44,202 nucleotides of DNA from an uncultured Burkholderiales bacterium. Lineage in GTDB: Bacteria; Pseudomonadota; Gammaproteobacteria; Burkholderiales; Burkholderiaceae_C. The stretch's first letter is position 1; each line of letters starts with the position of its first letter. The notes under the pieces were generated by a model that was not told the origin of the DNA, did not search any database, and worked only from the letters and a program-made list of their open reading frames with translations. The stretch is taken from contig CAISPG010000089.1 in NCBI GenBank assembly GCA_903887325.1, positions 1 through 44,202 of the forward strand, in the 5' to 3' direction. Shown piece by piece: positions 1 to 44,202 of this stretch. Position numbers and translations under genes: made by a program.

Positions 1-669
1 AACCGTGCCTTTTTGGAAGTTCTCGATGTGCTTGCGGGCAATCTTCATTGAGGTGCGCGGCCAGATGTAGTCCGAACCAATCAGGAAGAAAGACTTGGCT
101 TTCTTTTCTTTTTGCGCCCAGTCCAGGCTGTACAAAATCTGCTGTGTGGCTTCCTGGCCGGTATAGATCACGTTCTTGGACTGCTCCAGGCCTTCATAGA
201 AAGTCGGGTAGTAGAGCAAGCCGTTTTCTTTTTCGAAAACGGGCAACACCGCTTTGCGCGAGGCGGAAGTCCAGCAACCGAAAACGGCGGCACAGTGGTC
301 GTTGATCAACAGTTTTTTGGATTTTTCAGCAAATGTCGGCCAATCGGATGCGCCGTCTTCTTTGATGACTTTGATCTTGCGGCCCAGAATACCGCCCATG
401 GCGTTGATCTGGTCGATGGCCAGTTGTTCGGCCTGTATGGCACCGGTTTCTGAAATCGCCATGGTGCCGGTGGCGGAGTGCAACTGGCCCACGGTCACTT
501 CAGTGTCAGTGATGGCCAGTTTGGTAGTGTTCACGCTGGCTGTGGATTGAGAAAACGACATGCCGGGCAGGCCTGCGACGGAGGCAGCACCGATGGCCTG
601 CAAAATGCGGCGGCGGTCTATGTGCGTGTTGGCGATTTGACTGAATTTGTCATCGGAATCGTGGTTCAT
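1..669 (-). CDS. ABC transporter substrate-binding protein, amide/urea type (UrtA/FmdD-like), partial
   Basis: Reading from the ATG at 669 to the window edge gives 223 residues of a periplasmic type-I binding protein. Its C-terminal part lies outside the window. The N-terminus has a twin-arginine-like export motif (DRRRILQAIG, about residues 18-27) followed by a hydrophobic stretch. The mature part contains TVGQLHSATGTMAISETGA, then ASDWPTFAEKSKKLL, AAVFGCWTSASRKAVLPVFE and YYPTFYEGLEQSKNVIYTG. These are characteristic of the urea/short-chain-amide receptor branch rather than the leucine-type branch. A clear AAGGAG lies 6 nt before the ATG. The gene is divergent from a transporter-kinase fusion whose family often neighbours such uptake systems, so the two-component pair probably controls it. 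The exact substrate (urea, formamide, other amides) cannot be read from this fragment. Confidence 0.85.
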   Translation of the reverse strand, partial: MNHDSDDKFSQIANTHIDRRRILQAIGAASVAGLPGMSFSQSTASVNTTKLAITDTEVTVGQLHSATGTMAISETGAIQAEQLAIDQINAMGGILGRKIKVIKEDGASDWPTFAEKSKKLLINDHCAAVFGCWTSASRKAVLPVFEKENGLLYYPTFYEGLEQSKNVIYTGQEATQQILYSLDWAQKEKKAKSFFLIGSDYIWPRTSMKIARKHIENFQKGTV

Positions 670-732
670 TGAAGGCTCCTTGCGGCTTGGGTTGAAACGA
701 ACGGCGGGAATCGCCGCGCTGGTAGGAAGATT

Positions 733-770
733 AGGGCTAACCCTTGCTTTAAGCCATACGTCAATTGACG
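733..770. promoter_or_regulatory. Palindromes in the divergent control region
   Basis: The region between the two divergent genes contains a perfect 12-bp palindrome, CGTCAATTGACG, at 759-770. A second short inverted repeat (AGGG-CTAA-CCCT) lies at 733-744. The palindrome sits about 90 bp upstream of the receptor gene and 150 bp upstream of the preferred kinase start. A dimeric LuxR-type regulator such as the one encoded at 4256-5155 is a natural candidate ligand. That assignment is inference; only the symmetry is observed. No other gene is visible in the roughly 250 bp gap. Confidence 0.45.
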
Positions 771-921
771 CAGTCTCTTGGGTATGTTGTTAAAAATGAA
801 TGTGAATGGTTCTTGCTTATGCAAATACATGCATGCATCGCACACCCCAACCGCGCACACAAATACCCAGCCTATTTACCGCTTTCGCCGCGCATACAAC
901 GCATGGGTGGCGGACGAAACC

Positions 922-3900
922 ATGGAGGACTACGCACTTCGCTATACGCCTAAAAGTTTCAGGCGCTGGAGTGAATTCAGGGTAGCCAATACCGCCATCG
1001 GCTCGCTGTCTTTTTTGGCTTTAGAAGCCATAGGGGGGGCCATCACCTTGAATTACGGTTTTTCCAATGCCATGTGGGCCATTCTGGCGGTTGGCATACT
1101 GATTTTTTTAACCGGTTTGCCGATTGCTTATTACGCGGCCCGCTACGGATTGGACATGGATTTGCTCACGCGCGGCGCGGGTTTCGGCTATTTGGGCTCG
1201 ACCATCACCTCCTTGATTTACGCGGTGTTCACTTTCATTTTTTTCGCGTTGGAAGCGGCCATCATGGCGCTGGCGTTGCAAATGGTTTTGCCCTGGCCTT
1301 TGGAGCTTTGCTATGTGGTGTCCTCGTTGCTGATACTGCCTTTGGCCATGCGAGGCATCACTTTGATTTCACGTTTGCAGGCTTGGACGCAACCCGTGTG
1401 GTTGTTTTTGCTGGTCTTGCCGTTTGTCTGGATAGCGTTTGAAAAGCCGCAGCTCTATCGCGACTTCGTCGGCATGTCGGGCCTGCGCAGCGGCAGCAGT
1501 GGCTTTGATCCGCTCATGTTTGGTGCGGCGGCAGCTGTGATTTGCTCGCTTGTGGTGCAGATTGGCGAGCAAGTGGATTTTTTGCGCTTTCTCCCGGAAA
1601 AGACATCTGCTAACCATTGGCGCTGGTGGGGCGCGGTGTTGACCGCAGGCCCGGGCTGGATTGCCATGGGCATGTTGAAGATGGCGGGCGGCGCATTTCT
1701 GGCGTTTGCCGCTTTGCAATTTGAAGTGGATCCGCAACGCGTGACCGAGCCTACGCAAATGTTTCTCGCCGGTTTCAAAGAAGCGATTGGCAACCAGGGC
1801 GTTGCTGTCATCGTGACGGTGGTTTTTGTGGTGGTCTCGCAGGTCAAGATCAACCTGACCAATGCCTATGCCGGTTCATTGGCATGGTCCAATTTTTTTG
1901 CCCGGCTCACGCGCAGTCATCCCGGGCGCGTGGTTTGGCTGGTGTTCAATGTGGTGATTGCCACGCTGCTGATGACGCTGGGCGTCTTCGGCGCGCTTGA
2001 AAAAGTATTGGCTGTTTACAGCAATGTGGCGATCGCCTGGGTCGGCGCTTTGGTGGCGGATTTGGTGATCAACAAACCGCTGGGTTTGAGTCCGGCGGGC
2101 ATTGAGTTCAGGCGTGCCCATTTGTATGACTTCAACCCGGTAGGTCTGGGTGCCATGGGATTGGCCGCAGCGGTGGCTTGTGTCGCATTCACCGGCGTGT
2201 TCGGTGAAATGGCAGCCGCGTTTTCGCCGTTCATCGCCTTGGTCTTATCGATAGTGCTTGCCCCCATGCTGGCTTGGCTTACCAAGGGGCGCTATTACCT
2301 GGCGCGTACCCCGGCCCAGCACTGGCAAGCGGGTGAGATCGTGCGCTGTGCAGTCTGCGATAACCAGTTTGAATCCGAGGACATGTCGCATTGTCCGGCC
2401 TACGAAGCACCGATTTGCTCACTTTGCTGTTCATTGGAATCGCGCTGCCATGACAGATGCAAAACAGGTTCGCGCGCCAGTGACCAGTTCAAAGCCCTGG
2501 CGGCTTTGTTGCTGCCAAAAAACTGGGTATTGAAAGTCAATTTCCAATACGGTCAGTATCTTTTTGTGATGCTGGCACTCAGCGCTGTGATGGCATTTCT
2601 GGTGGGTGTGGTGTATTTGCAGGAAAGCATGAGCTCACCCTACCAGGACTTGCGAATGCCATTCATCAAGGTGTTTTCGTTGCTGGCTTTGTTTGCCGCA
2701 GTGTGTGCTTGGTGGGTGGTGCTCAGCACCGCCAGTCGGCGCATGGCGCAGGACGAGTCGGAACACCAGACCCAGCGTTTGCTGGAGGAAATCAGCGCGC
2801 ATGGCCGCACCGATGCGGCTTTGCAAGCAGCCAAGGACCAGGCCGAATCAGCCAGCCTGGCCAAGACGCGGTATGTGGTGGGCATGACGCACGAGTTGCG
2901 CTCGCCGCTCAACAGCATTTTGGGCTACACGCAAATATTGCTTAAGAACAACCGCATTGACGGCTGGTTGCGCGAAACACTGGTCACCGTGCAGCACAGC
3001 GGTCAGCACATGCATGCACTGATTGACGGTTCGCTGGAGTTGGCGCGCATTGAAGAAGGGCGCTTGCGCCTGGACCCGGCGCCGGTGTTGCTGGCCGATT
3101 TACTTGAGGATGTGGAGGGCATGCTGCGCCCGCAGGCACAAGCCAAGGGATTGCATTTTTCATTGCAAACACTGGGTGCAGCGCCGGTGTGTATTCGCGT
3201 CGACGCCAAGCGCTTGCGTCAAATTTTGATCAACCTGTTGTCGAATGCGGTGCGTTTCACCGAACGCGGAGAGGTGTTGCTTCGCTTGGATTTTCGTCAT
3301 CATGTCACCCGCATCGAGGTAATAGACACCGGCATAGGCATTGCACCGCAAGACCAGGAACGCATATTTCTGCCCTTCGAGCGCGGCAGTGCCGGGCGGC
3401 GAGCCAGTGATTCAGGTACCGGCCTGGGCCTGACCATCACGCATTTGCTCACGCATTTGATGGGCGGCGAATTAAAGGTTGACAGCACGCCAGGCAAAGG
3501 CAGCAATTTCACCGTGCGTTTGTACCTGCCGGGGGTGGAGCCTGATCAACTTCTCAACAGCCCCAACCACAAACCATTGCGACCGGCCATCGGCTATCTG
3601 GGGCCGCGCCGCACATTGCTGATTGTGGACGATCAACCGCTGCAAAGGCAGTTGTTGGCCAGTCTGTTGTTGCCTTTGGGCTTTATGTTGATGGAAGCCG
3701 CCAGCGGGCGCGAATGTCTGGAAATTGTTTTGCGCGATCCACCCGACATGGTGTTGTTGGACATCACCATGGATGACTTGGACGGCTGGGAAACAACCGC
3801 CTTGCTGCGCCAGTTGATGCCGCCGGACAAGCTGCCAATCGTCTTTGTCTCAGCCAATCTGTTTGACGATCAGCCTCAGCGATTGCAAAGTTTCAAATGT

Positions 3901-4269
3901 CAAGGTTTTGTCGGTAAACCCATCATCGAGTCTGAATTGATTCATGCTTTGGAGCGCGTGTTGGAAATTGAATGGGTGCGCGACAACACCTTGCGACCTG
4001 CCACTTTGGCTGATCCGCATCTGCTGTTACCGCAGGCGGGTTTGCCGCCTGTGGACCTGCCTGAAGGCTTACGTGAAGAACTGACCCGTCTTGCCAGGCA
4101 AGGCCTTGCCAGCGGTGTGCAGCAGGCATTGCGCCAAGCCTTGGTTACTTACCCGGCGTACAGCCCGGCATTGCAGTCTTTGCAAGCGCTGGCCAATCGT
4201 TTTGATTTTCCTGCCATGATTGAACAACTCACCGAACACCACACAGGGGCTGACCATGACCCCAGCTAA
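922..4269 (+). CDS. Nucleobase-transporter-like (NCS1) / hybrid histidine kinase fusion with receiver domain
   Basis: This 1115-residue membrane protein fuses three modules. Residues about 15-470 resemble NCS1 cytosine/purine permeases, with some twelve hydrophobic segments and motifs such as LDMDLLTRGAGFGYLGSTI. A cytoplasmic knot of eight cysteines follows (C476, C479, C491, C499, C502, C503, C509, C513), suggestive of a zinc site. Two more membrane segments lead to a HisKA domain (MTHELRSPLN, phospho-acceptor H657) and an ATPase domain with N box, DTGIGI and GTGLGLTI. A receiver domain near residues 898-1015 has acidic pair D903/D904, phospho-Asp D947 and K999. About 95 further residues close the protein. 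The ATG at 922 fits the conserved MEDYALRYTPKSF start; GTG 907 or a TTG at 778 would extend it, and none has a convincing ribosome site. The response-regulator gene overlaps its end by 14 nt. Sensing of a transported nucleobase, amide or urea-like compound is inferred. Confidence 0.85.
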   Translation: MEDYALRYTPKSFRRWSEFRVANTAIGSLSFLALEAIGGAITLNYGFSNAMWAILAVGILIFLTGLPIAYYAARYGLDMDLLTRGAGFGYLGSTITSLIYAVFTFIFFALEAAIMALALQMVLPWPLELCYVVSSLLILPLAMRGITLISRLQAWTQPVWLFLLVLPFVWIAFEKPQLYRDFVGMSGLRSGSSGFDPLMFGAAAAVICSLVVQIGEQVDFLRFLPEKTSANHWRWWGAVLTAGPGWIAMGMLKMAGGAFLAFAALQFEVDPQRVTEPTQMFLAGFKEAIGNQGVAVIVTVVFVVVSQVKINLTNAYAGSLAWSNFFARLTRSHPGRVVWLVFNVVIATLLMTLGVFGALEKVLAVYSNVAIAWVGALVADLVINKPLGLSPAGIEFRRAHLYDFNPVGLGAMGLAAAVACVAFTGVFGEMAAAFSPFIALVLSIVLAPMLAWLTKGRYYLARTPAQHWQAGEIVRCAVCDNQFESEDMSHCPAYEAPICSLCCSLESRCHDRCKTGSRASDQFKALAALLLPKNWVLKVNFQYGQYLFVMLALSAVMAFLVGVVYLQESMSSPYQDLRMPFIKVFSLLALFAAVCAWWVVLSTASRRMAQDESEHQTQRLLEEISAHGRTDAALQAAKDQAESASLAKTRYVVGMTHELRSPLNSILGYTQILLKNNRIDGWLRETLVTVQHSGQHMHALIDGSLELARIEEGRLRLDPAPVLLADLLEDVEGMLRPQAQAKGLHFSLQTLGAAPVCIRVDAKRLRQILINLLSNAVRFTERGEVLLRLDFRHHVTRIEVIDTGIGIAPQDQERIFLPFERGSAGRRASDSGTGLGLTITHLLTHLMGGELKVDSTPGKGSNFTVRLYLPGVEPDQLLNSPNHKPLRPAIGYLGPRRTLLIVDDQPLQRQLLASLLLPLGFMLMEAASGRECLEIVLRDPPDMVLLDITMDDLDGWETTALLRQLMPPDKLPIVFVSANLFDDQPQRLQSFKCQGFVGKPIIESELIHALERVLEIEWVRDNTLRPATLADPHLLLPQAGLPPVDLPEGLREELTRLARQGLASGVQQALRQALVTYPAYSPALQSLQALANRFDFPAMIEQLTEHHTGADHDPS

Positions 4270-5155
4270 GCCGTCTGCCGCTGCTCAACGCCACGCCATT
4301 CTGGTGGTGGATGATGATCTTGATTCATTGCGCATGTTGTCTGATGCACTGAGTGTTGAGGGCTATACGGTGCTGGCTGCCCGAGATGCACAAGAGGCTT
4401 TACAGCGGCTGGAGATTGTCATTCCCGACGGCATATTGCTTGACGCGGTGATGCCAGGTATGGATGGGTTTGAATTGTGTCGCGCACTCAAAGTCAATCC
4501 TCACTGGGTGCATATTCCTGTGGTGTTCATGACCGGCTTATCCGAGACAGAACAAATCCTCAAGGGCTTTGCCAGCGGCGGTGTTGATTACGTGGTCAAG
4601 CCTTTGCGTTTGCCGGAAGTGCTGGTACGCCTGGCCACGCACGTAGGCAATGCGCGAGCCGGTCGATTAGCGCGCGAAGCCGTGGACGTGGCCGGATTGG
4701 GTACTGTGGTGCTTGACAGCCTGGGGCGTGTGGCTTGGCGGTCACCGCAGGCCATGCGCTGGTTGCAAGCGGCGTTCGGCGAAGAAGGCGGGCAGCAGGC
4801 TCAGACTTGGCTGCAATCGGCCTTGTCAAGCAGTGAAGTCAGTACCGTTTCAACAGAAAACAACTTGTTGGTCGCGAGGTATTTGGGGGCCAGTGGTATT
4901 TCAGAGTCCATGCTGGTGCTGCACCAGACAGCTGCACATAACGCCAGCGCGGCGCGTCAGCCGGAGGTGCCACTGACGCCGCGCGAAACCGAGGTCTTGT
5001 CCTGGCTGGCCAAGGGCAAGACCAACCGGGACATCGCTGACATACTGGGCATGAGTCACCGCACAGTGAACAAACACTTGGAGCATATTTTTGTCAAGCT
5101 CGGTGTGGAAACCCGATCGGCTGCCACCGCTATCGCGGGGCAGATACTTAAGTAA
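4256..5155 (+). CDS. Response regulator, receiver plus LuxR-type helix-turn-helix
   Basis: This 299-residue regulator partners the overlapping kinase. The N-terminal receiver has the acidic cluster VVDDD (D19-D21), phospho-acceptor D63 within LLDAVMPGMDG, and the conserved Lys in YVVKPL. A linker of about 100 residues has no recognised domain. The C-terminus is a LuxR/FixJ helix-turn-helix (LTPRETEVLSWLAKGKTN onward, from about residue 236, with the recognition helix near MSHRTVNKHLEHIF). The ATG at 4256 is preceded by AGGGG about 8 nt upstream and lies inside the kinase reading frame, which indicates translational coupling. An upstream in-frame TTG at 4220 is less likely. The probable target is the divergent amide/urea uptake operon. 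The gene ends about 30 nt from the convergent MetE-like gene, with no strong terminator visible between them. Confidence 0.9.
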   Translation: MTPAKPSAAAQRHAILVVDDDLDSLRMLSDALSVEGYTVLAARDAQEALQRLEIVIPDGILLDAVMPGMDGFELCRALKVNPHWVHIPVVFMTGLSETEQILKGFASGGVDYVVKPLRLPEVLVRLATHVGNARAGRLAREAVDVAGLGTVVLDSLGRVAWRSPQAMRWLQAAFGEEGGQQAQTWLQSALSSSEVSTVSTENNLLVARYLGASGISESMLVLHQTAAHNASAARQPEVPLTPRETEVLSWLAKGKTNRDIADILGMSHRTVNKHLEHIFVKLGVETRSAATAIAGQILK

Positions 5156-5185
5156 CCTGCGCCGGTTTGCTCCTGCTCAAGTGCT

Positions 5186-6304
5186 TTAGTTGTTGCTCCA
5201 CACCTCTTGCGCAGTCTCAACAACCAAACGCAATTTGTTGCGCTGGTCTTCCACCGCAATATTGTTGCCGTGCACAGTGCTGGAAAAACCGCATTGCGGC
5301 GACAAAGCCAGTTGCGACAGGGGCGCATATTTGGCTGCTTCGTCGATGCGACGCTTCAAGCTGTCTTTGGTTTCCATGGCACCGAATTTGGTGGTCACCA
5401 AACCCAAGACCACCAGTTTGTCTTTGGCTAAGTAGCGCAAAGGGCGGAAGTCACCGCTGCGGTCGTCGTCGTATTCCAGGAAATACGCGTCTATGTTCAT
5501 CTCTGAGAGCAGCGCTTCAGCCACGGGTTCATAGTTGCCAGCAGCAGCGTGCGTGCTTTTGAAATTGCCACGACACAAGTGCATGGCCAGTGTCATGCCG
5601 GCCGGTTTTTGCGCCACCACTTTGTTGATGAACGCCGCGTAGCGGTGCGGCAATTCGTTGGGGTCGTCACCGCGGGCGCGTGCGGCTTCGCGCATTTTGT
5701 CGTCGCACAAATAGGCGAGGTTGGTGTCGTCCATTTGCACATAAGTGCAACCTGCGGCGGCCAGCGAGCGCAATTCATCGCCATAGGCCTTGGCCACATC
5801 GTCGTAAAAAGAAGGGTCAAGTTCGGGATATGCGTCTTTGCTGATACCGGCGCGGCCGCCGCGAAAGTGCAGCATGGTCGGTGAAGGAATAGTCACCTTG
5901 GGCGTGCTGCCCAAGGCGATTTGTGACTTCAGGTAGTTGAAGTCGGCGAGTTGAATGTCTTTCACATGACGCACTTTGTCGATCACACGGATGACGGGCG
6001 GTGCCAGTTCCTGGGTGCCGTCAGGCCGTTCGATGGTGACCGGTATGTCGGTTTTCACGCCACCCATTTGCTCTAAAAAATCGATATGGAAATAAGTGCG
6101 GCGGAATTCGCCGTCGGTGATGGACTTCAAGCCCACGTCTTCTTGGAACTTGACGATCTCGGCAATCGCTTTGTCTTCGACCACACGCAGTTGTTCGGGC
6201 GTGATCTGTCCTTTGGCTTTTTGTTCGCGCGCCTCCAGCAAATAAGCGGGGCGCAAAAAGCTGCCGACATGGTCGAAGCGGGCAGGTATGTGTGGCGCGG
6301 TCAT
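5186..6304 (-). CDS. Stand-alone MetE C-terminal-like (cobalamin-independent) methyltransferase
   Basis: This 372-residue protein matches the catalytic half of cobalamin-independent methionine synthase, the short YxjG-type family without the N-terminal MetE domain. The expected zinc ligands are present: H242 and C244 in MHLCRGNF, E277 in YFLEYDDD and C338 in LSPQCGF. Other family hallmarks are the early DHVGSFLRP and SITDGEFRR segments. It would act in the cytoplasm, transferring a methyl group to a thiol such as homocysteine; the methyl donor is unknown. The ATG at 6304 has AGGAG at good spacing. It is divergent from a GntR/FCD regulator, with a GTATAC site overlapping its likely -10 (TATACT). 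Proximity to the protocatechuate cluster suggests a possible link to methyl groups released from methoxylated aromatics such as vanillate, which is inference only. Confidence 0.85.
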   Translation of the reverse strand: MTAPHIPARFDHVGSFLRPAYLLEAREQKAKGQITPEQLRVVEDKAIAEIVKFQEDVGLKSITDGEFRRTYFHIDFLEQMGGVKTDIPVTIERPDGTQELAPPVIRVIDKVRHVKDIQLADFNYLKSQIALGSTPKVTIPSPTMLHFRGGRAGISKDAYPELDPSFYDDVAKAYGDELRSLAAAGCTYVQMDDTNLAYLCDDKMREAARARGDDPNELPHRYAAFINKVVAQKPAGMTLAMHLCRGNFKSTHAAAGNYEPVAEALLSEMNIDAYFLEYDDDRSGDFRPLRYLAKDKLVVLGLVTTKFGAMETKDSLKRRIDEAAKYAPLSQLALSPQCGFSSTVHGNNIAVEDQRNKLRLVVETAQEVWSNN

Positions 6305-6344
6305 GAGGTCTCCTGTAGGGTTTATGGCGTTCTGATTTGATTTA

Positions 6345-6416
6345 AGTATACAAAAAACCTTGATTTACAAGAAAATAGCCGAATTTTGAAGGTTTTTAAG
6401 CATTAATGTATACAAT
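6345..6416. promoter_or_regulatory. Divergent promoter region with two GTATAC operator-like sites
   Basis: Two copies of the palindromic core GTATAC, each followed by AA, occur at 6346-6351 and 6408-6413, 62 bp apart. The left copy overlaps TATACT, the plausible -10 of the minus-strand methyltransferase gene. The right copy (context ATGTATACAAT) overlaps a plausible -10 of the + strand regulator gene, 16-18 nt after a TTGAAG -35. GntR/FCD regulators commonly bind such short palindromes and repress both themselves and a divergent gene. The symmetry and promoter overlap are seen; binding by this regulator is inferred. Confidence 0.5.
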
Positions 6417-6447
6417 ACGTATGCATGCAGCACGACTTTTCCTGACC

Positions 6448-7209
6448 ATGTCTTCTGAACCAAGCTCGCCCGCCAACGACAACCCGGCTCACTCACAGGC
6501 CGTGCGCGCGCAACTGCGTTTGCGAGAAATGATTCTGGCGGCTGAATTGCCGGCCGGGGCGCGCATTGCGGAACTCACACTGGTTGACAAACTCGGCGTC
6601 TCGCGCACACCGATTCGCACCGCGCTGATGAAGCTAGAGCAAGAAGGATTGCTCGAGTCATTGACCAATGGCGGCTACGCGGTGCGTACCTTTACTGAGC
6701 GCGATGTGTCAGACGCTATCGAGTTGCGCGGCACGCTCGAAGGCTTGGCGGCCCGCTTGGCCGCAGAGCGCGGTTGTGCGCCTGTTCTGCTGGTGGAAGC
6801 GCGCGAGTGCTTGTCAAAAATCGACCAGTTGCTGGCCACCGGCAGTTTGAATGAAGACGCTTTCAGCGCTTACGTGACCCACAACGAAGAGTTTCACGCC
6901 TTGCTCGGAGAAATGGCCGGCAGCGACGTGTTGCGCCGCGAATGGGAGCGGGTCATCGGTTTGCCGTTTGCCTCGCCATCGGGTTTTGTTGTCAGCCAGG
7001 CCCACAGTCCGCAAGCCCGGGATATGTTGATCGTCGCCCAGGATCAGCACCGCCAGGTGCTGCAAGCGATTGAGCGGCGCGAAGGCGCGCGCGCAGAGGC
7101 CATCATGCGCGAGCATTCGCGCTTGGCCCAGCGCAACCTGAGCGAGGCTTTGCGCAACACCGATTTCAATCAAATGCCTGGCGTGCGCTTGATCCGCCGA
7201 CGGGGCTGA
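6448..7209 (+). CDS. GntR-family transcriptional regulator, FCD subgroup
   Basis: The protein has an N-terminal winged helix (AQLRLREMILAAELPAGARI, then LGVSRTPIRTALMKLEQEGL) and an all-helical C-terminal effector domain of the FCD/FadR type, which usually senses small organic acids. In-frame ATGs exist at 6406, 6421 and 6448. The first lies within the putative operator and -10 region, so the start at 6448 (253 residues) fits a transcript beginning near 6420. No good ribosome site precedes any of them. The gene is divergent from the MetE-like gene and lies 125 bp upstream of the aromatic uptake and degradation operon. It probably controls the methyltransferase and itself, and perhaps the operon, although no third GTATAC site was seen before 7335. 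Confidence 0.88.
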   Translation: MSSEPSSPANDNPAHSQAVRAQLRLREMILAAELPAGARIAELTLVDKLGVSRTPIRTALMKLEQEGLLESLTNGGYAVRTFTERDVSDAIELRGTLEGLAARLAAERGCAPVLLVEARECLSKIDQLLATGSLNEDAFSAYVTHNEEFHALLGEMAGSDVLRREWERVIGLPFASPSGFVVSQAHSPQARDMLIVAQDQHRQVLQAIERREGARAEAIMREHSRLAQRNLSEALRNTDFNQMPGVRLIRRRG

Positions 7210-7257
7210 CTACCTGCCCGCCTAAAATTCTTGCCTGCACCTGAGTTTGCGCCCGCT

Positions 7258-7286
7258 TTGACCCTTGTGCAGTAGGCGTTTTTGAT
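7258..7286 (+). promoter_or_regulatory. Candidate sigma-70 promoter for the import/lig operon
   Basis: TTGACC at 7258-7263 and TTTGAT at 7281-7286 are separated by 17 nt, about 50 nt before the first gene of the 13-gene run. The -35 is good and the -10 weak, as expected for a promoter needing activation. This is pattern matching by eye. Confidence 0.35.
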
Positions 7287-7334
7287 TGTTCTCTCAGTTA
7301 AGCTTATCCCTTGTGATTGCCTTGGAGTATTTGA

Positions 7335-8504
7335 ATGAAAACATTGTTGAATCTGCGCGCCCTGTTGATAGCCTTGGGCATGTGCGCTTTGTCTGTGCAA
7401 GCGCAGGAAGCTTTCAAAATCGGACTGATACTGCCCATGACGGGACAACAGGCAACCACCGGCAAACAGATTGAAGCCGCCGCGCGTTTGTTCATGGCGC
7501 AAAACGGCGACAAGGTGGCGGGCCGCAAGATTGAACTCATCATCAAAGACGACGGCGGCATTCCGGATGCAGCCAAGCGGATCGCGCAAGAGTTGGTGGT
7601 GAATGACAAAGTCGGCGTGTTGGGCGGTTTCGGCTTGACGCCGCTGGCGCTGGCCACCGCGCCCATCGCTACCCAATCTAAAACGCCGATGGTGGTGATG
7701 GCTGCGGCCACTTCCATCATCACTGAGGCTTCTCCTTATATTGTTCGCACCAGTTTCACCTTGGCGCAATGTTCTGTCGCCATGGGCGACTGGGCACCGA
7801 AAAACGGCATCAAGCGTGTGGTGACCTTGGTCAGCGATTACGGTCCCGGTATTGACGCAGAACGCTTCTTCAAAGAACGTTTTTTGCTCAATAGCGGCCA
7901 GGTGATTGAAAGCCTGCGTGTGCCTTTGCGCAACCCCGATTTCGCACCGTTTTTGCAAAAAGTGCGCGACCTCAAACCCGATGCGCTGTTTGTGTTTGTG
8001 CCCTCGGGCGCGGGCGCGGCTGTGATGAAACAGTTTCTTGAGCGCGGCATGGACAAGGCCGGTATCAAATTGATAGGCACCGGTGACATGACAGACGATG
8101 ACCAGCTCAACGACATGGGCGACGGTTCTTTGGGTGTGGTGACCAGCCACCATTACTCGGCCATGCATCCAAGCGCGGTCAACAAGAAATTTGTCGAAGC
8201 CTTCAAGAAAGCCAACCACGGCATGCGCCCCAACTTCATGGCGGTCGGCGGTTACGACGGCATGCGCGTGATTTACGAAGCCTTGAAAAACACCAAAGGC
8301 GGACAGGGCGGCGGCGACGCCTTGCTGGCAGCCATGAAAGGTCAGATTTTCGAGAGCCCGCGCGGTCAAATATTCATTGATGCGCAAACCCGTGACATCG
8401 TGCAAAACATTTACTTGCGACGCGTCGAGAAAAAAGACGGCGAACTCTATAACGTCGAGTTCGATGTGATCAAAGAAGTCAAAGACCCCGGCAAGACCAA
8501 GTAA
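7335..8504 (+). CDS. ABC transporter substrate-binding protein (branched-chain/aromatic-acid type)
   Basis: This 389-residue periplasmic receptor begins with a Sec signal peptide (about 23 residues, cleavage likely after VQA). It continues with FKIGLILPMTGQQATTGKQI, typical of the leucine/isoleucine/valine-binding type I fold (Peripla_BP_6). GGAG precedes the ATG. It heads a gene run containing matching LivH-, LivM-, LivG- and LivF-type components and then the protocatechuate 4,5-cleavage enzymes. The ligand is therefore probably an aromatic acid such as protocatechuate or a precursor rather than an amino acid. The ligand assignment is from context only. It is distinct from the amide/urea-type receptor at the left edge. 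Confidence 0.88.
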   Translation: MKTLLNLRALLIALGMCALSVQAQEAFKIGLILPMTGQQATTGKQIEAAARLFMAQNGDKVAGRKIELIIKDDGGIPDAAKRIAQELVVNDKVGVLGGFGLTPLALATAPIATQSKTPMVVMAAATSIITEASPYIVRTSFTLAQCSVAMGDWAPKNGIKRVVTLVSDYGPGIDAERFFKERFLLNSGQVIESLRVPLRNPDFAPFLQKVRDLKPDALFVFVPSGAGAAVMKQFLERGMDKAGIKLIGTGDMTDDDQLNDMGDGSLGVVTSHHYSAMHPSAVNKKFVEAFKKANHGMRPNFMAVGGYDGMRVIYEALKNTKGGQGGGDALLAAMKGQIFESPRGQIFIDAQTRDIVQNIYLRRVEKKDGELYNVEFDVIKEVKDPGKTK

Positions 8505-8509
8505 ATCGC

Positions 8510-9373
8510 ATGCTGACTCTGCTGTTTGACGGTGTCGCCTACGGCATGTTGCTGTTTGTGCTGGCCATTGGTTTGTCCATCACGCTGGGCTTGATGAACT
8601 TCATCAACCTGGCGCACGGCGCGTTTGCCATGGCCGGTGGTTATACGCTGGTGCTTCTGATGCAAAAAGCGGGCTGGCCGTTTGTGCCTTGTTTGCTGAT
8701 GTCGTTTTTGGTCAGCGCGGTATTGGGTTTGTTGCTCGAGGTCACGCTCTACAGACGCATGTACAACAAACCGCATTTAGACCAGGTGTTGTTCTCCATC
8801 GGCTTGACCTTCATGGCCGTGGCGGCGGTGGATTATTTTGTCGGCTCTACCCTGCAGCTGGTGCAACTGCCTGAATTCTTAAAAGGCCGCACCGAACTCT
8901 GGGACGGCGCATTGGGCATGGGCCATTACCGATTGGCCATCATTGCGGTGTGCGCATTGTTGGCGCTGGGTTTGCAATGGTTGTTGGTGCACACCCGGTT
9001 CGGGGCGCAATTGCGTGCTTCGGTGGATGACCGGCGCGTGGCAGCAGGCATGGGCATCAACGTCAACACCATCATCATGGCGACGTTCGCTGTCGGCTCA
9101 GGGCTGGCAGGGTTGGGCGGTGCATTGGGCGCAGAGGTACTGGGCCTTGACCCGATATTCCCGCTCAAGTTCATGATTTATTTTTTGATTGTGGTGGCCG
9201 TGGGCGGCACCAGTTCGCTCACAGGCCCGTTGCTGGCGGCACTGCTCTTAGGCATTGCCGATGTGGCCGGTAAATACTATGTGCCCAAACTCGGCGCATT
9301 CATTGTGTACAGCTTGATGGTGTTGATACTCATGTGGCGACCGCAAGGCTTGTTCAGCCGGGGTAACACATGA
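8510..9373 (+). CDS. Branched-chain-type ABC permease, LivH-like
   Basis: This 287-residue integral membrane permease has about eight hydrophobic segments. It carries the conserved LivH opening ITLGLMNFINLAHGAFAMAG and the later ALGAEVLGLDP and VVAVGGTSSLTGPLLAALLLG segments. It forms the membrane channel with the LivM-like partner that follows. It starts 5 nt after the receptor stop and ends in a 4-nt ATGA overlap with the next gene, so the pair is translationally coupled. Substrate specificity is set by the receptor and cannot be read here. Confidence 0.9.
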   Translation: MLTLLFDGVAYGMLLFVLAIGLSITLGLMNFINLAHGAFAMAGGYTLVLLMQKAGWPFVPCLLMSFLVSAVLGLLLEVTLYRRMYNKPHLDQVLFSIGLTFMAVAAVDYFVGSTLQLVQLPEFLKGRTELWDGALGMGHYRLAIIAVCALLALGLQWLLVHTRFGAQLRASVDDRRVAAGMGINVNTIIMATFAVGSGLAGLGGALGAEVLGLDPIFPLKFMIYFLIVVAVGGTSSLTGPLLAALLLGIADVAGKYYVPKLGAFIVYSLMVLILMWRPQGLFSRGNT

Positions 9374-10329
9374 ACGCGGTCAGCCGCAGTTTGCGGGCGT
9401 ATTCGAAGCCGCGTTTATGGGAAGCCATCGTGTGGCTGTTGCTGTTCACTTTGCCCTGGGCCTTGCCCGGTCATTCGCAACTCATCAGCGAAATCACCAT
9501 CATCGGCTTGTTTGCTATTTCGCTGGACTTGGTCTTGGGTTACAGCGGCATTGTGTCTTTAGGACACGCGGCGTTTTTCGGTACAGGCGCTTATGCGGCC
9601 GCGCTGTTTGCCAAACACATCAATCCAGACCCGTTAACAGGCTTGGTGTTTGCAAGCTTGGTCACGGCTTTGCTTGGCTTGGTGTGCAGCCCCGGCATAT
9701 TGCGCGGCTCAGACCTCACCCGTTTGATGGTGACACTGGGCATTGCGTTGATATTGCAAGAACTGGCCAACAAAATGGACCACATCACCGGCGGTGCTGA
9801 TGGTTTGCAAGGCGTGCTCATGGGGCCGGTGCTGGGTCGGTTTGAATTTGATTTGATGGGTCAAACAGCGGCTTGGTATGCACTGGTCATCACGCTGTTG
9901 GTGTTTTTGTTATTGCGTCGCTTGGTGTATTCGCCGTTTGGTTTCAGCTTGAAAGCCATACGTGATAACCGCTTGCGTGCGCAGGCCATTGGTATTCCCG
10001 TGCACGCACGGCTGATCACGGTGTACACCTTGGCAGCGGCTGTGGCGGGTTTGGCGGGTGGCATGCAAGCGCAGACCACCGGTTTTGCCTCGCTGGATGT
10101 GTTTGGCTTTGACCGTTCCGCCGATGTGTTGTTGATGCTGGTGATAGGCGGCACCGGTTGGTTGTGGGGCGGTCTCATTGGCGCGGTGGTGTTCAAAACC
10201 TTGCACAGCCTGGTGTCTGCGTTGACACCACAGTACTGGACTTTCTGGATAGGTTTGTTTTTGGTGTTGTTGATGTTGGTCGGGCGTGAAAAATTATTGC
10301 GTCCCTGGACTTGGGGGCGGCGCTCATGA
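9370..10329 (+). CDS. Branched-chain-type ABC permease, LivM-like
   Basis: This 319-residue inner-membrane protein has about nine hydrophobic segments. It carries the LivM signature SLDLVLGYSGIVSLGHAAFF near residue 55 and the cytoplasmic coupling segment SPFGFSLKAIRDNRLRAQAI, which contacts the ATPase. It would pair with the LivH-like permease as a heterodimer. The ATG overlaps the LivH-like stop (ATGA), and its own stop overlaps the LivG-like start the same way, which is typical of stoichiometric expression of the importer. Confidence 0.9.
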   Translation: MNAVSRSLRAYSKPRLWEAIVWLLLFTLPWALPGHSQLISEITIIGLFAISLDLVLGYSGIVSLGHAAFFGTGAYAAALFAKHINPDPLTGLVFASLVTALLGLVCSPGILRGSDLTRLMVTLGIALILQELANKMDHITGGADGLQGVLMGPVLGRFEFDLMGQTAAWYALVITLLVFLLLRRLVYSPFGFSLKAIRDNRLRAQAIGIPVHARLITVYTLAAAVAGLAGGMQAQTTGFASLDVFGFDRSADVLLMLVIGGTGWLWGGLIGAVVFKTLHSLVSALTPQYWTFWIGLFLVLLMLVGREKLLRPWTWGRRS

Positions 10330-11087
10330 ACCAAGACACCGTGCTGTCTTGCAGCGGATTGCTGAAAACATTTGGTGGCATCACCGCAACCGACCACGTC
10401 AGTTTGCAATTGCAGCGTGGTGCGCGTCATGCACTCATCGGCCCAAATGGTGCGGGCAAAACCACCTTGATCAATTTGCTCACGGGCGTGTTGACACCGA
10501 CCGCTGGCCGCATTGAATTGCTGGGTGAAGATATCAGCCACTTGCCACCTCACCAGCGAGTGCAACGCGGCTTGGTTCGCACTTTTCAAATCAACCAATT
10601 GTTTGATGGACTAACACCATTGCAAACTTTGGCGATGACGGTCTCGCAACAACTCGGTTTGGGTGCAGCTTTGTGGCAAGCGCTAGGCCGCGATAGCCGT
10701 GTCGCAGAGCGCTGCGAAAAACTATTGGATCAATTCCATTTGAGCGAAGTGATGAACCAAGCGACCATGCAGTTGGCCTATGGCAAACGCCGCTTGCTGG
10801 AAATGGCGATTGCCTTGGCCAGTGAACCGCGCGTGTTGTTGCTGGACGAACCGGTGGCCGGTGTGCCCGCTGGTGAGCGCGAAGAGTTGCTGCAAACCGT
10901 CGCCAATTTGCCCGCCGATGTCAGCGTCTTGTTGATTGAACATGACATGGACTTGGTGTTCAGCTTTGCCCATCGCATGACCGTGCTGGTGAACGGCGCG
11001 GTGTTGACCGAAGGCACGCCAGCGCAAATTGCAGCCGACCCGCGCGTGCGCGAGGTGTACCTTGGCCACGGAGACATACATGACTGA
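10326..11087 (+). CDS. ABC transporter ATP-binding protein, LivG-like
   Basis: This cytoplasmic ATPase of 253 residues has Walker A GPNGAGKTT and Walker B VLLLDEPVAGV, followed by a switch histidine in LLIEHDMDLVF. The ABC signature is slightly unusual: LAYGKRRLLEMAIAL, where most LivG proteins have LSYGxQR. The ATG at 10326 overlaps the preceding TGA; an in-frame start at 10311 would extend it needlessly. It energises import together with the LivF-like ATPase that follows. Confidence 0.9.
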   Translation: MNQDTVLSCSGLLKTFGGITATDHVSLQLQRGARHALIGPNGAGKTTLINLLTGVLTPTAGRIELLGEDISHLPPHQRVQRGLVRTFQINQLFDGLTPLQTLAMTVSQQLGLGAALWQALGRDSRVAERCEKLLDQFHLSEVMNQATMQLAYGKRRLLEMAIALASEPRVLLLDEPVAGVPAGEREELLQTVANLPADVSVLLIEHDMDLVFSFAHRMTVLVNGAVLTEGTPAQIAADPRVREVYLGHGDIHD

Positions 11088-11790
11088 TTTATTGCATGTG
11101 GAGAATCTGACCGCTGGTTATGGCGAAGCGGTGGTGTTGAACCAGGTCAGTTTTTCTTTGGCGGCGGGCGAAACCTTGGCGCTCTTGGGGCGCAACGGAA
11201 CCGGCAAAACCACGTTGATCAACACGCTGGCTGGTGCCACCCGCCAACACGCAGGCAGCATCACTTTGGATGGTGTGGCTTTGCACCGCTTGGCTTCGCA
11301 TGCCCGCGCGGCCGCAGGCATAGGTTGGGTGCCGCAAGAGCGCAATATTTTCAAATCTCTCAGCGTGTTGGAAAACCTGACGGCGGTGGCCAGGCCCGGT
11401 GCATGGACAGCGCAACGCGTGTTTCAGATGTTTCCTCGTTTGGCTGAACGTCAAACCAATATGGGCAACCAGTTGTCAGGCGGTGAACAGCAAATGCTGG
11501 CCGTCGGTCGTGCTCTGGTGTTGAACCCTAAGTTGTTGTTATTGGATGAACCGCTGGAAGGCTTGGCCCCCATCATTGTGGAAGAGTTGTTGCAGGCCAT
11601 ACGCCGCATCACACGCGAAGAAGGCATGTCGGCCATCATCGTTGAGCAACACCCGCAAGCCATTTTGGCCATCAGCCACCAAGCCGTGGTGTTGGACCAA
11701 GGCCAGGTGATTCACAGCGGCATTGCATCCGCTTTGTTGCAGCAAACAGCATTGCTTGACCAGTTGCTGGGTGTGAAAAACCATGCTTGA
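11080..11790 (+). CDS. ABC transporter ATP-binding protein, LivF-like
   Basis: This second ATPase of the importer has 236 residues. Motifs are Walker A GRNGTGKTT, signature LSGGEQQMLAVGRAL, Walker B LLLLDEPLEGLAP and the switch histidine in IIVEQHPQAI. The ATG at 11080 has GGAG 7 nt upstream and overlaps the LivG-like end by 8 nt. Its own 3' end overlaps the start of a prepilin peptidase gene by 8 nt, which is unexpected for a transport operon. Confidence 0.9.
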   Translation: MTDLLHVENLTAGYGEAVVLNQVSFSLAAGETLALLGRNGTGKTTLINTLAGATRQHAGSITLDGVALHRLASHARAAAGIGWVPQERNIFKSLSVLENLTAVARPGAWTAQRVFQMFPRLAERQTNMGNQLSGGEQQMLAVGRALVLNPKLLLLDEPLEGLAPIIVEELLQAIRRITREEGMSAIIVEQHPQAILAISHQAVVLDQGQVIHSGIASALLQQTALLDQLLGVKNHA

Positions 11791-12664
11791 GTTGTCCGGC
11801 CTGCGTGATGCGCTGACCTCATCTGTGTGGACATGGCCTTGCGTGGCGGCTTTGATAGGTGTGCAAATCGGCAGCTTCATCAACCTGTTGGTGTGGCGGC
11901 TTCCGCAAATGATGCAGCGCGAATGGGAGCAGCAATGCGCTGAACTTCAAGGGCAGACAGTGACAAACTTGCCTGTGTTCAATCTGGCGACGCCCGGTTC
12001 GCATTGCACCTCGTGCGCCACACCGCTTCGCTCGCGCGATCTGGTACCGGTGCTGAGTTTTGTGTTTCTCAAAGGCCGTTGCGCGCATTGCAACACCAAG
12101 GTGTCCTGGCGTTACCCTTTGGTCGAATCAGCGGTTGCTTTGTTGTGGGCGTTTTGCGCCTGGCGTTGGGGCGTGGGCTGGGGCGCATTGGCCTGGGCCG
12201 GTTTTGCCACCACGTTGCTGGCTTTGGCTTTGATTGACGCAGACACCCTGTTGTTGCCGGACAGTTTGACTTTGCCGCTGATGTGGGCCGGCATATTGCT
12301 GGCCTCAGCCGGTGTGATCAATCTGTCGCTAGAACAAAGTGTTTGGGGCGCTGCACTCGGCTACGCGGTGTTGTGGTTGGTGCAAACGGTTTTCGGAGCT
12401 GTCACCGGCAAACAAGGCATGGGCGAGGGCGACTACAAACTGCTGGCGGCTTTGGGCGCGTGGCTGGGCTGGATGGCCTTGCCTGCCGTGGTGTTGATCG
12501 CCTCGGTCAGCGGCGTGCTGTTGGCCATGTTGTGGCGTTGGCGTGGCCGTTTGCAAGCCGGTCAGCCCATGCCTTTCGGGCCGCAACTGGCCGCAGCGGG
12601 CGCGGCCTCAGCAGTCTGGCAGACAATGCCTTTGGATTTATTCGTTGCGACTTTCTGGAGTTAA
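11783..12664 (+). CDS. pilD: Prepilin peptidase / N-methyltransferase (PilD type, A24 family)
   Basis: This 293-residue inner-membrane aspartic peptidase would cleave type IV prepilin-like leader peptides and methylate the new N-terminus. The N-terminal cytoplasmic domain has SFINLLVWRLP and two zinc-binding CxxC pairs (C75/C78 and C100/C103). The membrane part has the catalytic aspartates in LIDADTLLLPD (near D152) and GEGDYKLLAALGAWLG (D217). All features of an active full-length enzyme are present. The setting is odd: its ATG overlaps the LivF-like stop by 8 nt and its stop is 6 nt from ligJ. It lies inside an aromatic import and degradation operon with no pilB, pilC or coaE beside it. Confidence 0.93.
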   Translation: MLELSGLRDALTSSVWTWPCVAALIGVQIGSFINLLVWRLPQMMQREWEQQCAELQGQTVTNLPVFNLATPGSHCTSCATPLRSRDLVPVLSFVFLKGRCAHCNTKVSWRYPLVESAVALLWAFCAWRWGVGWGALAWAGFATTLLALALIDADTLLLPDSLTLPLMWAGILLASAGVINLSLEQSVWGAALGYAVLWLVQTVFGAVTGKQGMGEGDYKLLAALGAWLGWMALPAVVLIASVSGVLLAMLWRWRGRLQAGQPMPFGPQLAAAGAASAVWQTMPLDLFVATFWS

Positions 12665-12670
12665 GCCATC

Positions 12671-13705
12671 ATGAGCCTGGTCATCGATTGTCACGGTCAC
12701 TACACCACCGCGCCCAAGGCGCTTGACGATTGGCGCAACCGCCAGATCGCGGGCATACAGGATGCAGCGCTTATGCCGCACGCGTCAGAGTTGAAGATCA
12801 GCGATGACGAGTTGCGCCACAGCATTGAGACCAACCAACTGCGCTTGATGCAAGAGCGCGGCAGCGACATCACATTGTTTTCGCCGCGCGCGTCTTTCAT
12901 GGCGCATCACATCGGCGACTTTGCGGTGTCTTCCACCTGGGCGGCGATTTGCAATGAGCTTTGCTTTCGCGTGTCCACTTTGTTTCCAGACCATTTTGTG
13001 CCTGTGGCCATGCTGCCCCAGTCGCCGGGTGTGGACCCGGCGACGTGCATTCCCGAGTTAGAGAAATGCGTCAAAGAGTACGGCGCGGTCGGCATCAACT
13101 TAAACCCCGATCCGTCCGGTGGCCACTGGACCAGCCCGCCCTTGAGCGACAAACACTGGTACCCGATTTACGAAAAAATGGTGGAGTACGACTTGCCCGC
13201 CATGATCCATGTGTCCACCAGTTGCAATGCATGCTTTCACACCACGGGTGCGCATTATTTGAATGCAGACACCACGGCCTTCATGCAGTGCCTGACCAGC
13301 GATTTGTTCAAAGACTTTCCTACGCTGAAGTTTTTGATTCCACACGGCGGTGGTGCCGTGCCTTACCACTGGGGTCGCTTTCGCGGCTTGGCGCAAGAGC
13401 TGAAAAAACCTTTACTCGAAGAACACTTGCTCAACAATATTTATTTCGATACCTGCGTTTACCACCAGCCCGGCATCGATTTGCTCAACACCGTCATACC
13501 CGTGAAGAACGTGTTGTTTGCGTCTGAGATGATTGGCGCGGTGCGCGGCATAGACCCGCAAACCGGTCACTATTACGACGACACCAAGCGCTATATCGCC
13601 AACAGCAAATTGCTGTCAGAGGCAGACTGCCACGAAATTTTCGAAGCCAATTCACGGCGTGTGTTCTCGCGCCTGGATGCGCGTTTGAAACAGAAAGGTA
13701 AGTGA
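12671..13705 (+). CDS. ligJ: 4-oxalomesaconate hydratase
   Basis: This 344-residue amidohydrolase-superfamily protein closely resembles LigJ, which hydrates the enol form of 4-oxalomesaconate to 4-carboxy-4-hydroxy-2-oxoadipate in the protocatechuate 4,5-cleavage pathway. The opening [11 protein letters not shown] places metal ligands at H8 and H10, with H180 in AMIHVST, H225 in IPHGGG and an acidic E286 in [15 protein letters not shown] and LNPDPSGG are further family hallmarks. Length fits the family (about 340). It starts 6 nt after the prepilin peptidase stop, and ligK follows after a single base. Confidence 0.93.
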
Positions 13706-13706
13706 C

Positions 13707-14393
13707 ATGCATTACCCCTTAGGAACAGTGAAGCGCAACATTGTTCGCGCAGATAAAGCAGCAGTTGAAAAGCTAGGCAAATTTGGTGTAGCCACGGTGC
13801 ATGAAGCCATGGGTCGCTTGGGTTTGATGCACACCATCATGCGCCCGATTTACGCAGGCGCACGCGTCAGTGGCACTGCGGTCACGGTGTTGCTGCACCC
13901 CGGCGACAACTGGATGATGCATGTAGTGGCTGAATTGATTCAACCCGGTGACATCGTGGTGGCTGCCATCACCGCGCCGTGTACCGATGGATATTTCGGG
14001 GATTTACTCGCCACCTCTTTCATGGCGCGTGGTGCGCGTGCTTTGATCATCGATGCGGGTGTGCGAGATGTGGCTGAACTCACACAAATGGGCTTTCCGG
14101 TGTGGAGCCGCGCCATCAGCGCCAAGGGCACCATCAAGGCCACGGTGGGTTCGGCCAATGTGCCGGTGGTGTGCGCAGGCGCAGCGGTCAACCCCGGCGA
14201 TGTCATTGTGGCTGACGATGACGGCGTGGTCGTGGTGCCTGCATCGATTGCTCAGCAAGTAGCTGATGCGGCTGCTGCACGCGAAGCGCTTGAAGGGGAG
14301 AAGCGTGCCAAGCTGGCTTCGGGTGTGTTGGGCTTGGACATGTACAAGATGCGTGAAGGTCTGGAGAAGGCCGGACTCAAGTACATCGATTGA
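13707..14393 (+). CDS. ligK: 4-carboxy-4-hydroxy-2-oxoadipate aldolase
   Basis: This class II pyruvate aldolase of 228 residues (HMG/CHA aldolase, RraA-like fold) cleaves 4-carboxy-4-hydroxy-2-oxoadipate into pyruvate and oxaloacetate, the last step of the pathway. The active-site segments GDLLATSF (G98-F105) and GVRDVAEL (R120, D121) are present; the latter provides pyruvate-binding Arg and a metal-coordinating Asp. It directly follows ligJ. An 84-nt gap with no clear structure separates it from the dehydrogenase gene downstream. Confidence 0.93.
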
Positions 14394-14477
14394 TGAGAAA
14401 ACCCGCATGACAGTATTCGCCTTGCATTCACGCCCAGCGCATCCATGGTCAGCAAGTATTTGCTGTGAGGTGAAGGC

Positions 14478-15470
14478 GTGACTTCATCTGCTTCGCCATT
14501 GCCGCAGACTTGGCGTGTGGGCTTGATTGGCTATGGCGAAGTCGGTCGCATATTGGCAGAGGACTTGCATGCACAAGACTTGCAAGTGTGCGCGTATGAC
14601 AGCAAGCTTCTTGTCCCGGCTGTATCTGATGAGCAAACGGCGGTTGCTAAAAATGCAGCGCTTGTTGTTCAAGCCATGCGCGATCATGCGCAGCGTTTTT
14701 CTGTGATTTTGCATGAATCGCATGCAGAAGTGTGTGCGAACAGCGATTGGGTGATTTGCGCGGTCACCGCCAGTCAAACACTGGCAGCGGCCACAGCGTG
14801 TGCGCCGCATCTGTTGCCGCAGGCTTTTTTTATGGATGTGAATTCTGCTTCTCCCGGCACCAAGCAGGCAGCGGCGGCTTTGATTGACGGCGCAGGTGCG
14901 CGTTATGTCGAAGCGGCGGTGATGACCAGTTTGCCGCCTTACCGCATCCAAGTGCCTATGTTGCTCGGTGGTGTGCACGCAGCTGCTTTGTTAACTGTAT
15001 TGAATCAACTTGACTTCAAGGCCAAGGTTGCCAGTGAAACTTTGGGCGTGGCATCCGCTACCAAGATGTCGCGCAGCATCATGGTCAAAGGCATGGAAGC
15101 CATGGTGATTGAGAGCCTCAGCACCGCGCGGCATTACGGGGTGGAAGACGCGGTCATGGCATCGCTCTATGAGACTTTCCCCGGCATCGATTGGGAAAAA
15201 CAGGCGACGTATTTTTTTCAGCGCGTGATTGAACACGGTCGTCGCCGCAGCGAAGAAATGCGCGAAGTCGCGGTGACTGTGCAAGAGGCAGGGCTGACAC
15301 CTTGGCTGGCATTGGCCAGTGCACAACGTCAAGCGCATATGCCCGACTTGAGCGATACGGGGGTATTCGGCACGCGCGGTGAAGCAGGTTTTGCACGCAG
15401 CGCAGATTGGCGCACCGAAGCCGACCGTTTATTGCAATCGCATTCGATTCATAAGAAGCAAACACCATGA
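14478..15470 (+). CDS. NAD(P)-dependent dehydrogenase, 6-phosphogluconate-dehydrogenase-like with DUF1932 domain
   Basis: The N-terminal Rossmann fold opens with VGLIGYGEVGRILAEDL (GxGxxG). The C-terminal helical part matches the DUF1932 type (TLGVASATKMSRSIMVKGME). The protein has 330 residues and starts at GTG 14478 with a GAGGTGAAGG-like ribosome site; its stop overlaps the ligI start (ATGA). In the neighbouring pathway the tautomerase LigU/PmdU would be expected, but this protein is unrelated to it. Its reaction is unknown. It may reduce or interconvert a pathway intermediate or a side substrate of the imported compound. Tight placement between ligK and ligI argues for a catabolic role. 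Confidence 0.8.
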   Translation: MTSSASPLPQTWRVGLIGYGEVGRILAEDLHAQDLQVCAYDSKLLVPAVSDEQTAVAKNAALVVQAMRDHAQRFSVILHESHAEVCANSDWVICAVTASQTLAAATACAPHLLPQAFFMDVNSASPGTKQAAAALIDGAGARYVEAAVMTSLPPYRIQVPMLLGGVHAAALLTVLNQLDFKAKVASETLGVASATKMSRSIMVKGMEAMVIESLSTARHYGVEDAVMASLYETFPGIDWEKQATYFFQRVIEHGRRRSEEMREVAVTVQEAGLTPWLALASAQRQAHMPDLSDTGVFGTRGEAGFARSADWRTEADRLLQSHSIHKKQTP

Positions 15471-16390
15471 GCAAACCCACATCAGGCGATTTCACCAAAA
15501 CCAGCGCTTGGCTGGATTGGTATGACGGCCCCGCCAAACCACGCTTTGTGCTGCCCGCCGGTGCGGTCGATGCGCATTGCCATGTGTTCGGTCCGGGCGA
15601 AACCTTTCCCTACGCACCCGAGCGCAAATACACGCCCTGCGATGCATCGGCGGCGCAACTCTTCGCTTTGCGTGACCACTTGGGCTTTGACAAAAATGTC
15701 ATCGTGCAAGCCACTTGTCACGGTGCAGACAACCGCGCGTTGGTAGATGCTTTGCGGCGTGCCAATGGCAAAGCACGCGGTGTGGCTACGGTGAAGCGCA
15801 GCATCAGCGATGCAGAGATTCAAAGCATGCACGATGCGGGTGTGCGCGGCGTGCGATTCAATTTCGTCAAACGCTTGGTTGACTTCACGCCCAAAGATGA
15901 ATTGATGGAGATTGCATCCCGCATCAAAGCCTGGGGTTGGCACGTAGTGATTTATTTCGAAGCCGTGGATTTGCCCGAGTTGTGGGACTTCTTCACTGCC
16001 TTGCCCACCACGGTGGTGGTTGATCACATGGGCAGGCCGGATGTGTCCAAACCATTGAATGGCCCCGAGTTCAGTTTGTTCATGCAGTTCATGCAAGAGC
16101 ACAGCAATGTGTGGAGCAAAGTGTCTTGCCCTGAACGTTTAAGCATCAACGGCCCCAAAGCTTTGCACGGCGAAGCTGCTCCTTACCAAGACGTGCTGCC
16201 GTTTGCGCGTCAGGTGGTTGAGCGTTTTCCTGACCGCGTGTTGTGGGGCACCGACTGGCCGCACCCGAATTTGAAAGACCATATGCCGGATGACGGCTTG
16301 CTGGTCGATTTCATTCCACAGATTGCGGTCACACAGGAGTTGCAGCGCAAGTTGCTGGTGGACAACCCGACACGTTTGTATTGGTCTTGA
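15467..16390 (+). CDS. ligI: 2-pyrone-4,6-dicarboxylate hydrolase
   Basis: This 307-residue amidohydrolase opens the lactone ring of 2-pyrone-4,6-dicarboxylate to give 4-oxalomesaconate, without needing a metal. It has the HxH pair H37/H39 in VDAHCHVFGP, the family segment VDHMGRPD around residue 188, and the catalytic aspartate D263 in LWGTDWPHPN. Length fits the LigI/PmdD family (about 290-310). It is coupled to the dehydrogenase upstream by an ATGA overlap, and ligA begins 18 nt downstream. Confidence 0.93.
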   Translation: MSKPTSGDFTKTSAWLDWYDGPAKPRFVLPAGAVDAHCHVFGPGETFPYAPERKYTPCDASAAQLFALRDHLGFDKNVIVQATCHGADNRALVDALRRANGKARGVATVKRSISDAEIQSMHDAGVRGVRFNFVKRLVDFTPKDELMEIASRIKAWGWHVVIYFEAVDLPELWDFFTALPTTVVVDHMGRPDVSKPLNGPEFSLFMQFMQEHSNVWSKVSCPERLSINGPKALHGEAAPYQDVLPFARQVVERFPDRVLWGTDWPHPNLKDHMPDDGLLVDFIPQIAVTQELQRKLLVDNPTRLYWS

Positions 16391-16408
16391 CAGAAAAGAA
16401 AGAACCGC

Positions 16409-17706
<1,298 letters not shown>

Positions 17707-17743
17707 TTGATTTCAAACATCAAAATATCATCAAAGGATTCCC

Positions 17744-18694
17744 ATGACCATCAAAGTAGCCTTGGCCGGTGCCGGCGCATTCGGCATCAAACACCTTGAC
17801 GGCATCAAGCTGATCGACGGCGTGGAAGTGGTGTCGCTGATCGGGCGCGATTTATCCAAGACGCAAGAGGTGGCCGACAAATACGGCGTCTCCCATGTCA
17901 CCACCGACTTGAACGACAGCCTCGCCATCAAAGAGGTGGACGCGGTGATTTTGTGCACGCCGACGCAAATGCACGCTTCGCAGTCCATCGCGTGTTTGAA
18001 TGCAGGCAAGCATGTGCAAGTTGAAATTCCGCTGTGCGATGTGTACCGCGACGGCGCTCAAGTGGTGGAACTGCAAAAGCAAACCGGTCTGGTTGCCATG
18101 TGCGGCCACACGCGCCGCTTCAACCCCAGCCACCAGTTTGTGCACCAGCAAATTCAGGCGGGAAAGTTCAACATTTACCAGATGGATGTGCAAACCTATT
18201 TTTTCCGCCGCACCAACATGAACGCGCTGGGTCAAGCGCGCAGCTGGACCGACCATTTGTTGTGGCATCACGCGGCCCACACGGTGGATTTGTTCGCTTA
18301 TCAGGCCGGCAGTCCGGTGGTGAAGGCCAATGCCATGCAAGGGCCGATTCACCCGACGCTAGGCATTGCCATGGACATGAGCATTCAGTTGCAAGCGGCC
18401 AATGGCGCGATTTGCACGCTATCACTCAGCTTCAACAATGATGGGCCGCTGGGCACGTTTTTTAGGTACATCGGTGACAACGCCACTTACATCGCGCGGT
18501 ATGACGATTTGTTCAACGGCAAAGACGAAAAACTCGATGTGTCCAAAGTGGCGGTATCCATGAACGGCATCGAGTTGCAGGACAGAGAATTTTTCTCAGC
18601 CATTCGCGAAGGCCGCGAACCGAACGGCAGTGTGGCGCAAGTATTGCCTTGTTACCAGGTACTGCACGATTTGGAGCAGCAGCTAAGCGCTTGA
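17744..18694 (+). CDS. ligC: 4-carboxy-2-hydroxymuconate-6-semialdehyde dehydrogenase
   Basis: This 316-residue GFO/IDH/MocA-type oxidoreductase oxidises the hemiacetal form of the ring-cleavage product to 2-pyrone-4,6-dicarboxylate with NADP. The N-terminal nucleotide-binding motif is VALAGAGAFGIKHLDGI. The substrate-binding half includes GHTRRFNPSHQFVHQQI and WTDHLLWHHAAHTVDLF, both typical of LigC/PmdC. Length matches the family (about 315). It is the last gene of the run; it ends 3 nt before the convergent toxin gene with no obvious terminator. Confidence 0.93.
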   Translation: MTIKVALAGAGAFGIKHLDGIKLIDGVEVVSLIGRDLSKTQEVADKYGVSHVTTDLNDSLAIKEVDAVILCTPTQMHASQSIACLNAGKHVQVEIPLCDVYRDGAQVVELQKQTGLVAMCGHTRRFNPSHQFVHQQIQAGKFNIYQMDVQTYFFRRTNMNALGQARSWTDHLLWHHAAHTVDLFAYQAGSPVVKANAMQGPIHPTLGIAMDMSIQLQAANGAICTLSLSFNNDGPLGTFFRYIGDNATYIARYDDLFNGKDEKLDVSKVAVSMNGIELQDREFFSAIREGREPNGSVAQVLPCYQVLHDLEQQLSA

Positions 18695-18697
18695 GGT

Positions 18698-19126
18698 TTA
18701 TAAGCTGACCAAATGCATGGCTTTGGCACCCTTGACGGAGTTCAAGGGTATGCGTTTATCCAAGGTGATTAATCTGCCGCCGTGCTTGACCGCGAGTGCC
18801 AGCAAATAAGCGTCGGTGAGTTGGCGCGGGCTGAGCAGTTTGTCCGCGTCGATGAAGGCTTGGTCTAACAGGCTGATGTCGTCAGGCCAGAACACATGAT
18901 TCGGCTGGCTGGTTTCGTTGCGTAATTTTTCAAACAAAACAGACAATTCCTGGACATTTTTATAACTTGCTTGACTCATGATGCGCAGCATGCCGTTTTG
19001 CGTCAACGGGCAACTTGCCCACCCCAAATGCATGTGCTGTGCCAGCCACCTGCTGGCGGTCAAGTGATGTATGTGTCCTTCGTCGTTGAGGGCAATCAGG
19101 ATATTGACATCCAGCAAAGCCCGCAT
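18698..19126 (-). CDS. vapC: PIN-domain toxin, VapC type
   Basis: This 142-residue PIN ribonuclease has the first catalytic aspartate D6 in ALLDVNILIAL and later acidic positions in LTDAYLLALAVKHGG and LITLDKRI. The segment CPLTQNGMLRI has Gln at the place where many relatives carry Glu (Q43). The ATG at 19126 overlaps the antitoxin TGA by one base (TGATG), a classic coupling; TTG at 19129 is less likely. Like other VapC toxins it would cleave specific RNAs when freed from the antitoxin. The target is unknown. Confidence 0.88.
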   Translation of the reverse strand: MRALLDVNILIALNDEGHIHHLTASRWLAQHMHLGWASCPLTQNGMLRIMSQASYKNVQELSVLFEKLRNETSQPNHVFWPDDISLLDQAFIDADKLLSPRQLTDAYLLALAVKHGGRLITLDKRIPLNSVKGAKAMHLVSL

Positions 19127-19389
19127 CAAATGCCTTCCTCGTCACGGATACGGTCAATCATTTCATTGGTGATGATGACGCCTCTGTGCGGCAGCGGATG
19201 AAAACCGTATTTGGCTAACGGCCTCTCGGCAAGCAGTGCAGGTTCATTGGCTTGCAAGGGATGGGCTGGCATATGAAAAGCCCGGCGCGCCTGCTCACTC
19301 ACCACTTTGCCTATGGTTTTTTTCTCGCGCCTGGCGATTTCCTTGGCGGCAAACAGCACGTCGTCGTCTATGTCTAAGGTGGTGCGCAT
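19126..19389 (-). CDS. vapB: VapB-type antitoxin (ribbon-helix-helix)
   Basis: The protein has 87 residues. The N-terminus MRTTLDIDDDVLFAAKEIARR is a ribbon-helix-helix DNA-binding domain, and the C-terminal tail would wrap the toxin (FHPLPHRGVIITNEMIDRI). GAGG lies 9 nt upstream of the ATG. It immediately precedes vapC and follows a perfect inverted repeat overlapping its promoter, consistent with autorepression by the toxin-antitoxin complex. Confidence 0.87.
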   Translation of the reverse strand: MRTTLDIDDDVLFAAKEIARREKKTIGKVVSEQARRAFHMPAHPLQANEPALLAERPLAKYGFHPLPHRGVIITNEMIDRIRDEEGI

Positions 19390-19403
19390 GGTCGAATCCT
19401 CAA

Positions 19404-19443
19404 GATGTTTGATGATTCTGCATCAAACATCAGTCTTTTTCAA
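19404..19443 (-). promoter_or_regulatory. vapBC promoter with perfect 11-bp inverted-repeat operator
   Basis: GATGTTTGATG (19404-19414) and CATCAAACATC (19421-19431) form a perfect inverted repeat with a 6-nt spacer. On the minus strand a TTGAAA -35 (19438-19443) and a CAGAAT -10 (19415-19420) are 17 nt apart, so the -10 is exactly the operator spacer. Ribbon-helix-helix antitoxins typically bind such repeats to repress their own operon. Confidence 0.75.
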
Positions 19444-19459
19444 GGCCTAGAATGCGGGC

Positions 19460-20464
19460 ATGAAAACACGTCAAGTCGGCCCTTTCCGCGTCAATCCCAT
19501 CGGCCTGGGATGCATGAATATTTGCCCGGTCTACGGCCCGCCGCCGCCCGAAGCCGACGCGCAGCGCCTATTGCTGACGGCGCTGGATGAGGGCGTGGAT
19601 TTTCTGGACACGGCCGCGCTCTACGGTTTTGGCGAAAGCGAACGCATCATCGGTAAAACTTTGTCTTCGCAGCGCGACCGGTTTGTACTGGCCAGCAAAT
19701 GCGGTTTGCACGGCGTTGATTTGAACGGCGACGGCAAGAAAGTGCGAGTCATTGACGGTCGGCCCGAAACCATACGCGCGACCTGCGAGAACAGTTTGCG
19801 CAGCTTGAAAACCGAAACGATTGATTTGTATTACCTGCACCGCTGGGACAAAAAAGTGCCCATCGAAGACAGCGTGGGTGCCATGAGTGATTTGATACAG
19901 GCTGGCAAGATACGCAGCATCGGTTTGTCCGAGGTGTCTGCCGCCACCTTGCGCAAGGCTTTTGCCGTGCATCCGATTGCCGCGTTGCAAACCGAATACT
20001 CACTATGGACGCGCAACCCTGAAATCTCGGTGCTGGATGCCTGCCGCGAACTGGGTGTTGCCTTTGTTTCATTCAGCCCGCTGGCCAGAAAATATTTGTG
20101 CGGTGATTTGCTTGATATCAGCAGTTTGCTGCCCACCGACTGGCGCCATACCTCGCCGCGTTTTCATGCTGAGAATTACGCCAAAAACCTGCAACTGCTG
20201 GACAGCTATTTGCAGATTGCGCGCGACATCGGTTGCACACCGGCGCAGCTGGCGATAGCCTGGGTGCTGCACCAGGCGTCGCACATCGTCAGCATTCCCG
20301 GCACCTCGCGCATTGACCATTTGAAAGACAACATGGGCGCGGCGAATATTCAACTGTCGGCGGACATTCTGGCGCGTCTGGACACAGCCATCAACCACGA
20401 CAACGTGAGCGGCAACCGCTACAACGAAGCGGTCACCAAAGAAGTCGATACTGAGTGTTTTTAA
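19460..20464 (+). CDS. Aldo/keto reductase
   Basis: This 334-residue NADPH-dependent (beta/alpha)8-barrel oxidoreductase has the catalytic tetrad D50 and Y55 in DFLDTAALYG, K80 in LASKCG and H127 in YYLHRWD. The later IAWVLHQ and SIPGTSRIDHLKDN segments belong to the cofactor phosphate site. It resembles the YajO/PLP-reductase-like branch more than the xylose-reductase branch. Its ATG is separated from the vapB operator by only about 30 nt, so the two divergent transcripts share control DNA. Substrate unknown. Confidence 0.85.
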   Translation: MKTRQVGPFRVNPIGLGCMNICPVYGPPPPEADAQRLLLTALDEGVDFLDTAALYGFGESERIIGKTLSSQRDRFVLASKCGLHGVDLNGDGKKVRVIDGRPETIRATCENSLRSLKTETIDLYYLHRWDKKVPIEDSVGAMSDLIQAGKIRSIGLSEVSAATLRKAFAVHPIAALQTEYSLWTRNPEISVLDACRELGVAFVSFSPLARKYLCGDLLDISSLLPTDWRHTSPRFHAENYAKNLQLLDSYLQIARDIGCTPAQLAIAWVLHQASHIVSIPGTSRIDHLKDNMGAANIQLSADILARLDTAINHDNVSGNRYNEAVTKEVDTECF

Positions 20465-20556
20465 AGCGGCCCGCGCAAGCGCATCTGTCAAAGGCTCAAT
20501 CGTTCGATGGGCGCTTTCTTAAAGCTGCCGCACTGAAATACCAACATCTGTTGCGC

Positions 20557-21441
20557 TTAAACCGGTTCGGGTAACTGCCGGTTCAGGCGCAGCATCAACA
20601 GGCCGGCGCCGACCAACAGCAGCATGCCGCACCAGGCCACGGCATTGGGTAAATCGCCCCAAATGAGAAAGCCGCTGAGCACTGCGGTCAGCAAACCCAT
20701 ATAGCGAAACGGCGCGATCACGCTCATGTCGGCCATGCGCGTTGCAAGGATCAGGCAGAAATACCCGCTGCTTAAAAACACGGACGCTGCGGCCATCATC
20801 AACCAATGCAATGGCGACACCGGCACCCAAATGACCCCCAAGCTCCAGATACCTGCCATGACAGTGGCGGTCAGCGCAGTACCCGTGGCGATCACATTAG
20901 AGGGCACTTGATGCGGAATAAAGCGCACACACATGTCGCGCATGGCATGCAAACAGGTGCCGCACAACGCGACCCAGGCCCAGGCGTTAAAGCCCTCGGC
21001 TTGCGGTTGCACCACCAGCAAGACCCCGGCAAAGCCCAGGCCAATGATCAGCCAGTTGCGCAGACTCACGTGCACTCCAAGCAGCAGTCCGGATAACAAT
21101 GCAATCAGCAAGGGCGTTGACATATTGATGGCGGTGGCATTACCCAGCGGCATATTGAACAAGGCGCTCAAATAAACCAGACTGGCCGCACCATCCAACA
21201 AGGACCGCGCCAGCACCCAGCGTTGCATCAGATGTTGTCGCCACTCACGCGACAGTGTCTGCCGGTCGGTCAGTCGTGCCAACAACAGCAAGACCGCAAC
21301 GGATAACAGGCCGCGTAAAAAAATCAGCTGGGCAGCGGGCAAGGTATGGCTGACAAATTTCACCAGCGTGTCGTTCAAGACAAACGAGACCATACCCGCC
21401 GACATGGCGATCACGCCACGCCGGTGGTGATGCGGGATCAC
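20557..21441 (-). CDS. EamA/DMT-family transporter
   Basis: This 294-residue membrane protein has ten predicted helices arranged as two EamA halves. Typical segments are [15 protein letters not shown], a mid-protein [20 protein letters not shown], and the second-half [20 protein letters not shown]. It probably exports a small metabolite; the substrate is unknown. The open frame begins at GTG 21441, overlapping the rpoD stop by 4 nt (GTGA). An ATG at 21405 would give a slightly shorter protein. Either way it lies directly behind rpoD and may be co-transcribed with it. Confidence 0.82.
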
Positions 21442-23807
21442 AGGGTGTCGATGAAACTGCGCAGTTTGTCCGAGCGGCTGGGGTGCTTGAGTTTGCGCAA
21501 GGCCTTGGCTTCGATCTGGCGGATACGCTCGCGTGTCACGTCAAACTGTTTGCCGACCTCTTCCAAGGTGTGGTCGTTGTCCATCTCGATACCGAAACGC
21601 ATGCGCAGCACCTTGGCTTCGCGCGGCGTCAGGCCGTCGAGTATTTCTTTGACCACGTCGCGCAAACCGGCTTGCATGGCAGCTTCGATAGGTGCAGTGT
21701 TGGCACCGTCTTCAATGAAGTCGCCCAGGTGTGAATCGTCATCATCGCCGACCGGCGTTTCCATCGAAATCGGCTCTTTGGCGATCTTCATGATCTTGCG
21801 GATTTTGTCTTCCGGCATTTCCATTTTTTCGGCCAGCACCGATGCGTCCGGCTCGAAACCAAACTCTTGCAAGTGTTGGCGGCTGATGCGGTTCATCTTG
21901 TTGATGGTCTCGATCATGTGCACCGGAATACGGATGGTGCGCGCCTGGTCGGCGATAGAACGAGTGATGGCTTGGCGAATCCACCATGTGGCGTAAGTGG
22001 AGAACTTGTAGCCGCGACGGTATTCAAACTTGTCGACCGCTTTCTTCAAGCCGATGTTGCCTTCTTGAATCAAGTCCAGGAATTGCAAGCCACGGTTGGT
22101 GTATTTTTTGGCGATAGAGATGACCAGGCGCAAGTTGGCCTCGATCATTTCCTTTTTGGCGTTGCGCGAGGCGCGTTCGCCTTCGTTCATGCGCTTGTTG
22201 ATGTCCTTGAGTTCAGCCAAAGGCACGACCACGCGGGTTTGTATGTCAGTCAGTTTGGTTTGCAATTCCTGAATCGCAGGAATATTGCGGGTCATGGTGA
22301 CAGACCAGTTTTTGCCTGCGGCTGATTGCTTTTCCACCCATTTCAGGTTGAGCAAATTGGCAGGGAATTCTTTGATGAACATTTCTTGCGGCATGCCGCA
22401 ACGGTCCACGATGATGCGGCGCAGTTCGCGTTCTTTTTTGCGCACATCATCAACTTGTGAGCGCACCAGATCGCACAGCTTTTCAATGGTGCGTGCGGTG
22501 AAGCGCACGGTCATCATTTCTTCGCTGATGGATTTTTGAATCTTCGTGTAGGCAGGTGTGCCGTAGCCTTCTTTGTCGAAGCTCTTGCGCAGTTTGTCGA
22601 ACAACACTTGAATGCGGTCGAGTCGCGTCAGTGCTTCGCTCTTGAGTTCTTCCAGTTTTTTGGTCAGCGCTTTAGAACCGCCTTTGCCGTCGTCGTCGTC
22701 TGAGTCGTCGAATTCATCGAAATCTTCTTCGGCCACATAGTCATCTGCTTCGTTGGCGTTGGTAAAGCCGTCAACGATGGTGGAGATGACGACTTTGTCA
22801 TCACGGATGTCACCGGCCATGCGCAAGATTTCTGCGACGGTGGCAGGAGACGCACTGATGGCTTCCATCATGGCCATCAAGCCGCCTTCGATGCGCTTGG
22901 CGATTTCAATTTCGCCTTCGCGGGTCAGCAGTTCAACGGTACCCATTTCACGCATGTACATGCGCACCGGGTCGGTGGTGCGGCCAAACTCGCTGTCCAC
23001 CGTAGACAAAGCGGCTTCGGCTTCTTCTTCGGCTTCTTCCTCACTGGCTACGGTCGGGCCGGTGTTGTTGATGATCAGCATCTCGGCGTCTGGCGTTTGC
23101 TCGAACACCGCCACACCCATGTCGTTCAACATGGTGATGACCACTTCCAGGGTTTCGGCGTCGACCAGTTTGTCGGGCAGGTGGTCGGAGATTTCGCCGT
23201 GCGTCAGGTAGCCGCGCGTCTTGCCCAGCTTGATCAGGGTTTTCAGTCGCGAGCGGCGCTTGGCCAGGTCTTCTTCGGACAACACGGCTTCGTCTAAACC
23301 GAACTCTTTCATCAAGGCGCGTTCTTTGGCCTTGCTGATTTTCATGCGCAAAGGCTTGACCTTTTCACCACCGGCAACAGGTTCCTCGGCGAACTCGGCT
23401 TCGAGGTCAACGATATCTTCGTCTTCAGGGATGGCCTTTTTAGCGGCCTTGCCTTTGGCAGCCGGTTTGGCAGCAGCCTTGGGCGGTTTGGCGCGTTCGG
23501 CAGAAGGCGCGGCGGGTTTGCTTGTGCTTTTGGCAGCCGGTTTGGCCGCTGTTTTTGCAACCGGCTTGGCTGCGGTTTTTGCCACAGGTTTGGCGGCAGA
23601 TTTCACGTCGGGTTTGGCAGAAGAGGCTTTGGTCACGGGATGGGTCACAGGTTTAGCAGGGGTTTTGGAAACGGGTTTGGCCGCCGTTTTGACTGAGGCT
23701 TTCACAACGGGCTTGGTCGCAGGTTTGGCGGTGGTCTTGGGCGCTGGCTTGGGGACAGCTTTGCTTACAGACTTGGCGACGGGTTTGGCGGTTTTTTTGG
23801 CAGTCAT
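21438..23807 (-). CDS. rpoD: RNA polymerase primary sigma factor (sigma-70)
   Basis: This 789-residue housekeeping sigma factor has a long N-terminal extension (about residues 1-125) built of short Lys-Pro-Ala/Val units, then region 1.1 and region 1.2 ([11 protein letters not shown]). A large non-conserved acidic insert follows (about 330-480), then region 2 ([35 protein letters not shown]), region 3 and region 4 ([20 protein letters not shown]). All core regions are intact. The ATG at 23807 has TGAGGA just upstream. It lies downstream of dnaG. A terminator-like hairpin sits in its leader, and an EamA transporter gene overlaps its 3' end. Confidence 0.97.
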
Positions 23808-23824
23808 GTCAATCCTCAGGCAAT

Positions 23825-23856
23825 AAAAAAAGTTACACGCGCAGGCAGAGCGCGTG
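23825..23856 (-). terminator. Terminator-like hairpin in the rpoD leader
   Basis: Read on the minus strand, a perfect 7-bp stem (CACGCGC/GCGCGTG, 23836-23842 with 23850-23856, loop of 7) is followed after TAAC by seven T residues (23831-23825). It ends less than 20 nt before the rpoD ATG. It could end dnaG transcripts or act as an attenuator for rpoD. The rest of the 186-bp gap (23857-23993) shows no gene. Confidence 0.55.
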
Positions 23857-23993
23857 AAGGCTGATCATCGAGGGCAAACAAGCTGGTGGGGCGAACATTT
23901 GGAATGCAGTCCTTGCGGTGAATGGCGGGTCGTGAGCTGTGTGTCACGGTTGGCCGGGCCCGGAGGTGTTGCTGTCGCGCTTGTCAGTGGTTG

Positions 23994-25829
23994 CTATTGT
24001 ACCAGAGGCGTTTTTTTCAAACTCGCCAAACGACTATTCAACACTTTGATCTGCGCGTAAGCCGCCGGGTCGCTGGCCATGCGCCGGGTCAGTTCGTCGA
24101 TTTGCGTGGACACATGCGCTTTCTCCAACTCAAGCATGATGCTTTGCAATTCGCTGACATCGTTGTCCATATCTACCGGGGCGCTGGCGAGCAATTGCAT
24201 CAACATATCCTCGTCTTCGTGGCCGCGCAAGCCTTCACGCAAGGCCGCCAGCGGTTGCACGCCGTGCTCCTGCGATTGACTGTCCAGCCAGCTGAACAAG
24301 CGTCCGTGCGGTGCCGGTAAATCCATCAGCATGTGTTGCTGCGGCAAAGCCAGCGCTGACCATTGCGCCATGTCGGTGAACAGGATTTGCAAAGCCCGGT
24401 CCTGGCGTGCCGGTGCTTTGCGGCGCATGCTGACGGGACTTGATGGTCTGCGCGGCGCGCTTGTTTCGCGCGGTTTGCCGCCGTTTTGTGCGGGTGTAGC
24501 AGTGCGCTGCGTTTTGGCGCTGCTGTCACCCAGCCACAGTCTTTGCAATTCACGCGTGCCTATGCCGACCAGGTCGGCGAGCTCATTCAGCAACTGCGTT
24601 TTCAACACGCCGTCGGGCAACGCCAACCACAGCGGCCTGGCCTGCGAGGCCAGCATGGCGCGGCCTTCGGCGCTGTCTATGTCGCAGCCGTCGCGCGCCA
24701 CATCCACCAGAAAACGGCTCAAAGGCGTGGCGTCCGATACCAGTCGCGCAAACGCTTCGCTGCCGTGCTCACGTATGTAACTGTCGGGGTCGTGTTCAGC
24801 CGGCAAAAACAAAAACTTGACGTTGCGCACATCGGTGGCGTACGGGAGCGCGCCATCCAGCGCTTTGCGCGCCGCGCGACGGCCGGCGGCGTCGCCATCA
24901 AAGCTGAACACCACCGCGTCGGTGAAGCGAAAAAGTTTTTGCACATGGTCAGTGGTGCAAGCCGTGCCCAATGTGGCCACTGCATTGGCAAAGCCCGATT
25001 GCGCCAGCGCCACCACGTCCATATAGCCTTCGGTGACCAGCACATAACCGGCTTCGCGCAAGGCGGTGCGCGCTTCAAACAAACCGTAGAGTTCGCGGCC
25101 TTTGCTGAACACCGGGGTTTCGGGCGAGTTCAGGTATTTGGGCGTGCCGTCTCCCATGACGCGTCCGCCAAAGCCTATGCATTCGCCTTTGACATTGCGG
25201 ATGGGAAACATGATGCGGTCGCGGAAACGGTCATAGCGCTTTTCTTCGCCGCCGTCTTCGGTGTTGCTGATCAACAAGCCGGACTCGACCAGCAGCGGGT
25301 CCTGGTAATCGGCAAACACACTGGCCAAGCTGCGCCAACCCTCTGGCGCGTAACCCAGGCCAAAGGCCTTGGCGATCTCGCCGGACAAGCCACGGCCTTT
25401 CAAATAGTCGATGGCACGCGGGCTGGTTTTCAGTTGTTTGCGGTAAGCCTCACCGGCTTTTTCCAGCACGTCGTTGAGCGTGGCTTGGCGCTGGCGCTGT
25501 TGCGCAGCGCGTTGTCGCTCTTGCGGATCGGCCTCGTCCTCGGGCACTTGCATGCCGTAGGACTGGGCCAGGTCTTTCACCGCTTCGACGAAATTCATGC
25601 CGCTGTGCTCCATCAGAAAACCGATGGCGTTACCGTTTTTGCCGCAGCCAAAGCAATGGAAAAACTGCTTGCTCGGGCTGACGGAAAACGACGGCGATTT
25701 CTCGCCGTGAAACGGGCACAAGCCCATGTAATTCGCCCCGCCTTTTTTCAGTTGCACATAGCGGCCGACCACTTCAACCACATCGGTACGCGCTATCAAC
25801 TCCTGAATGAAAGACTGGGGAATCGCCAT
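23994..25829 (-). CDS. dnaG: DNA primase
   Basis: This 611-residue primase synthesises RNA primers at the replication fork with DnaB helicase. The N-terminal zinc site has C38, H41, C59 and C62 (GLCPFHGEKSPSF, then FHCFGCG). The catalytic TOPRIM core includes VLVTEGYMDVVAL and FSFDGDAAGRRAA. The C-terminal helicase-binding region follows a Pro/Arg-rich linker near residues 440-480. It begins 5 nt after the gamma-glutamyltransferase stop, without a strong ribosome site, and precedes rpoD, preserving the dnaG-rpoD half of the macromolecular synthesis operon. Confidence 0.96.
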   Translation of the reverse strand: MAIPQSFIQELIARTDVVEVVGRYVQLKKGGANYMGLCPFHGEKSPSFSVSPSKQFFHCFGCGKNGNAIGFLMEHSGMNFVEAVKDLAQSYGMQVPEDEADPQERQRAAQQRQRQATLNDVLEKAGEAYRKQLKTSPRAIDYLKGRGLSGEIAKAFGLGYAPEGWRSLASVFADYQDPLLVESGLLISNTEDGGEEKRYDRFRDRIMFPIRNVKGECIGFGGRVMGDGTPKYLNSPETPVFSKGRELYGLFEARTALREAGYVLVTEGYMDVVALAQSGFANAVATLGTACTTDHVQKLFRFTDAVVFSFDGDAAGRRAARKALDGALPYATDVRNVKFLFLPAEHDPDSYIREHGSEAFARLVSDATPLSRFLVDVARDGCDIDSAEGRAMLASQARPLWLALPDGVLKTQLLNELADLVGIGTRELQRLWLGDSSAKTQRTATPAQNGGKPRETSAPRRPSSPVSMRRKAPARQDRALQILFTDMAQWSALALPQQHMLMDLPAPHGRLFSWLDSQSQEHGVQPLAALREGLRGHEDEDMLMQLLASAPVDMDNDVSELQSIMLELEKAHVSTQIDELTRRMASDPAAYAQIKVLNSRLASLKKTPLVQ

Positions 25830-25834
25830 GGCTG

Positions 25835-27652
25835 TTAGTCGCCGCTGACCGAACCCTCGCGACGCGGATCGGCGGCACCCAACCAGCCTTCACCTTTGCG
25901 TTGAATCGCTTGCAAACCGCTTGGCATCTCTGTTTGCTGCACTTCGTGACCGCGGGCTTTGAGGCCGTCGACCGTGGCCGCAGGGAAGCGGCCGCTTTCC
26001 AGCATCAGCGGTCCATTGGTGGCGGTCATACCTGAGTGTGGTTGCTTGATGGCTGTTTGCGCATCCAGGCCGTTGTTCAGCATGGCCCACAGGGTCTGGC
26101 TGGTGTAGTGAATGATCATCGGGCCGCCGGGGCTGCCCAAGTTGGCCATCAGCGGGCCGCGTTGTCCGCCGGCGTCGCTGGCATAGACCAGGATGGGGTT
26201 CATGGATGAACGCGGGCGTTTGCCGGCTTGCAGGCGGTTGGCCACCGGCACGCCATTGGCGTCACGCGGTGCAAAGCTGAAATCGGTCAACTGGTTGTTC
26301 AGCAAAAAACCGCCGCGCAGGCCGGGGCTGACCATCAGGCGCGCGCCGAAGCCGCTTTCGATGGAGGTGGTCATGGACACGGCGCGGCCCTGGCCGTCGA
26401 CCACGCTGATGTGGCTGGTGCCGTATTCAGGCTGGTCAGCCATGGGCGCATAACTGGTGGTCGTGTTGCCGGGGTTGCCCGCAGGTGCATCGGCCATGCG
26501 ACGCGGTGAAATCAATTCAGCGCGGAGTTTCAAATAAGCCGGTTGCAGCAAGCTGCCCCAGTCTTTGCCGGGCGCGGCCACATAGGCCGGGTCAGCGACA
26601 AACTGGGCGCGGTCGGCGAAGGCCAGGCGGGCGGCTTCGTTGTAGTTGTGCAGCCAGTCGACGCTTTGCATATCGTCGGCGGGGCGCGCCTGAGCCGACA
26701 GCATGCCGAAGATCTGGCCCATGGCGATCAGCCCGGAAGAAGGCGCACCGGCACCGCAGATTTGCACGGTTTTGCCGTCAGACTGCGTGCTGCTGTGCGA
26801 GAAGCACAGGGCTTCGCGCACTTCGGGACGGTATTTCTGCATGTCTGCCATGGTCAGCAGGCCGGGGTTGTTGGCGTACTGCTGCACTCGGTTGACGATG
26901 GTTTGCGCCAGCGCTCCGGTGTAGAAAGCATCGGCGCCTTCCTTGGCGATCAATTTGTAGACCTTGGCCAGACCGGGGTTGGTCAGGCGATGGCCGACCG
27001 GCAGCGGCGTGCCATTGGGTTTGAAAAAGTAAGCGACCGATTGCGGGTCTTTGAGCAGAGTGGGTTCGTTCTTGAGCAACGCGTGCAGTCGCGGGCTGAT
27101 GGGGAACCCTGCTTCAGCGATTTGTATCGCCGGTTTGAACAGCGCGGCCCAAGGCAATTTGCCATGTTGTTTGTGCGCCAGCGCCAGCATGCGCAACAGG
27201 CCGGGCACACCAACCGCGCGTCCGCCTGCCACCACTTCGTTAAAACTTAGCGCTTTGCCGTTCAACATGAACATGTCCGAGGGTGCCAGCAAAGGCGCAG
27301 TTTCGCGGCCGTCGAACACTTGGAGTTGCTTGCCGTCGTCGTGAACCAGAAACGCGCCGCCGCCGATGCCGCTGGACTGCGGTTCGACCAGCGTCAGTAC
27401 CAGTTGTACCGCGATCGCTGCATCAACCGCAGAACCGCCTGCCTTGAGAATTTGCAAACCGGCGGCGCTGGCCATCGGGTTGGCAGACGCCACGCCACGG
27501 TGTTGAAACGGCGTGCCGGCTTTCTCTGTATCGGCTTTGGCCGGTGCTTGCGGTGCTTTGTTTTTAGCGAAAGCGACAGAACTGCCGAGCAGCAATACGC
27601 AGGCGGCTCGCACGCTCAGGCGCAAGGCAAAAGGAAGTGAGGTATGGGTCAT
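25835..27652 (-). CDS. ggt: Gamma-glutamyltransferase (periplasmic)
   Basis: This 605-residue N-terminal nucleophile hydrolase cleaves or transfers the gamma-glutamyl group of glutathione and related peptides in the periplasm. A signal peptide of about 29 residues ends at SVAFA. The substrate-binding Arg is in FDGRETAP (R116). The auto-cleavage site and catalytic Thr is T412 in YGTSHISVVD, and GGG and LGSPGGPMII segments are conserved. Relatives usually show TTHxSVVD, so the GTSH variant is mildly divergent. It lies directly upstream of dnaG (5-nt gap) and 21 nt downstream of an SDR gene, an unusual partner for a primase gene. Confidence 0.92.
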   Translation of the reverse strand: MTHTSLPFALRLSVRAACVLLLGSSVAFAKNKAPQAPAKADTEKAGTPFQHRGVASANPMASAAGLQILKAGGSAVDAAIAVQLVLTLVEPQSSGIGGGAFLVHDDGKQLQVFDGRETAPLLAPSDMFMLNGKALSFNEVVAGGRAVGVPGLLRMLALAHKQHGKLPWAALFKPAIQIAEAGFPISPRLHALLKNEPTLLKDPQSVAYFFKPNGTPLPVGHRLTNPGLAKVYKLIAKEGADAFYTGALAQTIVNRVQQYANNPGLLTMADMQKYRPEVREALCFSHSSTQSDGKTVQICGAGAPSSGLIAMGQIFGMLSAQARPADDMQSVDWLHNYNEAARLAFADRAQFVADPAYVAAPGKDWGSLLQPAYLKLRAELISPRRMADAPAGNPGNTTTSYAPMADQPEYGTSHISVVDGQGRAVSMTTSIESGFGARLMVSPGLRGGFLLNNQLTDFSFAPRDANGVPVANRLQAGKRPRSSMNPILVYASDAGGQRGPLMANLGSPGGPMIIHYTSQTLWAMLNNGLDAQTAIKQPHSGMTATNGPLMLESGRFPAATVDGLKARGHEVQQTEMPSGLQAIQRKGEGWLGAADPRREGSVSGD

Positions 27653-27673
27653 GGTGTGTTTGTCTCTAAGTGA

Positions 27674-28432
27674 TTATTTAGGGGGCAGGCGGATGGCACC
27701 GTCAAGGCGGATCACTTCGCCGTTGAGCATGTCGTTGTCCAGAATGTGCACCACCAACTTGGCGTAATCCTGAGGCGTTCCCAGACGCGACGGGAAGGGC
27801 ACACCGGCTGCCAAAGCTTCTTGCACTTCTTTGGGCATCGAGAACATCATGGGGGTGCCGAAAATGCCGGGGGCAATCGTCATATTGCGGATGCCGAGTT
27901 TGGACAAGTCGCGGGCAATCGGCAGCGTCATGCCGACGATGCCGCCCTTGGATGCGGCGTAAGCTGCCTGGCCGATCTGGCCGTCATAGGCAGCGACAGA
28001 GGCGGTGGAGATCAGCACGCCGCGCTCACCGGTGTCTTCCGGGGTGTTGGTGCTCATGGCATGTGCGGCCAGGCGGATCATGTTGAAACTGCCGATCAGG
28101 TTGATATTGATGGTGCGCTGAAAGCCGGCCAGCACGTGCGGGCCGGATTTGCCGACGGTGCGCTCGGCGGTGGCTATGCCCGCGCAGTTGATCAAACCGG
28201 ACAGTTTGCCCAAGGTCTGCGCCTTGGCGACAACTGCTGCGGCTTGTTCTTCGTTGGAGACGTCGCAGTGCATAAACACGCCGCCGAGTTCCGCTGCAAT
28301 GGCCAGACCTTTTTCATCCTGCATATCGGCAATCACCACCTTGGCGCCGTGTTGCGCCAGCAGGCGTGCCGTGCCTTCGCCCAGACCGGAAGCGCCGCCG
28401 GTGACGATGAATACGTTGTTTTTAATTTGCAT
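27674..28432 (-). CDS. SDR-family 3-hydroxyacyl-CoA dehydrogenase-like oxidoreductase
   Basis: This 252-residue classical short-chain dehydrogenase has the NAD-binding motif [21 protein letters not shown], a catalytic Ser in [11 protein letters not shown] and the YxxxK pair in YAASKGG. It resembles the type II 3-hydroxyacyl-CoA dehydrogenase (HSD17B10-like) group, with the characteristic [17 protein letters not shown] and [13 protein letters not shown] segments. It likely oxidises 3-hydroxyacyl-CoA in fatty-acid or branched-chain degradation. It is first in the minus-strand block that continues with ggt, dnaG and rpoD. Confidence 0.87.
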
Positions 28433-28543
28433 AAGAGCCTTTCAATGAACATCCGGCTGCACCTGCAGCCGCTAACTCAAAGATTATGGCAGTGACGGCC
28501 TGCCACAATCCGGCTATTCCTTACTAAGTTGATCTAGGTCTAT

Positions 28544-29461
28544 ATGAAGCACTTGCAGCGATTTCAACTGGCCTGTGTGCTTGTCTTGCTGGCGGCCTGC
28601 GCCACAGTGCCGCCCTCGGTCAAACCCGTGCTGCCTGTCACCGAGAGCTCACCGCCGGTGGCGCCCACAACATCGCTGCCGCCTAAAAAAACCCCCAGGC
28701 TGGGTCTGGCGCTGGGCGGCGGGGCCGCGCGCGGCTTTGCCCACATAGGCGTGTTGCAGGTGTTGGAAGAAGAAGGCATCAAGCCCTCGCTCGTGGTTGG
28801 AACCTCGGCCGGCAGCGTGGTGGCGTCTTTTTATGCCAGCGGCAAAACCGGCCAACAGTTGCAATGGCTGGCCGACACCATGGACGAAACCCAGTTCACC
28901 GACTGGGCCAACCCGTTCAGCGGTCGGGGCATATTGCGCGGTGAGGCACTGGGTAAATACATCAACAGCCAGTTGAACGGCATGAAGATTGAGGATATGA
29001 AGATGCCGCTGGGCATCGTCGCCACCGATTTGCGTACCGGCGAGGGTATTTTGTTCAGGCGCGGTGACGTCACCACCGCCGTGCGCGCTTCCAGCGCCGT
29101 GCCTTCGGTGTTCGAGCCGGTGCAAATTGCGGGTAAAGACTATGTCGATGGCGGCCTGGTATCGCCGGTACCGGTGCGCTTCGCCAGACAAATGGGCGCG
29201 GATCTGGTGTTGGCGGTTGACATTTCCAGCCGCCCCGAAGATGCCAAAACCACGGACATGCTCAAAGTGCTGTTGCAAACTTTCAGCATCATGGGCAAGA
29301 GCATCAGCCAGTTGGAATTGGCGCAGGCCGATGTGGTGGTGCGACCCGCTTTGCCGGATATAGGCAGCACCGAATTTTCGGCGCGCAAGAAAAGCATAGA
29401 GGCCGGACGTGCGGCCATGAAGCAGGCCATGCCGCAGTTGCGGGCTTTGCTGGCGCAGTAA
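28544..29461 (+). CDS. Patatin-like phospholipase lipoprotein (RssA-like)
   Basis: This 305-residue protein starts with a lipoprotein signal: lipobox VLLAAC with acylated C19, and no Asp at +2, so outer-membrane sorting is likely. A Pro-rich linker leads into the patatin domain. The oxyanion loop is LGGGAARGFAHIGVL, the nucleophile S88 lies in GTSAGS, and the second dyad residue D202 is in YVDGGLVSP. It would hydrolyse lipid acyl esters at the periplasmic face. It is monocistronic and convergent with the phasin gene across a pair of hairpins. Confidence 0.9.
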   Translation: MKHLQRFQLACVLVLLAACATVPPSVKPVLPVTESSPPVAPTTSLPPKKTPRLGLALGGGAARGFAHIGVLQVLEEEGIKPSLVVGTSAGSVVASFYASGKTGQQLQWLADTMDETQFTDWANPFSGRGILRGEALGKYINSQLNGMKIEDMKMPLGIVATDLRTGEGILFRRGDVTTAVRASSAVPSVFEPVQIAGKDYVDGGLVSPVPVRFARQMGADLVLAVDISSRPEDAKTTDMLKVLLQTFSIMGKSISQLELAQADVVVRPALPDIGSTEFSARKKSIEAGRAAMKQAMPQLRALLAQ

Positions 29462-29493
29462 AAAAGGCCCACAGTCTTCAGTAGAAGGTGGGC
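29460..29493 (-). terminator. Downstream hairpin of a tandem terminator (minus strand)
   Basis: GCCCAC (29467-29472) pairs with GTGGGC (29488-29493), with an inner CTTC/GAAG. On the minus strand it is followed by six T residues. On the plus strand no T-tract follows, so it mainly serves phasin transcripts running leftward. Confidence 0.6.
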
Positions 29494-29496
29494 TAT

Positions 29497-29526
29497 AAAA
29501 AAAGGCCCGCCTTGTGAGCGGGCCTT
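29497..29526 (-). terminator. Strong intrinsic terminator of the phasin gene
   Basis: A 7-bp GC stem, GGCCCGC/GCGGGCC (29504-29510 with 29518-29524, 7-nt loop), is extended by AA/TT. On the minus strand a run of seven T follows. It lies about 60 nt past the phasin stop codon. Confidence 0.8.
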
Positions 29527-29586
29527 GTAAACGAATCCCTGAACCAGTGTTCCTGAGGATCCGAGGAGACAATCTTTACATGCGGA

Positions 29587-30135
29587 TTAACGCTTGCGTG
29601 AAGCAGGCTTGGCAGTGGCTGTGGCAACGGTTGATGTGGCCAGGGCTTGCATATTGGCTTCAGCGGCTTCAGTGGCTTGTTTCACTGCTTTTTGCACGCT
29701 TTCAATAGCGGTTTGGCTGGCGGTCATGGCTGACTTCATCATGGCAACAGCGCTTTCAGAACCGGCGGGGGCGTTTTTGGAGACAGAGTCAACCAGACCG
29801 AAAACAGATTTTTGTGCTTCAGCAGCTTTGCCTTCGACAGCTTCGCCGAATTCCTTGCTGGTGGTCGAAGCGATTTCGTAGACGTGGCGGCTGAAAGCAA
29901 CGGCTTTTTCGCTCAGGGGTTGCAGGTAACCGGCTTGCAAAGCCATCAGTTCCTGCACGTCTTTGACGTTCATGGCTGCATGGGCTTGTGACTGGGTGTC
30001 GCCAATCGCGGCTTTGGCTGCGGCCATGTTCAGTTCAACCATTTTTTCAACGCCTGCAAAGGCTTTTTCGGTCAAGCCGAACAGGGTTTCCATATTGGCT
30101 TTTTGGGCGGCGATCATTTGTTCTGCGGTCATCAT
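29587..30135 (-). CDS. phaP: Phasin family protein (polyhydroxyalkanoate granule-associated)
   Basis: This 182-residue helical protein would coat polyhydroxyalkanoate granules. It begins [20 protein letters not shown] and continues [20 protein letters not shown], typical of the PHA_gran/phasin_2 family, with an Ala/Lys-rich C-terminal tail (TAKPASRKR). The ATG at 30135 follows AAGGAAACCACC; the adjacent ATG at 30132 is equivalent, and a longer frame to 30168 is not needed. It has its own promoter (30211-30238) and tandem terminators. Its presence implies that the host stores PHA, although no synthase gene is in the window. Confidence 0.92.
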
Positions 30136-30210
30136 GGTGGTTTCCTTCAAGGTGGTTAAGAGATTCACTCGGGACTGCGTGCTTTCATGTTGCGCCGCAG
30201 CATGATTCGA

Positions 30211-30261
30211 AGTATAGGGTTTGTACTAGCGTAATCAAGTGATTTTTGTTGCATTGCAGCA
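30211..30261 (-). promoter_or_regulatory. Phasin promoter with adjacent TGCA repeat
   Basis: On the minus strand TTGATT (30238-30233) and TATACT (30216-30211) are 16 nt apart, a good sigma-70 promoter. About a dozen bases upstream of the -35 is the symmetric TGCATTGCA (30250-30258) followed by GCA. PhaR-type regulators are known to favour TGC-rich sites near phasin genes, so this is a candidate PhaR site. Binding is inferred. Confidence 0.55.
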
Positions 30262-30285
30262 TATTAGAGCGGGCTGCCTAACTGC

Positions 30286-30313
30286 TAAATTCAAATAATT
30301 AAATACTTAATAC
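30286..30313 (+). repeat. Left copy of an imperfect AT-rich direct repeat
   Basis: This 28-bp copy begins TAAATTCAAATAATTAA and ends AATAC. It matches the copy at 32358-32384 apart from one single-base gap and two substitutions. The two copies bracket the chimeric TpsA/TpsB gene in the same orientation. Confidence 0.6.
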
Positions 30314-30347
30314 CTATTTAATGGGTGGATATACAGTGTTGAGCCTG

Positions 30348-32297
30348 TCAACGAAAGCCTTTCACCAGTTCCACCCAGACATTTTCGTGGTTGTAACTGC
30401 TACCCGACAACTGTGAAGGTACGCTGCCTATGCGTCTACTGATGCCCAGATTCACACGCCATTGATCCGGGCCTTCCCAATACAGGTCGATTCCAGCACC
30501 GGCCAAGTGGGCTTGGTTGCTGTCTGAGGTGTAAGGTGATTGGTAGAGCGTTAGCCAACCCGCGTCGATAAACAAGCTGGTATAAAAATCACCACTGACA
30601 TGGAATGCCGGGCCGGGCGGGCCCAGCCGGTGTTTGACCTCAGCCGTCAACAAGTGTCCGGCGTCTCCCGATAACACCCCAGGTGCATAGGCTCTGACAC
30701 TGTGCGCGCCGCCCATGGACATTTTTTGCGTGCTGTCCAGGTTGTGGTCTGTCCATTGCGACTGCCAGTTCAGCGACCACAGGCTGTCACCCACAGGCAG
30801 TTGCAGGCCGGCATTCAGGTTGAACTTGTAGAAACGGCCTTGGGTATCGGCGGTTGCGCTGTCCAACGCCAGTGCTGTGGCATTGTTGAAATCCACATAA
30901 CCCAGCCCGGTATCCAGATTAAGCCACTGCTGGCCAGCGCCTGAGAGGTTGGTGTGCATCATGCCCAGATCGAAATGCAGCACTTGCGCTTGGCGGTCGT
31001 TGTCGGTGCCGCTGGTGTCTTCCAAGTCGCGCATGGTCTGTCGGTCATATTGACTGCGCCAAAGCAGTTGCCACTGCGGAGTTCGCAACACCGGCTGCTC
31101 CAGCCAGATGCTGTGTTGTTTGGCGCTGCCATAGGCATTCAAGGAAGCGGCGCTGCCGCCCAAGTGGTAGCTTAAATAACTGTTGGCCACACCGATCCGC
31201 AGGCCACCACTGTCTTGCCAGGGAAACTCATAGGCCCAGCGGGCGAATTGCATGCGTCCTGAGCTGATCAGCAGGTTGACATCCAGCGAATCATCCGCTT
31301 TGAACACTTGGCGGTGTTGTTGGTGCCAGCCGGTTTGCCCCTCGCCGCTGTAACTGCTGCCGTGGTTGTCCTGGCTGAATTCGGCAGTCCAAGTCCGGTT
31401 GCCGGGCTTGGCATCTTCCGGTTGCAACAGAACAGGTCGGCGACTGATGCTGTCGTGTATGCCCGGCAAGCTGTGCTGCGCTTGCGGGTAGGCGGTCACT
31501 TGTTCTGAACTGACCAAGGCAGGCTGTAACAGCTGTGGCGTCTCCGGCTGAGTGATTTGGAATTGGGGATTGTTCAAGGCCGGGACGACTGGTAGAGCTG
31601 AGCTGTCTGTGGAGTCGCTGGGCGTGTTCGAGAAGTCAATTTGGTTTGCCGTTGTGATTGAGATCAGTGCATCGTTGGCCATTGCATCCTGACTGATGTT
31701 TGAGTCCTGTGAAGCATCGGTGGCGACAACCAGAGACGCAGGCGTCAATACATCATTCAGGCCGCTTGCCGTCGTATTCAGCACCGTGGTGATATTTGGC
31801 ACAGCGGTGCTGATGGAACTGGTGATGCTGACGCTGTTGGTCGTAAATGCATAGCTGATTTGGTAACCCAGTTGGTCCGAGTACAAACCGCTGGCCACCG
31901 CAGAATGTGTGCCCACGTCCGAGCCGTCCAGCACAAAACTGACGCTGCCCGACAGCGTTTTGCTCAAGCTGCCAGGGTCTGTGTAACTGGCCAGCGTGGT
32001 CGTGGTGGTGCCGTCATAAGTCTGGCTGCCTGAAGCAATGGCGGTGATGGTCAGCGGCGTCATAAATGCGCGAAGCAAGGGCGCGGTATAGCCGCTGTAA
32101 ATGATCCAAGGCGTGGTGAAGTTCCAACTGCTGACCGTGGTGACAGATTTCCCAGTTTGGGTGGATTGTTGGATCACCGCCTGACCGCTGACCACTTGTG
32201 CACCTTGCGGGGCGGCTTCAACCAGCTTGGCCAGTGTTAACGGAAACAACCAAGCCAAATTCGAGGCCATGCGCGGATGGCGCAGCATGCGGATCAT
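30348..32297 (-). CDS. TpsA-TpsB chimera: two-partner-secretion exoprotein start fused to FhaC/ShlB-type beta-barrel
   Basis: This is an uninterrupted 649-residue frame. Residues 1-60 look like the start of a filamentous-haemagglutinin-type TpsA: signal peptide ending near VEA, then APQGAQVVSGQAVIQQSTQTG. Residues 61-85 (TPWIIYSGYTAPLLRAFMTP) and 85-160 (including SQTYDGTTTTTLASYTDPG) match C-terminal TpsA regions with YDG-type repeats. After a low-complexity Ser/Thr/Gln linker (160-300), residues 301-649 are a TpsB translocator barrel. They have the conserved GGAHSVRAYAPGVLSGDAG motif (R535) and FIDAGW (D578). The usual TpsB signal peptide, plug helix and both POTRA domains are absent. The C-terminus is GFR rather than a terminal Phe. 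The start at 32297 lacks a clear ribosome site; ATGs at 32288 and 32270 are alternatives. It could be a deletion-fusion relic or a one-piece secreted or surface protein. Confidence 0.75.
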   Translation of the reverse strand: MIRMLRHPRMASNLAWLFPLTLAKLVEAAPQGAQVVSGQAVIQQSTQTGKSVTTVSSWNFTTPWIIYSGYTAPLLRAFMTPLTITAIASGSQTYDGTTTTTLASYTDPGSLSKTLSGSVSFVLDGSDVGTHSAVASGLYSDQLGYQISYAFTTNSVSITSSISTAVPNITTVLNTTASGLNDVLTPASLVVATDASQDSNISQDAMANDALISITTANQIDFSNTPSDSTDSSALPVVPALNNPQFQITQPETPQLLQPALVSSEQVTAYPQAQHSLPGIHDSISRRPVLLQPEDAKPGNRTWTAEFSQDNHGSSYSGEGQTGWHQQHRQVFKADDSLDVNLLISSGRMQFARWAYEFPWQDSGGLRIGVANSYLSYHLGGSAASLNAYGSAKQHSIWLEQPVLRTPQWQLLWRSQYDRQTMRDLEDTSGTDNDRQAQVLHFDLGMMHTNLSGAGQQWLNLDTGLGYVDFNNATALALDSATADTQGRFYKFNLNAGLQLPVGDSLWSLNWQSQWTDHNLDSTQKMSMGGAHSVRAYAPGVLSGDAGHLLTAEVKHRLGPPGPAFHVSGDFYTSLFIDAGWLTLYQSPYTSDSNQAHLAGAGIDLYWEGPDQWRVNLGISRRIGSVPSQLSGSSYNHENVWVELVKGFR

Positions 32298-32357
32298 GGG
32301 AAATTCAACAAAAACAATAAAAAATCATGAATTAAATGTTAATAAAAAATAAAACGA

Positions 32358-32384
32358 TAAATTCAATAATTAACTACTAAATAC
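32358..32384 (+). repeat. Right copy of an imperfect AT-rich direct repeat
   Basis: This 27-bp partner of 30286-30313 lies in the AT-rich stretch (about 32300-32400) upstream of the chimeric gene. No gene or clear promoter was resolved in 32298-32508, which is strikingly AT-rich compared with its surroundings. Confidence 0.6.
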
Positions 32385-32508
32385 AATTTGTTGCAGGTTT
32401 GCGTCAGAAAACGACTTCTATTGGCGGACGTAATTGCCGCTTATTGGGCTGAATGGCGATAGCCGGGCCTGCCAGGCGCAGGTTTTGCCAAGTCACCAAT
32501 AATCCGTG

Positions 32509-33432
32509 ATGCATATTTATTTCGCTGCCACGCACATACAACAACTGCCCGAAGGTCACCGCTTTCCCATGGGCAAATACGAGTTGCTTCGACAACGCCT
32601 GGCGGCTGAATTAGCGCAACTGCAATTGCAATTGGCCGAACCCGCCAGCGACGGGGAACTGGCCTTGGTGCACACGCCGTCTTACATAGATGCGGTGGCG
32701 CAAGGCAGTTTGAGCGATGCAGCACAACGCGAAATCGGCTTTCCCTGGTCAGAGGGCATGGTGGAGCGGGCCCGCCGTTCGGTCGGCGCCACCATCAGCG
32801 CGGCGCGCACCGCCATGAAAGAAGGTGTGGCGGCCAATCTGGCCGGTGGCACCCACCATGCTTATGCCGACAAGGGCGGTGGGTTTTGTGTGTTCAACGA
32901 CGTGGCGGTGGCGGCGCGTTTGCTGCAAGCCGAAACCGCGCGTCATCAACGAAAAGCTTTGCAAGTCGCGGTGATTGATTTGGACGTGCACCAGGGCAAT
33001 GGCACAGCGCATATTTTTCAAACCGATGACAGCGTGTTCACCTTGTCCATGCACGGCGCGAAAAATTTTCCGTTCCGCAAGGAAAGCAGCGACATAGACA
33101 TTGAATTGCCCGACGGTTGCGGCGACGACGACTATCTGGCGCAATTGCAGACCGCTTTGCAACAACTGGAGCAGCGCTGCCAACCCGGACTGGTGTTTTA
33201 CCTGGCCGGTGCCGATCCGCACGAAGGCGATCGACTCGGTCGCTTGAAACTCAGCTTTGAAGGACTTCGTCAACGGGACCAAATGGTGCTGCAATGGGCG
33301 CGTGAGAAACGCATTCCGCTGGCCATGGCCATGGCGGGTGGTTACGGCAAAGACATCGCCGACACGGTGCAAGTACAGATCAACACATTTGCGCTGGCCT
33401 ATGCGTCTTGGCAACACTGGCAAAATCGCTAG
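32509..33432 (+). CDS. Histone-deacetylase-family amidohydrolase
   Basis: This 307-residue member of the arginase/deacetylase fold (acetylpolyamine amidohydrolase / AcuC-like) has a zinc site formed by D and H in VIDLDVHQGNG and D in LAGADPHEGDRLG. The catalytic His-His is in LAGGTHHAYADKGGGFCVFND. It would remove acetyl groups from small amines or proteins in the cytoplasm. The start is ATG 32509, with GTG 32506 adjacent; no ribosome site is obvious. It opens a tightly spaced + strand run that continues to at least rmuC. Confidence 0.9.
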   Translation: MHIYFAATHIQQLPEGHRFPMGKYELLRQRLAAELAQLQLQLAEPASDGELALVHTPSYIDAVAQGSLSDAAQREIGFPWSEGMVERARRSVGATISAARTAMKEGVAANLAGGTHHAYADKGGGFCVFNDVAVAARLLQAETARHQRKALQVAVIDLDVHQGNGTAHIFQTDDSVFTLSMHGAKNFPFRKESSDIDIELPDGCGDDDYLAQLQTALQQLEQRCQPGLVFYLAGADPHEGDRLGRLKLSFEGLRQRDQMVLQWAREKRIPLAMAMAGGYGKDIADTVQVQINTFALAYASWQHWQNR

Positions 33433-33434
33433 CC

Positions 33435-33875
33435 ATGACATCCCCCCGCCCGCAAGCGCTTGAGCGCTCAGCCTTCAAAAGCTTTAGAAACATTTCCACC
33501 CGCTGGATGGACAACGACGCTTACGGCCATGTGAACAACGTGGTTTACTACCAATGGTTTGACACCGTGGTGAATGCCCATTTGATAGACAACGGTGCGT
33601 TGGATATTCATGCAGGCGAGACCATCGGACTGGTGGTGGAAACGCATTGCAATTTCTTCTCTTCTCTGGCGTTTCCGCAAACCGTGCAAGCGGGTATCAA
33701 AGTCGGACGCATCGGTGCTTCCAGCGTGCGTTACGAGGTAGGTATCTTTGCCGAAGACGCGCCTTTGTCTGCCGCGCACGGCCATTTCATTCATGTCTAT
33801 GTAGACAAACTCACGCGCAGGCCGGTGTCGCAACTGCCTGCCGCTCTTTTAAACGTTTTAGAAAAATTGACATGA
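33435..33875 (+). CDS. Acyl-CoA thioesterase, 4HBT hotdog fold
   Basis: This 146-residue thioesterase of the YbgC/4-hydroxybenzoyl-CoA type has the active-site Asp in RWMDNDAYGHVNNVVYYQWFD, followed by the central helix. The true start is ATG 33435, 2 nt after the upstream stop; a longer frame from 33408 overlaps the preceding gene without cause. Its stop overlaps the nitroreductase start (ATGA). It hydrolyses an acyl- or aryl-CoA of unknown identity. Confidence 0.87.
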   Translation: MTSPRPQALERSAFKSFRNISTRWMDNDAYGHVNNVVYYQWFDTVVNAHLIDNGALDIHAGETIGLVVETHCNFFSSLAFPQTVQAGIKVGRIGASSVRYEVGIFAEDAPLSAAHGHFIHVYVDKLTRRPVSQLPAALLNVLEKLT

Positions 33876-34570
33876 CCATTGCTTCGACCATCGCCCGAGC
33901 CATTGACACGCGCATGTCGGCACGCGCTTTCACGCAACAAGCCGTGCCGCGCGAACTGCTGACTGGGTTGCTGGCGCAAGCCGCGCGCGCGCCCTCGGGC
34001 ACCAACACCCAACCGTGGAAGGTCTATGTGTTGCAAGGCCATAGCCGCGACAGCTTGGTTGACAAAGTCTGTGCCGCACACGACGAGGTCAGAGCCCACC
34101 CCGAGAAAGCCGCCGATTACCGCGAGGCCTACGACTACTACCCGGAAAAATGGGTCAGCCCGTTTATAGATCGTCGCCGTGAAAACGGCTGGAGTTTGTA
34201 CGGACTGCTTGGCATCACCAAGGGCGACAAAGACAAAATGCATGCACAGCACCAACGCAATTACCGTTTTTTCGATGCGCCGGTGGGCTTGATGTTCACG
34301 CTGGACAAAGTGATGGGACGCGGCTCGCTGGTGGACTACGGTATGTTTTTGCAAACCCTGATGCTGGCCGCGCGCGGCATGGGGCTGCATACCTGCCCGC
34401 AAGCCGCGTGGAACGGTTTTGCCAACATCATCTTGCCGCACATCGGTGCGTCGGAAAACGAAATGCTGATTTGCGGCATGGCACTGGGCTATGCGGATGA
34501 CAGCGACATCGTCAACACCTTTCGCACACCGCGCGAACCGGTGGAGTCTTTCACTCGCTGGCTGGATTGA
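33872..34570 (+). CDS. Nitroreductase family flavoprotein
   Basis: The 232 residues carry the FMN-binding signature [36 protein letters not shown] and the C-terminal [11 protein letters not shown]. It is an NAD(P)H-dependent FMN enzyme of the NfsB/oxygen-insensitive superfamily. The substrate is unknown, and quinones, nitroaromatics or enones are all possible. The start at 33872 is coupled to the thioesterase by ATGA; earlier in-frame codons fall within that gene. Confidence 0.88.
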
Positions 34571-34583
34571 TGCGGACACCGAC

Positions 34584-35795
34584 ATGATCATCACCAGTTT
34601 GCTCGACACGGATTTGTACAAATTCACCATGATGCAAGCGGTGCTGCATCAGTTTCCCGGTGCGCAGGTGTCGTACAAATTCAAATGCCGCACGCCCGGT
34701 GTGCAACTCGCGCCCTATGTGGACGACATACGCAGCGAAATCAAATCGCTGTGCCAGCTGAAATTCTCCGAACAAGAACTGGCCTGGATGCGAGCCCTGC
34801 GTTTCATCAAAAGCGACTTTGTCGATTTTCTGGGGCTGTTCAGGCTGAACGAAAAATACATAACAGTCAGTGCATTGCCTGATGGTGCCATCGACATACA
34901 AATCAAAGGCCCGTGGCTGCACACCATTTTGTTTGAAATACCGGTGCTGGCCATTGTCAACGAGGTGTATTTCCGCCGTACCCAACCGGTGCCGGATTAC
35001 GTCGAGGGCCGCAAGCGCCTGGAGACAAAAATCACGCAATTGCAAGCCGTCGATCTGGGCGATTTGAAAATTGCCGACTACGGCACGCGCAGGCGGTTTT
35101 CCAAGTCCTGGCATGAAGAAGTGTTGCGGGTGTTGACCGCCAAACTGGGTGCCGGGCAGGCCGGGCGTTTCGCTGGTACCAGCAATGCCTTGTTTGCCAA
35201 AACCCTGGGTCTGACGCCGCTGGGCACCATGGCGCATGAATACCTGCAAGCCTGTCAGGCGCTGGGCCCGCGTTTGCGCGACAGCCAGGTGTTTGGCTTT
35301 GAGACCTGGGCGCGTGAATACAGAGGCGACTTAGGCATTGCGCTCAGCGATGTGTACGGCATCGAGCCGTTTTTGCGGGACTTCGATATGTATTTCTGCA
35401 AGTTGTTTGATGGTGCGCGTCATGACAGCGGCGACCCGTTCAGCTGGGGCGAACGCATGATCGAGCACTACAAGCAAAACCGGGTCGACCCCTTGACCAA
35501 AACGCTGATCTTCAGCGACGGCCTGACCGTGCCGCGCACCATCGAGCTGTACCAACGCTTTCGTGGCCGCTGCCAACTGGCTTTCGGCATAGGCACCAAC
35601 CTCACCAATGACCTTGGCTACGAGCCATTGCAAATCGTCATCAAAATGGTGGAATGCAATGGTCAGCCGGTGGCCAAGCTGTCTGACACTCCGTCTAAGA
35701 ACATGTGCGACGATGCGAATTACCTGGCCTATTTGCGCCAGGTGTTTGACATTGCGCAACCTGCCAATTCCACCTCTCCATCTTCATCGCCATAA
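34584..35795 (+). CDS. pncB: Nicotinate phosphoribosyltransferase
   Basis: This 403-residue NAD-salvage enzyme converts nicotinate and PRPP to nicotinate mononucleotide with ATP. It starts [20 protein letters not shown], the family N-terminus, and contains [35 protein letters not shown] followed by MAHEY, and [17 protein letters not shown]. Length matches the bacterial PncB family (about 400). The ATG at 34584 is preferred over the longer frame from 34491, which lies within the nitroreductase gene. The antiporter gene follows with no gap. Confidence 0.95.
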
Positions 35796-37127
35796 ATGAA
35801 CTACTTGAAACTCTTAGCTTTGTTTGTGTTCGCCTGGCTGGTCAACCTGGCCGCACCTGAGTTGCTGGTGCAAATGGAGGGCATGGAAATCGCCGAGGCG
35901 GTTCTGGCGACATCACTCTGGTGCATTTCACTGATGCTGGGTTTTGGCTGGGCGTGCAGCAAGCTGTGCTCCGGCACTGTGTTTCCCAGCTTCACGCTGC
36001 AATTGCTGATTGGCATTGTGTTGCACGATGCCTTGCAGCCGCTGTCGCTGCAACTGGTGCTGGCTGTGGTGGTCTGCACCGCGCTGGCGGCCTTGATACT
36101 CAAATCCGGCGGCGATGAAATCGACCGCAAAGAGTTTCTTGCCATCGCCTGGCCGACGCTGATGATTGCCGTGGTCGGCTATGGCATCACTTTCTTTGTC
36201 ATGTTCCCGTTGTTGGTCTTGCTGGGTTTGAGCGGTCAGCAAGCCGCTTTGCTGTCGGCCATCATCGGTTCGACCGACCCGGCGGCCTTGATACCGACTT
36301 TGAAACACCTGATGTTCAAACACGTGTACCAGCGCGTGGTGAATCTGTCGGTGGCCGAGAGCGCGTTGAATGATGCCGTCGGCGCCATCTTTACCGCCGC
36401 CGTGGCCGACATGGTGTTGGACAAATCGCCCATGGACAGTGTGGAAGCGTTGTCGCAAACCTTGTTCAGCCCGCACAACCTCATCAACCTGGGTCAGCAG
36501 TTTTTGTTCGGTTGCGCGGCCGGCATCGCCGGTTGGTTGTTGATGCAGGCGTATGGCAAATTCAGAGAGCGTGAGCACCAACGCGGTTTGGCGCATCCGG
36601 CGTTTGATTTCGCGCTGCTGCTGTTCATACCTTTAGCGACTTTTTTGCTGGCGCAAATGCTGCACGGCAATGGTTTTCTGGCGGCGTTTGTGGCCGGGTT
36701 GCTGGCCAATTTCAACTACAAGCAAAGCTATTTCCAAACCGGTTTGCATCACATGGAAACCCACATAGAAAGCCTGGCCAAGCCGGTGATCTTCATGATG
36801 GTGGGGCCGTTTGTCTCGCCGCAAATGCTGGCCGATACGGCAGTGTCCGGATTTCTGGTGGCCTTGCTGTTTATGCTGGTGGCCAGGCCGGTGGCGGTGT
36901 TTGCTTCGCTGTTGGTGACCAACATCAGTTTGAAGGAAAAATTGTTTTTGTGCGTGGTGCGTGAAACCGGTGTCATTCCTGTGGTGCTGGCTGTCATCAC
37001 CGTGGCGCAGTTTCCCGCCATGACCTTGCTGATGCCTTTGACTGCCTGGGTGGTCATCTGGACCTTGACCCTGCTGCCCGCCATCACCCCGTGGTGGGCT
37101 GCCAAATTGAAAATGCTGAACGAATGA
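35796..37127 (+). CDS. Cation:proton antiporter (CPA1/NhaP-like)
   Basis: This 443-residue membrane protein has about 12 hydrophobic segments. The ion-binding elements of CPA antiporters are present: GSTDPAALIPTL and, later, VAESALNDAVGAIFTAA. It probably exchanges Na+ or K+ for H+ across the inner membrane. The ATG immediately follows the pncB stop, and the stop overlaps the next start (ATGA). No C-terminal TrkA/RCK regulatory domain is present. Confidence 0.85.
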   Translation: MNYLKLLALFVFAWLVNLAAPELLVQMEGMEIAEAVLATSLWCISLMLGFGWACSKLCSGTVFPSFTLQLLIGIVLHDALQPLSLQLVLAVVVCTALAALILKSGGDEIDRKEFLAIAWPTLMIAVVGYGITFFVMFPLLVLLGLSGQQAALLSAIIGSTDPAALIPTLKHLMFKHVYQRVVNLSVAESALNDAVGAIFTAAVADMVLDKSPMDSVEALSQTLFSPHNLINLGQQFLFGCAAGIAGWLLMQAYGKFREREHQRGLAHPAFDFALLLFIPLATFLLAQMLHGNGFLAAFVAGLLANFNYKQSYFQTGLHHMETHIESLAKPVIFMMVGPFVSPQMLADTAVSGFLVALLFMLVARPVAVFASLLVTNISLKEKLFLCVVRETGVIPVVLAVITVAQFPAMTLLMPLTAWVVIWTLTLLPAITPWWAAKLKMLNE

Positions 37128-38107
37128 AACCGAAACTTATCGTGTCCCGCCCGATCTACCCGGAAGTGATCGAAAGATTAAAAATTGATTTTGAAGTCAC
37201 CGCTCACCAGACCGACCCCGAATGGAGCATAGATCGCTGGACTCAGGCGCTGAGTCAGCACGATGCCGCGTTGACCATGGGCATAGAAACGGTGAACGAG
37301 GCGGTGTTGGCCGCCTGTCCGCGTTTGCGCATGTGCGCCAATTTGTCTGTGGGCTATAACAATTTTGACGTACCGGCCATGTCACGACACAAGGTGTTGG
37401 CCACCAACGCGCCCGATGTGCTGACCGAGACCACGGCTGACTTCGGGTTTGCGTTGCTGATGGCGGCAGCCCGCCGTGTGACCGAAAGCGAACGCTACAT
37501 ACGCGAAGGCCATTGGCAGAAGTGGGCGTTGGAGTCGTTTGCGGGCATGGCGGTGCATGGCAGCACCCTGGGCATCATAGGCATGGGGCGCATAGGCCAG
37601 GCGATTGCCAAACGCGGCGCACACGGTTTCAACATGCGCGTGATTTACCACAACCGCAGCCGTCTAAGCGCCTCAGACGAGACCGCTTGCAAAGCTGCTT
37701 ACGTGAGTAAACAAGCCCTGCTGCAACAAGCAGATCACGTGGTGCTGGTGCTGCCCTACAGCAAAGAATCGCACCACACCATAGGCGCGGCTGAACTCGC
37801 CATGATGAAGCCTACCGCCACGCTGGTGAACATCGCTCGAGGCGGCATCATTGACGATGCAGCGCTGGCCAAAGCGCTGGCGTCGGGACACATAGCTGCC
37901 GCCGGGCTGGACGTGTTTGAAGGCGAGCCCAAACTGCATCCGGATTTATTGAAAGTACCAAATGCCGTGTTGACACCGCACATCGGCAGTTCCACCCGCG
38001 CCACGCGTTTGGCCATGGCCAATCTGGCGGCCGATAACCTGATTGCATTTTTCAAAAACGGCAGCGCATTGACGCCGCTTAACCCCGAGGTATTGGCACA
38101 CTCATGA
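37124..38107 (+). CDS. D-2-hydroxyacid dehydrogenase (glyoxylate/hydroxypyruvate reductase-like)
   Basis: This 327-residue NAD(P)-dependent enzyme has the nucleotide motif LGIIGMGRIGQAIAKRG and the catalytic triad R239 (NIARGGIID), E268 (FEGEP) and H286 (LTPHIGS). It is closest in character to the GhrB / glycerate dehydrogenase branch. The start at 37124 is coupled to the antiporter stop. It ends in an ATGA overlap with rmuC. Confidence 0.88.
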   Translation: MKPKLIVSRPIYPEVIERLKIDFEVTAHQTDPEWSIDRWTQALSQHDAALTMGIETVNEAVLAACPRLRMCANLSVGYNNFDVPAMSRHKVLATNAPDVLTETTADFGFALLMAAARRVTESERYIREGHWQKWALESFAGMAVHGSTLGIIGMGRIGQAIAKRGAHGFNMRVIYHNRSRLSASDETACKAAYVSKQALLQQADHVVLVLPYSKESHHTIGAAELAMMKPTATLVNIARGGIIDDAALAKALASGHIAAAGLDVFEGEPKLHPDLLKVPNAVLTPHIGSSTRATRLAMANLAADNLIAFFKNGSALTPLNPEVLAHS

Positions 38108-39405
38108 GTAACGATTGGGTACTGTTGTTCATGCTCGCCGCCGGTTTGGGCGGCATTGTCTTTGTCATGCGCCGCTTCGCCGGACCGCCGCCGCAAAACA
38201 ACCACGCGATTGAGCAGTTGGAAGAAAAGCTTGAACGCGTCTCGCGCGACATGCGGTTTGAGATCAGCGAAAACCTGCGCGGTAACCGCCAGGAAATGTC
38301 ACAAAGCATGGCGCAGTTTCAGCAAACGCTGACCGAGCAACTCGCGCTGATGCAAACCAATTTGAACGCGCAGTTGCAAACGCTTGGCGAAGGCAACACC
38401 CGCCGCATGGCCGAGGTGCGCGAAACCCTGGATAGGCAATTGCAGAACTTGCAGGAAACCAATATTGCCAAGCTCGAAGAGATGCGCAAAACGGTGGACG
38501 AAAAACTGCAAACCACGTTGGAAAAGCGTTTGAGTGAAAGCTTTAAACAAGTGGCCGAGCGATTAGAGCAAGTGCACCAAGGCTTAGGGCAAATGCAAAC
38601 CCTGGCGCAAGGCGTGGGTGATTTGCAAAAGGTGCTTAGCAATGTGAAAACACGCGGCATCTTCGGCGAAGTGCAGTTACAGGCTTTGCTTGACCAGGTG
38701 TTGACCATAGAACAATACGGCAAACAAGTGGAAACCAAACCTCGCAGTAACCAGCGTGTGGACTTCGCCATCAAGCTGCCCGGACGCAGCGACGACGGTG
38801 CCAGCGTGTGGCTGCCCATAGACGCTAAGTTCCCGCGCGAAGACTACGAACGTTTGCTCGAAGCGCAAAACCGTTCAGATGCGCCGGGGGCAGAAAGCGC
38901 TGCCAAAGCCATGGAAGCGCGCATTCGACTGGAAGCCAAAACCATTGCTGAAAGTTATCTGGCGCCGCCCCACACCACTGACTTTGCGATTTTGTTTTTA
39001 CCGGTTGAAGGTTTGTACGCAGAGGTATTGCGCCGCCCCGGGTTGATGGACAACTTGCAGCGCGATTTTCGGGTCACGCTGGCCGGCCCCACCACGTTGC
39101 TGGCGATATTGAACAGCTTGCACATGGGTTTTCGCACGCTGGCTTTGGAGAAACAAGCGTCAGAAGTGTGGAAGGTACTGGGCGCTGTCAAAACCGAGTT
39201 TGAACGCTACGGCGAATGGGTGGCCAAGGTGCGCGAGCAAGTGCAAAAGGCGGCCGACACTTTGGACAAGGCCGACACCCGCAGCAAGCAAATGCGGCGC
39301 GCACTCAAAGTGGTCGAGGCCTTGCCTGAGACCGAAGCGCTGGCGCGATTGCCATTGCAAATGGACGATATGTCGGACGTCATAGACCCTAACGACCCTG
39401 ATTAA
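38104..39405 (+). CDS. rmuC: RmuC-type DNA recombination-limiting protein
   Basis: This 433-residue protein has one N-terminal membrane anchor (residues 5-22). A long coiled coil follows (about 35-190, rich in Gln/Glu/Leu heptads), then the conserved RmuC nuclease-like domain (NVKTRGIFGEVQLQALLDQV, VWLPIDAKFPREDYERLLEA, FAILFLPVEGLYAEVLRRPG). E. coli RmuC limits inversion at short repeats; molecular details are poorly known. It is coupled to the dehydrogenase gene upstream. Confidence 0.93.
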   Translation: MSNDWVLLFMLAAGLGGIVFVMRRFAGPPPQNNHAIEQLEEKLERVSRDMRFEISENLRGNRQEMSQSMAQFQQTLTEQLALMQTNLNAQLQTLGEGNTRRMAEVRETLDRQLQNLQETNIAKLEEMRKTVDEKLQTTLEKRLSESFKQVAERLEQVHQGLGQMQTLAQGVGDLQKVLSNVKTRGIFGEVQLQALLDQVLTIEQYGKQVETKPRSNQRVDFAIKLPGRSDDGASVWLPIDAKFPREDYERLLEAQNRSDAPGAESAAKAMEARIRLEAKTIAESYLAPPHTTDFAILFLPVEGLYAEVLRRPGLMDNLQRDFRVTLAGPTTLLAILNSLHMGFRTLALEKQASEVWKVLGAVKTEFERYGEWVAKVREQVQKAADTLDKADTRSKQMRRALKVVEALPETEALARLPLQMDDMSDVIDPNDPD

Positions 39406-39426
39406 GCTGCGCCTACACACTTTGTT

Positions 39427-40572
39427 TTGAAAAAAAATCTGATCAAACTGATCGCAGGCCAAGCTTGTTTGCACGCCTGCATGACGGGCATGCGCATGGC
39501 CGCGCCGTTGCTGGCTTTGCGCCAAGGCTACAGCGCGGTGCTGGTCGGCGTATTGATAGCGCTGTTTGCGCTGACCCAGGTGTTTCTGGCTTTGCCTTCG
39601 GGCAGGTACGCAGACAAACACGGCTTGAAGCGGCCGGTCATGCTGAGTGTGTTGGCCTCCAGTTTGGGCGGCGTGTTGGCCGCTACCTGGCCGGTGTTTC
39701 CGGTCTTGTGTTTAAGTGCGCTGCTCAGTGGCGGCGCGACCGGTGTGGCCATCATTGCTTTGCAAAGACATGTGGGAAGGCTTTCGCGTGATGTGAACGA
39801 GATGCGTTTGTCCTACAGCTGGCTGGCCATAGGACCCGCAGTTTCCAATTTTGTCGGCCCGCTGGCTGCCGGTGTGTTGATTGATGCTTCGGGATTTCCG
39901 GCTGCGTTTGCTTTGCTGGCGGTGTTGCCTTGGTTCGCCTGGTTTGCCGTGCGCCATGAAGCGCCCACGCCAGCCAGTGAGCAAACGCGCAAGGATCCGG
40001 ACAAACGCGCCTGGGATTTGCTGGCCGAGCCCGGCTTCAGACGTTTGTTGATCGTGAACTGGTTTTTATCCGCCAGCTGGGATTTGCATACCTTTGTGGT
40101 GCCGTTGCTGGGGCACGAACGCGGCATCAGCGCGTCGGCCATCGGCGCCATATTGGGCAGCTTTGCCTTATGCGCAGCGCTGATACGCGTGGTGCTGCCG
40201 TGGCTTGCCAAGCGCTGGCAGGAATGGCAAGTGATTGTGGTGGCCATGCTGTTGACTTGTGTGCTGCTTGCGCTTTACCCGCTGGCGCATGCGGCTTGGG
40301 CCATGGGCATGATGTCTGCATTGCTGGGACTGGCTTTGGGCAGTGTGCAACCGATGGTGATGAGCAGCTTGCACCAACTGCTGCCGCCTGATCGCCAGGG
40401 CGAAGGCTTAGGTCTCAGGTTGATGCTGATCAACGCCTCCAGCGTCGCCATGCCCATGCTGTTCGGCAGCCTGGGCGCGTGGCTTGGAGTGGCGGCGGTG
40501 TTCTGGTGCGGCTCAGCGACTGTGGGTGCCGGCAGCAGACTGGCCTGGCAGATGAAGATCAAGGGGCACTGA
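39427..40572 (+). CDS. MFS transporter
   Basis: This 381-residue major-facilitator protein has about 12 helices. The loop 2-3 motif is SGRYADKHGLKRP (GxxxDxxGRR-like). The likely start is TTG 39427, which preserves the whole first helix (LIKLIAGQACLHACMTG); the next in-frame Met at 39481 would delete half of it. The substrate is unknown; drug or metabolite export is typical. It follows rmuC by 21 nt and ends the + strand run. Confidence 0.83.
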   Translation: MKKNLIKLIAGQACLHACMTGMRMAAPLLALRQGYSAVLVGVLIALFALTQVFLALPSGRYADKHGLKRPVMLSVLASSLGGVLAATWPVFPVLCLSALLSGGATGVAIIALQRHVGRLSRDVNEMRLSYSWLAIGPAVSNFVGPLAAGVLIDASGFPAAFALLAVLPWFAWFAVRHEAPTPASEQTRKDPDKRAWDLLAEPGFRRLLIVNWFLSASWDLHTFVVPLLGHERGISASAIGAILGSFALCAALIRVVLPWLAKRWQEWQVIVVAMLLTCVLLALYPLAHAAWAMGMMSALLGLALGSVQPMVMSSLHQLLPPDRQGEGLGLRLMLINASSVAMPMLFGSLGAWLGVAAVFWCGSATVGAGSRLAWQMKIKGH

Positions 40573-40594
40573 CAAAGATATATTGATCAACAAT

Positions 40595-40612
40595 TGACAG
40601 TTTGATCTGTCA
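40595..40612. promoter_or_regulatory. Inverted repeat TGACAG-N6-CTGTCA before a small gene
   Basis: A perfect 6-bp inverted repeat (40595-40600 with 40607-40612) lies about 40 nt upstream of the small cupin-like gene. The left arm overlaps a consensus TTGACA (40594-40599) that may be its -35 element; no well-spaced -10 was found. It looks like an operator rather than a terminator because no T-tract follows. Confidence 0.4.
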
Positions 40613-40649
40613 TATTTGTTTCATTAAAGTGTGCCATAGTTTTCACAAG

Positions 40650-40943
40650 ATGAAACAGACACATACTTCACTAGAACGCTTTAAGCAATCGCTGGACATC
40701 CAGGGGTTTATTTCTCCTATGCTGAGTGCATTACCGCCTCGCGAAGTCTTACGCAGGCCGCCGGGTGAGCAAGAAATTTTCGGTATGGTGCTTGATGGTG
40801 ACCTTGAGTTGAAAACGCAAAACACACAATCCGTCTACGCCAAACACGAGGTATTTTTCATAGACGGCACCGAGAACTTTGAAATTCATTCCGGAAGCAG
40901 TGGTGTTGAGTATTTATTTGCGTTCAAAAAAAACAGGACTTGA
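40650..40943 (+). CDS. Small cupin-like protein
   Basis: The protein has 97 residues starting at ATG 40650; an in-frame codon at 40602 would lie inside the putative control region. GEQEIFGMVLDGDLELKTQN and HEVFFIDGTENFEIHSG have the rhythm of a small single-domain cupin, but the usual metal-binding histidines are largely missing. Function not recognised. It may be a sensor or ligand-binding protein. It is expressed alone, between an MFS gene and a CorA-type channel. Confidence 0.6.
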   Translation: MKQTHTSLERFKQSLDIQGFISPMLSALPPREVLRRPPGEQEIFGMVLDGDLELKTQNTQSVYAKHEVFFIDGTENFEIHSGSSGVEYLFAFKKNRT

Positions 40944-41007
40944 GTGCTAGTATTTCCCGCTTGTCAATCCCATTTTCACAGGCAAGCAGACAGACCTGAA
41001 ATAACAA

Positions 41008-42132
41008 ATGCGCAATTTCCATATTCACGGCAATTCGATTGTTGAAACCGATAAATTAATACCTGCCTTAAGTGCCACAGGTTTTCACTGGTTGAGTTTC
41101 AGCAGAAGAGAATTTGAAGTCGCCCTGCCGGACATTCAGCAAATGCTGGATCAATTGTTCAAGCTCGAAGTCCTTGAATTGCATTTGACGGATTTACTGA
41201 ATAACCAATTACCCTCGCATTACGACTACACATCTGAATACGATGTCATCATTTTCAGGCGACTGGCCCGGGGCCGCTCAGAGTCTGATGTGTTTCATCC
41301 CGGTCAGGTACTTCACGCGGCAAGCGCCAGCAGCGGTCCGCCGATACTGCGGCGCATAGATACCAGTCCCATAGGATTTCTTGTCATTGACAAATTAATC
41401 ATCACGGTTCATCCAGCCGACTGCGCGGTCAGAGATGCATTCGCCTTGAAACTATTGAATGCGGTCAGCTCGTCCAACGTGTCCCATGCCGCTAACCGGC
41501 TTGCAGCCAATCCCACTGATTTGATGCTGCGCCTCATAGGCCAAGTGGTTGACGGCTATCTTGATTTGCGCAAGGAGTTGACCCGTCAACTGGACCATTG
41601 GCAAAGTGAACTCATCAACCCCAAAGCCAGATTCAATAACTGGAGCGCTTTGCTGGATTCGCGACTGACGCTGCATTATCTGGATGAAATTTGTGAAGAC
41701 CAGCGAGCCGCTATGCAGGATTGGATAGAAGCTCTGGATACCTGGTTGGAGAATGAGGCCTTGTCGGCCAAAGAACTTGAGTTACTCAAGGTGCGCAGCA
41801 GGGATGTGCTCGAGCATATTGAGCGTGTCGTGCACCATGTGAACCGATTAGAGCAAAGTGCAGAAACCGCAGTGCAAATGCATTTCAATATACAAAGCAA
41901 TCACAACAATGATGTGATGAAAACGCTGACTGCGCTGACAGCTATTTTTCTGCCCTTGAACCTGATCACTGGTTTTTTCGGTATGAACTTTGAAAATTTT
42001 CCAGCCCTCAAGCACCCGGATGCCTTGCTCATCACTGAACTGTTCATGGGCTTGTTGGTCATTGCTCTGGGCAGTTATTTTTGGATCAACAGATACCTGA
42101 CCGTTTCTAAGGCCAGGTCTCGTAGCGATTGA
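41008..42132 (+). CDS. CorA-type divalent metal ion transporter
   Basis: This 374-residue protein has a large N-terminal cytoplasmic domain, a long helix with coiled-coil character (LEHIERVVHHVNRLEQSAET) and two C-terminal membrane helices. The first helix ends in the family-defining GMN motif (FFGMNFEN). It probably carries Mg2+, Co2+ or Zn2+. The N-terminal domain (MRNFHIHGNSIVETDKLIP) is divergent, so the specific ion is uncertain. The start at 41008 is the first ATG after a 64-nt gap without an obvious ribosome site. Confidence 0.87.
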   Translation: MRNFHIHGNSIVETDKLIPALSATGFHWLSFSRREFEVALPDIQQMLDQLFKLEVLELHLTDLLNNQLPSHYDYTSEYDVIIFRRLARGRSESDVFHPGQVLHAASASSGPPILRRIDTSPIGFLVIDKLIITVHPADCAVRDAFALKLLNAVSSSNVSHAANRLAANPTDLMLRLIGQVVDGYLDLRKELTRQLDHWQSELINPKARFNNWSALLDSRLTLHYLDEICEDQRAAMQDWIEALDTWLENEALSAKELELLKVRSRDVLEHIERVVHHVNRLEQSAETAVQMHFNIQSNHNNDVMKTLTALTAIFLPLNLITGFFGMNFENFPALKHPDALLITELFMGLLVIALGSYFWINRYLTVSKARSRSD

Positions 42133-42157
42133 TGCTTCACGTTACTGACAACCCAGT

Positions 42158-42952
42158 TCAAACCACCATCGCTGTCGTACACCCGTCCATGGTCAGCACC
42201 ACGCCGCTGATGTAGCTGGCACGCTCTGAAGCCAGGTAGACCACGGCATCGGCTACTTCTTCGGACCGGGCAATGCGTCCCATGGGAATTCGCGCATTCG
42301 CGCGTTGCATGGCTTCATGCGTTGTGATGCCTTGCGCACGCGCATCTGTGGCCATGCCTTCTTGTAAACGGTCGGTGAGGGTGAGGCCAGGGTTGACCGC
42401 GTTCACACGCACGCCCTTGGCCGCGTAAGCCGAGGCCATGCCGGCGTTGACCAGCATCAAAGCTGCGTTGGCAGCACCGCCGGGCATGTGTATGGCGCTG
42501 GCCACTTTGCCGCCTGCGCCTATGACGTTGACAATAACGCCTGCACCTCTTTGCCCCATGCGCTTGATGGTCGGATCGATCATGTGTATGTAGGAAAAAT
42601 ATTTCGCATGCATAGCGGCCTGCCAGACCTCGGGGTTGAGATCATCGGGCGCGGTGCGTTTAGCAGCACCGGCTGAATTCACCAGGATGTCAACCGGCCC
42701 GAAGTGTTGTTCGGCCTGGTTCAATACCTGCTCACCGTTTGCGGCGATTTGCATATCGGCGGCGATGGTGTATAGCGAGGAGGCAGGGTAGTCTGTTTTG
42801 AGTAACTCGACGGCTGCAGCCAGATTAAACGTGTCGCGCGACACCAGAGTGACTTTGGCACCTTCTGCCAGAAAGCCTTGTGCACAGGCCAGGCCTATGC
42901 CTTTGCTGCCGCCGGTGATCAGTACGTGTTTATCGGTGAGATGCAAATCCAT
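42158..42952 (-). CDS. Atypical short-chain dehydrogenase/reductase
   Basis: This 264-residue Rossmann protein has TGGSKGIGLACAQGF and NSAGAA. The normal Ser and YxxxK positions are replaced: the segment after NVIGAGGKVASAIHM reads PGGAANAALM instead of Y-x-x-x-K. The cofactor site looks intact, so it may bind NAD(P) but catalyse differently or not at all; related sequences with a similar gap are known. It lies next to a second, normal SDR in the same direction (40-nt gap). Substrate unknown. Confidence 0.85.
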   Translation of the reverse strand: MDLHLTDKHVLITGGSKGIGLACAQGFLAEGAKVTLVSRDTFNLAAAVELLKTDYPASSLYTIAADMQIAANGEQVLNQAEQHFGPVDILVNSAGAAKRTAPDDLNPEVWQAAMHAKYFSYIHMIDPTIKRMGQRGAGVIVNVIGAGGKVASAIHMPGGAANAALMLVNAGMASAYAAKGVRVNAVNPGLTLTDRLQEGMATDARAQGITTHEAMQRANARIPMGRIARSEEVADAVVYLASERASYISGVVLTMDGCTTAMVV

Positions 42953-42992
42953 GAGCGTCCTTCGTCTTTCAGTTCTGTTATCAAGTTGCGGA

Positions 42993-43775
42993 TCAGCACA
43001 ACACCATGCCGCCGTCCATTTGTATGGATTGACCGGTCATGCCGGTCGCGTCTGCCGAGGCCAGAAACACCGCCATGCCGGCGATCTCTGCGGCTTGCGT
43101 GAAACGCCCCAGAGGCACGCGCGACAAAGCGGCTTTTTCAAAATCGGCAATGCTGGTGTTGCCGCTTTGCGCCGCTTCGATCTTTACCGCATCAAACATA
43201 TCGGTTTCAACAAAGCCGGGGCAAATCGCGTTCACTGTGACCTTGTACGGGCTGGCTTCCAAAGCCACGCAGCGCGTGAGACCGACCACTGCGTGCTTGC
43301 TCACGTTGTAGGCGCTTTGGTTGCGCGATCCCCATTTACCGGCGGTGGAAGCGATATTGATGATGCTTCCCTTTTGGCGTTGTTGCATGTGCGGCAGACA
43401 GGCTTGGGTGAAATGCAGTACGCCAAACAAATTCACGTCCAGCAGCTCTTGAAAATCCTGCGCCGTGTATTCCAGAAAGGTTTTGGAGCGGTAAATGCCG
43501 GCGTTGTTGACCAGCGTGTCGACACGGCCGAAATACTTTTCAACCTGAGTCACTGCTTGAAAGCAAGCTTCTCTGTCTGTCACGTCCAGCGCCAGCGTCA
43601 TGATTTGCGCAGCAGACAAGGGCAGGGTGGCGGCCAGTTCGTCCAATATTTTTTTGTTTCTGGCGATCAGGCACAGCGAGGCGCCTTCTTTGGCGTAGGC
43701 CTGTGCAATCGCCTGTCCAATGCCACGGCTGGCACCGGTGATGATGGCCACTGAGCCGCTGAGTCTTTGTCCCAT
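42993..43775 (-). CDS. Short-chain dehydrogenase/reductase
   Basis: This 260-residue classical SDR has TGASRGIGQAIAQAY, NNAGIY, catalytic Ser in NIASTAGKWGS and the YNVSK pair. It ends in a typical MDGGMVLC tail. The ATG at 43775 is preceded by AGGGGACAGC; a longer frame from 43802 is unnecessary. It is probably co-transcribed with the atypical SDR downstream. It resembles 3-oxoacyl-ACP reductase or 3-hydroxybutyrate-dehydrogenase-like enzymes, without enough detail to choose. Confidence 0.87.
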   Translation of the reverse strand: MGQRLSGSVAIITGASRGIGQAIAQAYAKEGASLCLIARNKKILDELAATLPLSAAQIMTLALDVTDREACFQAVTQVEKYFGRVDTLVNNAGIYRSKTFLEYTAQDFQELLDVNLFGVLHFTQACLPHMQQRQKGSIINIASTAGKWGSRNQSAYNVSKHAVVGLTRCVALEASPYKVTVNAICPGFVETDMFDAVKIEAAQSGNTSIADFEKAALSRVPLGRFTQAAEIAGMAVFLASADATGMTGQSIQMDGGMVLC

Positions 43776-43881
43776 TGCTGTCCCCTGTTGTCTTGGCGTC
43801 AAATCACAGCATCTTAGAGTGGCGAGGGGCGTACAGCGAAACCTTAGTCAACCTACGCTTTAAATCACGCTTATTTCAAGC

Positions 43882-44202
43882 TGTCTGAAGTGGACCCCAA
43901 GAGCAAGACAAACTTGATGCCAGTTTAAGTTGCACTCAGTTTTCATGCAGCTGGTCGGCGCTGCCCCGATTTTTGAATTCTATTCCTAATGTCTTTTCAA
44001 TGCTCTCGTTTTTGAACGCAGTCCCGCTGGAGCGAAGCGCAACTGGGAGTCCCTTCTTGGTGCCGTACTTGTCCACGATCATGGCGCCGCCCCCGCTTGC
44101 ACTTTGGTAGACCTCATCGGGCGTCTTATTGCCCAAAGCCTGGTGGGGCCGATCGCCGTTGTATTCCACAAAGTATTTGCTCAGGCCCAGTAGCAACTCG
44201 CC
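43882..44202 (-). mobile_element. 3' end of an IS3-family insertion sequence (truncated by the window edge)
   Basis: The transposase C-terminus lies at the right edge, and a plausible element end lies near TGTCTGAAGTGGACCCC (43882-43898). The other end is outside the window, so neither terminal inverted repeat nor target duplication can be confirmed. Confidence 0.5.
43936..44202 (-). CDS. IS3-family transposase (OrfB/integrase core) C-terminus, partial
   Basis: The 88 visible residues open to the window edge. The segment YFVEYNGDRPHQALGNKTPDEVY is the conserved end of the rve integrase domain of IS3-family OrfB proteins. The tail runs SGGGAMIVDKYG, ALRSSGTAF and LGIEFKNRGSADQLHEN. No frameshift is seen in this part. 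The catalytic DDE residues would lie upstream, outside the window. Confidence 0.85.
   Translation of the reverse strand, partial: GELLLGLSKYFVEYNGDRPHQALGNKTPDEVYQSASGGGAMIVDKYGTKKGLPVALRSSGTAFKNESIEKTLGIEFKNRGSADQLHEN

Follow-up and report, generated by a model that had tools for sequence, protein, structure and literature searches.

A gene that joins the two proteins of a two-partner secretion pair, TpsA and TpsB, in one chain occurs in a small group of Comamonadaceae bacteria. We consider its product probably to be an autotransporter in its own right, i.e., a one-chain descendant of a two-partner system that bears a TPS domain, has no POTRA and exports its passenger through the barrel of the same chain. 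This reading is supported by the single frame, the single origin, the full-length barrel, the missing POTRA domains, the fixed locus and purifying selection.

The fusion gene of the window

The window, i.e., the whole stretch of 44,202 nucleotides that was analyzed, carries an uninterrupted frame of 649 codons (Table 1). The original prediction had described one intact frame of this length, and translation confirmed it on the minus strand, which had been left unstated; read on the plus strand, the same region contains many stops. The TpsA-type beginning that had been claimed, a signal followed by the start of a TPS domain, was also recovered: residues 1-55 agree at 53 of 55 positions with the start of P0014, an undeleted family member of 1242 aa in which Pfam finds a whole PF05860 TPS domain. 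A profile built from the TPS domains of the family matched the window frame at E 8e-8, with the match extending beyond the TPS stub, and the objection that residues 1-160 might have no TpsA similarity was not borne out. Signal peptide cleavage would fall before APQGAQ; the hydrophobic core of the signal peptide was measured on four relatives and not on the window protein itself. The YDG-type region was found as predicted, below the Pfam threshold (E 0.03), and the TpsB barrel matched the ShlB/FhaC/HecB family over residues 300-605 (E 3.4e-16) and bore the two expected motifs, SVRxY and FxDxG. No POTRA model of Pfam matched the window protein, and the linker occupies the site at which TpsBs carry their POTRA domains. 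NCBIfam gave no match to the window protein, and a PDB search with this protein alone (E up to 1) returned a sole relative, the CdiB transporter 6wim. A scan for promoter and terminator signals scored no better than on shuffled sequence.

Table 1. Parts of the fusion gene in the window
Feature	Position	Strand	Remarks
Fused TpsA-TpsB gene, 649 codons plus stop	30348..32297	-	Internally deleted copy; parent fusion roughly 1240 aa
Sec-type signal peptide, residues 1-28	32214..32297	-	From sequence
TPS-domain N-terminal stub, residues 29-55	32133..32213	-	Remainder of the domain deleted
Deletion junction, 2-bp overlap (CA)	32132..32133	-	1779 nt (593 codons) fewer than L003
YDG-type repeat, residues 80-154	31836..32060	-	Last piece of TpsA passenger kept; below Pfam cut-off
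Low-complexity linker, residues 155-301	31395..31835	-	35% Ser/Thr/Ala
TpsB/ShlB-type barrel, residues 302-649	30351..31394	-	Complete relative to canonical TpsB barrels
SVRAY motif, residues 533-537	30687..30701	-	Counterpart of the TpsB L6 VRGY motif
FIDAG (FxDxG) motif, residues 576-580	30558..30572	-	

Distribution of the fusion

With the window frame as query, about 5.8 billion proteins yielded 12 matches, three of which (P0009, P0010 and P0012) are ordinary TpsBs with POTRA. When a full-length relative, L003, was the query, 13 proteins of 1073-1322 aa among the best 120 of 3892 matches combined PF05860 (TPS), PF07581 (GLUG) and PF03865 (ShlB) in one chain. L003, the one relative found in a scan of genome contigs, belongs to a Comamonadaceae MAG (Jr-7aug17-269) and contains a fusion frame of 1241 codons; contig C108 of genome G008 agrees with it in length and in the position of the match, and the two are taken to be one and the same contig. 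The original prediction had called for the same fusion to be sought in related genomes, and it is present as a single long frame, at the same locus, in three congeners (G008, G401 and G402), whose orthologues measure 1241, 1240 and 1225 aa. The genus of the window was covered by 84 genomes, not all of them complete, and among these the three congeners and the window's own genome (G000, short form) carry the fusion; in addition, G397 has one fusion that runs off the end of its contig, and G006 retains a remnant of the barrel only. This remnant (L070 5896-6774, on contig C11; 292 codons, or 304 from stop to stop) lies at the same locus as a lone barrel without signal or passenger.

That the fusion is confined to the window's lineage rests on searches that were not exhaustive. 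A protein search with the barrel only, which covered proteins of about 683-2172 aa, gave 12 matches, all in the fusion family; since it missed at least P0021, P0023 and P0024, which are members of fitting length, it did not exhaust the family. The family-wide search of genomes scored two candidates per genome and is a weak test, and the order-wide ShlB search found frames of up to 802 aa among the matches listed. Six long barrel frames of 751-1176 aa (L064-L069), found in the same genus or family, were considered as further POTRA-less fusions and rejected: all six have POTRA, and none has a TPS domain in frame.

Several entries of the family are trimmed or broken, namely the window copy, P0004, P0007, P0008, P0011 and the G006 remnant, which suggests either a locus that readily loses sequence or errors of assembly there. 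The defects of P0004, P0007, P0008 and P0011 are in-frame internal deletions, a shifted frame or a cut end; P0004, for instance, falls 130 aa short of P0022, a close relative, through an in-frame internal deletion.

The barrel and the missing POTRA domains

We scanned 16 fusions with Pfam (the window protein, 12 that are full-length or nearly so, P0002, P0004 and P0006). ShlB was found in all 16, GLUG in 14, TPS (PF05860) in 12 and YDG in 8. As the original prediction had held for the window protein, the POTRA domains are missing: no POTRA family matched any of the 16, even at E up to 0.1, whereas POTRA_2 matched all three control TpsBs. The only barrel family matched was ShlB; the barrel of type Va autotransporters was not matched. 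In a profile-profile comparison, 12 full-length fusions aligned with 17 canonical TpsBs over 347 columns reaching the C-terminus (36% identity, E 1.5e-70), and outside the barrel, including the POTRA region, there was no alignment. The window protein lacks two columns that are occupied in most of 16 canonical barrels. The TpsB barrel is thus predicted to be complete in both the window protein and the family. One of six tblastn alignments, that of L003 to the canonical locus L071, reaches back to residue 846 of the fusion and thereby covers the last part of POTRA2, so the linker may retain a short segment of the border between POTRA2 and barrel.

Among the loci and proteins collected, 105 entries (a redundant count) have a barrel match of more than 280 residues, and 71 of these have POTRA. 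The remaining 34 are entries of the fusion family, three entries of the G006 remnant, and L002/L033, L025 and L059; these last either are truncated by the end of a contig or fetched stretch or have such an end no more than about 300 bases away. At the VRGY-type motif of L6, every one of the 16 fusions reads VRAY or LRAY, and the strict VRGY is absent. Strict FxDxG occurs in seven of the 16, i.e., the window protein and six others; the canonical sister TpsB of L071 reads FIEAG at this site.

Genomic locus and origin

The insertion site lies between a gene that we take from its sequence to be phasin-like (29587..30168, minus strand) and one that is presumably histone-deacetylase-like (HDAC-like; 32506..33432, plus strand). 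The HDAC-like gene was matched in 74 of the 84 genomes of the genus, and the best 30 loci were examined. Six of these hold the fusion or its remnant, 23 are empty, and in one the phasin-like gene was not found. At the 23 empty loci the phasin-like and HDAC-like genes are about 150-420 bases apart, and neither the start nor the barrel of the fusion was matched. Six empty intergenic regions (176-240 bases) aligned with the phasin side of filled sites; to the other side they showed no alignment except for one weak match. The very A+T-rich segment upstream of the fusion start (32298-32395) has no match in these six empty sites. A presumed patatin-like lipoprotein gene (28544-29461, plus strand) near the phasin-like gene also stands beside most empty sites and is therefore independent of the fusion. 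An assembly join of two neighboring genes, which had been named as a finding that would undo the prediction, was rejected as the source of the fusion, since the fusion recurs across several assemblies at one conserved, syntenic locus.

A maximum-likelihood tree was built from 82 barrels (60 with POTRA, 18 fused and 4 neither); barrels shorter than about 285 residues (P0007 and P0008 among them), P0001 and identical sequences were left out. All 18 fused barrels formed one clade with support of 100/100, including P0002, P0003, P0005 and P0006, which have no TPS domain and were labeled as fused because they lack POTRA and had been collected in the initial homology search. The sister group (98/82; join 97/86) consists of POTRA-bearing TpsBs of G402, G397 and G006, together with a barrel in which no POTRA is visible, from the genome of the window itself (contig C24, close to its end). 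The fused clade contains deep splits, and the G006 remnant nests inside it. When the fusion was compared with two canonical pairs (L071 and L122), it matched tpsA up to fusion residue 751-754 and the barrel of tpsB from about fusion residue 850-900; in canonical L071, TpsA continues into further repeats and TpsB starts with a signal and POTRAs. On present evidence, a tpsA-tpsB pair appears to have been fused once, in the ancestor of a subclade of the genus, and we infer that the alignments are accounted for by one event in which the distal repeats were lost together with the tpsA stop and the N-terminal part of tpsB. The original prediction had internal deletions fusing a tpsA-tpsB operon in frame: the fusion of the pair stood, and the deletion in the window copy was dismissed as its cause. 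At L071 itself (7413-11417; contig C10 of G006), the canonical tpsA is split between a frame of 549 aa and one of 765 aa, and the tpsB downstream of it is intact.

Selection on the fusion

To judge from the trimmed and frameshifted entries and from G006, which is left with its 292-codon barrel remnant, the fusion could be a non-functional leftover, drifting toward loss, from a deletion that took place between tpsA and tpsB. We regard this as highly improbable, considering that 12 proteins from four sources (1155-1322 aa) have TPS, GLUG and a complete barrel, that the fused clade is deeply split, and that the folded parts show low dN/dS. In pairs among G008, G401 and G402 (NG86), dN/dS was 0.17-0.25 for TPS, 0.11-0.12 for GLUG, 0.18-0.35 for YDG and 0.23-0.34 for the barrel; these ratios are rough, since synonymous distances reach 2.8 and some pairs are close to saturation at synonymous sites or beyond it. 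For the linker, the values were 0.51 and 0.46, and the third pair was not computable. Purifying selection on the fusion outside the linker (dN/dS 0.11-0.35) is supported. Distances between TPS domains and between barrels were correlated among 12 proteins (r 0.60; reached in 0 of 5000 permutations), the barrels being more variable than the passengers (mean p-distance 0.46 vs. 0.24-0.30).

Secretion model and relation to known type V systems

The known TpsB-family barrel has 16 strands. In the model that we favor, tpsA would have lost its distal repeats and stop and the downstream tpsB its signal, N-terminal helix region and POTRA domains, joining the TpsA passenger via a low-complexity linker to a whole TpsB barrel. 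Sec would export the chain, BAM would insert the C-terminal barrel, the linker would thread the pore, and the TPS/GLUG/YDG passenger would leave via its own barrel and remain attached to the surface as an adhesin-like rod. With passenger and barrel covalently tethered, recruitment of the TPS domain by POTRA would be unnecessary. In published work, the recognition step is described as TPS-POTRA binding (PMC5422565), and transport by FhaC is reported to require the barrel, L6 and both POTRAs (PMC9355242). Since FhaC reportedly needs both POTRAs, a barrel without them might not translocate. We see even chances that the fusions are a functional branch of type V secretion in their own right, in which fusion made the POTRAs dispensable, these domains then serving recruitment only and not translocation.

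Alternatively, a canonical TpsB that has POTRAs and is encoded in the same genome may export the passenger in trans, with the fused barrel acting only as an anchor or plug. The full-length fusions do retain the TPS domain, which is the part that binds POTRA; canonical TpsBs are present in G402, G397 and G006, and there is a barrel piece in the window's genome; and the report on FhaC fits a need for POTRAs. However, no second TpsB barrel lies beside the fusion in the window contig or in the G401 and G402 stretches, and the C-terminal barrel would need to follow a passenger already threaded through a different pore. The NPNG site of the TPS domain also differs, which may mean altered recognition. 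We therefore consider export in trans unlikely.

At this site, the fused rows of the alignment read NPAG (10 of 11) or NPSG (1 of 11), whereas the other rows read NPNG in 123 of 153, with 30 departures; the rows of the alignment are related to each other and possibly misaligned in some cases. The 11 fused rows are 13 minus two that do not show the motif, most likely because it is deleted there, and the 153 are the 157 counted as canonical minus L090-L093, which are cut pieces of fusion loci. NPNG has been called crucial for folding and secretion (PMC5422565), and its replacement in the fusions may reflect a lost recognition constraint. Since the fusions descend from one ancestor, the replacement counts as one observation. 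In P0014, the equivalent site is residues 113-117.

Returning to self-export through the fused barrel, we compared the family with known systems. Like type Vb pairs (FhaB/FhaC, HMW1A/HMW1B and CdiA/CdiB), it has a TPS domain and a TpsB-type barrel: searched against the PDB, a profile of the 16 fusions matched EtpA, 2odl (the HMW1 adhesin, according to PMC5422565) and a heme/hemopexin-binding protein through its N-terminal domain, and two CdiBs through its barrel, which carries the VRAY or LRAY motif. Twelve of the 16 have the TPS domain of type Vb, and the window copy holds a 27-residue stub of it. Unlike type Vb, in which passenger and translocator are two chains, the fusion is one chain, with NPAG or NPSG in place of NPNG where aligned. 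TpsB proteins (ShlB/FhaC) have two POTRAs before the barrel and are stated to contain POTRA domains (PMC3297439), and CdiB is treated as having them (PMC7644211), whereas Pfam detects POTRA in none of the 16 fusions. Type Vd (PlpD and FplA) likewise unites a passenger and a TpsB-like barrel (PMC3297439, PMC6555100); it is described as the one-chain relative, with one POTRA and a patatin-like lipase passenger (PMC3297439, PMC8151025, PMC10778856, PMC6555100) and has been given the name "fused two-partner secretion" (PMC3297439, PMC10778856, PMC6555100). The family differs from it in having no POTRA and a TPS/GLUG/YDG passenger. With type Va, the family shares an N-terminal passenger, a linker and a C-terminal barrel in one chain with no POTRA of its own, but the type Va barrel is reported to be 12-stranded (PMC8151025), unlike the TpsB-type barrel of the fusions. 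"noNterm" Omp85 proteins are reported to have a barrel of the Omp85/TpsB superfamily without POTRA (PMC4104836); they have no N-terminal extension, whereas a large TpsA passenger precedes the barrel of the fusions. No TPS-domain fusion without POTRA was found among the listed titles and abstract openings of the open-licence literature, outside which most subscription papers fall. On the features tested, we file the family, as a sequence-based assignment, as a putative type V variant that fits the definition of neither Vb nor Vd. TpsA and TpsB are here literally one protein, with no POTRA found in it, and, if the passenger is exported, the family separates two roles of POTRA, namely capture of the substrate and assistance during its passage. 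Surface display is a further possible use, for which the fusion could provide a compact scaffold of natural origin.

Deletion and mosaic barrel end of the window copy

Relative to L003, which is a relative and not its actual parent, the window gene lacks 593 codons of the passenger, in frame. More than one deletion had been predicted in the window protein; the junction at residue 55/56 was confirmed as the only one seen, and a second at about residues 160-300 was rejected, the stretch 155-301 being the family linker, which is 74-230 aa long in 16 members. The internal deletion appears to be a separate event, later than the fusion and not its cause. The original prediction had also offered a one-piece surface protein that displays its own passenger: the full-length fusions are indeed single chains, self-display would follow from the model above, and the window copy is probably a later, deleted derivative. 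This short form retains the signal, YDG, linker and barrel, and would be either a pared-down allele that displays only the YDG domain and linker or one on its way out.

Residues 1-55 and most of the remainder match P0014. In block-wise comparison, identity of the window barrel is P0014-like (0.90-1.0) and then P0003-like (0.95-0.97), the switch falling at or just after SVRAY, with the P0003-like part at about 30351-30700 of the minus strand. Because of this switch, the window gene is also read as a recombinant between alleles or a chimera of them.

An assembly join is possible as the explanation of the window's own deletion and mosaic end, which would then be an artefact of mixed strains; we find this doubtful, and it would concern the window copy only. 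The source genome is a draft of 142 contigs, the barrel shifts between allele types at VRAY, and an odd join with an inversion is seen at the end of its contig C24. Yet P0001 has exactly the sequence of the window protein, and the cluster to which it belongs (90% identity) represents three contigs, the longest of 3175 bases, which therefore do not include the 44-kb window contig. The identity argues against the accident of a single assembly, although shared reads may still underlie it, and not all three contigs need carry the exact short form. The junction itself has an overlap of 2 bp relative to L003, the longest word common to both flanks nearby is 10 bases, and no repeat beyond this word was found that would account for the deletion; the one tandem repeat in L003 lies outside the gene. 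At the end of C24 (L033 2566-3783), YDG repeats on the plus strand adjoin a minus-strand barrel of canonical type ~360 bases from the contig end, an arrangement that looks like an inversion or a misjoin.
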